Shown here piece by piece: positions 1 through 64,000 of a DNA stretch of 64,000 nt. This DNA is from an uncultured Paracoccaceae bacterium (GTDB lineage: Bacteria; Pseudomonadota; Alphaproteobacteria; Rhodobacterales; Rhodobacteraceae). A program made the position numbers and the translations under genes. Position 1 is the first letter of the stretch. Every line of letters starts with the position of its first letter. The notes under the pieces were generated by a model. It searched no databases. It was not told where the DNA came from and saw nothing but the letters and a program-made list of their open reading frames with translations. The stretch spans positions 186,001-250,000 of the forward strand of contig CANMPL010000002.1 of assembly GCA_947499715.1 (NCBI GenBank), written 5' to 3'.

Positions 1-1341
1 CTGGGCAAGTTTCTGCCTGATGTGGACCGCCCGAATGAAGGCGTGTTTGCATGGGAAGAGGATAAGGATTGGCTGGCGCTGCGCTATGACCTGACGGCGC
101 CGCTTGCGCGGGTCTATGCGCAATTTCGCAATGATCTGCCGACGCCCTATCGCCGCTACGCGATGGGACCGGTCTGGCGCAACGAAAAGCCGGGACCGGG
201 GCGGTTTCGGCAGTTTTATCAATGCGATGCGGATACGGTTGGTTCCGGTTCAGTGGCCGCTGATGCCGAGATTTGCGCGATGTTGTCGGATACGCTGGAG
301 GCCGTCGGCATCCCGCGCGGCGATTATGTGATCCGGGTCAATAACCGCAAGGTGCTGAACGGTGTGCTGGAGAATGTTTTTGGGCGCTTCGAGCCGGAAG
401 ATGCCGTCGATGCTGAAATGGCGGAGGTTTTTGACAGAGCCATGAGCGAAAATATCTTACGCACGGCGGACAAGTTCGACAAAGTTGGTGTCAATGGCGT
501 GCGGGAGCTTCTTACCACCGGAAGACTGGATGCTTCTGGGGCCTTTATCGAGGGCTTAGGACTGAATTCAGATCAAGCCGATGTCGTGATTGCCTTTTTG
601 ACAGCTAAGGATGGTGACAACTCTCAAACATTGGAGAATTTGAGAGCATCTGTTGGAAACTCGAAGATTGGGGCTGAGGGTGTAGACGAACTTGAGGCAA
701 TTGAAACTTTGCTCTCTGCTCAAGGTTACGGCTCGGACCGCATCACAATTGACCCCTCCGTCGTGCGCGGGCTCGGCTATTACACTGGGCCGGTCTATGA
801 GGCTGAGCTGACCTTTGAAGTGACCGACGAAAAGGGGCGTCCGCGCAACTTTGGCTCGGTCGCTGGTGGCGGACGGTATGATGATCTGGTCAAGCGGTTC
901 ACCGGGCAGGCGGTGCCTGCGACGGGGGTGTCCATTGGTGTGGACAGGCTCTTGGCCGCGCTGCACGCCAAGGGGCGGTTGGATACAGGCTCAGTCGGGC
1001 CGGTGGTCGTGACGGTGATGGATCGCGACCGGATGGCGGATTACCAAGGCATGGTTGCGGAGCTGCGTAACGCAGGCATCCGGGCAGAGGTTTATCTGGG
1101 CAACCCCAAGAACTTTGGCAATCAGTTGAAATATGCGGACAAGCGTAACAGCCCCGTCGCGGTGATCGCGGGCGGGGATGAGTTTGACGCCGGTGTTGTG
1201 CAGATCAAGGACCTCGTGCTGGGGGCGCAGATCGCCCAAAGTGCCAGCGCAGAAGAATGGAAGGACCGTCCGCAGCAGTTTGAAGTGTCGCGCGACGCGT
1301 TGGTCGCGAAAGTGCGCGAGATTTTGGCGGGGCAGGGCTGA
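1..1341 (+). CDS. hisS: Histidyl-tRNA synthetase, 5' end cut by window edge
   Basis: Charges tRNA-His with histidine in the cytoplasm. The reading frame is already open at base 1 ([11 protein letters not shown]...), so the true start lies upstream; the GTG at 22 is only an internal codon. Class II synthetase motif 2 is seen as [20 protein letters not shown] near the visible N-terminus, and motif 3 as GGGRYDDLV followed by GVSIGVDRL in the C-terminal half, with an anticodon-binding domain after it. The gene ends with TGATG shared with hisZ, so hisS, hisZ and hisG are very probably one translationally coupled operon, linking tRNA charging with histidine biosynthesis. Confidence 0.97.
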
Positions 1342-2420
1342 TGCAACCGCTTGAGATTGCGGCAGAGGCGGCCCGCCTGCGGGCGCTGTTCGAGGCTGAG
1401 GGCGCTACAGCGGTGGACGCCGATATTCTGCTGTCGGCAGAGACGTTGCTGGACCTTTATGGAGAGGACATCCGGGCGCGGGCCTATCTGACAACGGATC
1501 CGTTTGGCGGAGAGATGGTCTTGCGACCAGACTTTACCGTGCCTGTCGTCGAGCAGCACATGCGGTCCCATGCCGATCCCGCACGCTATACCTATGCGGG
1601 CAAGGTGTTCCGCAAGCAAGAGGACGTCCCCGAGCGGGCACATGAATATGCTCAAGTCGGGTTCGAGGTGTTTGATGGCCGCGATCCAGCGGGCGCGGAT
1701 GCGGCCGTGTTCGCCGCGATTTCAAAGGCTTTGGATGGTCTGGATGTGACACCGGTGACGGGTGATATCGGGATCCTGATGGCTGCGGTGCAGGGGTTGA
1801 AGACGTCACAGACGCGCAAGGCAGCGCTGATGCGGCACCTGTGGCGGCCACGCAAGTTTCGATCTTTGCTGGACCGGTTTGGCGGCCGCACGCCGCCATC
1901 GCCCACGCGCACGGCGCTTTTGGCGCAAGAGGATCCCTTGGCCGATGTGGGGCAGGTCGTTGGCTTGCGGTCACGGGCGGAGATCGCCACACGGATCGCG
2001 GCCCTGCGCGAAGATGCGGCGACGCCGCCGATTTCAGGCGAGGAAATGGCGCTGATCGACGCCATTTTGGGCCTGCGGGAAACCGCGCCGAATGTGTTGA
2101 GCGCGCTGCGCGATATCGCGGTGGATTTGCCGGCGATCGGGACGGCCGTGCAGGCGATGGCAGCAAGGCTGTTGGCGCTGGATGCGCGTGGCATCGCGGT
2201 GGACGCGCTGGCGTTTGAGGGCAGCTATGGCCGCACCAGCCTTGAATATTACGACGGGTTCGTCTTTGGATTTTCGGCTAATGCCGCCGACATGCCCAGC
2301 GTCGCCACAGGCGGGCGCTATGACGCGCTGACGGCCCGGCTGGGCGATGGTCGCGCGGTGCCAGCGGTGGGCGGCGTGATCCGGCCCGATCTGGTGCTGG
2401 CCTTGCGGGGGGATGCGTGA
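1341..2420 (+). CDS. hisZ: ATP phosphoribosyltransferase regulatory subunit
   Basis: HisZ is a HisS-like protein without aminoacylation activity that forms a complex with short-form HisG and is needed for the first step of histidine synthesis. The protein keeps class II synthetase-type motifs: DPFGGEMVLRPDFTVPV, YAGKVFRKQ and a late GGRYDALTARLG. At 359 residues it is of normal length. The ATG overlaps the hisS stop codon by one base and the stop overlaps the next ATG by one base, which fits coupled translation. HisZ is expected whenever HisG is the short form, as here. Confidence 0.95.
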   Translation: MQPLEIAAEAARLRALFEAEGATAVDADILLSAETLLDLYGEDIRARAYLTTDPFGGEMVLRPDFTVPVVEQHMRSHADPARYTYAGKVFRKQEDVPERAHEYAQVGFEVFDGRDPAGADAAVFAAISKALDGLDVTPVTGDIGILMAAVQGLKTSQTRKAALMRHLWRPRKFRSLLDRFGGRTPPSPTRTALLAQEDPLADVGQVVGLRSRAEIATRIAALREDAATPPISGEEMALIDAILGLRETAPNVLSALRDIAVDLPAIGTAVQAMAARLLALDARGIAVDALAFEGSYGRTSLEYYDGFVFGFSANAADMPSVATGGRYDALTARLGDGRAVPAVGGVIRPDLVLALRGDA

Positions 2421-3109
2421 TGCTGAAGCTGGGTGTGCCGTCCAAGGGGCGGCTGATGGACAAGACGTTTGACTGGTTCGGGCAGCGCGGCGTAACCCTG
2501 CGCAAATCCGGGTCTGACCGGGAATATGCCGGTGCCGTGGACGGGATCGACGGGGTTGAGCTGGTGCTGTTGTCGGCGGGGGAGGTCCCGCGCGAGCTTG
2601 CGGCGGGGCGGATCCAGCTGGGTGTCACCGGGTCCGATCTTGTGCGCGAAAAGCTGAGCGCCTGGGACAGTCAGGTGCAGGAAGTCGCACCTATGGGGTT
2701 TGGCGGTGCGGATCTGATTATCGCGGTGCCGCAGACTTGGGTCGACGTGGACACACTGGATGATCTGGACGCGGCGGCGGCGGCGTTTCGGGCCGCCCAC
2801 GGGCACCGCCTGCGGATCGCGACGAAGTATCACCGTTTGGTGCGCGAGTTCCTAAAAGCCGAAGGCGTCGCCGATTATCAGCTGGTAGACAGCCAAGGCG
2901 CCACTGAAGGCACGGTCAAGAATGAGACCGCAGAGGCGATTGCGGACATCACCTCGACCGGGGAAACACTGCGTGCAAATGGGTTGAAGATCTTAGGCGA
3001 CAGACCGATCCATGCGAGCCAAGCGACGCTGTTTCGCGGGCGGCGTGCGGGCTGGAGCAATGCGCAACGCGCGACGTTCAAGGCGTTGCAGGCCAAGCTG
3101 GGCGTGTGA
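2420..3109 (+). CDS. hisG: ATP phosphoribosyltransferase catalytic subunit, short form
   Basis: Catalyses the first committed step of histidine biosynthesis, joining ATP and PRPP. At 229 residues it is the short form that lacks the C-terminal regulatory domain and depends on HisZ, encoded just upstream. Seen in sequence: N-terminal LGVPSKGRLMD, the QLGVTGSDLV segment, and DSQGATEGTVKNETAEAI near residues 158-176, which fits the PRPP-binding region of the family. The ATG at 2420 is chosen over an in-frame GTG three bases earlier because it repeats the TGATG junction found between hisS and hisZ. Confidence 0.95.
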   Translation: MLKLGVPSKGRLMDKTFDWFGQRGVTLRKSGSDREYAGAVDGIDGVELVLLSAGEVPRELAAGRIQLGVTGSDLVREKLSAWDSQVQEVAPMGFGGADLIIAVPQTWVDVDTLDDLDAAAAAFRAAHGHRLRIATKYHRLVREFLKAEGVADYQLVDSQGATEGTVKNETAEAIADITSTGETLRANGLKILGDRPIHASQATLFRGRRAGWSNAQRATFKALQAKLGV

Positions 3110-3269
3110 CGCGCCTTGCGCGGGCGCGGCGATGCGCCTAGGCTGAGGATCTGTCCAGTAGATGATCGCCCTGCCGCGTCCCATGGCAGGCAACCCTGAT
3201 TTCCTGAACATCGCAAGACCTTGTCCGTCCGCCATTTCGGCGGTCAGCAAGCCAATGGGAGGATCCGTC

Positions 3270-3404
3270 ATGGGTAAAGGCAACAACAAAAAAGGCAAAG
3301 AAGCCAAGAAGCCGAAACAGGAAAAGCCGAAGGTGTCTGCCACGGCCAATAGCCTGTCGTCAGCCAAAGGTGGTGTGACGATTGGCGGCAAAAAGACCCG
3401 CTAG
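3270..3404 (+). CDS. Small lysine-rich protein, unknown function
   Basis: A 44-residue protein, MGKGNNKKGKEAKKPKQEKP at the start, ending GGVTIGGKKTR. It is strongly basic and low-complexity, with no membrane segment or metal motif. A longer frame opens at 3162, but the ATG at 3270 follows a good GGGAGGA ribosome-binding site at 3257-3263, so this start is preferred. Such short basic proteins could bind nucleic acid, but nothing in the sequence proves it. Its stop overlaps by four bases the stop of the convergent DUF1489 gene. Confidence 0.6.
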   Translation: MGKGNNKKGKEAKKPKQEKPKVSATANSLSSAKGGVTIGGKKTR

Positions 3405-3832
3405 CGCACACCGATGGCGGCGAGCGCCTTGGAGAGTTCCGGCGGCAATGCCTCTTCATTCTGGCGGCTCTCGGGGAGGTCCGCTGGGGCGTCGTCAACG
3501 GGCAAATAGCGCCAGCCCTGGAACGGGCGTTTAGGGGTGGCCGCGACACGGATCAGGCCGGGTTTTGATACGATGGCGCAGCGGCGGATGCCGTCCTCGC
3601 CGATGTATTCGTCAAGACGGATGACCGGTTGGCGGCACAGGATGACGCCTTTGATCACCCAGAAGATGGAGCCGCCGTTGAGGATCTCTTCGCCGCGTTT
3701 GGGCCACATGCGGGTGACGTGGCGCGGGTAGCCATCAGGCGTCTGCGCGCGCTTGGTTGATTGCCACGCGTTCAGGCCGGCGACGTCATCGGTGCCGACA
3801 GAGAGTTTCAAGAGGTGGACGGATTTGGCCAT
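3401..3832 (-). CDS. DUF1489 family protein
   Basis: A 143-residue soluble protein that I recognise as the alphaproteobacterial DUF1489 family (MAKSVHLLKLSVGTDDVAGL at the N-terminus). The function of the family is not known to me. The frame runs 18 codons further upstream, but the ATG at 3832 gives the usual family N-terminus. It is transcribed divergently from nrdJ, with about 190 bases between them that hold NrdR-like boxes. It has conserved-looking aromatic and basic patches (RHVTRMWPKRGEEIL, GGSIFWVIKG) but no catalytic motif I can name. Confidence 0.8.
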   Translation of the reverse strand: MAKSVHLLKLSVGTDDVAGLNAWQSTKRAQTPDGYPRHVTRMWPKRGEEILNGGSIFWVIKGVILCRQPVIRLDEYIGEDGIRRCAIVSKPGLIRVAATPKRPFQGWRYLPVDDAPADLPESRQNEEALPPELSKALAAIGVR

Positions 3833-3884
3833 AGCTTTCGATGGCAGAGATTCGACCGTGATACAAGTGCGACAATTCGTGTTC

Positions 3885-3931
3885 ATACCTTATATTGCGG
3901 TTGATTGGAGTCTGCTGACTACATATAGTGT
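3885..3931 (+). promoter_or_regulatory. Two NrdR-like boxes upstream of nrdJ
   Basis: The 16-mer at 3916-3931 (TGACTACATATAGTGT) matches 13 of 16 positions of the NrdR box acaCwAtATaTwGtgt. A weaker copy at 3885-3900 (ATACCTTATATTGCGG) matches about 11 of 16. Their starts are 31 bases apart, three helical turns, the kind of spacing seen for paired NrdR sites. They lie 95-141 bases before the nrdJ start codon. NrdR is the ATP/dATP-sensing repressor of ribonucleotide reductase genes. The strong box is convincing; the second is weaker. Confidence 0.7.
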
Positions 3932-4025
3932 AATTCCGCGTCGAGACGTCAGCCGTTCTCATATCGCCCGACTCACCTTATGATGCAGGCCTTGCCTGCC
4001 ATGCTTAGCCCGGAAAGCCATCGCT

Positions 4026-6305
4026 ATGACCCGTTTTGCCGCCCCGATTGCCGAACAAATCTGGGATATGAAATACCGCTTTAAAGAGGCGGATGGCACC
4101 CCGATTGATGAAACGGTCGAGGCGACATGGACCCGGATTGCGGGGGCCTTGGCTGCGGTCGAGAAGAACCCGAAGAAATGGGAAAAGACGTTTTATAGCG
4201 CCTTGGAAGATTTCAAGTATTTGCCTGCGGGCCGGATCACGGCGGGTGCTGGCACGGCGCGTCAGGTGACGTTGTTCAACTGCTTTGTCATGGGCACGGT
4301 GCCCGACAGCATGGGCGGCATTTTCGACATGCTGAAAGAGGCCGCACTGACCATGCAGCAGGGGGGCGGGATCGGTTATGATTTCTCGACCATCCGGCCA
4401 AAAGGCGCGGCTGTGCATGGTGTGGCGGCGGACGCCAGCGGCCCGTTGTCGTTCATGGATGTCTGGGACGCGATGTGCCGCACGATTATGTCGGCAGGCT
4501 CGCGCCGGGGCGCGATGATGGCCACGATGCGCTGCGATCACCCGGATGTTGAGGATTTTATCACCGCCAAATCCGACCCCGCGCGGTTGCGGATGTTCAA
4601 TATGTCGGTGTTGATTACCGATCCGTTCATGGAAGCGGTAAAGGCGGACGGCCCGTGGGATCTGGTGTTCAAGGATCAGGTTTACCGCACTGTGCAGGCC
4701 CGCGCGCTGTGGGATGCGATCATGCAATCCACATATGATTACGCCGAACCGGGTGTGATTTTCATCGACCGGATCAATAAGGCCAACAACCTGAGCTATT
4801 GCGAGACGATTGCGGCGACAAACCCGTGCGGCGAACAGCCTTTGCCGCCCTATGGCGCGTGTTTGCTGGGGTCGATCAACCTGGCGCGGCTGGTGGCAGA
4901 CCCGTTTGGCGATGCGGCCAAGCTGGACAATGACGCGCTGACCGAATTGGTCAGCACCGCCGTGCGGATGATGGATAATGTCGTTGATGCCTCGCAGTTT
5001 CCATTGGAGGAACAGCGCAAAGAGGCACAGGCCAAGCGCCGGATTGGCCTTGGGGTCACCGGGTTGGCGGATGCTTTGCTGATGCTGGGGCTGCGTTACG
5101 GGTCAGAAGAGGCCGCAGCACAGACCGACCAATGGATGCACGCGATTGCAAGGGCGGCCTACTTGGCAAGCGTCGAATTGGCCAAGGAAAAGGGCGCGTT
5201 CCCGCTGTTTGACGCAGAAAAATTCCTCGCGTCGGGCGCAATGCAGGACATGGATGAGGATGTCCGTGAGGCCATTCGTCAAAATGGCATACGAAATGCG
5301 CTTTTGACGTCGATCGCGCCAACTGGGACGATCAGCCTTTATGCAGGTAACGTCAGCTCTGGGATTGAGCCGGTGTTTGCCTATGCCTACACCCGAAAGG
5401 TCTTGCAGAAAGACGGCACACGGACCGAGGAAGAGGTCGTGGATTATGCCGTGCAGATGTGGCGTGACCTGAAGGGTGACGCTGCATTGCCCGACTATTT
5501 TGTGAATGCCCAGACGCTGGCGCCGCTCGATCACGTGCGGATGCAGGCGGCAGCGCAAAAGTGGATCGACAGCAGCATTTCCAAGACGATCAACTGCCCC
5601 GAAGATATCAGCTTTGATGATTTCAAAGAGGTCTACATGGCCGCCTGGGATCAGGGTTGTAAGGGCTGCACGACGTACCGGCCCAATGATGTGACCGGGT
5701 CAGTGTTGAGCGTGTCGGAGGAAAAGACACCTGATGAAGCGCCGCAAACGGTGCAGTTTGATGGCGACGGGGCCGAAGTTGTCTATATGTCCGAGCCGCT
5801 GGATCGGCCACAGGAATTGGATGGGGCGACATACAAGCTCAAGTGGCCGGATTCTGAACACGCGATCTATATCACGGTGAATGATCTGGTGATCGCCGGG
5901 CATCGGCGTCCGTTCGAGGTGTTTATCAACTCCAAGAACATGGAGCACTTTGCCTGGACAGTGGCGCTGACGCGGATGATTTCGGCCGTGTTTCGGCGCG
6001 GCGGCGATGTGTCCTTTGTCGTGGAAGAGCTTAAGGCAGTGTTTGATCCACGCGGTGGTGCATGGATGCAGGGCAAATACGTGCCGTCGATCCTCGCGGC
6101 CATTGGGGGCGTGATTGAAAAGCACATGATCGCGATTGGCTTTCTTGAGGGCGAGGGGATGGGGCTGAAAACTGATCCACAGTCCAACGTGCAAGCGCTC
6201 GGCAAGCCGCGTGGGAAGGCCTGTTCGTCCTGCGGAAACTACGATTTGCGCATGGTCGAGGGCTGCATGACTTGCGGGTCCTGCGGGTATTCAAAATGCG
6301 GGTAA
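4026..6305 (+). CDS. nrdJ: Adenosylcobalamin-dependent (class II) ribonucleotide reductase
   Basis: Reduces ribonucleotides to deoxyribonucleotides using coenzyme B12, with or without oxygen. Catalytic elements are visible: the NPCGE motif at residues 266-270, with Cys268 the likely thiyl-radical cysteine; Cys86 (FNCFVMG) and Cys279 (GACLLGSINL, eleven residues after Cys268) as the likely redox pair; and APTGTISLYAG in the substrate phosphate region. The C-terminus carries four CxxC-like cysteines (CSSCGNYD... CMTCGSCG), a redox or zinc tail. At 759 residues it is a single-chain enzyme. No cobalamin riboswitch was seen upstream; NrdR-like boxes were. Confidence 0.96.
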   Translation: MTRFAAPIAEQIWDMKYRFKEADGTPIDETVEATWTRIAGALAAVEKNPKKWEKTFYSALEDFKYLPAGRITAGAGTARQVTLFNCFVMGTVPDSMGGIFDMLKEAALTMQQGGGIGYDFSTIRPKGAAVHGVAADASGPLSFMDVWDAMCRTIMSAGSRRGAMMATMRCDHPDVEDFITAKSDPARLRMFNMSVLITDPFMEAVKADGPWDLVFKDQVYRTVQARALWDAIMQSTYDYAEPGVIFIDRINKANNLSYCETIAATNPCGEQPLPPYGACLLGSINLARLVADPFGDAAKLDNDALTELVSTAVRMMDNVVDASQFPLEEQRKEAQAKRRIGLGVTGLADALLMLGLRYGSEEAAAQTDQWMHAIARAAYLASVELAKEKGAFPLFDAEKFLASGAMQDMDEDVREAIRQNGIRNALLTSIAPTGTISLYAGNVSSGIEPVFAYAYTRKVLQKDGTRTEEEVVDYAVQMWRDLKGDAALPDYFVNAQTLAPLDHVRMQAAAQKWIDSSISKTINCPEDISFDDFKEVYMAAWDQGCKGCTTYRPNDVTGSVLSVSEEKTPDEAPQTVQFDGDGAEVVYMSEPLDRPQELDGATYKLKWPDSEHAIYITVNDLVIAGHRRPFEVFINSKNMEHFAWTVALTRMISAVFRRGGDVSFVVEELKAVFDPRGGAWMQGKYVPSILAAIGGVIEKHMIAIGFLEGEGMGLKTDPQSNVQALGKPRGKACSSCGNYDLRMVEGCMTCGSCGYSKCG

Positions 6306-6323
6306 ACTGACAAGGGGGGTGCG

Positions 6324-6950
6324 ATGTATCAGGTTGAAAAGCCGATTGAATCGGTCAGTGAGCTAGAAAGTTTGCTGCAACCGATGCACCCCAGTCAGAC
6401 CAACAAGATGATTGACCATGTTGACGCGCATATTGCCGCGTGGCTGGAGCGGACGACGTTTGTGAGCATCGCCAGCAGTGACGGGCGCGGCAATCTGGAT
6501 GTGTCACCAAAGGGCGATCCGGCGGGGTTCATCAAGGTGCTGGACCCCGGCACGATTGCGATCCCTGACCGGATTGGCAATCAGCGGATGGATACGTTTC
6601 GCAACGTGTTGCAGCACCCGCATGTCGGGCTGATGTGCGTGGTGCCCATGCGCAAAGAGGTCGTGCGAATCAATGGCCGGGCAGAGATTGCCCGCGATGA
6701 TGCGCTGCTGGATCTGACGGTGGTGAATGGGCACAGGCCCGATCTGGTGCTGCTGGTGCGCGTGGAAGAGGCGTTCTTTCACTGCGGCAAGGCGATGATC
6801 CGATCCGCGATGTGGCAGCCTGAAAAGTGGGGGTCCATCGCGGGGTTGCCGACCTATGCCGAGGCTTTGAAGGATCACGGGGCGATGGAGACGCCGCTTG
6901 AGGATATCGAAGCGCGGATGGCCTATAACGAAACGGACCGTTTGTATTGA
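6324..6950 (+). CDS. Pyridoxamine 5'-phosphate oxidase-fold family protein
   Basis: A 208-residue protein of the split-barrel flavin-binding (PPOX) fold. Recognisable parts are FVSIASSDGRGNLDVSPKGD, PDRIGNQRMDTFRNVLQHPH and GLMCVVP, which fit the subgroup annotated as MSMEG_1061-like PPOX proteins. Members bind FMN, F420 or haem and their substrates are mostly unknown, so no specific reaction is claimed. It starts 18 bases after nrdJ and is followed at once by a strong terminator, so it is probably the last gene of the nrdJ transcript. Confidence 0.85.
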   Translation: MYQVEKPIESVSELESLLQPMHPSQTNKMIDHVDAHIAAWLERTTFVSIASSDGRGNLDVSPKGDPAGFIKVLDPGTIAIPDRIGNQRMDTFRNVLQHPHVGLMCVVPMRKEVVRINGRAEIARDDALLDLTVVNGHRPDLVLLVRVEEAFFHCGKAMIRSAMWQPEKWGSIAGLPTYAEALKDHGAMETPLEDIEARMAYNETDRLY

Positions 6951-6951
6951 A

Positions 6952-6977
6952 AAAGCCCCGCGCGTTGGCGGGGCTTT
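6952..6977. terminator. Bidirectional intrinsic terminator
   Basis: Perfect ten-base stem AAAGCCCCGC / GCGGGGCTTT with a six-base loop, placed between the convergent PPOX gene and the ABC ATPase gene. A and T tracts at the two ends suit both strands. Confidence 0.9.
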
Positions 6978-6998
6978 GTCGTTGCGGTGTCGCGGGTC

Positions 6999-7778
6999 TT
7001 AGACGGTGCCGCCCAAGGACCCTTCCAGCGTCGCAAGTTCCTGACCACCGGCCATGAGGTCTTGCAGCTCTTCTGGGGTAATCTCACCCTTCAACGCGGT
7101 GCCAAGGGTCTTGCCCCGGTTCAACACGGTGAAACGGTCGCCCACGGCCATGGCGTGGCGGACGTTGTGGGTGATGAAGACCACGGCGACGCCCTGTTTG
7201 CGGACCTTGTCGATGGTGGCCAGCACGTTGGAGGTTTGGCGCACACCAAGGGCAGAGGTGGGTTCATCCAGGATGAGCACCTTGGCCCCGAAATGCACCG
7301 CACGCGCGATGGCGACGGTTTGACGCTCACCCCCTGACAGGGTGCCCACGGCCTGATCGGGACCGCGCAAGTTGATGCCCATCTTCTTCATCTCGGCCAT
7401 TGTCACCTCATCTGCCTTTTTGGCGTCGAGGAAGTTGATGCCCGCGATTTTCTTGACGGGTTCGTTGCCCATGAAGAAGTTCCGCGCCACCGACATGAGC
7501 GGGATCATTGCAAGGTGCTGGTGCACCGTGGCAATGCCCGCTGCCATCGCGTCGCGCGGGTCAGCAAAGTTCATCGGCTTGCCTTCGAACAGGATCTCGC
7601 CCGACGTCGGCTGGTGGACACCTGACATGGTCTTGATGAAGGTGGATTTACCCGCGCCATTGTCACCCAATAGGCAGTGACATTCACCGGGGGTCACATC
7701 GACCGAAACACCTGCCAGCGCGATCACGCTGCCGAAATGCTTTTCGATGTTTTTCATCTGGATCAATGGTTCGGTCAT
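6999..7778 (-). CDS. Sugar (probably inositol) ABC transporter, ATP-binding subunit
   Basis: Powers import of a sugar-type substrate. Walker A is GDNGAGKST at residues 38-46, the signature LSGGE at 147-151 and Walker B VLILDEPTS from residue 167. At 259 residues it has a single ABC domain, like FrcA-type subunits, not the double domain of RbsA. It follows the permease gene by one base and the binding-protein gene lies first in the operon. The substrate is inferred to be an inositol because the genes sit against the iol regulator and share its operator region; fructose- or ribose-type sugars cannot be excluded. Confidence 0.9.
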   Translation of the reverse strand: MTEPLIQMKNIEKHFGSVIALAGVSVDVTPGECHCLLGDNGAGKSTFIKTMSGVHQPTSGEILFEGKPMNFADPRDAMAAGIATVHQHLAMIPLMSVARNFFMGNEPVKKIAGINFLDAKKADEVTMAEMKKMGINLRGPDQAVGTLSGGERQTVAIARAVHFGAKVLILDEPTSALGVRQTSNVLATIDKVRKQGVAVVFITHNVRHAMAVGDRFTVLNRGKTLGTALKGEITPEELQDLMAGGQELATLEGSLGGTV

Positions 7779-7779
7779 A

Positions 7780-8892
7780 TCAACGCTCCCCCGTGATGAC
7801 GCGGCGAATATAGGTGTTCAGGATCACGGCACCCAAAAGGATCAGCCCCAAGAACACCCGGAAAAGTGAGCTTTCGACGCCCGCGAAGAACAGGCCTTGC
7901 TGCACGACGCCAAAGATCAGCGCCCCAAGTGCCGCCCCAAGGACAGACCCGTAGCCGCCAGTGAGAAGCGCGCCGCCGATAACCACGGCAATGATCGCCT
8001 CAAATTCCTTGAGCAGGCCGCGGTCCGCACCGGCAGAGCCGAATTCCATGACCTGACAGATGGCAAAGATCGTGGCGCAGAAGGCGGTGAACATGAACAT
8101 CGAAACCTTGACCATGTTGACCGGCACACCAGAATTGCGCGCGCTTTCAGCGTCGCCACCGGCCGCGAAGATCCAATTGCCAAAGCGGGTTTTGGTCAGC
8201 AGGATATGGCCAAAGACGATCAGGATCACTGCCCAGACCATCATCATCGGGATGCCGTCCACGACGGGTTCGCCCATGCGGTTGCCACGTTCAAAGACAC
8301 CGATAATGCCCGCATCACCAAGCCACTGAAAGATCGGCTGGCCAATCTTGCCGCCGAAAATCGGCGCGAGCCAGTCGCCCTCGGCTGCGTCACGAATGCC
8401 GCCGATGATGGTTTTGCTTTCCAGCGTTTGCGGGATGTAGATGGTGAACCCGCGCAGGATGAAGAGAAAGGCGAGGGTCACGATGAAGGATGGAAGACCT
8501 GTGCGAATGACGATATAGCCGTTGAGCGCACCAATCGCGAGGCAAAGCGCGAAGGTGATGATGATGGCGATCCACATGGGCCAAGCGAGGACCACGCCGA
8601 AGACGGCGATCATCATGCCCGCAAAGCCGATCATTGAACCGACGGAAAGGTCAAATTCGCCCGCGATCATCAAGAGGCAGGCGCCGACTGCGATAATCAT
8701 GAATTGGGCCGAAACAATGCCCCAGTTCATCACGCCCTGGGCGGCGAACATGCCGCTGTCAAAAGCAAACAAAAGAAAGAATGTGAAAACGGCGATATTG
8801 CCGACGATGCCGCCCAATTCGGGCCGAATGAGTGATTGTCTGAAGCGCGAAATCTCTTTGACGCGTTCGTCTTTCTGATCGGTCACAGCCAT
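7780..8892 (-). CDS. Sugar (probably inositol) ABC transporter permease
   Basis: A 370-residue inner-membrane protein of the RbsC/FrcC permease family, with many hydrophobic helices and the family segments GEFDLSVGSM, IRTGLPSFIVTLAFLFILRG and GGALLTGGYGSVLGAALGAL. It forms the transmembrane channel for the ABC system encoded here. It lies between the binding-protein gene and the ATPase gene in the same operon. A hairpin with a U-tract separates it from the binding-protein gene, which would lower its expression relative to that protein. Confidence 0.92.
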   Translation of the reverse strand: MAVTDQKDERVKEISRFRQSLIRPELGGIVGNIAVFTFFLLFAFDSGMFAAQGVMNWGIVSAQFMIIAVGACLLMIAGEFDLSVGSMIGFAGMMIAVFGVVLAWPMWIAIIITFALCLAIGALNGYIVIRTGLPSFIVTLAFLFILRGFTIYIPQTLESKTIIGGIRDAAEGDWLAPIFGGKIGQPIFQWLGDAGIIGVFERGNRMGEPVVDGIPMMMVWAVILIVFGHILLTKTRFGNWIFAAGGDAESARNSGVPVNMVKVSMFMFTAFCATIFAICQVMEFGSAGADRGLLKEFEAIIAVVIGGALLTGGYGSVLGAALGALIFGVVQQGLFFAGVESSLFRVFLGLILLGAVILNTYIRRVITGER

Positions 8893-8924
8893 GGTGTCCC
8901 CCGGTGTTAATGTGGCTTGCCAAT

Positions 8925-8957
8925 AAAAAAGCGGACCCCGGCGGGGCCAGGGTCCGC
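8925..8957 (-). terminator. Intercistronic hairpin / partial terminator
   Basis: On the minus strand GCGGACCC pairs with GGGTCCGC (8931-8938 with 8950-8957) and is followed by six T residues. It lies between the periplasmic binding-protein gene and the permease gene, where such partial terminators commonly set a high binding-protein to permease ratio. Confidence 0.8.
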
Positions 8958-8977
8958 CTATGATCTAAAAGTTCAAC

Positions 8978-9937
8978 CTAGCGGAATTCGCCGGCGAACT
9001 CTTCAACCTTTGCCAGGCCGTCAGCGGTGACGAAGCCGGGGCCAGAGTTGATGTTGTTGCCCGGCAGAACGCCGTAGCGGTCCCAGTTCGCCAGGATCAC
9101 GACAGGCATGTAAGCCTGCAGGAATGGCTGCTGGTCGATACCCCAGATGATGGTGCCGTCCTTGATGCCGTTCACGATCTCTTCGCCAAGGTCAAAGGTG
9201 CCAAAGTGGATGTCACCGGCCATGCCGTTTTCCTGCAGCGCAGCGATTGTTGGGTCAGCCGAAACCGGGCCCAGCGTCAGGATGCCGTCAACGTCAGGGT
9301 TGGCTGACAGATAAGCCAGAACCTTGTTCTTGATTTCCGCAGGGTCTGTACCGCTGTCCATCATCGCGTCGCCCAGCTCGATGCCAAGACCATCCGCGTA
9401 ACCGCGGCAACGCTCGCCCACGGTGGGCTGCTGAATGGCGTGGTTCACGCAAAGGAACTTCGTCACACCTTCGCCTGCAGCACGCTGACCGGCGGCAAAG
9501 CCTGCGTCATATTCGGGCTGGCCGACATACATCAGTGCGCCCACTTCGCGCGCCTGCTCTGGCGTACCGGTGTTCATGATGATGACGTCGATGCCCTGAT
9601 CCACGGCCGCCGAGATTGGGCCCTGCAGAACGTCATAGTCAGCCAATGTGGTGATGATACCGTCGGGCGCGGAGGCTGTTGCCTGCTCGATGATACGTGC
9701 CATATCGGCGATGTCGCCGGTTGGGGGGTTACGGTACTCGACGTTTACGCCGACCTGCTCACCCGCCAGGGCGATGCCGTTTTTGATTGTGTTCCACCAT
9801 GTGTCGCTGTCAGGCGCGTGGCTCACCAGAACATACGTTAGGTCGCCGTGGCCGTCAGCGGACGCTGTGGTTGCTGTGACAAATGGGGCTGCTGCAACGG
9901 ATGCGGCCAGCGCCAGTGTCTTGATAGTCGATTTCAT
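8978..9937 (-). CDS. Sugar (probably inositol) ABC transporter substrate-binding protein
   Basis: A 319-residue periplasmic binding protein. It has a signal peptide of about 27 residues (MKSTIKTLALAASVAAAPFV... ASADG) followed by the two-lobed RbsB-type fold (LTYVLVSHAPDSDTWWN, GIITTLADYDVLQGPI, GTFDLGEEIVNGIKDG). It is the first gene of the transporter operon and is divergent from the LacI-type regulator. The 22-base operator at 10011-10032 sits in the shared promoter region. Inositol is inferred as substrate from the neighbours, not from binding-site residues. Confidence 0.9.
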   Translation of the reverse strand: MKSTIKTLALAASVAAAPFVTATTASADGHGDLTYVLVSHAPDSDTWWNTIKNGIALAGEQVGVNVEYRNPPTGDIADMARIIEQATASAPDGIITTLADYDVLQGPISAAVDQGIDVIIMNTGTPEQAREVGALMYVGQPEYDAGFAAGQRAAGEGVTKFLCVNHAIQQPTVGERCRGYADGLGIELGDAMMDSGTDPAEIKNKVLAYLSANPDVDGILTLGPVSADPTIAALQENGMAGDIHFGTFDLGEEIVNGIKDGTIIWGIDQQPFLQAYMPVVILANWDRYGVLPGNNINSGPGFVTADGLAKVEEFAGEFR

Positions 9938-10010
9938 AATATCACTCCCTGTTTTGTGGCCAAGGCGGTCGCCCGTTTCGGCCCAAGATCAGAGAAACAC
10001 GATTCGGATT

Positions 10011-10032
10011 TTTTTGCAACCGGTTGCAAAAA
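10011..10032. promoter_or_regulatory. LacI-type operator between transporter and regulator
   Basis: Perfect 22-base palindrome: TTTTT, core GCAACCGGTTGC, AAAAA. It lies between the divergent binding-protein gene and the LacI-family gene. The central CG and the form are typical of LacI-family sites. The same core occurs again at 14351-14368, and I saw no further copy in the window. Confidence 0.88.
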
Positions 10033-10104
10033 GTGTTATTGGTCGAGGGGGTGCGCAAATGTGGATGCTGCGGTAGAAGGGAACGGGGCGAGGGTTGGGA
10101 AGAT

Positions 10105-11109
10105 ATGGCGGCAACGCTAAAAGATGTGGCGATACGGGCCGGGGTTTCGCGATCTGCGGTGTCGCGCACGTTCACGGACGGTGCCTCTGTTTCGCCAAAA
10201 ATGCGCAAAAAGGTGCAGAAAGCTGCAGCTGAGCTGGGTTATCGCCCCAATGCGCTTGCGTCTTCGCTGACCACAGGCCGGACCAAGATGATTGGTCTGA
10301 TCAGCAATAACTTTCACAACCCGATTTTTCTGACGGTGTTTGATCGGTTTACGCGGGCGTTACAGGAACGCGGCCTACGGCCATTGCTGGTCAATCTCAG
10401 CGATGAAACCGATCCGCAAAGCTCTGTTCAGATGATGCGGCAATATTCAGTTGATGGGGTGATCGTTGCGTCATCCACCCTATCCCCTGATTTTTCCAAG
10501 GCTTTTCGCGACGCAGGTGTGCCGGTGGTGCATACCTTTGGGCGGCACGCGACAAACCCGCACGTGCATGTGGTGGGCATTGATAACGTGGAATGCGGGC
10601 GGATGGCGGCGCGGGCCTTGGTGGCGCGCGGTCATCGACGCGTTGCGTTTCTGGGCGGGCCAGAGGCAGCAACATCGACGCAGGACCGTTATCAAGGCTT
10701 CATGACCGAGATGGCCAAACATCCAAAGGTCAAGACGACGTATTCCTTTGCGGACGACTATTCTTTTGAAGCGGGCCGGGCAGAGATGCAGCGCCTGCTA
10801 CAAGGCACGATGGCAGAGGCCTATTTCTGCGGCGATGACGTCTTGTCGATTGGCGTGCTGTCCGCCGTGCGCGATGCTGGGCTGAAGGTGCCAGAGGATA
10901 TTGGCATCATCGGCCTGAACGACATGGAAATGGCGGGCTGGGCCAATATCGACCTGACCACAATTCGCCAACCCATCGGGCAGATTATTAACAGCTCGGT
11001 AGAGCTGATTGCCGCCATGTTGGACGACCCCGGTCGTTACCCCGAGGCGCGCCTGTTTCCTTGCGATGTGGTGGAACGGGGCACATTGCGCCCCGTCCCT
11101 GACCCTTAG
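10105..11109 (+). CDS. LacI-family transcriptional regulator of the inositol genes
   Basis: A 334-residue repressor-type protein. The N-terminal helix-turn-helix is LKDVAIRAGVSRSAVSRTFT, followed by a hinge (YRPNALASSLTTGRTKMIGLI) and a periplasmic-binding-protein-like effector domain. The frame opens at 10024 inside the operator; the ATG at 10105 gives the canonical LacI N-terminus and is chosen. The operator just upstream suggests self-control as well as control of the divergent transporter and, through the second copy, of the iol genes. The inducer would be inositol or a breakdown product; this is inferred. It is not related to the DeoR-type IolR of Bacillus. Confidence 0.9.
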   Translation: MAATLKDVAIRAGVSRSAVSRTFTDGASVSPKMRKKVQKAAAELGYRPNALASSLTTGRTKMIGLISNNFHNPIFLTVFDRFTRALQERGLRPLLVNLSDETDPQSSVQMMRQYSVDGVIVASSTLSPDFSKAFRDAGVPVVHTFGRHATNPHVHVVGIDNVECGRMAARALVARGHRRVAFLGGPEAATSTQDRYQGFMTEMAKHPKVKTTYSFADDYSFEAGRAEMQRLLQGTMAEAYFCGDDVLSIGVLSAVRDAGLKVPEDIGIIGLNDMEMAGWANIDLTTIRQPIGQIINSSVELIAAMLDDPGRYPEARLFPCDVVERGTLRPVPDP

Positions 11110-11110
11110 G

Positions 11111-11150
11111 CTTTCTTTGGTTCTTAAATATCCCCGCCGGAGGCTCCGGC
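11111..11150 (+). repeat. Intergenic hairpin repeat, copy 1
   Basis: Forty bases starting CTTTCTTTGG and ending in the hairpin GCCGGAGGCTCCGGC. It differs from copy 2 at 18164-18203 at only two positions. It sits just after the stop codon of the regulator gene and may also act as its terminator, although no T-tract follows the stem. Confidence 0.75.
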
Positions 11151-11178
11151 GCGGGCAACCTGCAGGAGCGCCGGCGTG

Positions 11179-12312
11179 TTAACGAAACATTGGCGGGCGG
11201 GCATCGACCCATGCGCCGTTCTGCTTGGCCGATGCCACGGCCTGATGCACCGCGGCCATGGACCGGACGCCATCTTCTGCCGTGGGCAAGCCATCGCGGG
11301 TCTCGCCCCGGATTGTAGCGGCCAGATCGACATAGATATTGGCCACAGCAAGGGGAAAGCCTTCGGGGTGGGCGATAGCGACGCGGCTTAGGCGTGCGGC
11401 TTCGTCCGACAGGCTGCCTTCGCCCTTTTCCATGATCTGCGTGCGACCCCCGACAGGTGTGTAGAAAACCTGGTTGGGCTGTTCTGACGCCCAGCGCAAA
11501 CCGCCGGTTTCGCCAAAGACCTGAATGTCGAACCCGTGCTGCCGCCCGATGGCAACAGAGCTGGTCCAAAGCCGCCCAACGGTGCCGCCAGACATGCGGA
11601 AATTGACCATCGCATCGTCTTCCAGCGTGCGGCTGGCAATCGTGCTGGCAAAGTCGGCGGACAGTTTTTCAACCTCATCGCCCACGATAAAGCTCGCCAT
11701 ATGCAAGGCGTGGATACCGCAGTCTGCGAACTGTCCCGACACACCCGCCATCGCCGGGTCATAGCGCCAGCGGACGCGGGGATTATCGGCATCGGTGGCG
11801 TCGCCGTGGTGGCCGTGGCTAAAGCTGGTGACGACAAGGCGGACCTTGCCGACCTGACCCGTGCGGACCATTTCGCGCATCTCGCGCACCATCGGATAGG
11901 CGCTATAACAGTAGTTCACGGCACAGGTTTTGCCCGAGGCTGCGGCGATCTTCACGATCTCTTCGCCTTCTTCCACTGTCATGGTCATCGGCTTTTCACA
12001 CAGCACGTTGAACCCCGCCTCAAGGAAGGCTTTGGTGATCTCAAAATGCGTCGAATTCGGCGTGGCGACGGTGACCAGATCGACGCGGTCATCGCGACCC
12101 TTTTCGCCTGCAAGCATCTCTTGCCAATTGCCATAGGCGCGGTCCGGGGCGACGCCCAGTTCCTGCGCATAGGCGCGGCCCGCGTCGGCGTCGTGGTCCA
12201 GCGCGCCTGCGGCCAGAACAAAGTTGCCATCAGCTTGCGCACCAAGACGGTGGGCCGGTCCGATCTGACTGCCTTTGCCGCCGCCAATCATACCCCAGTT
12301 GAGCTTTTTCAT
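11179..12312 (-). CDS. Gfo/Idh/MocA-family oxidoreductase, inositol cluster
   Basis: A 377-residue NAD(P)-dependent dehydrogenase. The Rossmann motif is GMIGGGKGSQIGPAH near the N-terminus, and the family catalytic segment is CEKPMTMT, with the usual EKP lysine; GQFADCGIHALHM follows in the second domain. The ATG at 12312 is used, since codons further upstream overlap the preceding gene. It is the last of three minus-strand genes that start at the operator 14351-14368. A role as a second inositol or inosose dehydrogenase (for example for scyllo- or chiro-inositol) is likely, but the substrate cannot be read from the sequence. Confidence 0.85.
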   Translation of the reverse strand: MKKLNWGMIGGGKGSQIGPAHRLGAQADGNFVLAAGALDHDADAGRAYAQELGVAPDRAYGNWQEMLAGEKGRDDRVDLVTVATPNSTHFEITKAFLEAGFNVLCEKPMTMTVEEGEEIVKIAAASGKTCAVNYCYSAYPMVREMREMVRTGQVGKVRLVVTSFSHGHHGDATDADNPRVRWRYDPAMAGVSGQFADCGIHALHMASFIVGDEVEKLSADFASTIASRTLEDDAMVNFRMSGGTVGRLWTSSVAIGRQHGFDIQVFGETGGLRWASEQPNQVFYTPVGGRTQIMEKGEGSLSDEAARLSRVAIAHPEGFPLAVANIYVDLAATIRGETRDGLPTAEDGVRSMAAVHQAVASAKQNGAWVDARPPMFR

Positions 12313-12323
12313 CGTCTTAATCC

Positions 12324-13214
12324 TTAGAAACCAATGGATTGCAGGTAGGTGCGGTTGGCGATGGCATCGCCCAGCGTATCGGTGCCCAAGGTTGGGTCGC
12401 AGTCCTGTTCGACCGTACACCAGCCGTCAAAACCAGCATCCAGCAGCACTTGGCGGACGGACGGGAAATCAACATCGCCTTGGCCCAGATTGCAGAAGAT
12501 ACCTTGCCCGCAGGCGGTGTAGAAGTCGGTGCGGTTCTTGACTACATCGGCTTTGACGGCAGGGTCGATATCCTTGAAGTGCATATAGGATATGCGGTCA
12601 ATGTGACGCTTCATAAAGGCCACGGGATCAAAGCCTGCATAAGAATGATGCCCGGTATCAAAACAGATCTTGAGGATGCTTTCATCGACCTCTGACAGCA
12701 GACGCTCAAGCTCTGGCTCGAAGTCAATGAAGCCAGCCGCATGGGCGTGCATCCCCACGGTCAAACCGTATTCTTCGGCCCCCATTTTGGCGATGGTGGC
12801 GATGCGGTCGCGGTAGGCGGTCCATTCGGCATTGTCCATCTGCTCGGCCTCGGATGCGCGGCCCGCGGTGGGCGCGCGACGGGGCGAGATGCTGTCAATC
12901 AACACCAGATGCTGCGCGCCGTGGGCCACGAGTGCCTTGCAGGTGCGCACCGATCCATCCATCACATCGTCCCATGCGGCGGGGTCATGGAAGGGGCGGA
13001 ACACAACGCCGCCGATCAACGTCTGGCCGAATTCATCCAGCGCCTCGCCCAGTTCTACGGGATCTTCGGGCATAAAGCCGACGGGCCCTAATTCGATGCC
13101 GGTATAGCCCGCCGATTGGCACTGGCGCAGCACTTCGCGCCACGCGGGGTTGCGCGGGTCATTTGCAAATTCCACGCCCCAAGAGCAGGGCGCATTTCCG
13201 ATGGTGATGGTCAT
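12324..13214 (-). CDS. iolE: TIM-barrel protein, probable inosose dehydratase
   Basis: A 296-residue protein of the xylose-isomerase-like TIM-barrel family. The C-terminal half (ICFDTGHHSYAGFDP, YMHFKDIDP, GQGDVDFPSVRQVLLDAG, WCTVEQDCDP) resembles IolE, which dehydrates 2-keto-myo-inositol to the 1,2-dione. His, Asp and Glu residues in these blocks could bind the metal. No other iolE candidate lies in the cluster, so this gene probably fills that step. It is co-oriented with, and 10-11 bases from, both flanking oxidoreductase genes. A different isomerase or epimerase role remains possible. Confidence 0.75.
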   Translation of the reverse strand: MTITIGNAPCSWGVEFANDPRNPAWREVLRQCQSAGYTGIELGPVGFMPEDPVELGEALDEFGQTLIGGVVFRPFHDPAAWDDVMDGSVRTCKALVAHGAQHLVLIDSISPRRAPTAGRASEAEQMDNAEWTAYRDRIATIAKMGAEEYGLTVGMHAHAAGFIDFEPELERLLSEVDESILKICFDTGHHSYAGFDPVAFMKRHIDRISYMHFKDIDPAVKADVVKNRTDFYTACGQGIFCNLGQGDVDFPSVRQVLLDAGFDGWCTVEQDCDPTLGTDTLGDAIANRTYLQSIGF

Positions 13215-13224
13215 GTGGATGTCC

Positions 13225-14325
13225 TTAGCTAGAGACGTCTTGCCACTGCCCGCTTTGGGCAGATTTCCGCATGGCGTCAATCACATGGTAAACGGAAAGC
13301 CCATCCGCAAAGGTGGGCCAGATGTCGGTTTTGGTGGCGATGGCCTGCAAGAAATCGCGGGCCTCGATGATGATCTGGTCTTGGTAACCGGTGCCGTGGC
13401 CGGGACCTTGGCAGAAGGGTAGGTAATCGGGGTGCGCGGGGCCGGTCAGGATCTTGGTAAAGCCGCGCTGCGCCTCTGGTGCGTCAGATAGATAAAGGTG
13501 GATCGCATTCTGATCCTCTTGATCGAACCTGATCGCGCCTTTGGTTCCCGTGACTTCATAGGCGTAGCCCATCTTGCGGCCCGTCGCGACGCGGCTGAAA
13601 TGCATCTGCCCCAGCGTGCCGTTCGCAAAGCGGCACATCATTTGCGCCTGGTCGTCATTGGTAACGGTGCCGCCGGGGCGGTCGGTATGGACAGTTTCGA
13701 TCGCCGCGACGAGGGACGAAATCGGACCGAGGAGCGCCAGCGCGCAGTTGATCATATGGGGCGAGAGATCGCCGACAGTGCCGTTGGCGTCCCCGTCGGT
13801 GCGCCATGTGGCGGGCGCGGTCGGATCGGCATAGAAATCCTCGGTATGTTCGCCACGAAACCATGTCACGTCGCCGATGACACCATCCGCGATCAGTTTC
13901 CGCGCATATTGGGTGGCGGGTGTGCGAACGTAGTTGTAGCCGACCATATTGATCACGCTCGCGGCTTGGGCGGCTTGCGTCATCGCAATGGCGTCTTCAA
14001 TCGTCGCACCCATCGGCTTTTCACACATGACCGGCTTGCCAAGGGCAAAGGCGGCTTCGGCAATCGCGCGGTGGGTGGCTTGCGGGCTGGCGATCACGAT
14101 GGCCTCTACCGCGGGGTCATTGACCAGCACCTGCCAATCGTGGGTCGCGCGCGCAAAGCCGAATGCTGTGCGATATTTCTCGGCCGACTCAGCGCTGCTG
14201 GCGCAGACCATTTCAAGCCGGGGCCGCAGATCCGTGTCAAAGACCGCGCCCACCGCGGCCATCGCGACCGCATGGGCCTTACCCATATAGCCACCGCCGA
14301 CGATACCAATGCCAATCTCTGCCAT
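13225..14325 (-). CDS. Gfo/Idh/MocA-family oxidoreductase (inositol dehydrogenase-like)
   Basis: A 366-residue dehydrogenase with Rossmann motif GIVGGGYMGKAHA, the family motif CEKPMGAT and the second-domain segment DLSPHMINCALAL. The ATG at 14325 is chosen; the frame runs upstream through the operator but would not be translated from there. It is the first gene of the leftward iol operon, divergent from iolD, under the palindrome at 14351-14368. Together with iolG (19.1 kb) and the gene at 11.2 kb it makes three such enzymes in one cluster, which suggests that several inositol isomers or methyl-inositols are used. Confidence 0.85.
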   Translation of the reverse strand: MAEIGIGIVGGGYMGKAHAVAMAAVGAVFDTDLRPRLEMVCASSAESAEKYRTAFGFARATHDWQVLVNDPAVEAIVIASPQATHRAIAEAAFALGKPVMCEKPMGATIEDAIAMTQAAQAASVINMVGYNYVRTPATQYARKLIADGVIGDVTWFRGEHTEDFYADPTAPATWRTDGDANGTVGDLSPHMINCALALLGPISSLVAAIETVHTDRPGGTVTNDDQAQMMCRFANGTLGQMHFSRVATGRKMGYAYEVTGTKGAIRFDQEDQNAIHLYLSDAPEAQRGFTKILTGPAHPDYLPFCQGPGHGTGYQDQIIIEARDFLQAIATKTDIWPTFADGLSVYHVIDAMRKSAQSGQWQDVSS

Positions 14326-14350
14326 TTTAGGGCGCCTTCTTGAAAATCGG

Positions 14351-14368
14351 TTTGCAACCGGTTGCAAA
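14351..14368. promoter_or_regulatory. LacI-type operator between the two iol operons
   Basis: Perfect 18-base palindrome TTTGCAACCGGTTGCAAA, with the same core as the 22-base site at 10011-10032. It lies between the divergent first genes of the leftward and rightward iol operons, so one regulator could repress both. Confidence 0.88.
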
Positions 14369-14429
14369 ATGAGTAACCTCAGAATCAAACCTGCGCAAGT
14401 GGGAACGCGCAATCGGGGAATCTAGGATC

Positions 14430-16295
14430 ATGACGACCAACACAATACGCCTGACCGTGGCGCAGGCCATCATTCGCTATCTTGATGCACAATTCATTGT
14501 GGTCGATGGGCAGGAATGGCGCCTGTGTGGTGGTGGCTTCGGGATCTTTGGCCATGGTAATGTCACCTGTCTGGGCGAGGCGTTATATGATCATCGTGAC
14601 ACGCTGCCGCTTTATCGCGGCCAGAATGAGCAAAGCATGGGATTCGCGGCGGCGGGCTATGCCAAGCAGTGGCTGCGCCAGCGATTCATGTTTTGCACTG
14701 CAAGCGCGGGGCCCGGCACAGCGAACCTGTTGACCGCCAGCGCGTTGGCCCATGCCAACCGCCTGCCAATGCTGATGTTATGTGGCGATGCCTATACAAC
14801 GCGTCTGCCCGATCCGGTGTTGCAGCAGATGGAACATTTCAATGACCCGACGTTGGGCGTGAACGACGCGTTCAAGGCAGTGACCCGCTATTGGGATCGG
14901 ATCACCCATCCCGCCCAGATCATTCAGTCGCTACCTAACGCGCTGGCGACCATGCTGGACCCTGCCGATTGCGGGCCTGCCTTTGTCGGCCTGCCGCAGG
15001 ATGTGCAGGGCTGGGCCTATGATTACCCCGCCGAGATGTTTGAAAAGAAGGTGCATCGCATTCGCCGCGTGACACCGGACGCGGACGAGGTCGCCGATGC
15101 AGTTGCGGCGATCAAGGCCGCCAAGCGCCCGATGATCATTGCTGGCGGTGGCGTGCAGTATTCTGGCGCGGTGGCCGAATTGACCGCCTTTGCCGAAACG
15201 CATGGCATCCCGGTCGTAGAGACCATCGCGGGCCGCGCCAATCTGGTGGACACCCATCCGCTAAACATCGGGCCGATTGGCGTGACGGGGTCAGACAGCG
15301 CCAATGCCATCGCAGAGCAAGCGGATGTCATCCTGTCGGTCGGCTGCCGCTTGCAGGATTTTACCACCGGGTCATGGACTGCATTTGCCAAGGACGCACA
15401 AATCATCGGGTTGAACGCGGGCCGCCATGATGCGGGCAAGCACCGGTCTTTGCCGGTGGTGGGGGACGCCAAGCTGGGCCTTCTTGCTTTGACTGCGTCG
15501 CTCGGCGGCTGGACTGCAAATACGTCTTGGGTCGAGACGGCCACGGCAGAGCGCGTCAAGTGGAACGATTACGTCGCCGAAAACGTCAAGCCGGGCAACC
15601 GGCCCAACAGCTATGCGCAGGCGATTGGCACTGTGAACGCATTGTGCGATCCACGCGACCGTGTCGTGGCCGCGGCTGGGGGCTTACCGGCAGAGGTCAC
15701 GGCAAACTGGCGCACGCTGGATGTTGGCACGGTCGACGTCGAGTTTGGATTTTCCTGCATGGGTTACGAGATCGCCGGTGCATGGGGCGCGCGAATTGCA
15801 CAAAGCGAACGCGAGCCGGGCCAGGACACCATCACGTTCTGCGGCGATGGCAGCTATCTGATGCTGAATTCGGATATTTATTCGTCGGTTCTGACGGGCA
15901 AGAAGCTGATTGTGATGCTGCTGGACAATGGTGGCTTTGCCGTCATCAACAAGCTGCAAAACAACACCGGCAATGAAAGTTTCAACAATCTGATTGCCGA
16001 TACGCCGACAGCGACACATCAATTTGGCGTGGATTTTGAGGCCCATGCTGCAGCCATGGGCGCAACTGCTGAAACTGTCGCCAACCCCGCAGAACTGGGC
16101 GAGGCGTTCAAGCGCGCAAAAGCCAGCGACAAGACCTATGTGATCGTCATGAAGGTCGATCCCTACGAAGGCTGGACGACCCAAGGCCATTCGTGGTGGG
16201 AGGTTGGCACACCTGAAGTGACGGATAATGCCAAGGTCGCCGCGGCCCATAAGGACGTTGAGTCCAGCCGCGCCAAGCAGCGGAAAGGCGTCTGA
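14430..16295 (+). CDS. iolD: 3D-(3,5/4)-trihydroxycyclohexane-1,2-dione hydrolase
   Basis: ThDP-dependent enzyme that opens the inositol ring to 5-deoxy-glucuronate. The protein has the three domains of the ThDP decarboxylase family: a catalytic glutamate in YRGQNEQSMGFA (Glu67), a central domain (ANAIAEQADVILSVGCRLQDF), and the ThDP/Mg motif GDGSYLML ending LLDNGG in the C-terminal domain. At 621 residues it has normal IolD length, longer than acetolactate synthase. It is the first gene of the rightward operon and its stop overlaps the start of iolC (TGATG). Confidence 0.95.
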   Translation: MTTNTIRLTVAQAIIRYLDAQFIVVDGQEWRLCGGGFGIFGHGNVTCLGEALYDHRDTLPLYRGQNEQSMGFAAAGYAKQWLRQRFMFCTASAGPGTANLLTASALAHANRLPMLMLCGDAYTTRLPDPVLQQMEHFNDPTLGVNDAFKAVTRYWDRITHPAQIIQSLPNALATMLDPADCGPAFVGLPQDVQGWAYDYPAEMFEKKVHRIRRVTPDADEVADAVAAIKAAKRPMIIAGGGVQYSGAVAELTAFAETHGIPVVETIAGRANLVDTHPLNIGPIGVTGSDSANAIAEQADVILSVGCRLQDFTTGSWTAFAKDAQIIGLNAGRHDAGKHRSLPVVGDAKLGLLALTASLGGWTANTSWVETATAERVKWNDYVAENVKPGNRPNSYAQAIGTVNALCDPRDRVVAAAGGLPAEVTANWRTLDVGTVDVEFGFSCMGYEIAGAWGARIAQSEREPGQDTITFCGDGSYLMLNSDIYSSVLTGKKLIVMLLDNGGFAVINKLQNNTGNESFNNLIADTPTATHQFGVDFEAHAAAMGATAETVANPAELGEAFKRAKASDKTYVIVMKVDPYEGWTTQGHSWWEVGTPEVTDNAKVAAAHKDVESSRAKQRKGV

Positions 16296-17272
16296 TGAAC
16301 GCGCTGGAGGGCATCAAGGGCAACCGCTTCGTCGTGGTCGGGCGCGTGGGGATGGACTTGTTCCCAGCCCCCGGTATCGCGACCGAGGACGCCGATAGCT
16401 TCACGGCGGACATGGGCGGATCATCGGCCAATATCGCCGCAGGCATCGTCAAGCTGGGCGGGCAGGCGTCGCTTGTCACCCGCGTGTCGGATGATGCAGT
16501 CGGTCGGTTTTGCGTCAATAAGCTGCATCACTATGGTGTCGATACGACCTATGTGACGCCCGAAGGTGGCGAGGCGCGCAACTCACTTGCCCTGTACGAA
16601 AGCCGGGTCGCGGGACATCAGTCGGTGATATACCGGAATGGGGCTGCGGATTTTGAGATGACCGTGGCGGATGTTGAAGCTGTCGACTACAGCCAATTCA
16701 CGGCTTTGGTTACTGCGGGCACCGTTTTCGCGGCAGAGCCATCCCGCACGGCCGCCTTTCGCGCTTTTGAATTGGCCCACGCTGCGGGCCTGCCCGTCAT
16801 ATTCGACGTCGACTATCGCCCCTATAGCTGGCCTTCGCCAGAGGTCGCGGCTGATGTGTTGTCACGTGCGGGCGCCTTGTCGGACGTGATCGTCGGCAAT
16901 GATGAAGAATTCGGGTTTATGGCCGGTGGCATTGAAAAGGGTCTGGCAAAGGCCCGCGAACTGGCGAAATCCTCGGCCCAGATCGTGGTCTATAAGATGG
17001 GCGAACATGGCGCTGTGACCTTCGCCGAAGGCCGCGAGACCCGCACCGGGATCTACCGTGTCGACGCGCTCAAACCGACCGGCGCTGGAGATAGCTTTAT
17101 GGCAGGCATGCTCAGTTCCATTGCTGGCGGGCATGATCTGAAAACGGCCGTGCTGCGCGGATCTGCCTGTGCGGCAATCGTCGTGGCAAAGCCCGGTTGC
17201 GCCCCGGCCATGCCTGATACACAAGCGCTCACGGCCTTTTTGGCCAGCCATCCCGGCCCGTCCGAGACCTGA
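16295..17272 (+). CDS. iolC: 5-dehydro-2-deoxygluconokinase
   Basis: PfkB/ribokinase-family kinase that phosphorylates 2-deoxy-5-keto-gluconate. Seen motifs are FVVVGRVGMDLFP at the N-terminus, GGSSANIAAGIVKLG near residue 36 and the catalytic KPTGAGDSFMAGML near the C-terminus, with the aspartate of GAGD as base. At 325 residues it is the plain kinase and lacks the extra aldolase-like DUF2090 domain that many proteobacterial IolC proteins carry. A separate aldolase gene (iolJ) two genes downstream supplies that activity. Translation is coupled to iolD by TGATG. Confidence 0.93.
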   Translation: MNALEGIKGNRFVVVGRVGMDLFPAPGIATEDADSFTADMGGSSANIAAGIVKLGGQASLVTRVSDDAVGRFCVNKLHHYGVDTTYVTPEGGEARNSLALYESRVAGHQSVIYRNGAADFEMTVADVEAVDYSQFTALVTAGTVFAAEPSRTAAFRAFELAHAAGLPVIFDVDYRPYSWPSPEVAADVLSRAGALSDVIVGNDEEFGFMAGGIEKGLAKARELAKSSAQIVVYKMGEHGAVTFAEGRETRTGIYRVDALKPTGAGDSFMAGMLSSIAGGHDLKTAVLRGSACAAIVVAKPGCAPAMPDTQALTAFLASHPGPSET

Positions 17273-17284
17273 AAGGAAACGCGT

Positions 17285-18139
17285 ATGCATATCGCGCCCC
17301 ATGACAACCAGAACAAACCGATTGTCGACGCTGATGATCCGACCGTGCCGTTGAATTATTTCAACATCGTCAAACTCAAGGCGGGTCAGACCTTTGAATA
17401 TCAGGTGCCGGGGTATGAAACCTGCGTTGTGCCCGCGACAGGGACCGTCGATGTGGACGTCGAAGGCGTGGCGTTCGCCAGCCTTGGCAATCGCGGCACC
17501 GACGTTTGGGACGGTGAGCCTGAAGGCGTCTATGTGCCGGTAGGGGCCAAGGTCACGCTGACTTGCACGGTCGACACTGAAACTTTTATCGCCGGTGCGA
17601 AATACGACAAGGTGCTGGATCCCTTTGACGTGCGCGTGGGCGGCATCGACAAGGTGCAATACGGGTCCGACGACACCAAGACGCACCGCAAAATCAAACA
17701 TATTCTGGGTCAACAGCAGCACGACAAAGTGGGGCGCTTGCTTGTCTCAGAGCTTTTCACTGTGGGCCAAGGCGGTTGGTCAGGGTTTCCGGCGCATAAG
17801 CACGACACCGACCGCAAGGACGAGGCAGGCAACATCATTGAAACCCGCCATGATGAAACCTACAACTTTCGCTTCCGCCCCAACCACGGCTCTGGCGTGC
17901 AGATCATCCAGCACGAAGAGGGCAAACCCGGCGACGCTTTCCAGTTGATGGACCGCTCGACCATCATGTTGGGTAGCGGTTACCACCCCTGTGTCGTGAT
18001 GCCCGGCTACGAGATGTACTACTTCACGATTCTGGGCGGGTTGAGCCAGCGCAGCCTCGTGCAGTTCTTTCAGCCCACCCATGCCTACCAGATCGAGACG
18101 ATCCCCGGCATCAAGGATATGGTCGCCAAATTCAAATAG
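17285..18139 (+). CDS. iolB: 5-deoxy-glucuronate isomerase
   Basis: Converts 5-deoxy-glucuronate to 2-deoxy-5-keto-gluconate, the substrate of IolC. The 284-residue protein is a double cupin; metal-binding-type histidines and glutamate appear in GWSGFPAHKHDTD and ETYNFRF, and HPCVVMPGYEMYYFTI fits the family. An AAGGAAA ribosome-binding site precedes the ATG, twelve bases after iolC. Residues between the two cupin halves include the HRKIKHILGQQ segment typical of IolB. Confidence 0.93.
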   Translation: MHIAPHDNQNKPIVDADDPTVPLNYFNIVKLKAGQTFEYQVPGYETCVVPATGTVDVDVEGVAFASLGNRGTDVWDGEPEGVYVPVGAKVTLTCTVDTETFIAGAKYDKVLDPFDVRVGGIDKVQYGSDDTKTHRKIKHILGQQQHDKVGRLLVSELFTVGQGGWSGFPAHKHDTDRKDEAGNIIETRHDETYNFRFRPNHGSGVQIIQHEEGKPGDAFQLMDRSTIMLGSGYHPCVVMPGYEMYYFTILGGLSQRSLVQFFQPTHAYQIETIPGIKDMVAKFK

Positions 18140-18163
18140 GCCCGTGGCGGGGCGCATCCCCTG

Positions 18164-18203
18164 CTTTCTTTGGTTCAAAAATATCCCCGCCGGAGGCTCC
18201 GGC
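18164..18203 (+). repeat. Intergenic hairpin repeat, copy 2
   Basis: Forty bases that match copy 1 (11111-11150) at all but two positions, ending in the same GCCGGAGGCTCCGGC hairpin (18189-18203). It lies between iolB and iolJ inside the operon. Confidence 0.75.
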
Positions 18204-18226
18204 GGTTCAAACAAGGATGACCTCAA

Positions 18227-19051
18227 ATGCCTCTCGTGACACTCAAAGACGTCCTGCAACCCGCGCTGCGCGATGGCTATGCGGTGGCTGGTCTGGTGAC
18301 GCTGGGCTGGGAAGACATGCGCGCCTATGTCGCCGCGGCAGAGGCCGAAGGTTGCCCTGTCATCTTGCAGGCCGGGCCAAGCTGCCGGGCGCATACACCG
18401 CTGCCAGTTCTGGGCAAGATGTTCCGGCATTTGGCGGAAAACGCCGCCGTGCCCGTCGTTGCCCATCTCGATCACGGCTACACAGCCGATGAATGTAAAG
18501 AGGCGCTGGACAGCGGCTTTACCTCTTTGATGTTTGACGGCTCTCGCAAGCCCTTGGCCCAGAACATCGCCGAAACTGCCGCTATCGCCGAGATGGCCCA
18601 CGCGGCAGGCATTTCCTGCGAGGGTGAGATCGGCTTTGTCGGATACGCCGACGGTGAAGCCTCTGCCGGGACCGACCCAAATGAGGCCGCGACCTTTGCG
18701 CGGGAAACTGGTGTTGACGCGATGGCAATCAGCGTCGGGAATGTCCACCTGCAGCAGGACAAAGACGGCGGGCTGGATGAACCCCGCATCCGCGCCATTG
18801 AGGCGGCAACTGATGTGCCATTGGTCATTCATGGCGGGTCAGGGGTGCCGGTGGCGCAGCGGATTGCCTTGGCGCGCGGGTCAAACGTGTGCAAGTTCAA
18901 CATCGGAACAGAGCTGCGGATGGCATTCGGGCAAGCCTTGCGCACGGCCGTGAATGCAGATCCCGCACGTTTTGATCGGGTGCAGATTTTGAAAGAAACC
19001 CACGACCCGCTTGTCGCAAAGGCAAGAGAGGTCCTGCGTGGGTTCCGCTAA
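18227..19051 (+). CDS. iolJ: Class II aldolase, probable 2-deoxy-5-keto-gluconate-6-phosphate aldolase
   Basis: A 274-residue class II (zinc) aldolase of the FbaA/KbaY family. Metal and substrate residues are in VPVVAHLDHGYT, GFTSLMFDGS, LVIHGGSGVP and CKFNIGTELR. In this operon it most probably splits the IolC product to DHAP and malonate semialdehyde, completing the pathway. From sequence alone it could also be a fructose- or tagatose-bisphosphate aldolase; the neighbours decide the call. An AAGGATGA ribosome-binding site precedes the ATG. Confidence 0.85.
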   Translation: MPLVTLKDVLQPALRDGYAVAGLVTLGWEDMRAYVAAAEAEGCPVILQAGPSCRAHTPLPVLGKMFRHLAENAAVPVVAHLDHGYTADECKEALDSGFTSLMFDGSRKPLAQNIAETAAIAEMAHAAGISCEGEIGFVGYADGEASAGTDPNEAATFARETGVDAMAISVGNVHLQQDKDGGLDEPRIRAIEAATDVPLVIHGGSGVPVAQRIALARGSNVCKFNIGTELRMAFGQALRTAVNADPARFDRVQILKETHDPLVAKAREVLRGFR

Positions 19052-19087
19052 GTAAATGGCTTTGCAGTTGATGCGAAAGGATAAGGC

Positions 19088-20083
19088 ATGCTGAGATTGG
19101 GAATTCTGGGCTGTGGCAGGATCGGACAGGTCCATGCAGGCAGCGCGATGCAGTCGCCCGATGCAAAGGTGCAGGCCGTCGCGGATGTCTTTCCTGATGC
19201 GGCCCAGGCGCTTGCCGACAGGTGCGGCGCCGACGTGCGAAGCGCCGATCAGATCATCGCCAGCGATGATATTGACGCGATCATCATCGGGACGCCCACG
19301 GACACACATTACGACCTGATCCATGCTGCGGCTGCCGCCGGCAAGGCGATCTTTTGCGAAAAACCGGTTGACATGTCCGCAACCCGCATTCGCGATTGCA
19401 TCAAGGTTGTCGAAGCTGCTGGCGTGGCCTTTCTGACGGCGCTCAACCGCCGCTTTGACCCGTCTTTCGCCAATATGCAGGCCCGCATCCGCGCCGGAGA
19501 GATTGGCGAAGTGGAGATGGTCACGATCCTGTCGCGCGACCCATCCCCGCCACCCATCGGTTATATCAAGTCCTCGGGCGGGATCTTTCGGGACATGATG
19601 ATCCACGATCTTGATATGGCGCGTTTCATGCTGGGTGAAGAACCTGTGACGGTCTACGCCGTTGGATCAGCACTTGTTGATCCGGCAATTGGTGCGGCAG
19701 GCGATGTGGACACCGCTGCCGTGACCTTGACGACGGCAAGTGGCAAGATCTGCCAAATCAGCAACTCGCGCCGCGCCACCTATGGCTATGACCAACGGGC
19801 AGAGGTGCATGGGTCCAAGGGGATGCTCTCGGTCGCGAATATTCCTGAAACCACGGTGCAATTGGCGACGGGTGCGGGCATTGCGGGCGCGCCCACGATG
19901 AATTTCTTTCTGGAACGCTATGCTGAAGCTTACCGTTTGGAGCTGGCGCATTTCATCGCATCCGTGCGTGATGGCAGCCAACCAAGCCCATCCATCTATG
20001 ACGGTTTGCGCGCGCAGATGCTTGCAGATGCCGCGACGGAAAGTTGGGAAACCGGCAAACCGGTCACCGTTTCCGCTGACTAA
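19088..20083 (+). CDS. iolG: myo-Inositol 2-dehydrogenase
   Basis: A 331-residue Gfo/Idh/MocA enzyme that oxidises myo-inositol to 2-keto-myo-inositol with NAD, the entry step of the pathway. Seen motifs are LGILGCGRIGQVHA (NAD binding), CEKPVDMS with the catalytic lysine, and GGIFRDMMIHDLDMARF with the conserved aspartate and histidine. It matches IolG/IdhA more closely than the two other oxidoreductases of the cluster. It is the last gene of the rightward operon; its end overlaps the convergent small exporter gene by 20 bases. Confidence 0.9.
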   Translation: MLRLGILGCGRIGQVHAGSAMQSPDAKVQAVADVFPDAAQALADRCGADVRSADQIIASDDIDAIIIGTPTDTHYDLIHAAAAAGKAIFCEKPVDMSATRIRDCIKVVEAAGVAFLTALNRRFDPSFANMQARIRAGEIGEVEMVTILSRDPSPPPIGYIKSSGGIFRDMMIHDLDMARFMLGEEPVTVYAVGSALVDPAIGAAGDVDTAAVTLTTASGKICQISNSRRATYGYDQRAEVHGSKGMLSVANIPETTVQLATGAGIAGAPTMNFFLERYAEAYRLELAHFIASVRDGSQPSPSIYDGLRAQMLADAATESWETGKPVTVSAD

Positions 20084-20486
20084 GCCACATACCGGCAAGG
20101 ATCAGAGCGACACCTGCGGTTCGTGCCGCGGGGTTGCCGGGTGCACCGGTGAGGATGTCCAGTACCACACCAGAGATCATTTGCCCGGCGATGATTAGCA
20201 GCGCGGTTTGTGCGGCCCCGATCTTGGCGACCAGCCAGCTTGAAAGCGCGATAAAGACCACGCCCACGGTGCCGCCCAGATAGGCCCAGAAGGGGATGTC
20301 CTTGATGCCTGGTGTGAATAGCCCGCCGAACACCAAAGCCATGAGTGTCAGTAACCCAAAGCCTACGATATGGTTCCAGAACGACGCATGCATGGCCGAG
20401 GTCGAAAGTGACAGCCGCCCATTGATCTGACGCGATAAGCTGACGGAGGCACCTCCCAGAAACGCGATCAGCACAAACCAGATCAT
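20064..20486 (-). CDS. YdcZ/DUF606-type small DMT transporter, second half
   Basis: A 140-residue protein with about five hydrophobic helices (MIWFVLIAFLGGASVSLSRQ at the N-terminus, ALIIAGQMISGVVLD near the end). It belongs to the DUF606/YdcZ branch of the drug/metabolite transporter superfamily. The preceding gene encodes a similar 150-residue protein and overlaps it by four bases (ATGA), so the two probably form a heterodimer. Substrate unknown. The long frame continuing upstream to 21023 is not coding beyond the ATG at 20486. Confidence 0.85.
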   Translation of the reverse strand: MIWFVLIAFLGGASVSLSRQINGRLSLSTSAMHASFWNHIVGFGLLTLMALVFGGLFTPGIKDIPFWAYLGGTVGVVFIALSSWLVAKIGAAQTALLIIAGQMISGVVLDILTGAPGNPAARTAGVALILAGMWLSQRKR

Positions 20487-20935
20487 GCCACGCCGCCAAA
20501 GAAGATCAGGATCAGGCTGCCTGCGACGATCAGCGCGAGTGCCGTCCAGTCGCGCAGGCTGGGCAGTTTTTGAGGTAGTCCAAACATGCCGCGCGCGTCC
20601 GCGACCAATGAGAACACCATTTGCCCGGCAAGGCCGATCGCAATTGTGCCAGACAACGCGAGTGCCGTGTTCATGGTGTAGGACGTGGCCATGACCGTAA
20701 ATGCGCCCACGATCCCGCCCGCATAGGCCCAAAGTGGCGGGCGTTTGGCTGACGCTTTTTGGGGCCGCATGAGGGCCAAAAAGATCAGCGCCACCAATGT
20801 GCCCGTAGCGTGCGGCACCCAAGACGCAAACAAGAGCGAGCCAAAGCTGGCGAGTGTGCCATTGAACAGCACCATCAGCGACAGCAAGACGCCAGCGCCA
20901 AAGGCAAGGAGGAAGGATAGGGATGATGTCGTCAT
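20483..20935 (-). CDS. YdcZ/DUF606-type small DMT transporter, first half
   Basis: A 150-residue inner-membrane protein with about five helices (SFLLAFGAGVLLSLMVLFNG, WALGG-like loops, then ALIVAGSLILIFFGG). It shares size and layout with the next gene; the conserved segment SGTIAIGLAGQMVFSL here corresponds to AAQTALLIIAGQMISG there. Tandem overlapping DUF606 genes usually act together. The ATG at 20935 is chosen over an upstream codon at 20968 for its fit to the family. Confidence 0.85.
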   Translation of the reverse strand: MTTSSLSFLLAFGAGVLLSLMVLFNGTLASFGSLLFASWVPHATGTLVALIFLALMRPQKASAKRPPLWAYAGGIVGAFTVMATSYTMNTALALSGTIAIGLAGQMVFSLVADARGMFGLPQKLPSLRDWTALALIVAGSLILIFFGGVA

Positions 20936-20970
20936 ATGGTCTGTGTGGTCCGAGAGGTCGTGTTGCACAA

Positions 20971-21060
20971 GGGGGGCGGGCCCACCCGCCCACCCTTTTT
21001 GGGGGCGCTGCCCCCGTCAGCAAGCTGACTCCCCCGGGATATTTTTGGCCAAAAGAAGCA
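20971..21060 (-). repeat. Intergenic palindrome array and repeat copy 3
   Basis: Contains GGCGGG/CCCGCC (20975-20990), GGGGGC/GCCCCC (21001-21015), and on the minus strand at 21031-21060 the sequence TGCTTCTTTTGGCCAAAAAT followed by ATCCCGGGGG. The last part resembles copies 1 and 2 but lacks their hairpin. This looks like the repetitive filler found between genes in Rhodobacteraceae. Confidence 0.65.
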
Positions 21061-21065
21061 GGGAG

Positions 21066-21093
21066 TTGACACGGGTGCAGCGCTGTCTATAAG
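21066..21093 (+). promoter_or_regulatory. Sigma-70 promoter of rpsD
   Basis: TTGACA at 21066-21071 and TATAAG at 21088-21093 with a 16-base spacer. It is the best-looking housekeeping promoter in the window and lies about 120 bases before the rpsD start codon. Confidence 0.8.
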
Positions 21094-21140
21094 CCGCCCA
21101 TTCATTGGTGTTGGTGGACCGGGCAACCGGAACCCTGTCG

Positions 21141-21158
21141 CCCCTGCAAAATCAGGGG
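21141..21158 (+). promoter_or_regulatory. Hairpin in the rpsD leader
   Basis: CCCCTG and CAGGGG form a six-base stem with a CAAAAT loop in the transcribed leader. Just before it, CCGG-GCAA-CCGG (about 21119-21131) could form another stem. S4 controls its own synthesis in several bacteria through leader structures, so this may be an autoregulatory element; that is inference. Confidence 0.4.
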
Positions 21159-21211
21159 AAAGGACAACGCCCTTCATGCCCAAACGGGCCCACTTAGAAG
21201 GAGATCAGCGT

Positions 21212-21832
21212 ATGACAAAGCGTACCGCTGCCAAGTACAAAATTGACCGCCGGATGGGCGAAAACATCTGGGGTCGTCCGAAATCCCCCGTCAACCGTCG
21301 TGAATATGGCCCCGGCCAGCACGGTCAGCGTCGTAAGGGCAAACTGTCTGACTTTGGTCTGCAGCTGCGCGCCAAGCAAAAGCTGAAGGGTTACTACGGC
21401 GACCTGACCGAAAAGCAGTTCCGCCGCATCTATGCGGAAGCCGAGCGTGTGAAAGGCGATACCGGTGAGAACCTTATTGGTCTGCTGGAGCGTCGTCTTG
21501 ACGCCGTCGTTTACCGCGCCAAGTTCGTGCCAACTGTCTTTGCCGCACGCCAGTTCGTGAACCACGGCCACGTCGAAGTGAACGGAAAGAAGGTCAACAT
21601 CCCATCCTACCGCGTGAAAGAAGGCGACGTGATCACCGTGCGCCAGAAGTCCAAGCAGTTGGAACTGGTTCTGGTTGCAAGCCAGCTGCCAGAGCGTGAT
21701 GTGCCTGACTATATGGCTGTCGATCACGGCAAGATGTCTTGTGAATTCGTGCGCACACCCGGTCTGGGCGACGTCCCATATCCTGTGACGATGGAACCAA
21801 ACCTCGTGGTCGAATTCTACGCCAAGAACTAA
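21212..21832 (+). CDS. rpsD: 30S ribosomal protein S4
   Basis: A 206-residue primary 16S rRNA-binding protein. The N-terminus [20 protein letters not shown], the GPGQHGQRR segment, and the S4 RNA-binding domain ([32 protein letters not shown]) are all present. The ATG at 21212 follows a strong GAAGGAGA site, so the upstream in-frame ATG at 21176 is rejected. It has its own promoter, leader and terminator, and stands outside the other ribosomal operons, as is usual in alphaproteobacteria. Confidence 0.98.
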
Positions 21833-21861
21833 TCGCGACTGCGACTTGGTTGAAATTTCAG

Positions 21862-21896
21862 GGGCCGTGTCCGAAAGGACGCGGCCCTTTGCTTTT
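21862..21896 (+). terminator. Intrinsic terminator of rpsD
   Basis: Eleven-base stem GGGCCGTGTCC / GGACGCGGCCC (one G-T pair) closed by a GAAA loop and followed by TTTGCTTTT. Confidence 0.9.
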
Positions 21897-21922
21897 GCGG
21901 CAGCATCGTGCAGCGTGGCTGG

Positions 21923-22546
21923 ATGGAGCAAATCGTTGATCTGAACACTTGGGCGCGGGCCGATCAGTTTCGGTTCTTTCGCACTTATGACCGCCCGCAC
22001 TACGCGATAACATCACGGCTGGACGTCACGCAGGTGATGGCGCGAAAAGAGCAGGGGATATCTGCCTATCGCGCGTGCCTTTATGCCATTGGGGCCGGGC
22101 TGCACGGCGTTCCAGAACTGCTGATGCGGTTTCGCGGCGAGCAGGTGGTGCGACACGATGCAGTTGATCTGTCGATGACGGTACCGCGCGAGGGTGGCAG
22201 CTTTGGCTATGCCTATGTGCCATGGCAGGCGGATTTTGATGCGTTTGATCAAGTCTGTGCCGCATTGATCGCTGAGGCGGCGGAAGGCACAGTGCTGAAT
22301 GCCAATACCGGCCAAACGGATGCCGTGGCCTATGCCTCTTGCATGCCGTGGCTTGATTACACGTCGTTAAACAATGCCGTACCGGGGCCAGATGACTGCA
22401 TCCCGCGGGTGTCCTGGGGAAAATTCTGTGACCATGGCGGGCGCTGGGACATGGCGATGACGTTAGAGGTGCATCACGCCCTGGTCGATGGTGAGCAGGT
22501 GGGGGCCTACTTCGCGGCTGTTCAGGCGGCGTTGGATCGGGTTTGA
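21923..22546 (+). CDS. Chloramphenicol acetyltransferase-like protein
   Basis: A 207-residue protein of the CatA-type acetyltransferase family. The N-terminus (VDLNTWARADQFRFFRTYD) and the catalytic motif HHALVDG at residues 184-190 (HHxxxDG) are typical. It would transfer an acetyl group from acetyl-CoA to a hydroxyl group. Chromosomal CAT-like proteins in environmental bacteria need not give drug resistance, so the natural substrate is open. A GTG fifteen bases earlier is an alternative start. Confidence 0.8.
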   Translation: MEQIVDLNTWARADQFRFFRTYDRPHYAITSRLDVTQVMARKEQGISAYRACLYAIGAGLHGVPELLMRFRGEQVVRHDAVDLSMTVPREGGSFGYAYVPWQADFDAFDQVCAALIAEAAEGTVLNANTGQTDAVAYASCMPWLDYTSLNNAVPGPDDCIPRVSWGKFCDHGGRWDMAMTLEVHHALVDGEQVGAYFAAVQAALDRV

Positions 22547-22634
22547 TTTCTGTCTTGCGGACGGTCCACTGACCTTCACACAGCAAGCTGCTGTTTTGCC
22601 GGGCGCGTGTTTCCCGCGCAGCTACGAAAGAGCG

Positions 22635-23888
22635 TTAGCCGGAAAACGGGCACTTCCCAACCAACGCCCCCGGTTTACCACCGTAGAGATGCGCCACTCG
22701 GACGTTACTGTGTGCTGAATGGACGTGTTTGCGCATCCGGAACAATTGACCCAATGGCCGCATTGATGGGAGCGTGTTCCACGCGTTGTACTGAATATTT
22801 CCCCAAATCTCGGCCGTGTTGATCGCTGTGTCGGTCGACAAGGTCAGCGTCCCAACCGGGAGATATGGCGAAGCAGTCTCGTCCCAAGCGAGGTCACAGT
22901 ATTCGGCGGCCATCACCGCTTTAGGAGGATCCTGCGGACCCGGTTCGGGAATGCAATCCGGCGTGGCAAGTTGGACGGCCAATGTAAACTCTGCCGCTTC
23001 ACCAGAGGCGAGCCAGTCGTCCATGTTCTTTTTGCTAAAGTCCGCGAAGTCTATTTTCATCCGGTCGTGTTCTGCGACCTTGTGCGGGTTGACGGGCAGC
23101 AAGGCGAACTTCATCGCAGCGTCCCCCAGCGCAAATGGGCCAAGTGAATAGTAGGGCATACCCGCCCAGCCGTCTTGGTTCACAGGGGCCTTGCGCAGGG
23201 GCGCCGCCAATCCTGCAACACGTCGCCTGACATCGAGCAATATCGCGATGTTGCGCCAATTTGCCAGCGTCTTTAGGGTTCCAAGCGAAGGCGGCTTTAG
23301 CCCAAAGGCCATCGCAACCTGATGCCCGTCACGCGCAAAGAAAGTATGATCTGCCCCGTTGTTTCCGGGATTTCCTGCGGCCAATAGCAAGTCCAGCTCA
23401 TTGGCCTCGCCGGAAGGAGCGTAGACGTTCGGGACCGGTTCGGGATAGTCGAGCTTGATAGCTAACCGGGTGCTCGTGAGACCCACGTCGGGGTCCTTCT
23501 GGGTGCCAGCGCGTGCGACGACAGCATAGCCGCGGCTCTGCGAAAACAGACCAACGCGGAACGGCTCTGGCAGGTTTTCGATGTTGTCGATTTTTAGCGT
23601 GCCACGCAGCATTGCGCTGGTGTGCCCCCAATGGGGTTCGTGAAACGTCTCGTCGTCACGTGCGGCATGTTTCTTCAGCGCACCTGTATGTGCGGCGACA
23701 GAGGCGGACGCCCTTTTGAATAAAGTCTCTTCTTCCGGGTCGAACACCTCTTGCGGGATGAGGTACCCGTTCTCAACGCGGTCTGCTGGCAAGTCGTCTG
23801 CAAAAACGCGTTTGGTTGGATGAGGGGTGAAAAGACCGTAGGCAAAATATGCCGCCATTGCAGCGAGTGCGATCCACAGGAAAGTCAT
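22635..23888 (-). CDS. Catalase-family haem protein, membrane-anchored
   Basis: A 417-residue protein with an N-terminal hydrophobic segment (MTFLWIALAAMAAYFAYGLF) that is a signal anchor or signal peptide. The body resembles divergent catalases: HWGHTSAMLRGTLKI around the expected distal histidine, RVGLFSQSRGYAVVARAG, and the C-terminal block WNTLPSMRPLGQLFRMRKHV seen in catalase-related proteins. I do not see the classical proximal RxFxYxDT motif, so catalase activity itself is uncertain. It stands alone, convergent with the CAT-like gene. Confidence 0.7.
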   Translation of the reverse strand: MTFLWIALAAMAAYFAYGLFTPHPTKRVFADDLPADRVENGYLIPQEVFDPEEETLFKRASASVAAHTGALKKHAARDDETFHEPHWGHTSAMLRGTLKIDNIENLPEPFRVGLFSQSRGYAVVARAGTQKDPDVGLTSTRLAIKLDYPEPVPNVYAPSGEANELDLLLAAGNPGNNGADHTFFARDGHQVAMAFGLKPPSLGTLKTLANWRNIAILLDVRRRVAGLAAPLRKAPVNQDGWAGMPYYSLGPFALGDAAMKFALLPVNPHKVAEHDRMKIDFADFSKKNMDDWLASGEAAEFTLAVQLATPDCIPEPGPQDPPKAVMAAEYCDLAWDETASPYLPVGTLTLSTDTAINTAEIWGNIQYNAWNTLPSMRPLGQLFRMRKHVHSAHSNVRVAHLYGGKPGALVGKCPFSG

Positions 23889-24450
23889 TTTAGTCCCCCG
23901 ATTTGTCGTCAATAAACGATACAATGGCTCAGCCAGACAATAAGAACAACGGGGACCCCAGCTTCTTGCTCTTTGATCATCCCATTATTCTGGGCTTCGC
24001 TAAACCGGCTCTTTCGCATCTGTCTGCTCATTCAAAGGGTTGGGCAAACTCTATGTCATACCGAGAGACGTTTCGGGGGGGGGCACGCCAGACTGTCATT
24101 GACCCCTTTGGCACGCCGGTCATGAGGCCATCGTGAATGGTGACGGCGCATTGCATTCCGCGTCTTGGGAGATAAAGCGGCGCAGACCCGACGGTCAGGA
24201 GACTAAGCAAGCCGGGATATTTGGAACTGTCTTGCGGCGACGGCCGCCTTTTAAGCCGCCGCGCCATCGGGTCAGGACACTGAATTGGTTCTCCCGCGCC
24301 GTGGGAGCAAACAAGCAACTGGATCTTGTACTTTTGGGGTGACCCCTTGTTAGACTGACGTTCCTGCATTGCGCGGCATCCGGTACTTGAGGTGCACGGC
24401 TGCTGTCCACATCCGATGATGCCTCCCGATCTTGCAAGACTTGCCTCACA
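23889..24450. other. Gene-poor stretch, unexplained
   Basis: About 560 bases between the catalase-like gene and the rplY terminator without a frame I would call a gene. It holds a run of nine G at 24075-24083. Frames crossing it (for example 24028-24486 minus) have no ribosome-binding site, no recognisable domain and odd composition. It may be a decayed gene or mobile-element scar, but no terminal repeats or transposase motifs were seen. Confidence 0.5.
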
Positions 24451-24483
24451 AAAGCGAAAGGGCCCCCGAAAACGGAGGCCCTT
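24451..24483 (-). terminator. Intrinsic terminator of rplY
   Basis: On the minus strand AAGGGCCTCCG and CGGGGGCCCTT pair with one mismatch around a TTTT loop, followed by TCGCTTTTG. It begins about 20 bases after the rplY stop. Confidence 0.85.
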
Positions 24484-24503
24484 CAAGTCACTTGTTCAGG
24501 CGC

Positions 24504-25160
24504 TTATTCTTCGTCAGCAGTTTCGTCGCCAGCGGTTGGCACTTCGTCGGCTGCGACTTCTTCGCTTTCGTCGTCGTCATCAGCTACCAATGCACGTGGG
24601 GCAGAGACGTTGGCGATGACAAAGTCGCGGTCGATCGTTGGCTTTGCGCCTTCGGGAAGGGCAATGTTGCTGATCGAAATGGTGTCACCGATCTCGGTCT
24701 CGGCCAAGTCGAACACGATGCTGTCAGGGATGTCGCCGGCCAGAACTTCAAGCTCGACTTCGTTCCGCACAACAGTCAGCACGCCGCCCTTTTTCAGGCC
24801 GGGGCATGTGTCTTCGTTCAGGAACTCAACCGGGATAAAGATCTTCACGCGGCTGGTGCGCTTGAGGCGCATCAGGTCGATGTGCGTTGGCAGGTCCTTG
24901 ACCACGTCGCGCTGAACGCCACGGCAGATCACGCGGACATCGTCGTGGCCATCAACCTTGAGGTTGAACAGCGTCGACATGAACTGGCCCTTGCGCAGGC
25001 GCGTCAGCAGCTTGTTGAAGTTGATCGAAATCGGAAGCGGGTCTACCCCACCGCCGTAAACGATGCCCGGCACGTCGCCATCACGGCGAGCTTGGCGGGC
25101 GGCCCCCTTGCCTGTCCCCGCGCGTGCAGTGGCGTGCAGATCTGGGATCTTATCAGCCAT
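24504..25160 (-). CDS. rplY: 50S ribosomal protein L25/Ctc, long form
   Basis: A 218-residue 5S rRNA-binding protein of the CTC type: an N-terminal L25 domain ([28 protein letters not shown]) and a C-terminal TL5 domain. It ends in a strongly acidic tail ([13 protein letters not shown]). The ATG at 25160 follows a GGAG site and gives the family N-terminus; the frame further upstream is non-coding. pth, often next to rplY, is not its neighbour here. Confidence 0.96.
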
Positions 25161-25184
25161 TGTATGTCTCCAAAATAAAAATGA

Positions 25185-25234
25185 GGGCCGCCCTCCAAGG
25201 GTGTGCGGCCCAGATGAAAGGCCCCTATAGGGGC
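25185..25234 (-). promoter_or_regulatory. Two hairpins before rplY
   Basis: GGGCCGC/GCGGCCC (25185-25191 with 25205-25211) is followed on the minus strand by TCATTTTTATTTT, then the GGAG site of rplY. GCCCC-TATA-GGGGC lies at 25221-25234. They could terminate the lldD transcript or act as an rplY leader structure; the sequence does not decide between these. Confidence 0.5.
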
Positions 25235-25331
25235 AGAATCGCCCTTTGAAAAGGGGTTTTCGTGCGGTGGCGGCCGGATCGGCGGGCACACAGGGTGCCA
25301 AAGGGGCGCAAGGTGATCAAGGCGGCCAGAT

Positions 25332-26495
25332 CTAGACCCACTTCCCCTCAAAATCTTCGGGCACCAGCAGAATATCGCGGTCGACGTCATTGACGTCCCG
25401 TCTGCCGCAAAGGGCCATGGTGGTATCAAGTTCCTTATGCAGAATCTCGAGCGCTTTGGTCACGCCTTTTTCGCCCATCGCACCTAGTCCGTAGATATAG
25501 GCCCGCCCGATGTGGACGCCCTTCGCGCCAAGCGCCAGCGCCTTGAGGATGTCCTGGCCGGACCGCACGCCGCTATCCATGTGGACTTCAATCTGATCCC
25601 CAACGGCGGCGATGATGCTGGGCAACATGCGAATGGCCGACAAGGCACCGTCAAGCTGCCGTCCACCGTGGTTCGACACGATGATTGCATCCGCCCCGCA
25701 TGCGACGGCCATCTTGGCGTCTTCAACGTCTAGAATCCCCTTGAGGATCAGCTTGCCGCCCCACTTTTCCTTGAGGCGGGCAATCGTGTCCCAATTGAGC
25801 TTGGGATCGAACTGTTCTGCGGTCCAGCTATGCAGACTTGAAATGTCTTCAACTGATTTCGCATGGCCAACGATATTGCGGAATGTGCGACGATGGGTGC
25901 CAAGCATCTCGAGCCCCCAGCGCCATTTCGTTGACAGATCCAAGATCGACTTTGGTGTCAGTTTTGGCGGTGCAGTCAGCCCATTTTTGATGTCCATGTG
26001 CCGCTGACCCAAGATCTGCAGGTCGAGCGTCAAGACCAGTGCAGAACAACCTGCATTTCTTGCGCGGGCGATGATGTTGTCGACAAATTCTTCGTCGCGC
26101 ATCACGTAAAGCTGGAACCAAAAGGGTGCCTTGGTATGGGCCGCGACGTCTTCGATCGAACAGATTGACATCGTCGATATTGTGAACGGTACCTCGAATT
26201 TTTCAGCTGCACGCGCCGCTTTGATTTCGCCATCGGCGGATTGCATTCCGGTGAGTCCGACCGGAGACAACGCGACAGGCATAGAGACGTCTTCGCCAAT
26301 AAGCTGGCTAGCCGTGGTGCGGTTGGACATATCCACTGCGACGCGCTGGCGCAGGCGGATCTTGTCAAAATCCGAGGTGTTTTCGCGAAAAGTCTGTTCT
26401 GTCCAGCTGCCGGATTCAGCGTAGTCATAGAACATCTTGGGTGCGCGACGTTTGTGCAGTCGCTTGAGGTCGTCGATGGTTGTGATGATCGGCAT
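25332..26495 (-). CDS. lldD: FMN-dependent L-lactate dehydrogenase
   Basis: A 387-residue alpha-hydroxy-acid oxidase/dehydrogenase that oxidises L-lactate to pyruvate, probably at the membrane with quinone as acceptor. Family features are FYDYAESGSWTE (FMN tyrosine), MPVALSPVGLTGM, WFQLYVMRD, VLTLDLQ, LILKGI, and the active-site block SNHGGRQLDG with catalytic histidine, followed by DSGVRSG. It lies downstream of a LacI-type regulator and close to the AldA-like gene, which suggests a joint lactaldehyde-lactate route. Other 2-hydroxy acids such as glycolate or mandelate are possible substrates. Confidence 0.88.
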   Translation of the reverse strand: MPIITTIDDLKRLHKRRAPKMFYDYAESGSWTEQTFRENTSDFDKIRLRQRVAVDMSNRTTASQLIGEDVSMPVALSPVGLTGMQSADGEIKAARAAEKFEVPFTISTMSICSIEDVAAHTKAPFWFQLYVMRDEEFVDNIIARARNAGCSALVLTLDLQILGQRHMDIKNGLTAPPKLTPKSILDLSTKWRWGLEMLGTHRRTFRNIVGHAKSVEDISSLHSWTAEQFDPKLNWDTIARLKEKWGGKLILKGILDVEDAKMAVACGADAIIVSNHGGRQLDGALSAIRMLPSIIAAVGDQIEVHMDSGVRSGQDILKALALGAKGVHIGRAYIYGLGAMGEKGVTKALEILHKELDTTMALCGRRDVNDVDRDILLVPEDFEGKWV

Positions 26496-26628
26496 CAGGA
26501 TATCCTGTATTGGTTATGTTTGCTTACCAATTTGAGGGATTTGAGGCAAGACATCTTCGCGCATGACCGATCTGCGTCTGTCGCACACGTCGATTTACCG
26601 ACGATGACGACATGGTCAAGGTTGCCGG

Positions 26629-27729
26629 TTACATGTCTGAGTGCCGCAAGTCCCCTTTTGGGGGCGCGATCGAATCGCGCTCCACCAGTGTGCATTCCAG
26701 CTTAGTCAAAGGATGGCGGCTATTGCCGATGGCGCCATGAAACAGTTGGTCCACGACCCAGCGCCCCATGGCGCGGTCGGCAAGGTTCATCGAGGTCAGG
26801 GGCGGCGACAAATGACGGGAGATTTCGTCGTCATCATAGCCGATGACAGAGATATCCTCGGGAATGGACAGGCCCAATTCCTTCAGCGCTTCAAAACAAC
26901 CGACGGCCATTCTGTCATTGGCGCAAAAGATGGCAGTGGGCGGATTGGGAAGTGACATGAGCTTTTTGGTGCCCTCGAAGCCGGAACTGGGGAGCCAGTT
27001 GCCCTCGACCACATATTCCTCACGGAAGGGGAGATCGGCGTTGGCGAGCGCGTTGCGGTAACCGGTATAGCGGCCGCTGCCACATTCCATGAAGAGTTCG
27101 CCGGTGATCAGGCCGATCCGGGTGTGACCGGCATCAATCAGGGCGTTGGTGGCGGTGTGGCCGCCTGCAATTTCTCCGGGGATGACCGCTGGATGTGACA
27201 GGTCATCAGTGTAGCAATTCAGCAGAAACACGGGGATGTTGGTGGTGCGCAGAAGTGGGGGCAACTCGACCTGACGGGTGAAAACGCAGGCATAAATGAT
27301 TGCCGCGACGCCCTGATCAATGAAGTGTTGCAGCGCTTTTGGTTCCAGCACCGGATCGTTGCGGGTTTCGGCCAGCAGCACGAGGTTTCCCGTGGCTTTG
27401 ACGGCCTCAAGCACACCGTCATGAGCGTGAACGCCTTCTGGGCTGGTCGCAAGCGTGTCGATCACAAAGGCAATTGGCCCGTCGATATAGCCCGGCTTTT
27501 TGACGGGCGATTTGGTCGGATGAACCGGTATCTGATAGCCCAGTTCCCGCGCAGCTTCCCAGACCCGCTCTCGCATCTGTTCCGAGATTTTGGCCGCGTC
27601 ATTGTTGTTCAGCACAAAAGACACCGTTGGCTGAGAGCACCCGGCAACGCGCGCGATATCGCGCATGGTGACCCTATTGCGGGCCCTTGTGTTGGGCCGC
27701 TTTGCATGCCCTTTCAAGTCGTCTTTCAT
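26629..27729 (-). CDS. LacI-family transcriptional regulator
   Basis: A 366-residue regulator. The helix-turn-helix is VTMRDIARVAGCSQPTVSFV near residues 20-39, followed by a type I periplasmic-binding-protein effector domain (GPIAFVIDTLATSPEG, GHTRIGLITGE, AIFCANDRMAVG, ISVIGYDDDE). A basic stretch of about 20 residues precedes the DNA-binding domain. It is divergent from the aldehyde dehydrogenase gene and upstream of lldD on the same strand, so it probably controls both. The effector is unknown; a deoxyhexose or its lactaldehyde product is a reasonable guess. Confidence 0.9.
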   Translation of the reverse strand: MKDDLKGHAKRPNTRARNRVTMRDIARVAGCSQPTVSFVLNNNDAAKISEQMRERVWEAARELGYQIPVHPTKSPVKKPGYIDGPIAFVIDTLATSPEGVHAHDGVLEAVKATGNLVLLAETRNDPVLEPKALQHFIDQGVAAIIYACVFTRQVELPPLLRTTNIPVFLLNCYTDDLSHPAVIPGEIAGGHTATNALIDAGHTRIGLITGELFMECGSGRYTGYRNALANADLPFREEYVVEGNWLPSSGFEGTKKLMSLPNPPTAIFCANDRMAVGCFEALKELGLSIPEDISVIGYDDDEISRHLSPPLTSMNLADRAMGRWVVDQLFHGAIGNSRHPLTKLECTLVERDSIAPPKGDLRHSDM

Positions 27730-27780
27730 GCGGACTCCCCATCTCGCACGTTTTGGTAAACGAATTTCCCTGGTTTCGCA

Positions 27781-27835
27781 ATTACTGATTATTACTAATA
27801 ATGTTAATTGACATTACTAATTGATTGGCTATCAC
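27781..27835 (+). promoter_or_regulatory. Promoter and repeated operator motif before the aldehyde dehydrogenase gene
   Basis: ATTACTGAT at 27781 and ATTACTAAT at 27791 and 27813 are spaced 10 and 22 bases, so they lie on one face of the helix. TTGACA (27808-27813) with TATCAC (27830-27835) at 16 bases forms a plausible promoter, and the third repeat overlaps it. Binding by the divergent LacI-type protein is inferred. Confidence 0.55.
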
Positions 27836-27883
27836 CTTGGACGTCTCACAACGCAACCCAAGTTGCCCCAAAAAGAGCTGCCT

Positions 27884-29353
27884 ATGACCCTTGCCCAAAC
27901 ACCCAGCGACGCGCCGATCATGGGCCAGATGTATATAGATGGTGCGTGGCGCTCTGCCGGGCAGGCGGACATGATCGCAGTTGAAAACCCAGCAAATGAA
28001 TTGGTCATTGCGCATATTCCCGAAGGGTCGGCTGATGATGCTGATGCGGCTGTGGCGGCTGCGCGCGCGGCTTTTCCAAGTTGGGCGGCACGCCCCGCGA
28101 TTGAACGGGCGGGCTATGTCAAGGCACTTGCCGATGCGATGGAGGCGGATACCGGACGGTTGGCGGCATTGGTGACCGCAGAGCAAGGCAAGCCAATCGC
28201 GCAGGCGCAGGGTGAGATTGGCGCAGCCGTCAATTATCTGCGTTACGCCGCCGAAGAGGCGCGTCGAATTAAGGGTGACATCGTCACCTCTGACAACCGA
28301 TCAGAGGACATCCAGATCCGACTTCACCCGCATGGCGTGGTTGTCGGCCTGACCGCTTGGAATTACCCCGCCGCTCTGGCCGCCCGCAAGTTGGGTCCGG
28401 CGCTGGTTGCGGGCAATACATTTGTGTTGCTAAGCCATGAGATTACTCCGCTGTCGGGGTTGGCGATTGCACGGCTTGCTGACCAGATCGGATTGCCCAA
28501 AGGGGTATTTAACGTGGTGACCGGGCGGGGTCCGATTGTTGGCCAGCATCTTGTCGCACATCCTGACACCGCATTGATTACGATGACCGGCAGCACCCGT
28601 GCCGGGCGCGAGATTTGCCGCGGGGCTGCAGATGAGTTGAAGATCGTGCGGCTGGAACTGGGAGGCAAAGCGCCGTTTATCGTGATGGAGGATGCCGATG
28701 TCGACGCCGCCGTGGCGGCCGCCATCACGGCGCGTTACACCAATTGCGGACAGGTCTGTACCTGCAATGAACGGATGTATCTGCACGACAAGATCGCTGA
28801 TGAATTCCTTGAAAAATTTGTCGCCAAGAGCAGAGCCCTCACGATTGGCGACCCGACCACGGATGTGGATATTGGCCCCAAGGTCAGCGGTGTCGAAGTT
28901 ACCAAGATCGCCGAAATTGTGGCTCGTGGCACTAAAGCGGGGGCGCAAGTCTTGCTGGAGGGCGGCACCCTGACGGAAGGCCCTTATGCGGCGGGCCACT
29001 GGGTGGCCCCGACCGTGATGGAGGTGGCCGATAACGCTTCGCCCATGTTGCAGGAAGAGATTTTCGGCCCCGTCGTCGCCGCCAAACGGGTCGGGGACTT
29101 TGACGAGGCTGTGGCACTCGCCAACGACACGTCATTTGGCCTCTCGGCCTACCTTTTTACACAGAACGCCAAGCGGATCGCGCAGGCGCCTTATGCGCTG
29201 AAGTTTGGTGAAATTTACCTCAACCGGAGCAACGGAGAAGCGGTGCAAGGCTTTCACACCGGGTGGGGCCATTCCGGCCTTGGAGGAGAGGACGGACAAT
29301 ATGGTTTTGACGCCTATCTGAAAAAGCAAACGACCTATCTATATTGGGGCTAA
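27884..29353 (+). CDS. Aldehyde dehydrogenase, AldA (lactaldehyde dehydrogenase)-like
   Basis: A 489-residue NAD(P)-dependent aldehyde dehydrogenase. General base Glu259 is in LELGGKAP and nucleophile Cys292 in CGQVCTCNE. The C-terminus (LKFGEIYLNRSNGEAVQGFH, GWGHSGLGGEDG) is close to AldA of enteric bacteria, which oxidises lactaldehyde and glycolaldehyde. The usual KPSE segment that binds the cofactor ribose is replaced by VLLSHEITP near residue 183, so the lysine is missing; this may change cofactor choice. The ATG at 27884 is preferred over an in-frame codon at 27821. With lldD it could give lactaldehyde to lactate to pyruvate. Confidence 0.85.
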   Translation: MTLAQTPSDAPIMGQMYIDGAWRSAGQADMIAVENPANELVIAHIPEGSADDADAAVAAARAAFPSWAARPAIERAGYVKALADAMEADTGRLAALVTAEQGKPIAQAQGEIGAAVNYLRYAAEEARRIKGDIVTSDNRSEDIQIRLHPHGVVVGLTAWNYPAALAARKLGPALVAGNTFVLLSHEITPLSGLAIARLADQIGLPKGVFNVVTGRGPIVGQHLVAHPDTALITMTGSTRAGREICRGAADELKIVRLELGGKAPFIVMEDADVDAAVAAAITARYTNCGQVCTCNERMYLHDKIADEFLEKFVAKSRALTIGDPTTDVDIGPKVSGVEVTKIAEIVARGTKAGAQVLLEGGTLTEGPYAAGHWVAPTVMEVADNASPMLQEEIFGPVVAAKRVGDFDEAVALANDTSFGLSAYLFTQNAKRIAQAPYALKFGEIYLNRSNGEAVQGFHTGWGHSGLGGEDGQYGFDAYLKKQTTYLYWG

Positions 29354-29651
29354 CCCCGCACATCGCACTGTCAGGAAGAGCCGGTGCATGACGCAGGACA
29401 ACGCGGGTCATCAAAACGACGAAGCATGTTAAGTTCCCCCACCCGGAGTGGGTGAAATTAGTCCGCCGCCATTCAGTAGCTTGTCGCATCAGAGGTGAAG
29501 GTGCTGTTTGGGATGATGAAGGGGTTGCGTGATGCTGGGGCGCATGGTGCTGGCGATAGGCAAGGCGGGTGCGGGTTGAACGCGTGTTTCACCCGTCGGC
29601 GACGAGTGAAAAATCAAGGACCGGGCAGACCTTCGGTATCCCGACACAGGG
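29354..29651. other. Intergenic stretch without a clear gene
   Basis: About 300 bases between two convergent genes. A 73-codon plus-strand frame (29495-29716) runs into the RND gene on the other strand and has no recognised domain. A GGGG-CTAA-CCCC hairpin covers the aldehyde dehydrogenase stop codon. Nothing else is supported. Confidence 0.5.
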
Positions 29652-32600
29652 CTAGCTTGCGACCATCGCGTCTGCTTCCGTGTCGTCGAATTGTTGGATC
29701 CAGGATTTCACGCTGAAGATGTCAAAGTAAATCGACAGCACCGCGGGAAAAATCAACACAACAAGCACCATCGACGCCAGCAAACCAAAGGCCACGGCGA
29801 CGACAAGCGGCACCAAGGTCTGAACCTGCGGGCTGCCGTCAAACAGGATCGGAAGCAGGCCGACGAACGTTGTCGATGTTGACAGAAAGATCGGTCTGAA
29901 CCTGTCGCGTACAGCATTCAACGAGGCCCCGATGTAGTCGCCGTCCTTAAGGTGCGACTGGAAGAACGTCAAAAACAGGATCGCATTGTTCACGACAATC
30001 CCCGCAAGCGATGCGAAGCCGATGAAGCTTGGCATTGATAGATCAAAGCCCAAGGCCCAATGGCCAAGAATGGTGCCAATCAATGCAAACGGGATCGACA
30101 GCATCACAGCAATCGGAAGGGCATAGGATCGGAACTGGAATGCCAAGACGAGGTATACGCCCACCAGGCCCAACGCCAAGGCTGATACCATCGACGCCTG
30201 GCTATCTTGCTGATCTTGCGTCGCCCCGCCGATGGCGATTGAAACGCCCGGATATGATGCTGTGACCTCTGGCCCAAGCTCTTCCGTCACCACAGCCGAG
30301 ATCGCGGCAGAGGTTGTAACGCTGCGGTCAATGCGCCCCTGAATGCCGGCAACGACGTTCCCATTCTTGCGCGTGATCGTTGCATAGCTGTTCGTCACGA
30401 CGATATCTGAAACGGCTTGCAGGGTTGTCTGACCGCCACCGGGTAGGGCGATTGGAAATTCTTCCAGTTCTTTGAGGCTGCGCACCGTGTCATCCAGACC
30501 GACCCTGACCGCCACGGTTGTCGGGCCATTGCGAAAACTGTCAGTCTCGGACCCTTCAAAGGCGTCGCGGAGTTGCAAGGACAACGACTGCGGGGTCAGG
30601 TCGGCGGAATAGCCAAAGGCGTTGAGGTTCAGCAAGATTTCCTGTCTGCCCGCATAAAAGTCCTGAAACGCTTCGGTGACGTCTGGTCGGGTCGTCAAAC
30701 GGGTCAGCAAGACACCTGCTGCGGCTTCGACCTCTTCTAGGTCTTTGCCTATGACTTCGACATCAAGATCCAAGCCTCCGGGCCCCGTCTCGGAAGAGGC
30801 GAAACTGGCTTGGACAACATCCGGCAGCGGCCCTGCCGCGTCTTTCCATGCTGCCAGCATTTCGTCGACCGTCACATTTCGCAAAGAGCTCTCTAACAGG
30901 TCCACAGTAATCGTCGCGGTATGTGCGCCATTATCAGCAACATCAGCATTGGTGCCGTATTGCACCAAGACGCGCGTCACGAGCGGCGCACCACCTTCTG
31001 TACCGGGGGTGAAATCCTTGTCCACTTTATCCAGACCGACAAGTATTTGGTCCACTGTGCGCACGGTCCAATCCCGATCAATCCCGGAAGTAAGCGCAAT
31101 GCGGGCGAGGACGGTGTCGGCTTCGGTGCTAGGAAAGCCGATCACTTTGATTTGCCCCGATGGGATCAAACCAATGGTCAGGATCAAGATTGCAAAGGTG
31201 CTGCCAAGCGTCACATAGCGCCACTTCGTAAAGAATGTCGCAGTGGGCAAAACCACGCGTTCTGTCAGCCATTGGATGACGCGCGTTGCGGGTCTGCGGG
31301 CTTGGGCCTCGGGGCTTGCTTGGTTTGCGTGGGCAAGGTGATGGGGCAAAATCAAGAAGCCTTCGACCAGTGAAACTGCAAGGGTCAAAAGCAGGACCAT
31401 GGGCACGAACCGCAGTATCTGCCCCATATCGCCACTTAGAAACATCAGCGGTCCAAAGACACAGGCCGTTGTCAGGAACGACGAAAAGACGCCGGGTAGA
31501 ACTTCGGTTGTGCCCTTGGTCGCCGCATCATTTGGTGCGGCGCGCGTTCGCCATTTCGAAATGTTTTCGGCGATCACAATGCTGTCGTCCATAATCAACC
31601 CGACCGCCATCAATAGCGCGACCAATGTGATCATGTTGATGGTGATGCCAAAGACGCTCATCAAGAACAGCCCACCCAAGAAGGAAACGGGCAGTGCGGC
31701 AGAAATCCAAAGCGCTTCTCCAAGCGAAAAGAAAAGCCACATCGTGATGAAAACAAGGATGAGGCCGGTCGCGATATTGCCGATGATCAGATTGATCCGT
31801 TCTTGCACGACCTCGGACGAATTGTTGATGACGGTCAGCGCAAAGGGATCAGGAAAACGAGCACGCTCTTCGCTGAGGACTGTATCAACGGCTTCAAAGA
31901 CACGGATACTATCAGCGTCGGCGGTCTTTGTGACCGATATGATTGCGGTCTGCTGCCCATTGATAAAGCTTTGCGCATTTTCATCCTGATCCACCAGTGT
32001 GACGGTCCCAAGATCGCTGACGCGCACGACACCGCCAGAGGCCGTTTCAAGAATTGTCAGATCCTCAAGATCGCTGACCGTTCGGCTGACACCTGAGTAG
32101 CGTAACGTGATATTGGTTTCGCCAAGCACCGCAGACCCAAGGGGTTGGCGGAAACTGCGTTGTTCGATGGCGTTGGCGACATCGCCGCTTGATAGACCAT
32201 AGCGCTGCAATGCCTCTTGGTTGAACCGCACCGAAAGCTCTCTTGCCGCGATCCCGGTCACATCGGCTTGCGAAACACCTCTGATCGCTTGCAGCTGATC
32301 CGCCAGCTCTTCTGAGTAGTACAACAGCCCTTCGCGGCCTTCGATCCCAGAGACCGCAACAAAAGCGAGCAAAGCCGTCTGCGACGCGATTTCGACCGAT
32401 GGCTCTTCGGCGGCACTTGGGAAGTCAGTGATGCCGGACACGGCCGAGAAAACATCATTGAAAAACTGAATAAGCTCACCGCCTTGGTCAAGTTCAAGGG
32501 TCGCTTGCGCACGGCCGTCAACCGATAGACATGTCAGATCGTTCAGGCCGGTCACACCGCTGACGGCGTCCTCGATAGGGGTGCAAACCTCTTCGTCGAC

Positions 32601-32768
32601 GTCCCGCGCAGAGGCACCGGGATAAATAACTGTAACTGTGACGCTGTCAGAGGCGACATCAGGAAAGGTCTCTCTTTCGATGCCGCTGACGGTTGCGACC
32701 CCGAGCAATAGCATCAGGACCATCAGCAGGTTGGCAGCGACGGGATGGCGCACAAAATAACCGACCAT
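29652..32768 (-). CDS. RND-family efflux permease
   Basis: A 1038-residue inner-membrane proton-driven exporter of the AcrB/MdtB superfamily (HAE1 type). It has an N-terminal helix (VGYFVRHPVAANLLMVLMLL), the first large periplasmic loop (YPGASARDVDEEVCTPIEDA), a mid-protein helix bundle with ITINMITLVALLMAVGLIMDDSIV (the proton-relay aspartates), a second loop and a second bundle. It follows its adaptor gene by one base. No outer-membrane factor gene is nearby, so a shared TolC-type channel would be used. Substrate unknown. Confidence 0.93.
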   Translation of the reverse strand: MVGYFVRHPVAANLLMVLMLLLGVATVSGIERETFPDVASDSVTVTVIYPGASARDVDEEVCTPIEDAVSGVTGLNDLTCLSVDGRAQATLELDQGGELIQFFNDVFSAVSGITDFPSAAEEPSVEIASQTALLAFVAVSGIEGREGLLYYSEELADQLQAIRGVSQADVTGIAARELSVRFNQEALQRYGLSSGDVANAIEQRSFRQPLGSAVLGETNITLRYSGVSRTVSDLEDLTILETASGGVVRVSDLGTVTLVDQDENAQSFINGQQTAIISVTKTADADSIRVFEAVDTVLSEERARFPDPFALTVINNSSEVVQERINLIIGNIATGLILVFITMWLFFSLGEALWISAALPVSFLGGLFLMSVFGITINMITLVALLMAVGLIMDDSIVIAENISKWRTRAAPNDAATKGTTEVLPGVFSSFLTTACVFGPLMFLSGDMGQILRFVPMVLLLTLAVSLVEGFLILPHHLAHANQASPEAQARRPATRVIQWLTERVVLPTATFFTKWRYVTLGSTFAILILTIGLIPSGQIKVIGFPSTEADTVLARIALTSGIDRDWTVRTVDQILVGLDKVDKDFTPGTEGGAPLVTRVLVQYGTNADVADNGAHTATITVDLLESSLRNVTVDEMLAAWKDAAGPLPDVVQASFASSETGPGGLDLDVEVIGKDLEEVEAAAGVLLTRLTTRPDVTEAFQDFYAGRQEILLNLNAFGYSADLTPQSLSLQLRDAFEGSETDSFRNGPTTVAVRVGLDDTVRSLKELEEFPIALPGGGQTTLQAVSDIVVTNSYATITRKNGNVVAGIQGRIDRSVTTSAAISAVVTEELGPEVTASYPGVSIAIGGATQDQQDSQASMVSALALGLVGVYLVLAFQFRSYALPIAVMLSIPFALIGTILGHWALGFDLSMPSFIGFASLAGIVVNNAILFLTFFQSHLKDGDYIGASLNAVRDRFRPIFLSTSTTFVGLLPILFDGSPQVQTLVPLVVAVAFGLLASMVLVVLIFPAVLSIYFDIFSVKSWIQQFDDTEADAMVAS

Positions 32769-32769
32769 G

Positions 32770-34119
32770 CTATTCGGCCTTATCGGTTGAGACCGGGATC
32801 AATTTTAGGCCCGGGATTGGGGGGCGCGGGTCCGACAGAATAAGCCGGTCGCCCGCGCTCAGCCCGCTTTCAATGCTAATTTGATCGCCAAACGCAAAGC
32901 CCGTTTCGACAGGCCTGATCTCCAGCGTGTCATCATCGCTGGCGACATAGACAAAGACTCCACCGTTATCATCATACCGCAGGGACGCGCGCGGGATGGA
33001 AACAAAGGGATCCCCGGCCGGGGCCGTGATATCCACGGAAACGAATGTGCCAACATTAAGTGGTGGCCGCCGCGCTTGGGTGTTGACAGTAAGGGGATCT
33101 TCAACGCGCACCACAATCCCCAATGTCCCGGTATCCTCTGCGATTGTGCCACGCATCCGTTCCAGGCTGGCAGGATAAGAGGTTTCGAAATTCATCTGAT
33201 CCAGTTGCACCGTGGTGGTCACCCCGACCTCGCGGAAGAGATCAATCGCCATGGCTGTATCAAACTCTCCACCAGCAAAGACACCCGGCCTGCCAAGGCT
33301 GGCCGCGACCGGAAAGAATGACTGCGGTTGAAATTCGGCCACAATTTCGGCGGCGTCAGTTGCCTCCAGCGTTACAAGGGAGTCTCCGGTACGCACAAAT
33401 TGAGCATTTTCGACATTCACGGATGAGACACGCCCACGGAACGGTGCAACAATCGTTGTGCGCTCCAACAATGTTTCTGCCTCAGCCAGTGACACACGTT
33501 CCGCCGCCAAGGACGCCTCTAACGCGGAACGCTGCGCTGGGATAAGATCTAGCGTGTTTTGTAGGTTCAGTGTCGCACTCTGCTGGGTCAATAGTGCAGT
33601 CTGTGCGGTCTCAAGCGCGGATCTGGTGCTGGTGCCACTTTCCACCAAGGAGTTAACCCGATCAAAATCGGCCTGGGCGACTTCTAGTATCCGTTCCTGC
33701 AATTCAAGGCTGCGTTTTGAATTCTCTTCCTGCAAATCCAACTCGGCAATTTGCGCAATGACTGATGCAACGCTCGTTTTTGCGCGCTCGATGGAAAGCT
33801 CATAATCGGTCCGGTCGATTTCAATCAGCACTTCGCCGGCGTTGACGATGCGGCCTTCGGCCAGATTGTCGGCATGTGAAACGATGCGGCCCTGCACCTC
33901 AGAGATTGCGCTCCATGCGTTCGTTGGGGTCACGCGGCCAAAGCCTGTTGCTGTCAGTGATCGCGCTTGCGGCGTTACCGTTATGTACCTCACAGCGATC
34001 TGGGCTTCTTCGATGGGTGCTGCGTCCTCTGCGGGTCGATTGGTCATCCAGATGAATCCGTAGACCCCTAATGCCAAGGGTGCCGCGAACATTAGAAATC
34101 TTAAGATCATGAGGTGCAT
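32770..34119 (-). CDS. RND efflux periplasmic adaptor (membrane fusion protein)
   Basis: A 449-residue adaptor with an N-terminal anchor helix (ILRFLMFAAPLALGVYGFIW), a lipoyl-like half-motif (GRIVSHADNLAEGRIVNAGEVL), a long coiled-coil hairpin of roughly residues 110-210 rich in Glu, Gln, Leu and Ala, then the second lipoyl half (TIVAPFRGRVSSVNVENAQFV) and beta-barrel domains. It links the RND pump to an outer-membrane channel. It is the first gene of the two-gene operon. An ATG three codons later is an alternative start. Confidence 0.92.
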   Translation of the reverse strand: MHLMILRFLMFAAPLALGVYGFIWMTNRPAEDAAPIEEAQIAVRYITVTPQARSLTATGFGRVTPTNAWSAISEVQGRIVSHADNLAEGRIVNAGEVLIEIDRTDYELSIERAKTSVASVIAQIAELDLQEENSKRSLELQERILEVAQADFDRVNSLVESGTSTRSALETAQTALLTQQSATLNLQNTLDLIPAQRSALEASLAAERVSLAEAETLLERTTIVAPFRGRVSSVNVENAQFVRTGDSLVTLEATDAAEIVAEFQPQSFFPVAASLGRPGVFAGGEFDTAMAIDLFREVGVTTTVQLDQMNFETSYPASLERMRGTIAEDTGTLGIVVRVEDPLTVNTQARRPPLNVGTFVSVDITAPAGDPFVSIPRASLRYDDNGGVFVYVASDDDTLEIRPVETGFAFGDQISIESGLSAGDRLILSDPRPPIPGLKLIPVSTDKAE

Positions 34120-34295
34120 TCCGGTTGTGACTTGGTTTCAAAGGCCTGCTGAAATTCGGCAGCTTCTATAGTCGGCTCCGTCAGTTTCGACGCTCGCTTA
34201 GCGCACGGTGCCAATTTTGGCGAAAACGAACAACCCGGCAATCGTCGTTTGGGCTATTCACCCCATTCTAACCGCGAATTGGAATCCCGCGGAAC

Positions 34296-35243
34296 TTACT
34301 GACTTGGCCGCGTAATCCTTGCCTCGCGGCTTTTTTTGTCGTTTTCGGCCGTCAATCGCGCGATCGATTTGACGCGTTGGCGAAGCCACTTGTGCGCAGG
34401 GTCGTTATTTGATCGTTCATGCCAGACCATATAGATGCTGACGGGCTTTGTTTCGAACGGCAATTCTGCCATTGCAAGTTCGCTTAAGATGTTGCGATGC
34501 ATGATGCCGATCTGCGTCGCGAGGGTCTTTGTGCCTTTCAGAAACGACGGGATCCCTGAAAAGTTGGAAACGGTAATTGATGCGGTTGGCACCGTCGGAA
34601 GGTCCAGCGTTTTGAGCACATCACTTGATGACCCGCCAAGCGCGAAATTGACGGCAATGTGTTCCGCTGCGACATAGGATTCGATCGTTTTGGGCGGTTG
34701 GGTTTGGGTCGGATCGTAGAAACACATCATCTTGTCGGTAAAGAGTTTGTGCTGAATAAGGTCCGGCGCATCGGGCGGCGCGGGCGTCACAAGCAGATCG
34801 CAGCGGGCGTCTCGCAACAAACCCACACTCGGCACGCCGGAGGGCATTATTTCGAGCGATAATACGATACCGTCGGTACGGACCTGTCGGTAGAGCTCTG
34901 GAAAAATCAGATCGCGCTGCATGTCATTGGCGGCGATGCGGAACCGCAAGGGTTCCGACGCGGGATCAAAGCTACGTTGATCCGTCAGAGCGCGAAGCCT
35001 GTCCAACACATCCTGCACCGGGGCCTTAAGGGACAGGGCTGTTTCGGTTGGAGTCAGCCCCTGACCTGAGCGGACAAACAATGGATCGCCCAACACTTTG
35101 CGCAACTTCGCAAGGGTGTGGCTTACGGCGGATTGGGTGATCTCCAAGCGCTCGGCGGCGCGCGAGACAGAAGATTCCTCCAAAATCAAAAGGAACGTTC
35201 GAAGGACTTGTCCATCAAGCTCTAAGAAATCGATTTTGCTCAT
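34296..35243 (-). CDS. LysR-family transcriptional regulator
   Basis: A 315-residue protein with an N-terminal winged helix (LRTFLLILEESSVSRAAERL, ITQSAVSHTLAKLRKVLGDP) and a LysR substrate domain (RFRIAANDMQRDLIFPELYR, CDLLVTPAPPDAPD). The DNA-binding part resembles the NodD/LinR-type subgroup. The start at 35243 gives the standard N-terminus; 74 upstream codons are non-coding. It lies 176 bases upstream of the efflux operon and is divergent from the TRAP genes, so it could control either; divergence favours the TRAP side. Confidence 0.88.
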   Translation of the reverse strand: MSKIDFLELDGQVLRTFLLILEESSVSRAAERLEITQSAVSHTLAKLRKVLGDPLFVRSGQGLTPTETALSLKAPVQDVLDRLRALTDQRSFDPASEPLRFRIAANDMQRDLIFPELYRQVRTDGIVLSLEIMPSGVPSVGLLRDARCDLLVTPAPPDAPDLIQHKLFTDKMMCFYDPTQTQPPKTIESYVAAEHIAVNFALGGSSSDVLKTLDLPTVPTASITVSNFSGIPSFLKGTKTLATQIGIMHRNILSELAMAELPFETKPVSIYMVWHERSNNDPAHKWLRQRVKSIARLTAENDKKSREARITRPSQ

Positions 35244-35323
35244 AGCTAGTATTAGTGAGCATGAATTGTTTCGTTGTCCATACCCATCTAACGTCATCAT
35301 ACAACGCGGGGGGAGGACTGCAC

Positions 35324-35542
35324 ATGGAACTAGCATCGCTGCTAGGATCGTTTGGCTTGGTAATGCTATATCTTTGGCTGGTCCTCGTGCGGGCAGCCGC
35401 ATCCTACCCATTCGCAAAAGTGTCAAAATTGCCCGTGACGCGGATATCGCCGCGTCTTGGGTCATTACGCGATCAAAAAGATCACTTTGCGGATGCGGGT
35501 TCTCGCGGCAGACTGATACAGAGCGACGACCTGAGGCCTTAG
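35324..35542 (+). CDS. Small membrane-segment ORF before TRAP genes
   Basis: Possible 72-residue protein with a hydrophobic N-terminal half (ELASLLGSFGLVMLYLWLVL) and a charged tail. A very strong GGGGGGAGGA site at 35307-35316 precedes the ATG. The place is where a dctP binding-protein gene would normally stand in a dctPQM operon, but the product does not resemble DctP. It may be a short real gene or a new frame left after loss of dctP. Confidence 0.35.
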   Translation: MELASLLGSFGLVMLYLWLVLVRAAASYPFAKVSKLPVTRISPRLGSLRDQKDHFADAGSRGRLIQSDDLRP

Positions 35543-35609
35543 GTCAAGCGTCGAGACGAATGGGCTGATTTGAGTTGATTGCCCAAACAAATAGAGGGAG
35601 GAGCCTCAC

Positions 35610-36134
35610 ATGTCACAGCCTGCATGGTTGCGTACTTTGGACAGTTTACTCATATGGGCAGCCCTCATCATCGGGGGGGCGATGCTGCTTTTCATGACCG
35701 TATTCAGTACAGTCAATGTATTGGTCATGCGGAAGATGCTTAATTCGCCGATACTCGGGGCAGAGGATCTTCTGATTTTGTCGCTGGTGACGCTTGTTGC
35801 AATTGCGATCCCGTTTGGCGGGCGCGTTGGCGCTCATATCGAAATCGAAATCATGGAATCTCGGATGTCTCCGGGTTTTGCGCATTGGTCGATGCTTTTC
35901 TTGCGCATACTTGCCGGGGGGCTGATGCTCTTGATGTCCTGGGAGCTTGTCGCGGCGGGTCAAAAGGCAACCAGATTTGGCGAAACGACACAACAGCTGA
36001 CAATTTCTTACGAGCCGTTCTACTACCTGATGGCCGCGTGCGTGCTCATTTATGTCTTGGTGCTGATAGCTGACGTTATCCAGTTGGCAACAACCGGCAA
36101 AATCAAACAAATCCCGTTGGGAGACACACTATGA
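35610..36134 (+). CDS. dctQ: TRAP transporter small permease
   Basis: A 174-residue inner-membrane protein with four hydrophobic helices and the DctQ-family segments NVLVMRKMLNSPILGAEDLL and RVGAHIEIEIMESRM. It is the small membrane subunit of a tripartite ATP-independent periplasmic importer of organic acids, working with DctM. A GGGAGGAG site precedes the ATG, and its stop overlaps dctM by four bases (ATGA). The binding-protein subunit is not encoded next to it, which is unusual. Confidence 0.9.
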   Translation: MSQPAWLRTLDSLLIWAALIIGGAMLLFMTVFSTVNVLVMRKMLNSPILGAEDLLILSLVTLVAIAIPFGGRVGAHIEIEIMESRMSPGFAHWSMLFLRILAGGLMLLMSWELVAAGQKATRFGETTQQLTISYEPFYYLMAACVLIYVLVLIADVIQLATTGKIKQIPLGDTL

Positions 36135-37516
36135 TGAGCATGACCCTCCTAGGCATCCTCGGCCTCATCTCTCTTTTTGTGCTGCTGGGCCTGCGCTTCC
36201 CGGTTTCGCTATCGATGATTCTGGTCGGTGTCGTCGGGACAATCGTTGCGACAGCCAACCGTTTCTTGTTGCTAGAGATGTCGGCAGATCAGGCTTGGTC
36301 GCGCGGCATCAAAACCGCGATGTCGAACATGTCCGGAGAAATGTTCGAGGCCGCGTCGAACTACAACCTTCTTGTGATTCCGATGTTTGTTCTCATGGGG
36401 AATTTGGCGGGCGTATCTGGCATGTCGGCTGACTTGTTTGCAGCGGCGTATCGCTGGATGGGGCACCTGCGTGGTGGTCTTGCCTCTGCAACAATCGCGG
36501 CCTGCGCCGGGTTTGCCGCGCTGTCTGGATCTTCGCTTGCCGCCGCGATCACGATGGGCCGCGTGGCTTTGCCCGAAATGAAAAAGTTCAACTATTCCGA
36601 CAGCCTTGCCACGGGATCTGTGGCTGCTGGCGGCACGCTCGGCTTTCTGATCCCGCCCTCGGGGGGGATGATCATTTACGCCGTTTTGACCGAACAAAGC
36701 ATCGGACGGCTCTTCATGGCGGGCGTTATTCCGGGCATCCTGATGACGCTTCTCTTTATTGGCGCGATCTACATTACCGTCCTGCGCAACCCAGAAGCCG
36801 GTCCGCCGGGCGAACGCGCAACCTGGCCACAGCGCCGGCAGGCCTTGTTGGCCGCCTTGCCGTTTGTGATCGTTGTTGGGATTACGATTGGCGGAATGTA
36901 TACCGGTTTCTTTACCCCGGTAGAGGCCTCTTCCGTGGGCGCATTTCTGACCTTGATTGTCGCTATTCTGCGCCGTTCACTCTCAGGACCGGCAATTCGG
37001 GAAGTGATTTTGCAAACCGTCAAGGCTTCGGCCACGGTATTCCTGATCATCATCGGCGCATTCATTTTCATCCCCTTCATGTCGATCACCGAGGTGCCGG
37101 GGCAGATCGTGACCATCATGACGTCATTGCAAATCGGCGACTTTGGCGTGCTTCTGATCATCATCTTCATCTACTTGTTCCTGGGCATGTTCCTGGAAGG
37201 CATTGCCATGCTGGTGCTGACGATCCCGGTCGTCTTGCCGATCATTGCAGCACTCGAGTTTGGCTTTGACCCGGCGATGGCGGATATGAAGATGATTTGG
37301 TTCGGTATCCTCATCGTCATTGTGCTGGAAATGGGCATGATTTCTCCGCCTGTTGGGCTCAACGTCTTTGTGGTGAAGTCGATCGCGCCGGGCGTTTCAA
37401 TGGGTCAGATCTTCCGCGGGATTTGGCCGTTTTGGTTCGCAATGGCGCTGATGCTGATCTTGCTGATGATCTTTCCAGAGATTGCGATTTTCTTACCGCA
37501 AACAATGGTGGGGTGA
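36131..37516 (+). CDS. dctM: TRAP transporter large permease
   Basis: A 461-residue sodium-coupled permease with about a dozen hydrophobic helices. DctM-family blocks are RFPVSLSMILVGVVG, NYNLLVIPMFVLMGNLAGVSG, GFAALSGSSLAAAITMGRVA, GGTLGFLIPPSGGMIIYAVL and MISPPVGLNVFVVK. It carries substrate delivered by a separate binding protein, which must be encoded elsewhere or be lost. A GGGCGGC/GCCGCCC stem at 37536-37562, without a T-tract, follows the gene. The TRAP pair may serve the oxidoreductase and hydrolase genes downstream, but the substrate is unknown. Confidence 0.92.
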   Translation: MMSMTLLGILGLISLFVLLGLRFPVSLSMILVGVVGTIVATANRFLLLEMSADQAWSRGIKTAMSNMSGEMFEAASNYNLLVIPMFVLMGNLAGVSGMSADLFAAAYRWMGHLRGGLASATIAACAGFAALSGSSLAAAITMGRVALPEMKKFNYSDSLATGSVAAGGTLGFLIPPSGGMIIYAVLTEQSIGRLFMAGVIPGILMTLLFIGAIYITVLRNPEAGPPGERATWPQRRQALLAALPFVIVVGITIGGMYTGFFTPVEASSVGAFLTLIVAILRRSLSGPAIREVILQTVKASATVFLIIIGAFIFIPFMSITEVPGQIVTIMTSLQIGDFGVLLIIIFIYLFLGMFLEGIAMLVLTIPVVLPIIAALEFGFDPAMADMKMIWFGILIVIVLEMGMISPPVGLNVFVVKSIAPGVSMGQIFRGIWPFWFAMALMLILLMIFPEIAIFLPQTMVG

Positions 37517-37753
37517 CGACGTTCCACGAAAAGGCGGGCGGCAACAAATCATGCGGCCGCCCGGCCAAACACCTGACGACTAAGAGTGAGAAAGAAAATG
37601 TGACGCCTCGGTCATTGATGAGGCGCAGACGGATGCGGTACTAGGACGGCTCCTCAAGAGCAAAGCGCCGTTTCGGGAAATTATGAATTGCGGTCAATCC
37701 GCATCGAAAATCTAGGAAAAGAACGCGCCCGGCGCGAGACGAAAGGAACTAGC

Positions 37754-38935
37754 ATGGCAAAACTCGGCGAGGATCTGATTGGACAAAGCGGTCTGGCCCC
37801 ATTCTTTAAGGTCAGCAACGCGGATGAGGTGTCGATCGATGCACCAGAAAACCGCAAAGGTGACGCACTGCGGACCTGGGTGCGCTCACTTAGTGGTTTC
37901 CAGAAAGAGGCATTGGTCCGCTCTGCCAAGACAGGCGAGACATGGCGTTTGGTGTCTGACGAAGGCCCTTACCTGAACGGGCATGATGCCGCACCCTGTC
38001 CCTTGGCATTCTTGTCGTGCGGGATGGCTGCGAGTTTTATGAACGAGATCTTGGCATTGGCCAAAATCCAAGGCGTCGAAATCCGTAAGCTGAAACTGAT
38101 TCAGGACAACTACTACACGATGAAAGGCTCCATGCCGAAGCGGACGATGGTCGGGGGGGCAGAGAACATTGACCTGCAGGTCGAGATTGACTGCGACCTG
38201 GATGATGCCGCACTGAACGAATTCCTGATCAATGCGACCTTTGCGTCACCGTTGAATGGCTTGATGCGGGGACAATTGGAAAGCCTGTTCAAACTGGGCA
38301 AAAACGGAACCGAGTTGCCCACTGCAAAAGTAGAAGAGCTCGCTGGCGCGCTGTTCCCTGACCCCGGAAACCACTTTGCCACCGCAGCAGCAGAAGCCAA
38401 TGACATCACCTTGATGGAACCGATTGGTCCAACACCCAAAAAAGATGTTGTCATGGGGACCGTCTCTGCTGCGGGTAGTCTTGCGGAAGAGCAGGACCGT
38501 CGTCTGAACATCGGTGCTGTCGCCGTATTGCGCGAAGACGGGCTGAAAGAAATCCAACAGATGCAATATTCGCCCTATGGCACATCGTTCCGCTTTCTCA
38601 GTTCGGAAGATGGGCGCGCGCCTGATGCCAACTCGCTGATTTCTGCCGGGATCGGATTTTGCTTTATGACGCAGTTTGGCCGGTTTGTTTCGATGCTTAA
38701 ACTCGATCTGCCAGACTACCGGATTGTGCAGGACACCCACTTTAGTCTGGGTGGCGCATCCGGCGGCACCGGCAAAGCTGGAGAAGCGGATCCGATTGAA
38801 ACACATGTTTATCTTGAGACATCTGAATCTGATGAGATGGCGCAAGAGATGCTCGATATCTCAGAGCAGACATGCTTCCTGCACGCCTTTTGCCGGACCG
38901 ATCTGAAGACAAAGCTGAAAGTCGTGCGCGTCTGA
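37754..38935 (+). CDS. Double OsmC-domain protein
   Basis: A 393-residue protein with two OsmC/Ohr-like halves. OsmC proteins use a pair of cysteines against organic peroxides. The first half has the PCPLAFLSCGMAASF segment near residue 82, with two cysteines eight residues apart. The second half has GIGFCFMTQFGRF and, near the C-terminus, CFLHAFCRTDLK. The fusion is about twice the usual length. Its role beside TRAP, SDR and hydrolase genes is unknown; protection against, or handling of, an electrophilic substrate is possible. The start at 37754 follows GAAAGGAAC. Confidence 0.8.
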   Translation: MAKLGEDLIGQSGLAPFFKVSNADEVSIDAPENRKGDALRTWVRSLSGFQKEALVRSAKTGETWRLVSDEGPYLNGHDAAPCPLAFLSCGMAASFMNEILALAKIQGVEIRKLKLIQDNYYTMKGSMPKRTMVGGAENIDLQVEIDCDLDDAALNEFLINATFASPLNGLMRGQLESLFKLGKNGTELPTAKVEELAGALFPDPGNHFATAAAEANDITLMEPIGPTPKKDVVMGTVSAAGSLAEEQDRRLNIGAVAVLREDGLKEIQQMQYSPYGTSFRFLSSEDGRAPDANSLISAGIGFCFMTQFGRFVSMLKLDLPDYRIVQDTHFSLGGASGGTGKAGEADPIETHVYLETSESDEMAQEMLDISEQTCFLHAFCRTDLKTKLKVVRV

Positions 38936-38962
38936 CCGCAGCACAGGGGATGGGTCGAAGAC

Positions 38963-39733
38963 ATGAGAGTTGCCTTAACAGGAGGAACGACCGGGATCGG
39001 CGCCGAGGTTGCTGCGATGCTGAAAGCGCGCGGGCATCATGTTACGGTCTTCGATATTTCACGACCTCATCCCGATGTTGATACTTGGATCCAGACCGAC
39101 CTTGGTGACCCTGCTTCAATCGCCACCGCGATTGATACCGCCATTGGCCCGTTTGATGCGTTGATAAACAATGCGGGCATTCCGCCTCGGGTTCAGAATG
39201 CCGAAGCAATCTTGCGGGTCAACTTTTTTGGTCTCAAACGGATTTGTGAGGGGCTTCTGCCCAAGCTGGCGGACGGTGCCGCTATCGTAAACACGGCCTC
39301 TCTGGCGGGGGCAAAGTGGCGTGACCATCTGGCGGACATCAAGGATTTGATGGCGCTTGATCCAGCGGAAATTGGCGGGTTTATCAGCGACCGCAATATC
39401 GACGCCACCCGCGCCTACAACCTATCGAAAGAGACCGTGATCGCTTGGTCCATGGCGCAAACCGAAATCCTGATCGCCCGCAATATGCGCTGTAATTCCG
39501 TCAGCCCTGCTGCGGTCAGCACTGGCATCTTACAAGACTTCGCCGTCGCATTTGGCGACAGGATGGCCAAGAATGTCGCGCGGGCCGGCCGCCCCGGATT
39601 GCCCGAGGAAATCGCGCAAATCATCCTTTTTCTGGCCTCACCCGAAAGCAGTTGGATCAAGGGTCAAGACATCATTGTCGACGGCGGGATGAGTGCGATG
39701 GCGCTGACGGATGCACTAGGAATTCAATCATGA
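38963..39733 (+). CDS. Short-chain dehydrogenase/reductase
   Basis: A 256-residue classical SDR. The cofactor motif is TGGTTGIG at residues 6-13, the structural motif NNAG at 69-72, and the catalytic Ser113, Tyr152 and Lys156 are in place (YNLSK). Its layout, with a shortened N-terminal half and an insert before the Tyr, resembles the 3-alpha-hydroxysteroid or coniferyl-alcohol dehydrogenase subgroup. It probably oxidises an alcohol with NAD(P). The substrate is unknown. Its stop overlaps the next ATG by four bases. Confidence 0.88.
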   Translation: MRVALTGGTTGIGAEVAAMLKARGHHVTVFDISRPHPDVDTWIQTDLGDPASIATAIDTAIGPFDALINNAGIPPRVQNAEAILRVNFFGLKRICEGLLPKLADGAAIVNTASLAGAKWRDHLADIKDLMALDPAEIGGFISDRNIDATRAYNLSKETVIAWSMAQTEILIARNMRCNSVSPAAVSTGILQDFAVAFGDRMAKNVARAGRPGLPEEIAQIILFLASPESSWIKGQDIIVDGGMSAMALTDALGIQS

Positions 39734-39987
39734 CAAACGACCCCAATGCCAGTTTTTTCTCAATAGCGCGGGAACCAAGTGTGGTGCGCCGGGCTGTGCA
39801 GATTGCCAGCATCGTGGGGGTCGTTCTTGCTGTGATCAATCATGGCGATCGCTTGGCGTCAGGCAATTTCGACCGCGTGACGATCCTGAAAATTGGGCTC
39901 ACATTTCTGGTGCCCTATTGCGTTTCGACGTATTCATCCGTGCTCGCAATTCGTGAACGGCTGCAATCCGTCTCTCCGATGAAATAG
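39730..39987 (+). CDS. NrtS-like two-helix membrane protein
   Basis: An 85-residue protein with two hydrophobic helices: VVRRAVQIASIVGVVLAVIN followed by HGDRL, and TILKIGLTFLVPYCVSTYSS. The pattern INxGD between the helices and LTFLVPYCVSTY in the second fits the family that includes the small cyanobacterial nitrate/nitrite transporter NrtS. Two such subunits would be needed to make a channel. It is coupled to the SDR gene by ATGA. Nitrate transport is a family-based guess; the neighbours do not point to nitrate use. Confidence 0.65.
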   Translation: MTNDPNASFFSIAREPSVVRRAVQIASIVGVVLAVINHGDRLASGNFDRVTILKIGLTFLVPYCVSTYSSVLAIRERLQSVSPMK

Positions 39988-40150
39988 CCTGCTCAGCAGC
40001 CCGAAAGGGCGCATCTATTTCCCAAATCCGATGATCTTTTCTGGTCGGTTTTGATCGGGACTAAGAAGGTTGGCCAAGTAAAGCGGAATCAGGCAATAAT
40101 GTTTTGTCAAAACCGCTTACGCGTGATTGGATGACCTGGGGAGGGACCGG

Positions 40151-41794
40151 ATGAACATATTGTTCGTCATGTACGATCAACTGCGCTTTGACTATCTAAG
40201 CTGCGCTGGTCACCCGCATTTGACCACACCCAACTTTGATCGTGTTGCAAAGCAAGGCGTCCGGTTTTCGCAAGCTTATGTGCAATCTCCGATTTGCGGT
40301 CCCAGCCGAATGAGCTTCTATACCGGGCGGTATGTGTCGTCTCACGGGGCAAGCTGGAATGGGTTTCCGTTGCGTGTCGGCGAACACACCATGGGGGACC
40401 ATCTGCGTCGTGCTGGCATGGATTGTTGGCTCATCGGCAAAACCCACATGAAGGCGGATGCAGCAGGCATGGCAAGACTGGGATTGACCGCCGATAGCGT
40501 TATCGGCGCGCGTCAATCTGAATGTGGATTCGATACTTGGATTCGTGACGACGGGCTTTGGGGATATGGACCAGACGGGTACTACGACGAAAACCGGTCG
40601 CCATATAACGCCTACCTTCAATCCAAGGGATATGAGTCCGAAAACCCCTGGGCGGATTTTGCGAATGCCGGCATCGATGAAGATGGTAACATGGCCTCCG
40701 GCTGGATGTTTATGAATGCCGACAAGCCTGCCAATATAGATGAGTCCGACAGTGAAACACCGTGGTTGACCCGGCAGGCGATGGATTTCATTGACCAAAC
40801 AGATGGTCCGTGGTGTGCGCATGTTTCATACATTAAGCCGCATTGGCCCTACATCGTTCCGGCCCCATACCATAATATGTTCGGGCCAGAGCACGTCCCC
40901 CCAGCCGCACGGGATGACGTTGAGCGTGATGACCCAAACCCGCTTTTGGCTGCTTACATGTCAAACAAGATGGGCGAGGCTTTTCAGCGCGAAGAGGTCC
41001 GCGAAAAGGTCATTCCCGCTTACATGGGGCTGATCAAGCAATGTGACGACCAGTTGGGCGTTTTGCTGGATCATCTTGAAGAGACAGGGAAATTGGACAG
41101 CACGATGATTGTCCTGACCTCTGACCACGGCGATTATTTGGGCGATCACTGGATGGGCGAAAAAGAGTTCTTCCACGACCCGGCGGTGAAAATCCCGATG
41201 ATCGTGTACGATCCACGCGCCGAAGCTGATGGCACACGGGGCACCACATGTGATGCACTGGTCGAGGCGATTGATCTTGTGCCGACCTTTGTCGAGGCTG
41301 CGGGCGGCGATACGGACAACAATATCCTTGAAGGGCGATCGCTACTGCCTTGGCTGCGCGGAGAGGTGCCAGAATGGCGCGACGTTGTCGTGTGTGAGTA
41401 TGATTATTCGGTGACACCACAAGCCGCGCGTATGGACCTTGAACCTGACGATTGCCGGATCTTCATGGTTTATGACGGTCGATACAAATTGATACACGCT
41501 GAAGGCGGCATCCGCCCGATCCTGTTTGACCTTCACAGCGACCCAGAAGAATTTTTTGACTTGGCCAAAGGCGCGGACCACGCCAAGGAATTGGATCAGA
41601 TGTATGCGCATCTTGCGAAATGGGGGCGACGGAACGGGCAGCGGATCACCAAGACCAACGCTGAAATCAAAGCGATGCGAGGCAAATCGATGCGCCGGGG
41701 CATCCTTCCGTTTCTGGTTGATGGATCAGAGGTGCCTGATGCGTTGACCGCACTTTATCGGGGCCCTGCGCCCAAGCGGTTCGCAGGAGACTGA
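40151..41794 (+). CDS. Sulfatase-family hydrolase (arylsulfatase or phosphonate monoester hydrolase type)
   Basis: A 547-residue alkaline-phosphatase-superfamily enzyme. The formylglycine motif CxPSR is present (Cys49 in SPICGPSRMSFYTGR), so an anaerobic or FGE-type maturase is needed in the cell. Metal residues are suggested in LFVMYDQLRFD near residue 9 and in TSDHGDYLGDHWMGEKEFFH. The DQ pair instead of DD at the first metal site is as in choline sulfatase and phosphonate monoester hydrolases. No signal peptide is seen, so it is probably cytoplasmic and acts on an imported ester. The ATG at 40151 gives the family N-terminus. Confidence 0.85.
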   Translation: MNILFVMYDQLRFDYLSCAGHPHLTTPNFDRVAKQGVRFSQAYVQSPICGPSRMSFYTGRYVSSHGASWNGFPLRVGEHTMGDHLRRAGMDCWLIGKTHMKADAAGMARLGLTADSVIGARQSECGFDTWIRDDGLWGYGPDGYYDENRSPYNAYLQSKGYESENPWADFANAGIDEDGNMASGWMFMNADKPANIDESDSETPWLTRQAMDFIDQTDGPWCAHVSYIKPHWPYIVPAPYHNMFGPEHVPPAARDDVERDDPNPLLAAYMSNKMGEAFQREEVREKVIPAYMGLIKQCDDQLGVLLDHLEETGKLDSTMIVLTSDHGDYLGDHWMGEKEFFHDPAVKIPMIVYDPRAEADGTRGTTCDALVEAIDLVPTFVEAAGGDTDNNILEGRSLLPWLRGEVPEWRDVVVCEYDYSVTPQAARMDLEPDDCRIFMVYDGRYKLIHAEGGIRPILFDLHSDPEEFFDLAKGADHAKELDQMYAHLAKWGRRNGQRITKTNAEIKAMRGKSMRRGILPFLVDGSEVPDALTALYRGPAPKRFAGD

Positions 41795-41831
41795 TATGCC
41801 AGCAGAAAGCGACGCAGAGTGACCGGCCGGA

Positions 41832-42116
41832 ATGCGTTTCAAACGCGTCTTGCCGATCTCTTGGCCTGCGCCTTCACGCTTGTCATCGTGAGTGACGTCG
41901 TTTGACACGGCCGTTGGAATTGGTGTGCGCGCCGATCTGGATGAAGAAACCGTCTATCAAATGACCAAGGCTTTTTGGGACAATATCGATCAGGTCACAT
42001 CTGATGCGTCTTGGGCCAAAGCGCTTAACCCTGAATTTGCGGCATCCAAGCGCGGTTTGATGGAACTGCACCCCGGTGCTGCGCGCTACTATCGCGAAGC
42101 AGGCGTGCTGGAATAG
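41832..42116 (+). pseudogene. Remnant of a TAXI-family TRAP solute-binding protein gene
   Basis: Two ends of a TAXI-type gene seem to remain. From 41904 to 42116 the frame encodes VGIGVRADLDEETVYQMTKA and ends HPGAARYYREAGVLE, the typical TAXI C-terminus. Just upstream, from ATG 41832, MRFKRVLPIS in one frame and LLACAFTLVIVS in another would together make a good signal peptide after a one- or two-base shift. About 250 central residues are missing. The gene is therefore broken by an internal deletion plus frameshift. The signal-peptide part is more speculative than the C-terminal match. Confidence 0.7.
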
Positions 42117-42129
42117 TCTGTTCAAAAAG

Positions 42130-42155
42130 AGAGGCGGCGCACCGCCTCTTTTTTC
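42130..42155. terminator. Intrinsic terminator between TAXI remnant and tcuA
   Basis: AGAGGCGG-CGCA-CCGCCTCT followed by TTTTTCC on the plus strand and preceded by an A-run that serves the minus strand. It can end transcription from both sides. Confidence 0.9.
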
Positions 42156-42176
42156 CTTTTCAGGGAACGCCGTGCA

Positions 42177-43646
42177 TTAGGCCCGTGCTGCCCCGATCCC
42201 GGCCAATCGCCCAAAAACAGCGCCTGATGTCAGGCCTGATCCGCCGGGATACCCTTCATAGAAAACGCCACCCACCATCTCGCCCGCTGCAAATAGGCCC
42301 GAGATTTCTTGGTCTTGCTGGTCCAGCACCGCCCCGCGGTCCGAAACTTTCAGTCCGCCGTAGGTGAAAGTAATACCCCCGGTTACAGGAAAAGCCTTGA
42401 AGGGAGGGGTGTCTATCGTTTGCGCCCAGTTGGATTTCGGCAGATCAAGCCCCGGCGTATTCTTGCCATCCAAACTGGTCGGATCGAAGGTGATTTCCGC
42501 ATTCACGGCCGCGTTGAAGTCGGCCAGGGTTGCCCGGGCTGCATTCGCGTCAACGCCGTCCAGTTTGTCACAAAGGCCTTCCAGTGTATCAGCCTGAACG
42601 TAATGCGCGTCGTGAAACCTGTATTCGGCGTAAAGCAATTCATCAACTTTGGCGTCAAATATCTGCCAGGCAAAGTGCCCCGGTTGCTCCAACACCGCTT
42701 TGCCAAACTGCGCATAGGTGTAGTTGCGAAAATTCTTGCCCTCATCGACGAACCGTTCGCCATGGGCGTTTAGCATGACACCAAGAAAATAGCAGATCTT
42801 ACGATAATTCTTGCGCTCACCCGGTGGCAGATCAAGCCCGCCAAAATCGGCCATATGCAGATCCATCGGCGTTGCATGACAACCCGGATATAGACCATAG
42901 CGTTGTGCGCCTGCGGCCTCTGCCATGCCAAGACCATCGCCGGTATTATGCGGCGTTCCTCGGACCTTTGCCTGTTCCCAATGATCGCCCATCAAGTCCG
43001 CCCGCATTTTCGCATTCGCTTCAAACCCGCCGCAGGCCAGGATCACGGCATCAGCCTCCAAGAACGCATCGCCCACCTCAACGCCCGTGACGCGCCCGGC
43101 GTCTTGTCTGAGTGCGGTGACGGCACAGCGATAGCGGATCTCGCCGCCAAGGCGTTCAAACGCGGCCAGCTCCATATCAAAAAGGCCGACGCCCTCATTT
43201 TCAGCAGCCAAGGTCAGCCCGCCCCAAAAGACGTGGCGGCCATCTTTTTCAAAGCTTTGGCGGCTGTAAATCGGCTCAAACTTGACACCTTGTTCGCCCA
43301 GCCATTGCATCGCTGAAAGGGACTGACCAATCAAACGCTCCTGTTCTGGCGAAAGCGGGCGACCACCATTGAAGGCCAAAAGGTCATCTGCAAACTTATG
43401 CTGTGTATAGCCGCCAAAGTCCGTGACCATAAGGCGCGGATCATCCGGGTCTTTAAGCAGGGGCAGCAGATCCGCAGCCCCATCATAGGCAAACCGCATT
43501 GCCCCGGCGGTATATTTCGTGTTCCCGCCAGCGAGTGCTTCGTCCGCTTTTTCAAGCATCAAGACATTCGCCCCGTTTTCCAGGGCAGCAATCCCCGCGC
43601 ACATGGCAGCGTTACCCGATCCGACAACAATAACTCGTTTTGACAT
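42177..43646 (-). CDS. tcuA: FAD-dependent tricarballylate dehydrogenase
   Basis: A 489-residue flavoprotein of the fumarate-reductase/succinate-dehydrogenase family. The FAD motif is VIVVGSGNAAMCAGIAALE, followed by EKADEALAGGNTKYTAGAMR; GLFAAGEMVGGVFYEGYPGG near the C-terminus closes the flavin site. It fits TcuA, which oxidises tricarballylate to cis-aconitate. TcuB, which re-oxidises TcuA in Salmonella, is not in the window. The gene is divergent from the GntR-type regulator with a palindromic operator between them. The start at 43646 is chosen; 49 upstream codons overlap the operator. Confidence 0.85.
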   Translation of the reverse strand: MSKRVIVVGSGNAAMCAGIAALENGANVLMLEKADEALAGGNTKYTAGAMRFAYDGAADLLPLLKDPDDPRLMVTDFGGYTQHKFADDLLAFNGGRPLSPEQERLIGQSLSAMQWLGEQGVKFEPIYSRQSFEKDGRHVFWGGLTLAAENEGVGLFDMELAAFERLGGEIRYRCAVTALRQDAGRVTGVEVGDAFLEADAVILACGGFEANAKMRADLMGDHWEQAKVRGTPHNTGDGLGMAEAAGAQRYGLYPGCHATPMDLHMADFGGLDLPPGERKNYRKICYFLGVMLNAHGERFVDEGKNFRNYTYAQFGKAVLEQPGHFAWQIFDAKVDELLYAEYRFHDAHYVQADTLEGLCDKLDGVDANAARATLADFNAAVNAEITFDPTSLDGKNTPGLDLPKSNWAQTIDTPPFKAFPVTGGITFTYGGLKVSDRGAVLDQQDQEISGLFAAGEMVGGVFYEGYPGGSGLTSGAVFGRLAGIGAARA

Positions 43647-43670
43647 CTGCGATTCTCCTTTGTATGCTTC

Positions 43671-43690
43671 TTGTATCCAAGCGGATACAA
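43671..43690. promoter_or_regulatory. GntR-type operator between tcuA and its regulator
   Basis: TTGTATCC-AAGC-GGATACAA, an exact 8-4-8 inverted repeat between the divergent tcuA and GntR genes. Each arm agrees at six of eight bases with the palindrome at 45625-45650. Confidence 0.85.
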
Positions 43691-43706
43691 TTTTGAAAGA
43701 CTTCAA

Positions 43707-44357
43707 ATGCCAACACAGGATCTTCCCGAACTGTCCCAAGGCCACGTTGCGTTTGCTAAGCTGATGGCCGCCATTGAAACAGGCGAGTATCAACCCGGTG
43801 ACCGCCTGCGCGAAGTGGAAGTCGCCGAAAGGCTGTCACTGTCCCGCACGCCCGTGCGTGAGGCGTTGCGCAAGCTGGAAGCGGAAAACATCATCGAACA
43901 CCGCCCGCGCATTGGCGCCGTCATCCGCACCCTTGGCCAGACGGAAGTAGTAGAACTTTATGAAATGCGCCTTGTGCTGGAACGCACCGCGGCGGAAATG
44001 GCGGCCAAGCATAGCTCTGAGGCGGAAATCGACGGTATGGCAGCCCTGAACGATGAACTCGCAAAAGCGGTTGATGCGCCGTCGCAGGCCGCTGCGATCA
44101 ACCAGAAATTTCACCGGGCCATTTATCTGGCAGCACGTAACCGGTTTTTGCTGGAATCGGCCCGCGCGATGAACAACGCGTTGTTGCTTCTGGGGCCAAC
44201 CACATTGGCTGACGCGGCACGCATCAAGACTGTTGTGCAGCAACATGGGCAAATTATTGATGCGATTGGCGCAGGCGACATTGACGGGGCAGGGGCCGCG
44301 GCAGAGGCGCATTTGCAAACCTCGCTTCGCTACCGTCTCGGGGTGATGCGCGCATGA
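43707..44357 (+). CDS. GntR-family regulator, FCD (FadR-type) subgroup
   Basis: A 216-residue regulator with an N-terminal winged helix (GDRLREVEVAERLSLSRTPV, REALRKLEAENIIEHRPR) and a C-terminal FCD all-helical ligand domain (ELYEMRLVLERTAAEMAAKH), whose Asp/His residues would bind a metal and a carboxylate. It is divergent from tcuA and probably controls it through the site at 43671-43690. The likely inducer is a tricarboxylate; this is inferred. The ATG at 43707 is chosen, as the frame further upstream lies in the operator. Its stop overlaps the next gene by four bases. Confidence 0.9.
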   Translation: MPTQDLPELSQGHVAFAKLMAAIETGEYQPGDRLREVEVAERLSLSRTPVREALRKLEAENIIEHRPRIGAVIRTLGQTEVVELYEMRLVLERTAAEMAAKHSSEAEIDGMAALNDELAKAVDAPSQAAAINQKFHRAIYLAARNRFLLESARAMNNALLLLGPTTLADAARIKTVVQQHGQIIDAIGAGDIDGAGAAAEAHLQTSLRYRLGVMRA

Positions 44358-45376
44358 TCGCGGTCCTGATAACACACCTGATCGCTGGTGTTGGCGTATT
44401 GGCCTTCCTTTGGCTTGGCCTTCCGCTTCCCTGGTTGCTTGGGCCGATCACGGCCTGCCTGATCGCGGCACTGCTGGGCGTCCGCATGAAGGGGATCACC
44501 GTGTTGAATAACGCGATGCGCTCGATCCTTGGGGTCGCCGTCGGGGCGACTTTCACCTGGGCGCTCTTGGCTAGTATGGCCGGCATGTGGACCACGTTGA
44601 TCCTTGTGCCTGTGCTTGTATTCCTGATTGGTCTGGTGGGCGTGCCCTATTTTCAGCGCTTGTGGGGCTTTGATTTTGCCACCAGCTATTACAGCGCAAT
44701 GCCCGGTGGGCTGCAAGATATGCTGCTGTTCGGCGAAGAAGCGGGCGGTGATGTGCGTGCACTATCGCTGATCCATGCCACGCGGGTCATGGTCATCGTT
44801 GTCGCGCTCCCGTTCATCCTCAAGGGCTATTGGGGCGTTGACCTAAGCAACCCACCCGGCGTGCCAGCCGCCACGCTGCCGCTGTCACAATTGGTCATCA
44901 TGGTTGTCGCGGGACTTGCGGGCTGGCAGATCGCAAAAGCGGTTGGGATGTTTGGCGCGTCAATCCTTGGCCCGATGATCCTTGCGGCGATCTTGTCTTT
45001 GTCCGGGATCCTCCAATACCGTCCCCCGGCAGAGGCGATCTGGGCCGCGCAATTCTTTATCGGCATGACCGTTGGAACAAAATACGTCGGCGTCACTGGC
45101 GAGGAAGTCAGGCGCGATGTTGTCGCGGCCATCGGATTTTGTGTGATCCTACTTGTTCTGGCCGGGATCTTTGTAGAGGCAATTCACCTCTTTGCGCTCG
45201 CACCCCCGATGGAGACGCTCCTGGCTTTTGCACCGGGTGGTCAGGCGGAAATGACGGTTCTGGCCCTGATCGCCGGGGCGGATCTTGCCTTTGTCATCGC
45301 CCATCACGTGCTGCGAATTGTTGTGGTCATACTGGGCGCGCCCATTGCGGCGCGTCTCTTCACGCCCAGACCCTAG
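44354..45376 (+). CDS. AbrB-family (PF05145-type) integral membrane protein
   Basis: A 340-residue membrane protein with about ten helices and an internal duplication: LPWLLGPITACLIAALLGVR in the first half and GASILGPMILAAILSLSG in the second. It belongs to the family often labelled AbrB or putative ammonia monooxygenase, although it is unrelated to the DNA-binding AbrB. The MPGGLQDMLLFGEEAGGD and FAPGGQAEMTVLAL segments are family hallmarks. Its function is unknown. Coupling to the GntR gene and closeness to tricarboxylate genes make a role in organic-acid transport plausible. Confidence 0.85.
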   Translation: MIAVLITHLIAGVGVLAFLWLGLPLPWLLGPITACLIAALLGVRMKGITVLNNAMRSILGVAVGATFTWALLASMAGMWTTLILVPVLVFLIGLVGVPYFQRLWGFDFATSYYSAMPGGLQDMLLFGEEAGGDVRALSLIHATRVMVIVVALPFILKGYWGVDLSNPPGVPAATLPLSQLVIMVVAGLAGWQIAKAVGMFGASILGPMILAAILSLSGILQYRPPAEAIWAAQFFIGMTVGTKYVGVTGEEVRRDVVAAIGFCVILLVLAGIFVEAIHLFALAPPMETLLAFAPGGQAEMTVLALIAGADLAFVIAHHVLRIVVVILGAPIAARLFTPRP

Positions 45377-45609
45377 CGGCTTTCCACGCCCGCTGTCGCA
45401 TCAGGTGTACGCGGGGTTGGGATGAAAACGGGCTGATCCAGCGCGGCCAAGGCAGCGTTGATCCGACGGCGCTGCCCCAACAGGTGGTTGAACTGCGCAT
45501 CACATCCCGAGATCGGCGTCGGATAGCTGCTTATCTCTTCATTCAGCGCGCGTTTTGCGGCCCGAAGTTTGTCCTGCGCTTGCAAAAAATGTTCTGAATA
45601 TTCCGTCAT
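45373..45609 (-). CDS. Small protein of unknown function behind a palindromic operator
   Basis: A 78-residue soluble, mostly helical protein (MTEYSEHFLQAQDKLRAAKR at the N-terminus). I do not recognise it. The ATG at 45609 is chosen; 13 further codons reach into the operator. A long palindrome lies 16 bases upstream and resembles the GntR site of tcuA, so the gene is probably co-regulated with the tricarboxylate genes. Its stop overlaps the convergent AbrB-type gene by four bases. Confidence 0.55.
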   Translation of the reverse strand: MTEYSEHFLQAQDKLRAAKRALNEEISSYPTPISGCDAQFNHLLGQRRRINAALAALDQPVFIPTPRTPDATAGVESR

Positions 45610-45624
45610 GAACAAAGCCTCTAC

Positions 45625-45650
45625 TTTTGGTATACATTTGTATACCAAAA
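45625..45650. promoter_or_regulatory. Second GntR-type operator
   Basis: TTTTGGTATAC-ATTT-GTATACCAAAA, an exact 11-4-11 inverted repeat. It shares the form TxGTATxC-N4-GxATACxA with the tcuA site. It lies after the prpF stop and just before the small gene at 45373-45609, so it seems placed to control the latter. Confidence 0.8.
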
Positions 45651-45663
45651 AGGGGTGAGGTAA

Positions 45664-46755
45664 TCAACGCCCGGCCCAAACCTGCCGAGGGATCATCACT
45701 TCGCCGCGCGCCAGCATCCTTGCAGTCCTCACCAATCCCGCAGATCGAAGGTCAATACCGTCATCGGTCAGGGCATAATCAACCAAGACGTCAATCTGCC
45801 CGCTTGCGTGTTCCAACGTCACCGTCGCTGGGCGGTCATTGGACCTTGCGGCCATCCCTTCGGCCACGGTGCCGGGCGTCAGAACGCAGGACGCAAGGCA
45901 TTGCGCGCCAGTGACAGCCATCGTCGGATGCGCTTTCCACGGCATGAAATACCGCGCAGCCACGGTGCCGCCGTCTTTCGCTGGTGCTATCAATCCAAAT
46001 TTCGGCGTAACGGATGTGGCGATGTCCGTCATGCCCATCGCCTCGCCCGCTTGAATGCGCACAGCTTCCATGCGGGCAAAAAAATCTTTGTTGTCATTCA
46101 GGGCTTCGGCGCTTTCGTATCCAGTCAGTCCAAAGTCCGCCGCACGTGCAATGACCATCGGCATAGCGACATCCATGCAGGTCACCGCGACACCATCAAA
46201 GACATCAACCAATTGCCCGGTGGGCAGGAACGCGCCCGTCGCCCCGCCAATCGTATCCATGAATTGCAAAGCCACCGGGGCGGCCGTTCCGGGCACGCCA
46301 TCGATCGCCGCATCGCCATCGTAAACGACACCATCGGGCGCGGTCTGCACAACTGCGACCACCCGCGCGCCGGTGTTTACCGCATTGATCTTAACCGTCG
46401 TTTCGGATCCCGTGGCCTCTATCAGCCCCATTTCAATCGCGGCCGGTCCCACCCCTGTCAGGATGTTGCCGCACGTGGGCTTAAAGTCGACGGTGCGGTC
46501 CTCGACGCTGACCTGCGCAAAGAAATAGTCGATATCGGCCCAGCTATCATTTGACCGCGAAAGCATCGCCACCTTTGTGGTGACGGCATTGCCGCCACCG
46601 ATGCCGTCGATGTTCAACGGATGACCTGATCCGACCATGGCGATCAGAACTTTCGCCAGCGCCTCTTGATCCTCGGGCAGATCCGCGCGGTTCAAATACG
46701 GCCCGCGCGAGGTGCCACCCCGCATGAACCGATAGGGAATTGCCGTTTGCGTCAT
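45664..46755 (-). CDS. PrpF-family isomerase (aconitate or oxalomesaconate type)
   Basis: A 363-residue protein with the two-domain diaminopimelate-epimerase-like fold of PrpF. Seen family blocks are YRFMRGGTSRGPYLNRADLP, GIGGGNAVTTKVAML, FKPTCGNILTGVGPAAIE with its catalytic-type cysteine, and TGAQCLASCVLTPGTVAEG. Members isomerise methylaconitate, aconitate or 4-oxalomesaconate. In this setting a cis/trans-aconitate isomerase feeding tricarboxylate breakdown is most likely, but oxalomesaconate tautomerase is not excluded. The ATG at 46755 overlaps the stop of the transporter gene upstream by four bases. Confidence 0.8.
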   Translation of the reverse strand: MTQTAIPYRFMRGGTSRGPYLNRADLPEDQEALAKVLIAMVGSGHPLNIDGIGGGNAVTTKVAMLSRSNDSWADIDYFFAQVSVEDRTVDFKPTCGNILTGVGPAAIEMGLIEATGSETTVKINAVNTGARVVAVVQTAPDGVVYDGDAAIDGVPGTAAPVALQFMDTIGGATGAFLPTGQLVDVFDGVAVTCMDVAMPMVIARAADFGLTGYESAEALNDNKDFFARMEAVRIQAGEAMGMTDIATSVTPKFGLIAPAKDGGTVAARYFMPWKAHPTMAVTGAQCLASCVLTPGTVAEGMAARSNDRPATVTLEHASGQIDVLVDYALTDDGIDLRSAGLVRTARMLARGEVMIPRQVWAGR

Positions 46756-48779
46756 GTCAGTGGCCAAGGCAGATCAACAACGGACTGCAAAATGCCAGGT
46801 GGGAAGTCACGCCCCAGCGTTGCGGCCATGCCGCAAATAAACATGATGCCGACAGCCGTGTAGATCGCGGCATAGCCCCAGCTTTTGCCAGCCCGGAACC
46901 TGATGAACAGCAGCAAGAAACCAGCAAGCGCCAGAATGAACCCGACAAGCGCAGAGGCGATCAGCAGGCTCGCGAACCATGCAAGCGTGCCCCAAAGCCC
47001 GTAGGTATTGGCGCTGATTTCCTGCAACTCGCGATCAGCAAAGATGGCATTGGTTTCCGGCTTCATCATCATCTGCACGATCAACAGCGCACAGCCAACC
47101 AGCGCGACGGTTGCCACAAAGATCGGAAAGACGCGATCCATGCGGGCAAAGTCGGGGATAATGGCAGAGTTCCAATACGTCAGCGCAATGTACCCTGTGA
47201 TTGCCAGCAAAAAGATCAGCGGCGCGCGCTTTGAACCGGAATCCACCGACCCTTCGGCCTGAATGTTCTTGGCCTGACGCAGGCCAATCACAACCGACAG
47301 CAGCGTGATGATGATCAGCACAATGACGATGGGGCTAAAGATATATTCGATCCCTTCGTCAAATCCGCGCCGAAAACGGGACGCGGCGATCTGATAGGCT
47401 TGGTTGGTATAACGCTCTGCCGGGGCCGACAGGACAAAGCCGATCAGGAAAGCAGGCCGTGACCAATCAAACCGGCGCATCATGATACCCAGCAGTCCGA
47501 TACCGAACAGTGCGACCAAATCCCAGATTTCCTGACGTGACTGGAAAGCCGCGAAAGAGATAATCATGAACAGGAATGGCGCCAGCAAGGCGAACCGGAT
47601 CTCTGTCAGCCGGGCGATCCCGCCCGAGGCGGCAATGCAGATAATCGTGCCAACCACATTGGCCAGCGCCAATAACCAGACGATTGCGTAGGTGAAGTTG
47701 AGGTTATTCTTGAGCATTGACGGCCCAACCTCGATTGACCCGGACCCCAAGAGGGCCACGGCAGAGATAAAGATCGCCATCGACCCTGAACCGGGAATGC
47801 CAAACAGCAGGGTTGGTACCAGTCCGCCGCCTTCCTTGGCGTTGTTAGAGCTTTCTGGCCCAATCACGCCGCGCACATCGCCGGACCCAAACTGCGATTT
47901 GTCTTTTGCCGTCTGGACGGTGTGCCCATAGGCAATCCAGTCCACGACGGATCCACCAAGACCGGGGATCACACCGACAACAACGCCGATCAGTGAACAG
48001 CGCATCGACAGCCACTTGTTGGCCCACCAGTCCTTGACACCCAGCATCCAGCCACCGCCCAAGGGCGCGCGGTCTGAAATCGCTTTGTCTTGCCGCAAAA
48101 GCGCGACGATTTCAGGGATCGCAAAGATGCCAAGGCCGACGATTACCAATTTCAGACCGTCCACCAAATATGGCAGATCGTAGGTCGACATGCGCAGGGC
48201 ACCCGAACTTGCGCCCTCTCCAATTGTGCCCACAAGGATGCCCAAACAGGCGGCGACCAATCCCTTGAGTGCGACGCGACCCGCAAGAATACCAACCATC
48301 GACAAACCGAAGATGGTGATCATCAACAGCTCGGGCGTCTGAAACAGCAGCACAATCGGGCGTGCGGCCAGAATAAAGATCGTCAGGAATGCCGCGCCGA
48401 CCAGCCCGCCAAACAGCGATGATGCAAAGGCCGCCGACAACGCGCGTGCGGCTTGCCCCTTCTTGGCCATGGGAAAGCCGTCCAAGACCGTCGCTTGCGA
48501 CGCCGACGACCCGGGGATCCCCATCAGGACCGATGCAAATGTGTCAGAGGTGGGCACAACGGCCACCATGCCGATCATCAAGGCCAGCCCGGTGACAGGC
48601 TCCATCCCGAACATGAAAGGCAGCAGCAGGGATAATCCTGCGATTCCGCCAAGGCCGGGGAAGACCCCGATACAAAGGCCCATGACCACACCAAGCACCA
48701 GATATCCGATGACATGTGGCTGTAGGATCATTGCAAATGCGTCATTCAACGCCGGCAATGCTGTCGCAAAGACTTCCAT
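46752..48779 (-). CDS. Fused TctA-TctB tripartite tricarboxylate transporter permease
   Basis: A 675-residue membrane protein. Residues 1 to about 500 are TctA, with its two signature repeats: GVFPGLGGIAGLSLLLP near the start and GVIPGLGGSVVDWIAYGHTV later, plus LLFGIPGSGSMAIFI. Residues from about 520 to the end (LIFLLAITGYIALTYWNSAI, then three more helices) have the size and layout of TctB, the small subunit normally encoded separately. No separate tctB gene is present, which supports a fusion. It imports a tricarboxylate with sodium or proton together with TctC. The ATG at 48779 is used. Confidence 0.88.
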   Translation of the reverse strand: MEVFATALPALNDAFAMILQPHVIGYLVLGVVMGLCIGVFPGLGGIAGLSLLLPFMFGMEPVTGLALMIGMVAVVPTSDTFASVLMGIPGSSASQATVLDGFPMAKKGQAARALSAAFASSLFGGLVGAAFLTIFILAARPIVLLFQTPELLMITIFGLSMVGILAGRVALKGLVAACLGILVGTIGEGASSGALRMSTYDLPYLVDGLKLVIVGLGIFAIPEIVALLRQDKAISDRAPLGGGWMLGVKDWWANKWLSMRCSLIGVVVGVIPGLGGSVVDWIAYGHTVQTAKDKSQFGSGDVRGVIGPESSNNAKEGGGLVPTLLFGIPGSGSMAIFISAVALLGSGSIEVGPSMLKNNLNFTYAIVWLLALANVVGTIICIAASGGIARLTEIRFALLAPFLFMIISFAAFQSRQEIWDLVALFGIGLLGIMMRRFDWSRPAFLIGFVLSAPAERYTNQAYQIAASRFRRGFDEGIEYIFSPIVIVLIIITLLSVVIGLRQAKNIQAEGSVDSGSKRAPLIFLLAITGYIALTYWNSAIIPDFARMDRVFPIFVATVALVGCALLIVQMMMKPETNAIFADRELQEISANTYGLWGTLAWFASLLIASALVGFILALAGFLLLFIRFRAGKSWGYAAIYTAVGIMFICGMAATLGRDFPPGILQSVVDLPWPLT

Positions 48780-48812
48780 GGCCTCGCCCCCCAAGGTTCT
48801 TCAAAGAAATAG

Positions 48813-48845
48813 AAAAAACCCCTCCCGCAAGATCTGCGGAAGGGG
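48813..48845 (-). terminator. Intercistronic hairpin between tctC and tctAB
   Basis: On the minus strand CCCCTTCCGCA and TGCGGGAGGGG pair with one mismatch around a five-base loop, followed by TTTTTT. It probably ends part of the transcripts after tctC and so favours binding-protein synthesis. Confidence 0.85.
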
Positions 48846-48855
48846 TGGTTTGTGG

Positions 48856-49959
48856 TTACTGAAGCACGACGCCGTAGCGCTCGCTCAGCCAGTTGATCAC
48901 AAAGTCTTTTGCTTCCTGCGGCACCTCGGTTGCGCTGGACAGTGCGGTCTGCGCTGCAGAGCCGGTCAGCTGAGGGTAAACACCAAGCCGTGCCTTGCTG
49001 ATTTCAGCAAAGTCATCACGGGCCTGAACGGCGTTAAAGGCCTCTGTGTAGGTCGCAATTGCGGCCTCAGGTGCGCCTGCGGGCAAAAAGACCATCTTTT
49101 GCGCTGGGAAACCTGCAACAAAGAATGCCTTCCATGCGTCCCAGGCCTGCCCTTCTGTGGCACAACCTTCGGTCGCTTCACAGACTTCCTTGAAGGTCGG
49201 CATGTCAGGGAATGTTGGGTCACGCACGATGTTGCCATCCGCGTCCAACGCCCCGAAAGAGAACCAAGGCACAGCCGTGCCTGCCTCAACCAATGGGGTC
49301 ACGCCAGACAGGAACGATGAAGATGTCTGATAGTCAATGTTGGCTTCGCCGCGCTCAAACATCAGGCGGCCATCGCCGCGTCCCTCGATCCCGAATACCG
49401 GCTCAACCTGCAAACCCAGCATTTCCCAAGCCAGAAGCGGCACAAGATCCAGACGGGTTGCGCCTTGGCTGCCGTAGATGAAATCTTCGCCAAGCAAAGG
49501 TGTCGCGTCGCCGCCATCACCCAACTGACCGGCCAGATCGGCAGGCAGATAGGACACGCCGCCGGTGCCGGATGCCAGAACCACGTTCCAGTCGCCATAC
49601 TCATAGCGCACACGTGGGTCGCTTAGCAGGAATGGAAACTGTGTCGAACCGGACGATCCAAAGATCGTGGTGCCGTCATCGTATTCCAGCCCTTGGAAGT
49701 GATTCGCACCCTTGGTGGAACCCGCGCCGGGCATGAAGGTCACAACCACTGTGGGGTTGCCGGGCAATTCTTCACTCAGAAGTGGGGCGTAGAAGTTGGC
49801 CCATTTTGCAGACCCGCCGGTTTCAGAGAATGGAATGATCCATTCAACTGTCTTACCGGACAGATCAATCGCATGGCCGTCTGCCAAAGCTTGCGTTCCA
49901 ACCATCGCCGTTGAAACCGTCAGTGCACACGCCAAAGGGCGCATTAGATTCGTGAACAT
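48856..49959 (-). CDS. tctC: Tripartite tricarboxylate transporter substrate-binding protein
   Basis: A 367-residue periplasmic protein with a signal peptide (MFTNLMRPLACALTVSTAMV... ALADG) and the Bug/TctC fold: VEWIIPFSETGGSAKWANFY in place of the usual glycine-rich ligand loop, VTFMPGAGSTKGANHF, and the C-terminal PAGAPEAAIATYTEAFN. It is longer than the usual 320-330 residues. A GGGAGGAA site precedes the ATG at 49959. It is divergent from the two-component genes, which probably control it in the manner of TctD/TctE. Confidence 0.88.
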   Translation of the reverse strand: MFTNLMRPLACALTVSTAMVGTQALADGHAIDLSGKTVEWIIPFSETGGSAKWANFYAPLLSEELPGNPTVVVTFMPGAGSTKGANHFQGLEYDDGTTIFGSSGSTQFPFLLSDPRVRYEYGDWNVVLASGTGGVSYLPADLAGQLGDGGDATPLLGEDFIYGSQGATRLDLVPLLAWEMLGLQVEPVFGIEGRGDGRLMFERGEANIDYQTSSSFLSGVTPLVEAGTAVPWFSFGALDADGNIVRDPTFPDMPTFKEVCEATEGCATEGQAWDAWKAFFVAGFPAQKMVFLPAGAPEAAIATYTEAFNAVQARDDFAEISKARLGVYPQLTGSAAQTALSSATEVPQEAKDFVINWLSERYGVVLQ

Positions 49960-50099
49960 ATATATTCCTCCCAGGGTCAGGCCATTGCGGCCAGACATGA
50001 TAAATCAGGAGACCTCCCAAGGCTCCTTGATGGTTGTAGATTGCGGTGTCATCCTTGCATGAACCTTGCATCGGGCAAAATTTTGAGAGGGTTCGCAAT

Positions 50100-50768
50100 T
50101 TGCGCATCGTTGTTGTCGAAGACAACCTATCTGTGGCCAAGGGCATCCGATATCACCTTCAGGATGCCGGGCACGCAGTTGATCTGTTTCACAACGGCGC
50201 AGAGGCGGCGGCGTTCCTGTCCAGTGACACCGCCGACATGGTCGTCCTTGATATCAGCCTGCCCGAGAAAGACGGGCTGACCGTCTTGCGCGAAATGCGA
50301 CTACGCGGTGATGACCGCCCCGTTTTGCTTTTGACGGCCCGGTCCGAAACGGCCGACAAGGTCGCGGGGCTTGATGCCGGTGCTGACGACTACCTCAGCA
50401 AGCCATTTGAGATGGCTGAATTCAACGCCCGTATCCGCGCCTTGTCGCGGCGTGTCGCAGAACAACCAAAGGCCAGCCGCAGCATCGGACAGCTGCAATT
50501 TGAATTGACCTCGCGCATGATCCACGGACCCGATGGTCCGCTTGATATTCCGCGGCGCGAGGTTGCGCTGTTTGAGCGGCTTTTGCTGGCCGAAGGGCGG
50601 TTGGTCACGAAACAACGCCTGCTCGACAGCCTTTATGGCACCGGCGCAGACGTCGACGAACCTGTGGTCGAAGTCTACGTTTCGCGCCTGCGCAAGCGCC
50701 TGCAACCCTACGGCGTGTTGATTACGGTCAAACGCGGCCTTGGCTATATGATGCAAGCTGCACCATGA
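50100..50768 (+). CDS. tctD: OmpR-type response regulator, TctD-like
   Basis: A 222-residue response regulator. The receiver domain (RIVVVEDNLSVAKGIRYHLQ) has the phospho-acceptor Asp51 in VVLDISLP and the conserved lysine in LSKPFE; the C-terminal winged helix (PRREVALFERLLLAEGRLVT, VEVYVSRLRKRLQ) is of OmpR/PhoB type. The start is taken as TTG at 50100, after GAGAGGG at 50085-50091, because it gives the standard N-terminus; a GTG at 50046 in the same frame is the alternative. The neighbours make it the regulator of tctC-tctAB. Confidence 0.85.
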   Translation: MRIVVVEDNLSVAKGIRYHLQDAGHAVDLFHNGAEAAAFLSSDTADMVVLDISLPEKDGLTVLREMRLRGDDRPVLLLTARSETADKVAGLDAGADDYLSKPFEMAEFNARIRALSRRVAEQPKASRSIGQLQFELTSRMIHGPDGPLDIPRREVALFERLLLAEGRLVTKQRLLDSLYGTGADVDEPVVEVYVSRLRKRLQPYGVLITVKRGLGYMMQAAP

Positions 50769-52135
50769 CAAACAGCCTGTCTTTGCGGGTCCGCCTGACA
50801 ATTGTCATCCTGATCCCACTGTTGATGATTGCGGCACTTGTCGGTGCCTGGGCCTATTTTGACGCACAGTCGCGGGCCGCGGAACGCTTTGACAGATCGC
50901 TTTTGTCCACAGCGCTCGCGATTTCGCGGGATATCGCTGTGACGGGTGGTGACGCACTCAGCGAAGAGACGCGTGACCTTTTGCGCGACACTTCTGGCGG
51001 ATCCGTTTTCTATCACGTCTATGCCCCCGACGGGGTCTTTGTGACGGGCTATGCGACGCCACCGATTTCATCCAAGGCAAACGCGCAGGACCTGTCCCAA
51101 TTCTACTACGATTCCACCTACCAAGACTTGCCGGTTCGTGCCCTGCGCTTCACGCAAAGCATGTCCATCGACGGTTGGAGCGGGCTTTATACCTTCTCGG
51201 TCTGGCAGAACACGGCTGTGCGTGACGGCTTTGTTCAATCCAGAACCCGGCCCACATTCTTGATCATTACCTCCATGATCGGCGCACTGGCCGTGATTGT
51301 CTGGTTTGGGGTGCGCTTTGGCCTGACCCCGCTGATCGACCTTGAAGAGGCGATCGCCCGTCGCTCTGCTGATGATCTGGCCCCGATCAAGCGCCGCATC
51401 CCGAACGAGGTCAGCGGGATCGTTGGGCGGCTCAATAGCCTGTTGTCGGAATTGTCGCGGACCCTGGACGCCAAAAACATCTTTATTTCCGACGCCGCCC
51501 ACCAGCTTCGCAATCCGATTGCAGGCGTTCTTAGTCTCGCAGAATCGCTGCAAAACGCCCAGACGCTTGAAGATGCCAAAAGCCGTGGCGCAGATCTTTT
51601 GGATGCTGCGCGCGACACTGGCAAACTGGCGAACAACTTGCTGACGCTCGAACGGGCCCGCGCAACGCCGCAACCCGAAAGCTTGAAGCCATTCGATGCC
51701 GTTGTGGTTCTGAACGCGCTTGCCGACCGTTTTCAACCGCGCGCCGACGTCCGCGGTATCCGCTTTACGTCGGACCTCTCGGCGCAGTCCGCTCAACTGT
51801 TCGGCGACAAGGTTCTGTTTGAACAGGCAATCCTGAATTTGCTGCACAATACACTGACACATGGCGGCGATGACTTGGATCACATCACATTGGCTGCTCA
51901 GGTGGACGACCGAAACCTGACCATCGATGTGTCCGACAACGGCAAAGGCATTGCCCCGCAGGATCATGAAAAAGCGCTCAGCCGGTTTAGTCAGATCGGA
52001 CCAAGCCTTGGATCTGGTCTGGGCCTTCCGATCTCCAAGGCGATTGTCGAGGCGTTTGGCGGTGCCATCGCTTTGCAGTCGACCGCAGGCACTTTCAATG
52101 TCCGCCTAAGCTTTCCACTCGCGCTGAAGGTCTAG
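50765..52135 (+). CDS. tctE: Sensor histidine kinase, TctE-like
   Basis: A 456-residue membrane sensor. It has a first helix near residues 10-30, a periplasmic domain of about 135 residues that fits the 2CSK_N family, a second helix (TFLIITSMIGALAVIVWFGV), a HAMP-like linker, a HisKA domain with His246 (SDAAHQLRNPIAG), and an ATPase domain (NLLHNTLTHGG, VSDNGKGIAP, GSGLGLPISKAIVE). It would sense an external tricarboxylate and phosphorylate the TctD-like partner. Translation is coupled by ATGA. Confidence 0.9.
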   Translation: MTNSLSLRVRLTIVILIPLLMIAALVGAWAYFDAQSRAAERFDRSLLSTALAISRDIAVTGGDALSEETRDLLRDTSGGSVFYHVYAPDGVFVTGYATPPISSKANAQDLSQFYYDSTYQDLPVRALRFTQSMSIDGWSGLYTFSVWQNTAVRDGFVQSRTRPTFLIITSMIGALAVIVWFGVRFGLTPLIDLEEAIARRSADDLAPIKRRIPNEVSGIVGRLNSLLSELSRTLDAKNIFISDAAHQLRNPIAGVLSLAESLQNAQTLEDAKSRGADLLDAARDTGKLANNLLTLERARATPQPESLKPFDAVVVLNALADRFQPRADVRGIRFTSDLSAQSAQLFGDKVLFEQAILNLLHNTLTHGGDDLDHITLAAQVDDRNLTIDVSDNGKGIAPQDHEKALSRFSQIGPSLGSGLGLPISKAIVEAFGGAIALQSTAGTFNVRLSFPLALKV

Positions 52136-52141
52136 GCGCGC

Positions 52142-52174
52142 AAAAAACCGGCCCCAACTTGCGCCGGGGCCGGT
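52142..52174. terminator. Bidirectional terminator
   Basis: ACCGGCCCC / GGGGCCGGT stem (52147-52155 with 52166-52174), preceded by six A that give a T-tract on the minus strand. It lies between tctE and the convergent outer-membrane protein gene. Confidence 0.85.
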
Positions 52175-52194
52175 CGTCCGGTCGTGAGTGGTTA

Positions 52195-52911
52195 TTAGAA
52201 GCTGACGCGCAGGCCAACCATGACTTCGTGTGCGGCTGCATCAACCGCAAAACCGTCCGTAAACGAATCCTGGCCGGTATTACCGTCGCCGAAAGTCACG
52301 TATTGGTATTCGCCAAACAGTGTTGTGGTATCGCTGACGGCCATGCTCGCGCCAACGCCAATGTTCCAGCTCATCTCGGTGGTTTCTTCGTCCGCGTAGG
52401 CATCATAATAACCATCCTGCACACCGTCGAAGGCATCAAACCCGGCAACGCCTTCTCCACCCAGACGGGCAGAGTATGCGTTCCGTGCGACACCCAAGCC
52501 GGCTTTTACATAAGGCTTGATCGATGAGCCGGTCTCAATGTCGTAGAATGCTTCGACGGTCAGGGTCCGGCTTTTGATTTCGCCATCCAGAATGTATTCT
52601 TCACCAGCGCGCGCGCCTGTTCCAAACTGCGTGTCGGTAAATGTGCTGCGATGCAGGCCAAGACGACCTTCGACACGCACCTGATTTCCAAGGTCATAGC
52701 CAAGACCGACAATGCCCACGCCGCCGTCGCCGCTATCGAACGCCGGGAAGTCAGGATCGACGCCAAGGTTGTCACCGTAGGCGGCAGAATCATTGTTTTG
52801 GATGCTGGCGCCCAAAGCACCTAGCCCGTAAAGCCCCTCAGCCTGAGCGCCGGTGGATGCGCCCAAAATCAGGAGAGATGTGAACAAGGAAGATTTTACA
52901 ATTTGGATCAT
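52195..52911 (-). CDS. Outer-membrane beta-barrel protein
   Basis: A 238-residue protein with a clear signal peptide (MIQIVKSSLFTSLLILGAST... AQAEG) and alternating amphipathic strands typical of OmpA-like or OmpW-like barrels (GLGYDLGNQVRVEGRLGLHR, KPYVKAGLGVARNAYS, TTLFGEYQYVTFGDG). It ends in VMVGLRVSF, with the C-terminal phenylalanine used by the BAM complex. The function is unknown. The ATG at 52911 is chosen because it begins the signal peptide. Confidence 0.85.
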   Translation of the reverse strand: MIQIVKSSLFTSLLILGASTGAQAEGLYGLGALGASIQNNDSAAYGDNLGVDPDFPAFDSGDGGVGIVGLGYDLGNQVRVEGRLGLHRSTFTDTQFGTGARAGEEYILDGEIKSRTLTVEAFYDIETGSSIKPYVKAGLGVARNAYSARLGGEGVAGFDAFDGVQDGYYDAYADEETTEMSWNIGVGASMAVSDTTTLFGEYQYVTFGDGNTGQDSFTDGFAVDAAAHEVMVGLRVSF

Positions 52912-53042
52912 GGGCTTTCCTCTTGAATAGGGAATATTGCGTGTGAACGCGAACCTAAGGCCTCGGACAGGTATTGAGTATCCCGTCAAAACAGAAATCA
53001 TTGTTCCGCAATAGCGACCAATCAGGACGCCGATTGATAAAG

Positions 53043-53927
53043 CTATCCCTGGTTTTCCCCGGCAAGAAATCGCACGAACAACAGGGTCAAATTCTCGCGC
53101 CTTGAATTGTCTGGCCAGATCGCGTGAAGGCCCAGCGGCTTCAACGTCCAATCCGGCAAGACATGTACCAATTCGCCCCGCTCAAATCCGCGACACGCCA
53201 GCGTTTCCGGGATCGCGGTCAAACCCAACCCGCGCGTTGCAAATTCGTAGAGTGAATCGGCGGCATCCACGGTTACATTTGAACGGCCGGTGACGGACAT
53301 GACCTCTCCGTCTGGCGCAAGAAGCTCTGTCTGGTCTGCACGCATCGAAAAACGTACCCAATCAAATTGCTCCAGATCGCGCGGGTGCAAAGGTTTGGGC
53401 TTGCCTTCCAGATACTTTGGACTTGCCACAAGTAACCTTTTGACCTCGCCTAGGTTACGGGTCTGTAGTTCGCTGTTCTCTAGCCAACCTGCGCGAATGG
53501 CGACATCATAGCCATCCTTGATCAGGTCAATTGGCACATCCGAGAACTGCAATTTCAATGTGACGTTTGGGTGCGCAGTCGCGAAGTCGGCGATTTTGTC
53601 CATAATGTTCGTTTGCGTTGCGAATGCGGGCGCGGTTATGCGCAATTCGCCGGCAGGCTCGTCCGAGATGAGGTTGATTGCATCAAGCCCACTTTCTGCG
53701 GCCACCAGCATTTGTTGTGCTTTTTCATACAGGATCCGTCCTTCACCTGTCAGTGAAAGACGCCGAGTGGAGCGGTATAGCAAGGTGACACCAAGCTGCT
53801 TTTCCAGGTTAGAGACCGATTGACTGATCCGTGAGGGTGCAAGTCCAAGATGCCGCGACGCCGCGCGAAAGGTGCCTTGATCGACCACCGTCGCAAATAT
53901 CGCAATCCCGCGAAGCTTCTCAATCAT
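53043..53927 (-). CDS. LysR-family transcriptional regulator (CrgA/DsdC-like subgroup)
   Basis: A 294-residue regulator with N-terminal winged helix (IAIFATVVDQGTFRAASRHL, LAPSRISQSVSNLEKQLGVT) and a LysR effector domain (GELRITAPAF, YDVAIRAGWLENSEL). The sequence belongs to the large group of LysR proteins that often control divergent enzyme genes. The upstream region holds TATTGAC at 53957-53963 and GTCAATA at 53986-53992, a spaced inverted repeat that could be its site. It may regulate the outer-membrane protein downstream or the divergent Rieske operon. Confidence 0.88.
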   Translation of the reverse strand: MIEKLRGIAIFATVVDQGTFRAASRHLGLAPSRISQSVSNLEKQLGVTLLYRSTRRLSLTGEGRILYEKAQQMLVAAESGLDAINLISDEPAGELRITAPAFATQTNIMDKIADFATAHPNVTLKLQFSDVPIDLIKDGYDVAIRAGWLENSELQTRNLGEVKRLLVASPKYLEGKPKPLHPRDLEQFDWVRFSMRADQTELLAPDGEVMSVTGRSNVTVDAADSLYEFATRGLGLTAIPETLACRGFERGELVHVLPDWTLKPLGLHAIWPDNSRRENLTLLFVRFLAGENQG

Positions 53928-54284
53928 TGTTCACCCCAGCGGAATAATCTGATCTGTATTGACCTACTTATTGATACTGCCCACTGTCAATATACTGCCC
54001 GCGCATGCACCTGCACTGCTTTGAAAACAATCACAAAAGGGGCTGCGTGTGCTGGCCTTCCTATCGACGCGTGACCTAACCATGATGCAAAGCACATCAT
54101 GGATGAGGCACGCGGCGGTCTTTCGGCGAATGTGCCTCTCGGCCAAAAAAGGCCTATTCGGGGACGTGTCAAATGGCTCAACCCACGGAACGCCGACAAC
54201 GGTAAGATCAATGCTATGAATAATTTCTGAAACGTAAGACGCTTCGCAAATGTAAGTGCTACAAATCAAGTGGGAGAGATCGTC
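53928..54284. promoter_or_regulatory. Divergent intergenic region before the Rieske operon
   Basis: About 360 bases between the LysR gene and the tandem SnoaL gene. It holds a seven-base inverted repeat (TATTGAC/GTCAATA, 53957-53992) and a direct repeat ATACTGCCC at 53975 and 53992. No convincing gene is seen, and no sigma-70 promoter stands out before 54285. Confidence 0.45.
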
Positions 54285-55052
54285 ATGGGACAAGGCTTGG
54301 AAAACGTCCGCCGCATTTACCTAGAAGGCATTGCGGGCGGCAACGCGCGCGAGGCTGTGCTGAAATACACTGGTCACCGTTACACCCAGCATTCAACAGG
54401 TGTGGGCGACGGAGCCGAGGGGTTCCTTAGCTTTTTTGAACCCTTTGTTGAACGCAATCCAAAGCGCGAGATTGAAATCGTGCGGATCTTTGAAGATGGG
54501 CCTTGGGTCTTTTGTAATGCCTATCAGTCGCTCAATGACGGTGCCGCAGAATGGGTCACAATGGATATGTTCTACACCGACAAAGACGGGCTGATCCTTG
54601 AACATTGGGACACGATCGCACCCTACATTGCCGACACCAAATCGGGTGAGGACCCAGTTCGCGGCACGGCAGATGTCGATATGTCTGCAGATGCCGACGC
54701 CAGCAAGGGCGTGGTTTTGGAATATGTAAAACAGGTGCTGCAGGAAAAAGACGTCAGCAAGATTGATCAATTCGTGGCAACGGATCATGTCGAACGCGCC
54801 CCTACAATCGGGGCAGGTCAGGCCGGTCTTGCTGCGTGGCTGAATTCCGACGACTCGGGCAGCTACGATATGCTCTTTAACCTTTTCGGGCAGGGCGACT
54901 TTGTCGTGACCTATGGTAAGCGCCATATCGCCGGGAAGGATGTTGCCAGTTTTGATCTTTACCGCGTTGCGGATGGCAAGATCGTCGAACACTGGATGAA
55001 TACCGAAGAAATTGGCCCCCGCGACACTTGGGGCAATTCCGGCAAATTCTAA
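54285..55052 (+). CDS. Tandem SnoaL/NTF2-like domain protein
   Basis: A 255-residue soluble protein made of two similar NTF2-like halves. The first (residues 1-125) has YTQHSTGVGDGAEGFLSFF and EWVTMDMFYTDKDGLILEHW; the second (140-255) has FVATDHVERAPTIGAGQAGL and FDLYRVADGKIVEHWMNTEE. The paired HxxG and EHWD/EHWM elements are typical of SnoaL-like cyclases, isomerases and unknown enzymes. The ATG at 54285 follows GGGAGAG; a GTG at 54270 is less likely. It is 71 bases before, and co-oriented with, the two Rieske fusion genes, so it probably takes part in the same pathway. Confidence 0.75.
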   Translation: MGQGLENVRRIYLEGIAGGNAREAVLKYTGHRYTQHSTGVGDGAEGFLSFFEPFVERNPKREIEIVRIFEDGPWVFCNAYQSLNDGAAEWVTMDMFYTDKDGLILEHWDTIAPYIADTKSGEDPVRGTADVDMSADADASKGVVLEYVKQVLQEKDVSKIDQFVATDHVERAPTIGAGQAGLAAWLNSDDSGSYDMLFNLFGQGDFVVTYGKRHIAGKDVASFDLYRVADGKIVEHWMNTEEIGPRDTWGNSGKF

Positions 55053-55123
55053 TTCGCCTAAGATAAAAACAATTGCCCCGGCCAGTTCGGGGCCAAGAAC
55101 CTTAGACAGACAGGGACGCAACG

Positions 55124-56731
55124 ATGAACAAAGTATCGGTAGCCACACTCAAAAACCTTCCCGACCGGGACCCGCAATATGCGCTTGTCGCCGAAGTGGA
55201 CCTTGTTGTGGTCCGCTTTGATGAAGAGGTTTCTGTCTTTTACGGCCGCTGTTTGCACCGTGGTGCGTTGATGTCCGACGGCTTCGTGCGCGGCCGCGAT
55301 CTGATCTGTGGCGTGCACAATTGGGACTATCGCCTCGACACCGGCGTTTCGGCCTATGCCAATCAAGAAAAGCTTCCGAAATTCACCTGCTTTATCGAAG
55401 ATGGCGAGGTCATGGTGGACGAGGATGAGATCAAGGCATGGGGCGACAAGAACCCGCAGCCGTTCAACCGCGATCAATATCTGGGACTTTATGCTGACAC
55501 CTCCCACGGCACCGCCGAAGAGCCCACCAACGCAATCATCCAGCAATATGCCCGCAACGGCCTTAGCAAAGTGGGGCACCACGGCACAATGGATTCGATG
55601 GGTGTGCCCCGCGACCAACTGCCGACATGGGATGATCTGCAAATCCTGACCGCGCAATTGCACAAGCCACCGCTCTTGGACGAAGACGCCGTCGGAACCG
55701 ACGTTGTCATCGGGCCGAACGCCAAAAAGCCGCTCAAACTCGACATCCCGCTTTTTGTCTCGGATATGTCTTACGGCGCATTGTCCGAACCGGCCAAAGT
55801 ATCGCTCGCGCGCGGGGCAGAACTTGCCGGCACCGGGATTTGCTCTGGCGAAGGCGGAATGCTTGCAGAAGAACAAGAAGCCAATTCGCGCTACTTCTAT
55901 GAACTGGCATCGGCACGCTTTGGCTTTAGCTGGGACAAGGTCCTCAAAACCCAAGCCTTCCATTTCAAGGGCGGGCAGGGGGCTAAGACAGGTACCGGTG
56001 GCCACCTGCCTGGCAACAAGAACCATGGCAAGATCTCAGAAGTGCGCGGCATCCCCGAAGGCGAAGACGCAATCTCGCCACCACGGTTCCCCGATTGGAC
56101 AGAGACCTCTAAGATCAAGGAATTTGCCGATGAAGTGCGCGAACGCACGGGCGGCATTCCCATTGGATACAAGCTGTCGGCGCAACATATCGAAAAAGAC
56201 ATTGATGCCGCACTAGAGGTCGGCGTTGATTACATCATCCTTGACGGTCGCGGCGGCGGAACCGGTGCCGCACCGACGATCTTCCGCGACAATATCTCTG
56301 TCCCGACGATCCCTGCACTGGCGCGGGCGCGCAAACACCTCAACGCGACACGGCCCGATGTGACGCTGGTGATCACAGGGGGGCTTCGCCAGCCCGCCGA
56401 CTTTGTCAAAGCGATGGCGCTGGGCGCAGATGCAATTGCGGTTTCAAACGCGGCGATGCAGGCCATCGGCTGTATCGCGATGCGGGCCTGTAACACCGAC
56501 AATTGCCCCGTGGGAATCGCCTCTCAGAAACCCCATCTGGCCAGCCGGATCATCGTTGAAAAATCAGCGCAACAGTTGGCAAATTTCTTTGATGCCTCGT
56601 CGCATCTGATGCAGGTGATGGCCCGCGCCTGTGGTCACGATCATGTCTCAAAATTCAACATCGACGACCTGACCACGTGGAAAAAGCAGATGACGGAACT
56701 CACCGGTGTCGCATACGGGGGGCTGTCATGA
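55124..56731 (+). CDS. Rieske domain fused to FMN-binding glutamate synthase domain
   Basis: A 535-residue protein. Residues 1-100 form a Rieske [2Fe-2S] domain with Cys43-x-His45 and Cys62-x2-His65. Residues from about 130 onward form the FMN barrel of glutamate synthase (FVSDMSYGALSEPAKVSLAR, GICSGEGGM, FHFKGGQGAKTGTGG, LDGRGGGTGAAP). The [3Fe-4S] cysteines are Cys450, Cys456 and Cys461, the spacing (Cx5Cx4C) of true glutamate synthases. The glutaminase domain is absent, so the Rieske domain occupies the N-terminal position. Its stop overlaps the next gene by four bases. Substrate and electron donor are unknown. Confidence 0.85.
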   Translation: MNKVSVATLKNLPDRDPQYALVAEVDLVVVRFDEEVSVFYGRCLHRGALMSDGFVRGRDLICGVHNWDYRLDTGVSAYANQEKLPKFTCFIEDGEVMVDEDEIKAWGDKNPQPFNRDQYLGLYADTSHGTAEEPTNAIIQQYARNGLSKVGHHGTMDSMGVPRDQLPTWDDLQILTAQLHKPPLLDEDAVGTDVVIGPNAKKPLKLDIPLFVSDMSYGALSEPAKVSLARGAELAGTGICSGEGGMLAEEQEANSRYFYELASARFGFSWDKVLKTQAFHFKGGQGAKTGTGGHLPGNKNHGKISEVRGIPEGEDAISPPRFPDWTETSKIKEFADEVRERTGGIPIGYKLSAQHIEKDIDAALEVGVDYIILDGRGGGTGAAPTIFRDNISVPTIPALARARKHLNATRPDVTLVITGGLRQPADFVKAMALGADAIAVSNAAMQAIGCIAMRACNTDNCPVGIASQKPHLASRIIVEKSAQQLANFFDASSHLMQVMARACGHDHVSKFNIDDLTTWKKQMTELTGVAYGGLS

Positions 56732-58695
56732 GCGATCTTGATTGGATCTCCGTCGGCCCGGCCGACCTGCCCGATGGCCGCGTCAAAACGGTCTCTGCCA
56801 AGACCCATTTCCTGTGCCTGTCACACTTTGACGGCAAATGGGCCGCGATGGACAACCACTGCCCGCATCAAGGCGGCCCTTTAGGGGAAGGTTCCATTGA
56901 GCGCGGGAAGGACGACAAATGCTGGATCCGCTGCCCTTGGCATGGTTGGGATTTCGACCCGATCACCGGGGCCCCTCCCGGTGGGCACGAGGATTCCGGG
57001 CAAAAAACCTACCCGGTCGAAATCCGGGACGGAGAGGTCTTTATCGGCCTGCAACCCGATCCGCCGCATGAACGCACCGTTACCGACGCGATGGCCGAAA
57101 CCATGGTCAATTGGGGCATCAAACGGGTGTTTGGGATGGTCGGGCATTCCAACCTTGGCCTTGCCGATGCCATTCGTCGCCGCACCATTGATGGAGAGCT
57201 TAGCTATACCGGGATCCGTCACGAAGGAGCGGCGGCCTTTGCGGCCTCTGCCTATGGCAAACTGACGGGTAAGCCCGCTGCTTGTTTGACCATCGCAGGG
57301 CCGGGTGCCACCAACCTGATGACGGGAATGTGGGACGCCAAGGTTGACCGCGCCCCGATACTCGCGCTGACCGGACAGGTGCAAACGCAGGTCTTTGGCC
57401 CCGGTGCGTTTCAGGACATTGATCTGACTTCCGCATTTCAGGCCGTCTCTCGGTTCTCGCAGACGGTCTTGTCCACGTCCAACCATACCGAACTGGTGTC
57501 TTTGGCGGTGAAAACAGCGCTGCTTGAACGCGACGTGTCCCACCTGATCTTCCCCGATGATATCCAGACCCAACCCAGCGATGCCCCCGCTGGCAAGCCC
57601 GATGGGCGCATGGGTGGCCCGGTTGTGCGGCCCACCGATGCGGATGTCACAGCGGCGCTTGATATGATGAACACGGCAAAACGCCCGCTGATCATCATCG
57701 GCCACGGCGCGTGGGAGGCCCGTGAAGAGATCACCGCGTTGGCAGAAACTTTGGGCGCGCCGGTTGTGACCACCTTCAAAGGCAAAGGCCTGATCCCCGA
57801 CAATCACCCCAACGCGGGCGGTGTTCTGGGCCGGTCCGGCACACCGATTGCCAGCTGGTTCATGAACGAAAGCGATCTTCAGATCGTGCTTGGCGCATCT
57901 TTCTCAAACCACACCGGCATCAACCGGGGCAAGCCAACCATTCAGGTGGATTTTGAGCGGATGCAGCTTGGAAAATTCCATCCTGTCACCCTGCCGATCT
58001 GGGGTGAAATCGGCGCGTTTTGTGACCTGATCAAACCGCAGGTCAAACGCGCAAAAGACGCCGATGACCAAATCACCGAACTCGCTGGCCGGTGGGACAT
58101 CTGGCGCGCTGAAAAGGCGCGTCGCTTGACCGAAGAAGGCACCAATGGCGCCCATTCAGCGGCGATCTTTGATGCGCTGTCGCGGGTCGCTCCGGCGGAC
58201 GCGCTGATCTCGGTCGATGTGGGCAACAACACCTATTCCTTTGGCCGATATTTTGAGACCAAGGGCCAACGGGTGATGATGTCGGGCTATCTGGGCTCTA
58301 TCGGCTTTGGCCTTCCCGGTGGCATGGGGGCTTGGGCGGCCACGCAGGATTTTGAGGAATTCCGCGGCCGCAAAGTGATCTCTATCTCTGGTGATGGCGG
58401 CTTTGGTCAATACGCGATGGAAATGACCACAGCTGTTAAATACGGCATGGATATTACTCATATCCTGCTGCATAACGACCAGCTTGGCAAAATCACGAAA
58501 GAGCAGCGATCAGGCGAATGGCCCGTGTGGGAAACCAATCTGGTGAACCCATCCTTTGCCGCCTTCGCCCGGCTTTGCGGTGCGCACGGCGTTAAAGTCA
58601 CAAAAGGTGCCGATGTTGAGGCCGCCATTGCAGAGGCCCTCGCGATCGAGGGCCCCGCGCTTGTCGAAATCATGGCTGACGCAGACCTGATCTAG
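56728..58695 (+). CDS. Rieske domain fused to ThDP-dependent decarboxylase/oxidase
   Basis: A 655-residue protein. Residues 1-110 are a Rieske [2Fe-2S] ferredoxin-like domain with Cys45-x-His47 and Cys69-x2-His72. Residues 113-655 are a full ThDP enzyme of the acetolactate synthase/pyruvate oxidase family: catalytic Glu166 in GIRHEGAAAFAA, central domain (KRPLIIIGHGAWEAREEI), and GDG at 555-557 with Asn583 for Mg-ThDP. A ThDP enzyme with its own Rieske centre could pass electrons from an oxidised 2-oxoacid or aldehyde straight to the cluster. It is coupled to the previous gene by ATGA. The substrate is unknown. Confidence 0.85.
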   Translation: MSDLDWISVGPADLPDGRVKTVSAKTHFLCLSHFDGKWAAMDNHCPHQGGPLGEGSIERGKDDKCWIRCPWHGWDFDPITGAPPGGHEDSGQKTYPVEIRDGEVFIGLQPDPPHERTVTDAMAETMVNWGIKRVFGMVGHSNLGLADAIRRRTIDGELSYTGIRHEGAAAFAASAYGKLTGKPAACLTIAGPGATNLMTGMWDAKVDRAPILALTGQVQTQVFGPGAFQDIDLTSAFQAVSRFSQTVLSTSNHTELVSLAVKTALLERDVSHLIFPDDIQTQPSDAPAGKPDGRMGGPVVRPTDADVTAALDMMNTAKRPLIIIGHGAWEAREEITALAETLGAPVVTTFKGKGLIPDNHPNAGGVLGRSGTPIASWFMNESDLQIVLGASFSNHTGINRGKPTIQVDFERMQLGKFHPVTLPIWGEIGAFCDLIKPQVKRAKDADDQITELAGRWDIWRAEKARRLTEEGTNGAHSAAIFDALSRVAPADALISVDVGNNTYSFGRYFETKGQRVMMSGYLGSIGFGLPGGMGAWAATQDFEEFRGRKVISISGDGGFGQYAMEMTTAVKYGMDITHILLHNDQLGKITKEQRSGEWPVWETNLVNPSFAAFARLCGAHGVKVTKGADVEAAIAEALAIEGPALVEIMADADLI

Positions 58696-58710
58696 GCCCG
58701 CATCATCACG

Positions 58711-58745
58711 GCGCGGTGGGGTTAGCCCCCCTCCGCGCGTTTCAT
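58711..58745 (+). terminator. Probable terminator of the Rieske operon
   Basis: GCGCGG/CCGCGC and GGGG/CCCC pair around a TTAG loop (58711-58738), followed by GTTTCATTTG. It overlaps the stop codon of the convergent flavoprotein gene. Confidence 0.6.
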
Positions 58746-59537
58746 TTGTTGATGCTGATCCTCGATCAGCCCGATTTTCCAATAGCCAGAAATGTAGGTA
58801 TCCGCGCGGGGCAACTGCTTTTCCTGATGCAGAAACGCCCGCAGGCTTTTGATCACACCGGATTCGCCCGCGATGCAGGTCTGCACGCGCCCCTCGGGCC
58901 AGTCCAGCGCGCGAATGAAATCTTCCTGCGCGGTGGATGGCGTCGCCGGGTCGGGGTGCACAAGCCAATGCATCTCAATCCCGGCAGGCGCGTCAATCTC
59001 TTGCTTGTCCTCGGCGGCGGTCACTTCAAACACGGCCACACCTTTGGCGTCACGCGGCATCGCTTCGAGTGCTGCGGCAGCGACCGGAATGGCCGAAGGA
59101 TCTGCCGCGACCAAATACCAATCCGCTTCAAAACTCACCAACTTGGGCGAACTGGGGCCCATAAACCCCAGAAAATCGCCGGGCTTTGCGTGGCTTGCCC
59201 AACGCGATGCCGGGCCGTTGTCACCATGGGCTACAAAATCAATGCTCAGCTCTTGGGTCGCGGCATCAAAATGGCGCACCGTGTAGGTTCGGCGCACCGG
59301 CGGCGTGCCGCCGGAAAACCGCGCGACAAAGGCGTCGCGGGTCTCTGCGGGATCAGGGATCATGATCTTGCAGTTGCCACCGTCATGGCCAGCTGGAAAG
59401 CCATCCAGCTCTGGCCCAGCGAAAACAACGCGGATCATGTTTGGGGTCAGATACCACGCCTCTTTCACCGTCAGGATCCGCGGCATCCGCCCCGTAGCCC
59501 GACTGGCCGCCTGCTTCAGTTTTGACATTAGCGCCAT
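58722..59537 (-). CDS. Siderophore-interacting-protein-type FAD reductase
   Basis: A 271-residue flavoprotein of the SIP/ViuB family. The FAD-binding motif is RRTYTVRHFD (RxYT), followed by IDFVAHGDNGPASRWA and the pyridine-nucleotide domain (WYLVAADPSAIPVAAAALEA); YISGYWKIG near the C-terminus is a family signature. It uses NAD(P)H to reduce ferric siderophores, or might serve as a reductase for other centres. It is convergent with the Rieske operon and co-oriented with pcaQ, 120 bases apart. No siderophore genes are nearby, so a role as electron supplier to the Rieske enzymes is worth considering, but this is only inference. Confidence 0.88.
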   Translation of the reverse strand: MALMSKLKQAASRATGRMPRILTVKEAWYLTPNMIRVVFAGPELDGFPAGHDGGNCKIMIPDPAETRDAFVARFSGGTPPVRRTYTVRHFDAATQELSIDFVAHGDNGPASRWASHAKPGDFLGFMGPSSPKLVSFEADWYLVAADPSAIPVAAAALEAMPRDAKGVAVFEVTAAEDKQEIDAPAGIEMHWLVHPDPATPSTAQEDFIRALDWPEGRVQTCIAGESGVIKSLRAFLHQEKQLPRADTYISGYWKIGLIEDQHQQMKRAEGG

Positions 59538-59657
59538 GCCCGCTCTCCATTTTCGTCAAATCTTAAATCCGAGTATTCTGCTCAGAAATAGGATATCCTG
59601 TTCATAACACAAGTGTCACGACCACAAATGCGCGCACAGATGCTGTGCTTTTAGGGT

Positions 59658-60566
59658 CTATTGACGCTGTGCCTTGCGCAAACACGCAACAAAAAGATGC
59701 CGTTCAACACTGACCGGTGCGGCCTGCAATTGGCTGATGCCGACAGGCCCCGACAACAACGGCGACGTCAGATCAACCGCCAATAACCGCCCCGCCGCCA
59801 ATTCGTCGGCCACAACACCTCGAGAGATAAACCAAAGTGCATCAGACAGTTGCACGATGCGCCGCCCAATCGGCAGGGCTACCGTTTCCACCGCGCCGCG
59901 CATTTCGGCCAACCCAAGGCTGGCCAGATATCGCCCGACCGTGCTGGCAATCACGGCCCCCTTAGGCGGCAGGATCAACGGATAATCAGCTAAGGCGGCT
60001 TCCTTGTTGCGCGCCTTCTGTATCGGATGTCCGGGCCTGCAAACCAGCACGACGGTCTCAAGATACAATTGCTCGAACAGCAGCCCCGCCTTGTCGTCGT
60101 TTTCTGGCATTCGCCCGACCACCAAATCTAGCTGCCCGTCGCGCAATTGGTTGAACAATAGCCAATTTGGCCCAGTCATAATGTTCAGTTGCGCATGGGG
60201 GGCCTCGGCAGCAAAGGAAAGCGCGGCTTGCGGCACGAGTTCCGTCGCCGCCGTCGGCAGCGCGCCAATCGAAAGCCGAGTGCTCTTGGCGCCTTCGGAT
60301 GCCACCCTGTCTTTGCCGCGCAACAATTCTGTCATCGCTGCCGATGCATGGGCCTGAAACATCCGCCCCGCCGCATTCAACCGGATCCCGCGGCCCACAC
60401 GGTCAAACAAGGGCGTCCCACACAGGGCTTCAAGTTCCTTCAGGCTCCGCGAGACGGCGGGTTGCGAGATATGCAACGCATCAGAGGCCTGTGAGACACT
60501 TTCAAACCGCGCAATCTCTAGAAAGGTGCGGACATGTCGCAGGCGAAGGTGATCATCCCAATTCAT
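59658..60566 (-). CDS. pcaQ: LysR-type regulator of protocatechuate genes
   Basis: A 302-residue LysR protein close to PcaQ of rhizobia and agrobacteria. The DNA-binding domain is LRLRHVRTFLEIARFESVSQ followed by LHISQPAVSRSLKELEALCG. It activates the pca operon in response to carboxymuconolactone-type intermediates. It is divergent from pcaC, with a PcaQ-like site between them. The ATG at 60566 gives the family N-terminus; the 14 upstream codons are not used. Confidence 0.9.
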   Translation of the reverse strand: MNWDDHLRLRHVRTFLEIARFESVSQASDALHISQPAVSRSLKELEALCGTPLFDRVGRGIRLNAAGRMFQAHASAAMTELLRGKDRVASEGAKSTRLSIGALPTAATELVPQAALSFAAEAPHAQLNIMTGPNWLLFNQLRDGQLDLVVGRMPENDDKAGLLFEQLYLETVVLVCRPGHPIQKARNKEAALADYPLILPPKGAVIASTVGRYLASLGLAEMRGAVETVALPIGRRIVQLSDALWFISRGVVADELAAGRLLAVDLTSPLLSGPVGISQLQAAPVSVERHLFVACLRKAQRQ

Positions 60567-60623
60567 ACCGGATAGGTTATATAATTGGCAAAAATGATCA
60601 ATATTCAAAACGATTTTCGACTG

Positions 60624-60639
60624 ATAACCTGAGGGTATT
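60624..60639 (+). promoter_or_regulatory. PcaQ-like binding site
   Basis: ATAACC-TGAG-GGTATT lies 21 bases before pcaC. The known PcaQ box is ATAACC-N4-GGTTAA; the left arm is exact and the right arm agrees at three positions. Confidence 0.65.
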
Positions 60640-60659
60640 GATCAATAAGGGACAAGCCG

Positions 60660-61040
60660 ATGGCATCACGACACGATACAGGAATGGCGACGCGCCGGTC
60701 GGTTCTGGGCGATGCGCATGTCGACCGGGCAGAGGCGGCAAAGTCGGACTTCGACCTGCCTTTTCAAACCCTGATCACCGAAGGTGCATGGGGCACTGTC
60801 TGGTCGGACGACACCATCAGCCGCCGCGAACGCTCAATGCTCACGCTCGCCCTGTTGGCTGCGACCGGAAACTTCGAAGAGATCCCGATGCACATCCGCG
60901 CGACGGCCAATACCGGCGCCACGGCCGATGACGTGATGCAGGCGTTTTTGCACGTTGCGATTTATGCGGGCGTGCCAAAGGCCAATCACGCAATCAAACT
61001 TGCCAAACAAACCTTTTCCGAGATGGAGAAAAGCACATGA
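60660..61040 (+). CDS. pcaC: 4-Carboxymuconolactone decarboxylase
   Basis: A 126-residue AhpD-fold enzyme that decarboxylates 4-carboxymuconolactone to 3-oxoadipate enol-lactone. Seen features are [40 protein letters not shown], and [20 protein letters not shown] with the catalytic histidine. It is the first gene of the pca operon and its stop overlaps pcaH by four bases. An AAGGGACA site precedes the ATG. Confidence 0.95.
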
Positions 61041-61765
61041 GACCGCCAGCCGAATACTATCAACGTGACCGGAACATGCACCCACCGGCATTGACCCCCG
61101 GCTATAAAACCTCTGTTGCCCGAAGCCCGCGCTATTCGCTGATCTCTCTGGATCAGACCCCGTCCGAAATCACTGGCCCGCGTTTTGGCCACAACGATCT
61201 GGATGAAGGCGACAACGACCTGATCTACAACTACGCCAAGCCCGGCGAAAGCGCGATTGGCGAGCGCATCATCCTGCATGGCCGGGTTCTGGATGAAAAC
61301 GCGCGGCCCGTTGCCAATACGCTGGTAGAGGCTTGGCAGGCCAACGCGGGCGGTCGCTACCGGCACAAAAAGGATACCTATCTCGCGCCGATTGATCCCA
61401 ATTTCGGTGGCTGTGGCCGAACCCTGACCGACGAGAATGGCTATTACTTTTTCCGCACCGTCAAACCCGGTGTCTATCCTTGGCGCAATCTGGTGAACAA
61501 CTGGCGTCCCGCGCATATTCACCTGTCGCTCTTTGGGTCGTCGTTTTCGCAGCGCCTGATCACGCAGTGCTACTTTGAAGGTGATCCGCTGATCCCGCGC
61601 TGTCCGATTGTGCAGTCGATCCCGGATCAAAGCGCGATTGAACGCCTGACCGCAAAGCTTGATATGAACGCGACAATCCCGCTTGATACGGTCGCTTGGC
61701 GGCTTGATCTGATCCTGCGCGGCCGCCGCTCAACCTTGTTTGAAAACCGTCTGGAGGGGAACTGA
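61037..61765 (+). CDS. pcaH: Protocatechuate 3,4-dioxygenase, beta subunit
   Basis: The iron-bearing subunit of the intradiol dioxygenase that opens protocatechuate. The four ferric ligands are at Tyr108, Tyr147, His160 and His162 ([23 protein letters not shown]), with the same spacing as Tyr408, Tyr447, His460 and His462 of the Pseudomonas enzyme. Length is 242 residues. It is coupled to pcaC and followed one base later by pcaG. Confidence 0.97.
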
Positions 61766-61766
61766 T

Positions 61767-62387
61767 ATGCCTTTGGAACTTGATTATCTTGTAGAATCCG
61801 CCTCTCAGACCGCCGGTCCCTATGTCCACATCGGGCTCGCGCCGGGTGCCGCCGGCTTTGATATCTATGACCGCGAACTTGGCTTCGACATTACCGGTCC
61901 CAATGCCAAAGGCGAACGCATTCGGGTCGAGGGGCTTGTGATTGATGGCACCGGTAGCCCCGTTAAGGACGTGCTGCTCGAGATCTGGCAAGCCAATGCC
62001 GATGGCATCTATGCCCACCCCGAAAGCGCGGGCGAAGTAGAGGAAGGTTTCCGCGGTTGGGGTCGGGTCATCACCGATTTCGAAACTGGCCTTTGGGGGT
62101 TTGATACCGTCAAACCCGGCCCAACACCGGGCCGCAATGGACAAACCCAAGCGCCTCACCTCAACATCTGGATCGTGGCGCGCGGCATCAATATCGGCCT
62201 GAATACCCGCATGTATTTCGCTGACGAGGAGGCCGCGAATGCGGCCGATCCTGTGTATAACATGATCGAATGGGAAAACCGCAGGGCCACTCTTTTGGCG
62301 CAGCGCGACGACAGCGGTGACATACCGGTTTATCGGTTTGAAATCCGGTTGCAGGGCGAAGGCGAAACCGTGTTTTTCGATATCTAG
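61767..62387 (+). CDS. pcaG: Protocatechuate 3,4-dioxygenase, alpha subunit
   Basis: A 206-residue non-iron subunit paired with PcaH. It has the intradiol fold (ASQTAGPYVHIGLAP, VLLEIWQANADGIYAHPES, GWGRVITDFETGLWGFDTVK, APHLNIWIVARGINIGLNTR). The histidine and tyrosine ligands of PcaH are not all kept, as expected for an alpha subunit. The ATG at 61767 is chosen over an upstream in-frame codon at 61740 that overlaps pcaH. Confidence 0.96.
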   Translation: MPLELDYLVESASQTAGPYVHIGLAPGAAGFDIYDRELGFDITGPNAKGERIRVEGLVIDGTGSPVKDVLLEIWQANADGIYAHPESAGEVEEGFRGWGRVITDFETGLWGFDTVKPGPTPGRNGQTQAPHLNIWIVARGINIGLNTRMYFADEEAANAADPVYNMIEWENRRATLLAQRDDSGDIPVYRFEIRLQGEGETVFFDI

Positions 62388-62396
62388 GGACCGACG

Positions 62397-63185
62397 ATGG
62401 CTCAGTTTGCGCAGATCAACGGCAAGACACTGCACTTCGCCCATCGGGCCGGGGCAGGGGGCAGGGCCATCGTCTTTTCGAATTCTTTAGGCACGGATAT
62501 GCGGATTTGGGATGACGTGATTGCCCAGCTGCCACCCGATATCCCCGTCCTGACCAGCGACAAGAGCGGTCATGGCCTGTCAGAGCCGGGCGCGCAAAGC
62601 ATCGCAGACCACGCGGACGACCTGATTGCGCTGATGGACCATCTGGGCCTGTCGCAAGCCCTGATCTGTGGCGTGTCAGTCGGTGGCATGATTGCGCAAG
62701 ACCTCGCCGCGCGTCGCCCCGATCTTGCTGCGGGGCTGGTGCTTTGTAACACGGCCTACCAGATCGGCGATGCAGCGTTTTGGGGCGCGCGGATAGCGGC
62801 CTTGGATGCCGATGGTTTGGGGGCATTGGCCGGTCCGGTGATCGCGCGTTGGTTCGGCGAAACCTTCCGTACCAACGAACCCGTCCGCACCGCCGGTTTC
62901 CGCACGATGCTGGCCCATACGCCGCAAGCAGGCTATCGCGCCGTCTGCGAAGCGATCCGGGACGCCAACCTCAAAAAAGCAACCGCGACCATCAGCTGTC
63001 CCACGCTATGCGTCGCCGGAAGCAGCGACCTGACCACCCCGCCAGACAGCGTGATCGCTTTGGCGAATGTGATCCCGGGTGCGACCTACACCTGCCTGGA
63101 TGATGTCGGTCACTTACCCTGCATCGAAGCGCCCACCGCTCTGGCGGCACTTGTCAAAAAGGCCTACGATCAACTCGGCGCGTAG
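62397..63185 (+). CDS. pcaD: 3-Oxoadipate enol-lactonase
   Basis: A 262-residue alpha/beta hydrolase that opens the enol-lactone to 3-oxoadipate. The nucleophile elbow is CGVSVGGMIAQ, the acid is probably the aspartate in CVAGSSDLTTPPD, and the histidine is in LDDVGHLPCIE. It is the last gene of the pca operon here. The order pcaC-H-G-D differs from the D-C-H-G-B order known in rhizobia, and pcaB is not present in the window. Confidence 0.93.
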   Translation: MAQFAQINGKTLHFAHRAGAGGRAIVFSNSLGTDMRIWDDVIAQLPPDIPVLTSDKSGHGLSEPGAQSIADHADDLIALMDHLGLSQALICGVSVGGMIAQDLAARRPDLAAGLVLCNTAYQIGDAAFWGARIAALDADGLGALAGPVIARWFGETFRTNEPVRTAGFRTMLAHTPQAGYRAVCEAIRDANLKKATATISCPTLCVAGSSDLTTPPDSVIALANVIPGATYTCLDDVGHLPCIEAPTALAALVKKAYDQLGA

Positions 63186-63200
63186 CGCTGCGCCGCTCGA

Positions 63201-64000
63201 CTACTTAGACGTCTCGCGTGCCAGCACAAAATCGAAATCGATCTCAAGGTAGGGGGCGTTGAACCCAACCTCTTTCGCCTTTTCGGGGTCATTGATCGTC
63301 ACAAATTCCGCCAGCAGGCTTTTCTTGACGCCAAAAACCGCATCGGAATCAATGTATTGATCGTCGGGGTCAAAAATATGCGTCGTCAGCGTATCATACC
63401 CCTCGGCCTTGACGATGTAGTGCAAATGCGCAGGCCGATAGGGGTGCCGCCCGAGCCGCCCCAACAGGTCGCCAACGGGGCCATCATCTGGGATCGGATA
63501 GTACTTCGGCTTCACAGCCTTGAACCAATACGTGCCGTCAGCGCCCGTGCGGAACAGGCCGCGCAGGTTGAACTCTGGCTGCAACCCCTGTTGCTGCACG
63601 TCATAAAATCCCTCGTCATTGGCCTGCCAGACGTCCAGCGTGGCGCCGCTGATCGGGTTGCCCTCGGTGTCCATGATCCGACCTTTCACGACCAGATCTT
63701 CCCCCTTCTGATCAAGGCAGATGTTGGTGCCCATCTCGTATTCCGGTGCGCCATCCACGTGAAACGGCCCAAGAACCGTGTTCTCTGACGCGCCGTTGGG
63801 CCTGCGTGAATTGACCGCATCCACAAGCATCGACACACCCAAGACATCCGACAGCAAGATAAACTCCTGCCGCCAATCGTTGCAGGTATGGCCCGTCTTG
63901 GTCAGAAACTGGATCGTTTCAAACCATTCTTCCTGCGTTGGCTCAATCTCTTTGACCGCCTCGTGCAACTTGCGAATGATGACTTCCATCGCCTCGCGCA
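63201..64000 (-). CDS. Hydroxyquinol 1,2-dioxygenase-type intradiol dioxygenase, N-terminus cut
   Basis: At least 266 residues of an intradiol ring-cleavage dioxygenase; the frame is open to the window edge (REAMEVIIRK...), so the start lies beyond 64000. Ligands are seen around DGPVGDLLGRLGRHPYRPAH, LHYIVKAEGYD and TTHIFDPDDQYIDSDAVFGV. The N-terminal helical domain (EWFETIQFLTKTGHTCNDWR) and the TTHIF block fit hydroxyquinol rather than catechol 1,2-dioxygenases. It would open 1,2,4-trihydroxybenzene. It is convergent with pcaD, so a second aromatic pathway probably starts here. Confidence 0.88.
   Translation of the reverse strand, partial: REAMEVIIRKLHEAVKEIEPTQEEWFETIQFLTKTGHTCNDWRQEFILLSDVLGVSMLVDAVNSRRPNGASENTVLGPFHVDGAPEYEMGTNICLDQKGEDLVVKGRIMDTEGNPISGATLDVWQANDEGFYDVQQQGLQPEFNLRGLFRTGADGTYWFKAVKPKYYPIPDDGPVGDLLGRLGRHPYRPAHLHYIVKAEGYDTLTTHIFDPDDQYIDSDAVFGVKKSLLAEFVTINDPEKAKEVGFNAPYLEIDFDFVLARETSK

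Follow-up and report, generated by a model that had tools for sequence, protein, structure and literature searches.

Why would two neighbouring bacterial genes each encode a Rieske domain fused to a different catalytic domain, and do the two proteins belong together? This question is raised by a locus in the window, i.e., the whole stretch of 64,000 nucleotides analysed here from an uncultured Paracoccaceae bacterium, in which a glutamate synthase-like fusion (Rieske-GltS) and a ThDP-enzyme fusion (Rieske-ThDP) are encoded side by side (Table 1). Rieske domains are known from bc complexes, oxygenases and NirD-type reductases. A sequence-only reading of the locus had described three open reading frames and an ATGA overlap of the two fusion genes, and coordinates and sequence bear this out. 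For the SnoaL gene a GTG at position 54270 is a possible alternative start. Genes of the pca type are located at 59.6-62.4 kb of the window.

Table 1. Features of the locus, with positions in the window; residue numbers refer to the encoded proteins.
Feature	Position	Strand	Length	Details
LysR-type regulator, divergent, candidate regulator	53043..53927	-		Pfam
Tandem SnoaL-like protein	54285..55052	+	255 aa	ATG start, stop 55052; Pfam SnoaL_2 (3.8e-13), two stretches
Rieske-GltS fusion	55124..56731	+	535 aa	Pfam Rieske 4-86 and Glu_synthase 190-504
Rieske [2Fe-2S] domain of Rieske-GltS	55133..55381	+		Pfam 4-86; ligands C43, H45, C62, H65
FMN/[3Fe-4S] glutamate-synthase domain of Rieske-GltS	55691..56635	+		Pfam 190-504; Cys triad C450, C456, C461; without glutaminase
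ATGA stop/start overlap, Rieske-GltS/Rieske-ThDP	56728..56731	+		Sequence
Rieske-ThDP fusion	56728..58695	+	655 aa	ATG start; Pfam Rieske 11-86 and TPP_enzyme_N, _M, _C
Rieske domain of Rieske-ThDP	56758..56985	+		Pfam 11-86; ligands C45, H47, C69, H72
Three ThDP-enzyme domains of Rieske-ThDP	57076..58671	+		Pfam; residues 117-648

The Pfam domains agree with the proposal that a Rieske domain is fused to a glutaminase-free GltS in one protein and to a full ThDP enzyme in the other. The Rieske domains of the two fusions score 43.4 and 51.2 bits against a gathering score of 20.3, no glutaminase family was detected in Rieske-GltS by the Pfam scan, and the ThDP-site residues of Rieske-ThDP are Glu166 and Asp556/Asn583. 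Rieske-GltS reaches 109.9 bits for the GltB-type glutamate synthase family, below the cut-off of 1047, and the best NCBIfam score of Rieske-ThDP (NF006377, 380.7 bits) lies below the equivalog cut-off of 742. All four Rieske ligands are intact in both fusions, and they are kept in 109/109 matches of Rieske-ThDP, at least six of these loci being one contig entered twice, and in 78/84 matches of Rieske-GltS. Of the six exceptions, four belong to the CDGSH type, one is a fragment of a split gene and one has a late start call. The Cys triad of GltS is present in 81/84 matches, while the alignment does not reach the triad in the remaining three. As the ligands are conserved among relatives, the fusion architecture is not due to chance.

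Relatives of Rieske-ThDP are encoded in at least 580 DNA stretches; the family is large and its architecture is not local to the window. Among 197 other genomes of the bacterial family Rieske-ThDP is found in 12, of which 11 also encode Rieske-GltS (22 genomes), corresponding to p=2e-11 in Fisher's test, a type of value that overstates independence as the genomes are related. In the class set (n=288) Rieske-ThDP is present in 12 genomes, Rieske-GltS in 7 and both in 6. The gene order is conserved as well: both genes lie on the same strand, GltS followed by ThDP, at most 150 bp apart in 31/66 loci and up to 3.5 kb apart in 22/66. The two fusions are thus a conserved pair, occurring together in many alphaproteobacteria and on some haloarchaeal plasmids. 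In 7/48 well-flanked loci none of the partners is nearby.

The pair has further company, and the membrane Rieske protein, the antiporter and the CDGSH variants described below are parts that were missed by the earlier two-protein reading. A third Rieske fusion joins a Rieske domain to a membrane protein that resembles ferric reductases and cytochrome b. It is encoded in 19/197 other family genomes but in 11/12 of those with Rieske-ThDP, and in the class genomes in 6/6 with both fusions versus 0/6 with Rieske-ThDP alone. Of 18 other genomes with both fusions it is present in 17, the family genome G126 having both fusions without it, and it tracks the fusions even across different contigs (G320, G423). 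The Rieske domains of Rieske-ThDP and of the membrane protein cluster together (99/88). Immediately upstream of GltS, 22/26 loci holding both fusions encode a cation/proton antiporter, and an antiporter is found in 28/86 loci overall. In the genome of the window the membrane Rieske protein was not found, nor was a relative of the partner-locus antiporter at E 1e-20.

The [2Fe-2S] module itself is exchanged in some relatives. In four loci (L056, L057, L064, L077), all with Rieske-ThDP nearby, a tandem CDGSH (CDGSH2) takes the place of the GltS Rieske domain. On Rieske-ThDP proteins, CDGSH modules were detected in 5/6 class genomes without Rieske-GltS and in 0/7 with it, and it is these CDGSH-bearing forms that have diverged more (51-62%). 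Across genomes, CDGSH-GltS is unsupported as a partner of Rieske-ThDP in general (2/12, p=0.28), despite the four stand-in loci. The CDGSH type was counted in 17 family genomes, classed by a GltS match starting at residue 124-129; the ten of these that were read (L021-L030) all have two CDGSH motifs and none a Rieske motif. Rieske and CDGSH domains seem to be interchangeable connectors on central metabolic enzymes, and what they do there can be tested directly with the exchanges found in nature, i.e., CDGSH in place of Rieske on GltS and additional CDGSH modules on ThDP proteins when the partner fusions are missing.

That the pair recurs with the membrane Rieske protein and with an ion exchanger suggests a redox system that has not been described. 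We see about even chances that the two fusions make up the soluble core of such a module, a conserved one, with the Rieske domains as plug-in electron connectors. In analogy to pyruvate oxidases, Rieske-ThDP would most likely oxidise a 2-oxoacid, pyruvate or a relative, and its Rieske domain would take the electrons, replacing the route to quinone by the C-terminal membrane tail of PoxB. Rieske-GltS would most likely receive electrons via its own Rieske domain, from which they would pass to the [3Fe-4S] cluster and FMN, and it may then reduce a 2-oxoacid or reductively aminate one with free ammonia. In fuller versions, the membrane Rieske protein would tie the module to the membrane and the antiporter gene may add ion exchange; Rieske or CDGSH domains would act as connectors between 2-oxoacid oxidase, glutaminase-free GltS and membrane. 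The physiological role is probably in redox or ion stress. More tentatively, and with considerable doubt, we extend this to a new kind of redox system shared by bacteria and haloarchaea. In it, electrons would be traded between an oxidase of 2-oxoacids, a GltS that uses ammonia and, in the bacterial version, a cytochrome b of the membrane, each via its own Rieske domain; the system would be tied to cation/proton exchange, with CDGSH able to replace Rieske. If true, the oxidation of carbon, the formation of glutamate and the balance of ions would be wired together.

The Rieske and CDGSH domains could instead respond to redox state, pH or oxidants and in stress gate the enzymes on or off, with no catalytic electrons passing through them. 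His-ligated clusters have pH-dependent potentials, and the surroundings of the genes are in line with a stress function: an ECF sigma factor adjoins the cluster in 8/86 loci and a zf-HC2 protein in 6/86, both being counts of BLAST clusters of which one member each was checked by Pfam, the antiporter accompanies about a third of the loci, and neighbours on haloarchaeal plasmids are annotated as mercury reductase, DsrE, TauE, pirin and peroxiredoxin. We nevertheless judge gating to be rather unlikely, as the Rieske domain of the membrane protein groups with that of Rieske-ThDP and this protein tracks the pair, swappable electron-carrier modules fit transfer better, and GltS and quinone-linked pyruvate oxidases both require an external electron partner.

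Shared regulation of independent enzymes, e.g., a carboligase of the acetohydroxyacid-synthase kind that is co-transcribed with a stand-alone GltS but exchanges no electrons with it, appears to us unlikely. It would be consistent with the true IlvD adjoining Rieske-ThDP in L137 and L138, with fusion genes that lie far apart or on separate contigs in G206, G320, G340 and G423, and with the 11/23 family genomes (window genome counted) that contain Rieske-GltS without Rieske-ThDP. However, co-occurrence persists even where the fusion genes are unlinked, and both enzymes carry a Rieske domain, whereas carboligases need none. A link to branched-chain amino acid synthesis via IlvD is seen in two loci of one family only.

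The SnoaL protein had been suggested as a further partner of the fusions. By local BLAST its gene is found in 3/86 loci, and relatives with 75-77% identity occur in three other genomes, i.e., 4/198 with at least 75% counting the window genome, by which an obligate partnership is rejected. What stands of the suggestion is a loose link with Rieske-GltS, present in 2/3 of these other genomes (p=0.03), while Rieske-ThDP is present in 1/3 (p=0.17); SnoaL accompanies the pair occasionally. A siderophore-interacting protein was rejected as partner, as it recurs in 1/86 loci, the window's own. That Rieske-ThDP directly reduces Rieske-GltS in a closed two-protein system with SnoaL processing the substrate would suit the minimal, adjacent two-gene form of the window, a 75% SnoaL gene and a GltS gene lying about 2 kb apart in G001, the loose GltS link and a LysR relative (37-38%, local BLAST) that recurs with SnoaL beside the CDGSH-GltS/Rieske-ThDP pairs of L057 and L077, but given the rarity of SnoaL, its weak tie to Rieske-ThDP and the nearly constant membrane Rieske protein it is improbable.

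Returning to the redox module, its parts can be compared with known systems. Protein family searches and the open-access literature, covered by titles and the starts of abstracts with subscription literature outside the scope, revealed no paper on Rieske-GltS or Rieske-ThDP and no known enzyme with an unrelated role. Within this scope, none of the three findings that the sequence-only reading had named as refuting has come up. The best PDB matches of Rieske-GltS, by sequence and by model, are glutamate synthases, although the predicted structure is weak (pLDDT 72.3). With the glutamate synthase large chain and Fd-GltS (7MFM, 1OFD) it shares the FMN barrel and the C-x5-C-x4-C [3Fe-4S] motif, but it lacks the glutaminase domain and has a fused Rieske domain. 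E243, K288 and R308 are found at the places of E903, K972 and R992 of Fd-GltS, which we take to be functional residues there. His294 occupies the place of the 2-oxoglutarate ligand Gln978, so that the substrate may differ. The Rieske ferredoxins of dioxygenases and NirD share cluster motif and domain with both fusions; they are separate small proteins, whereas here the domain is built into the enzymes.

Tandem CDGSH-GltS corresponds to the type 5 CISD (PMC3174974), and CDGSH was described with Glu_synthase, Fer4_19 and Rieske_2 (PMC5859297). The type 5 GltS domain is 66-70% identical to Rieske-GltS over about residues 124-535 and lies near Rieske-ThDP in the four stand-in loci; it differs in its CDGSH module and, across genomes, is not associated with Rieske-ThDP. 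By Pfam, the protein encoded in the window has a Rieske domain in front of GltS and no tandem CDGSH motifs.

The predicted structure of Rieske-ThDP (pLDDT 88.5, pTM 0.84) is closest to pyruvate:quinone oxidoreductase 9ev6 (TMq 0.72) and PoxB 3ey9 (TMq 0.73), in support of the earlier view that the ThDP part is oxidase-like. ThDP N/M/C fold, catalytic Glu166 and Mg ligands are shared with the pyruvate oxidases PoxB (3EY9/3EYA), C. glutamicum PQO (9EV6) and L. plantarum POX (1POW). These differ by having no N-terminal Rieske domain, and the C-terminal membrane tail of PoxB is absent in Rieske-ThDP, the match ending at PoxB 527 of 572 and the query at 655. E592-Q593 sits at the place of POX E483-Q484, and Lys588 is found where pyruvate oxidases have their electron-relay Phe (F465/F479). 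G368, F392 and D408, invariant in 53 relatives, align with FAD contacts of PoxB and would form a putative FAD site.

The three adjacent genes, the ATGA overlap between the Rieske-GltS gene (Rieske domain fused to a glutamate synthase) and the Rieske-ThDP gene (Rieske domain fused to a ThDP enzyme) and both fusion architectures, as described by the sequence-only reading, are borne out by the window sequence and by Pfam, and a Pfam scan of Rieske-GltS found no glutaminase domain. In the family search, both fusion proteins stay below the NCBIfam cut-offs. The cofactor ligands had been regarded as intact, and the expected residues are indeed present in the window proteins and conserved in relatives. 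In Rieske-ThDP, the four Rieske ligands and the catalytic Glu166 are kept in 109/109 matches, at least six of these loci being contigs obtained by two routes (e.g., L051/L095 and L046/L069), and therefore the independent counts are slightly lower. In Rieske-GltS, all four Rieske ligands are found in 78/84 matches, and the six exceptions are four proteins with CDGSH, another [2Fe-2S] module, a fragment of a split gene and a protein whose start was called late.

Coordinates of the window genes and of features at related loci (L-numbers)
Feature	Location	Remarks
SnoaL	window 54285-55052	
Rieske-GltS	window 55124-56731	Pfam Rieske + Glu_synthase
Rieske-ThDP	window 56728-58695	Pfam Rieske + three TPP_enzyme domains
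Siderophore-interacting FAD protein	window 58722-59537 (-)	convergent with Rieske-ThDP
PcaQ regulator and PcaC, then two ring-cleavage-dioxygenase-like ORFs	window 59658-62387	PcaQ and PcaC above NCBIfam cut-off; ORFs by eye
CDGSH-Fer4_19-CDGSH-Rieske-ThDP	L136:8093-10705, L137:7557-10187, L138:8491-11148, L139:7941-10715	871-925 aa; one ThDP enzyme bearing three kinds of iron-sulfur module
IlvD (true dihydroxy-acid dehydratase)	L137:5676-7514, L138:11189-13060	immediately 5' of extended Rieske-ThDP gene
c11	L051:6488-7249 and relatives	~250 aa; directly 3' of FRE-Rieske in 37/39 loci
Flavin-reductase/flavodoxin-like gene	L136:7321-8013, L035:9193-9909	close to cation:proton antiporter and Rieske-ThDP
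Rieske-GltS gene split in two pieces	L055:9311-11338	genome G184; perhaps decayed

The two fusions are associated across genomes, which answers the check on their co-occurrence. In the window's family, represented by 198 genomes with one for each genus, 13 encode Rieske-ThDP, 23 Rieske-GltS (counting matches that cover its Rieske domain, of which four are truncated or fragmented) and 12 both; leaving out the window genome, the counts are 12/197, 22/197 and 11 (p=2e-11, kinship of genomes ignored). In the class set of 289 genomes, 13 encode Rieske-ThDP, eight the Rieske-type GltS and seven both, and without the window genome 12/288, 7/288 and six (p=8e-9, again ignoring kinship). Within the 66 loci holding both genes, including at least four duplicates and four with CDGSH-type GltS, GltS precedes ThDP on the same strand at up to 150 bp in 31, at up to 3.5 kb in 22 and farther away in two, while seven are divergent and four reversed.

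Neighboring genes were compared in 86 loci, consisting of the window, five plasmid loci and 80 loci from a scan of one genome each for 84,980 species, in which at least 580 stretches encode a Rieske-ThDP relative and the best 80 (L056-L135), judging by record titles mainly from alphaproteobacteria and some from gammaproteobacteria, were kept. In many loci, three genes absent from the sequence-only reading are located between GltS and ThDP: c10, a small protein of no clear family, FRE-Rieske, whose ferric-reductase-like transmembrane domain is followed by a Rieske domain at the C-terminus, and c11, of which the tested member matches no Pfam or NCBIfam family and of which one sequence shows by eye a Cys/His-rich stretch. 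Counted over the 86 loci, with 80 being the best of at least 580, GltS is present in 56 (with an extra piece at a contig end, L129), FRE-Rieske in 39, a relative of the L051 Na_H_Exchanger antiporter in 28, and the siderophore-interacting protein in one, the window itself; SnoaL, for which the sequence-only reading proposed to check whether it travels with the pair, is present in three. Among these best-80 scan loci, 48 have 8 kb or more of flanking sequence on each side; of these, 37 contain GltS, 30 FRE-Rieske, 19 the antiporter and seven none of the three. The antiporter lies immediately 5' of GltS in 22/26 loci holding both, an adjacency also seen where Rieske-ThDP is encoded elsewhere (L143, L145, L147). 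The flavin-reductase-like gene with an antiporter at L136 and L035 resembles the arrangement of Kef pairs. An ECF sigma factor adjoins the cluster in eight loci and a zf-HC2 protein in six.

FRE-Rieske occurs in only 19/198 family genomes, yet in 11/12 non-window genomes with Rieske-ThDP (exception G126); in the 12 non-window class genomes with Rieske-ThDP it is found in 6/6 with Rieske-GltS and 0/6 without. In G206, G320, G340 and G423, the GltS, ThDP and FRE-Rieske genes are widely separated or on separate contigs. The window genome holds a minimal version of the gene set, as a genome search found neither FRE-Rieske nor, at E 1e-20, a relative of the L051-type antiporter.

The iron-sulfur module itself varies. 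GltS near Rieske-ThDP carries tandem CDGSH instead of Rieske in L056, L057, L064 (6.6 kb from Rieske-ThDP) and L077; across genomes, CDGSH-type GltS shows no association with Rieske-ThDP (2/12, p=0.28, type read in 10/17 genomes). Such CDGSH-GltS proteins are already known as type 5 CISD (PMC3174974). The ThDP protein itself often bears CDGSH modules when its partners are absent. Of five distant Rieske-ThDP proteins (L136-L140), four have CDGSH-Fer4_19-CDGSH ahead of Rieske and the fifth tandem CDGSH. In class genomes, CDGSH is present on Rieske-ThDP in 5/6 without Rieske-GltS (the sixth being G200) versus 0/7 with it (p=0.005, G448 judged by frame length), and since CDGSH-bearing proteins are the more divergent ones, a lineage effect could account for part of this difference. 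G194, the sole family genome with Rieske-ThDP and without Rieske-GltS, has no CDGSH extension.

Both fusions are also encoded on three haloarchaeal plasmid records (~58% identity to the window), and Rieske-ThDP on one Haloferax (58%) and one Mycobacteroides plasmid (53%), where no Rieske-GltS was found beside it within the plasmid stretch examined. In the haloarchaeal plasmid islands (L031-L034), the annotations of genes around the fusions include mercury reductase, DsrE, rhodanese, TauE, DUF302, pirin and MFS transporter.

In the simplest account, which is inference in all that goes beyond architecture, gene order and co-occurrence, Rieske and CDGSH domains would act as electron connectors. 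The ThDP enzyme would oxidize a 2-oxoacid and pass electrons to its own Rieske domain, and the Rieske-bearing partners, i.e., GltS and the membrane protein, would accept or donate electrons. Alternatively, the Rieske and CDGSH domains may be sensor gates on the enzymes, or the two fusions may merely be co-regulated. The antiporter and the stress-type genes neighboring the clusters suggest a link to ion or redox stress. Judged by titles and abstract openings, none of the papers listed by searches of an open-access library deals with Rieske-GltS or Rieske-ThDP.

In a tree of 72 Rieske domains, those of ThDP and FRE proteins group (99/88) and those of GltS are separate, the domains being short, the outgroups few and long branches flagged by the program. 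Sequence searches against solved structures relate Rieske-GltS to glutamate synthases and Rieske-ThDP to pyruvate oxidases and related ThDP enzymes. The Rieske-GltS model is weak (pLDDT 72.3), with glutamate synthases still the top structural match. The alignment of this protein with GltS covers the synthase half and places E243, K288 and R308 at E903, K972 and R992 and His294 at Gln978, which are functional residues of GltS. The Rieske-ThDP model (pLDDT 88.5, pTM 0.84) is closest to the pyruvate:quinone oxidoreductase 9ev6 and to the pyruvate oxidase PoxB (3ey9), with acetohydroxyacid synthases just behind. Residues aligned with FAD positions of PoxB are invariant in relatives, and Lys588 is located where pyruvate oxidases have the relay Phe. 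The alignment with PoxB stops at residue 527 of 572, and Rieske-ThDP therefore lacks the PoxB-type membrane tail.
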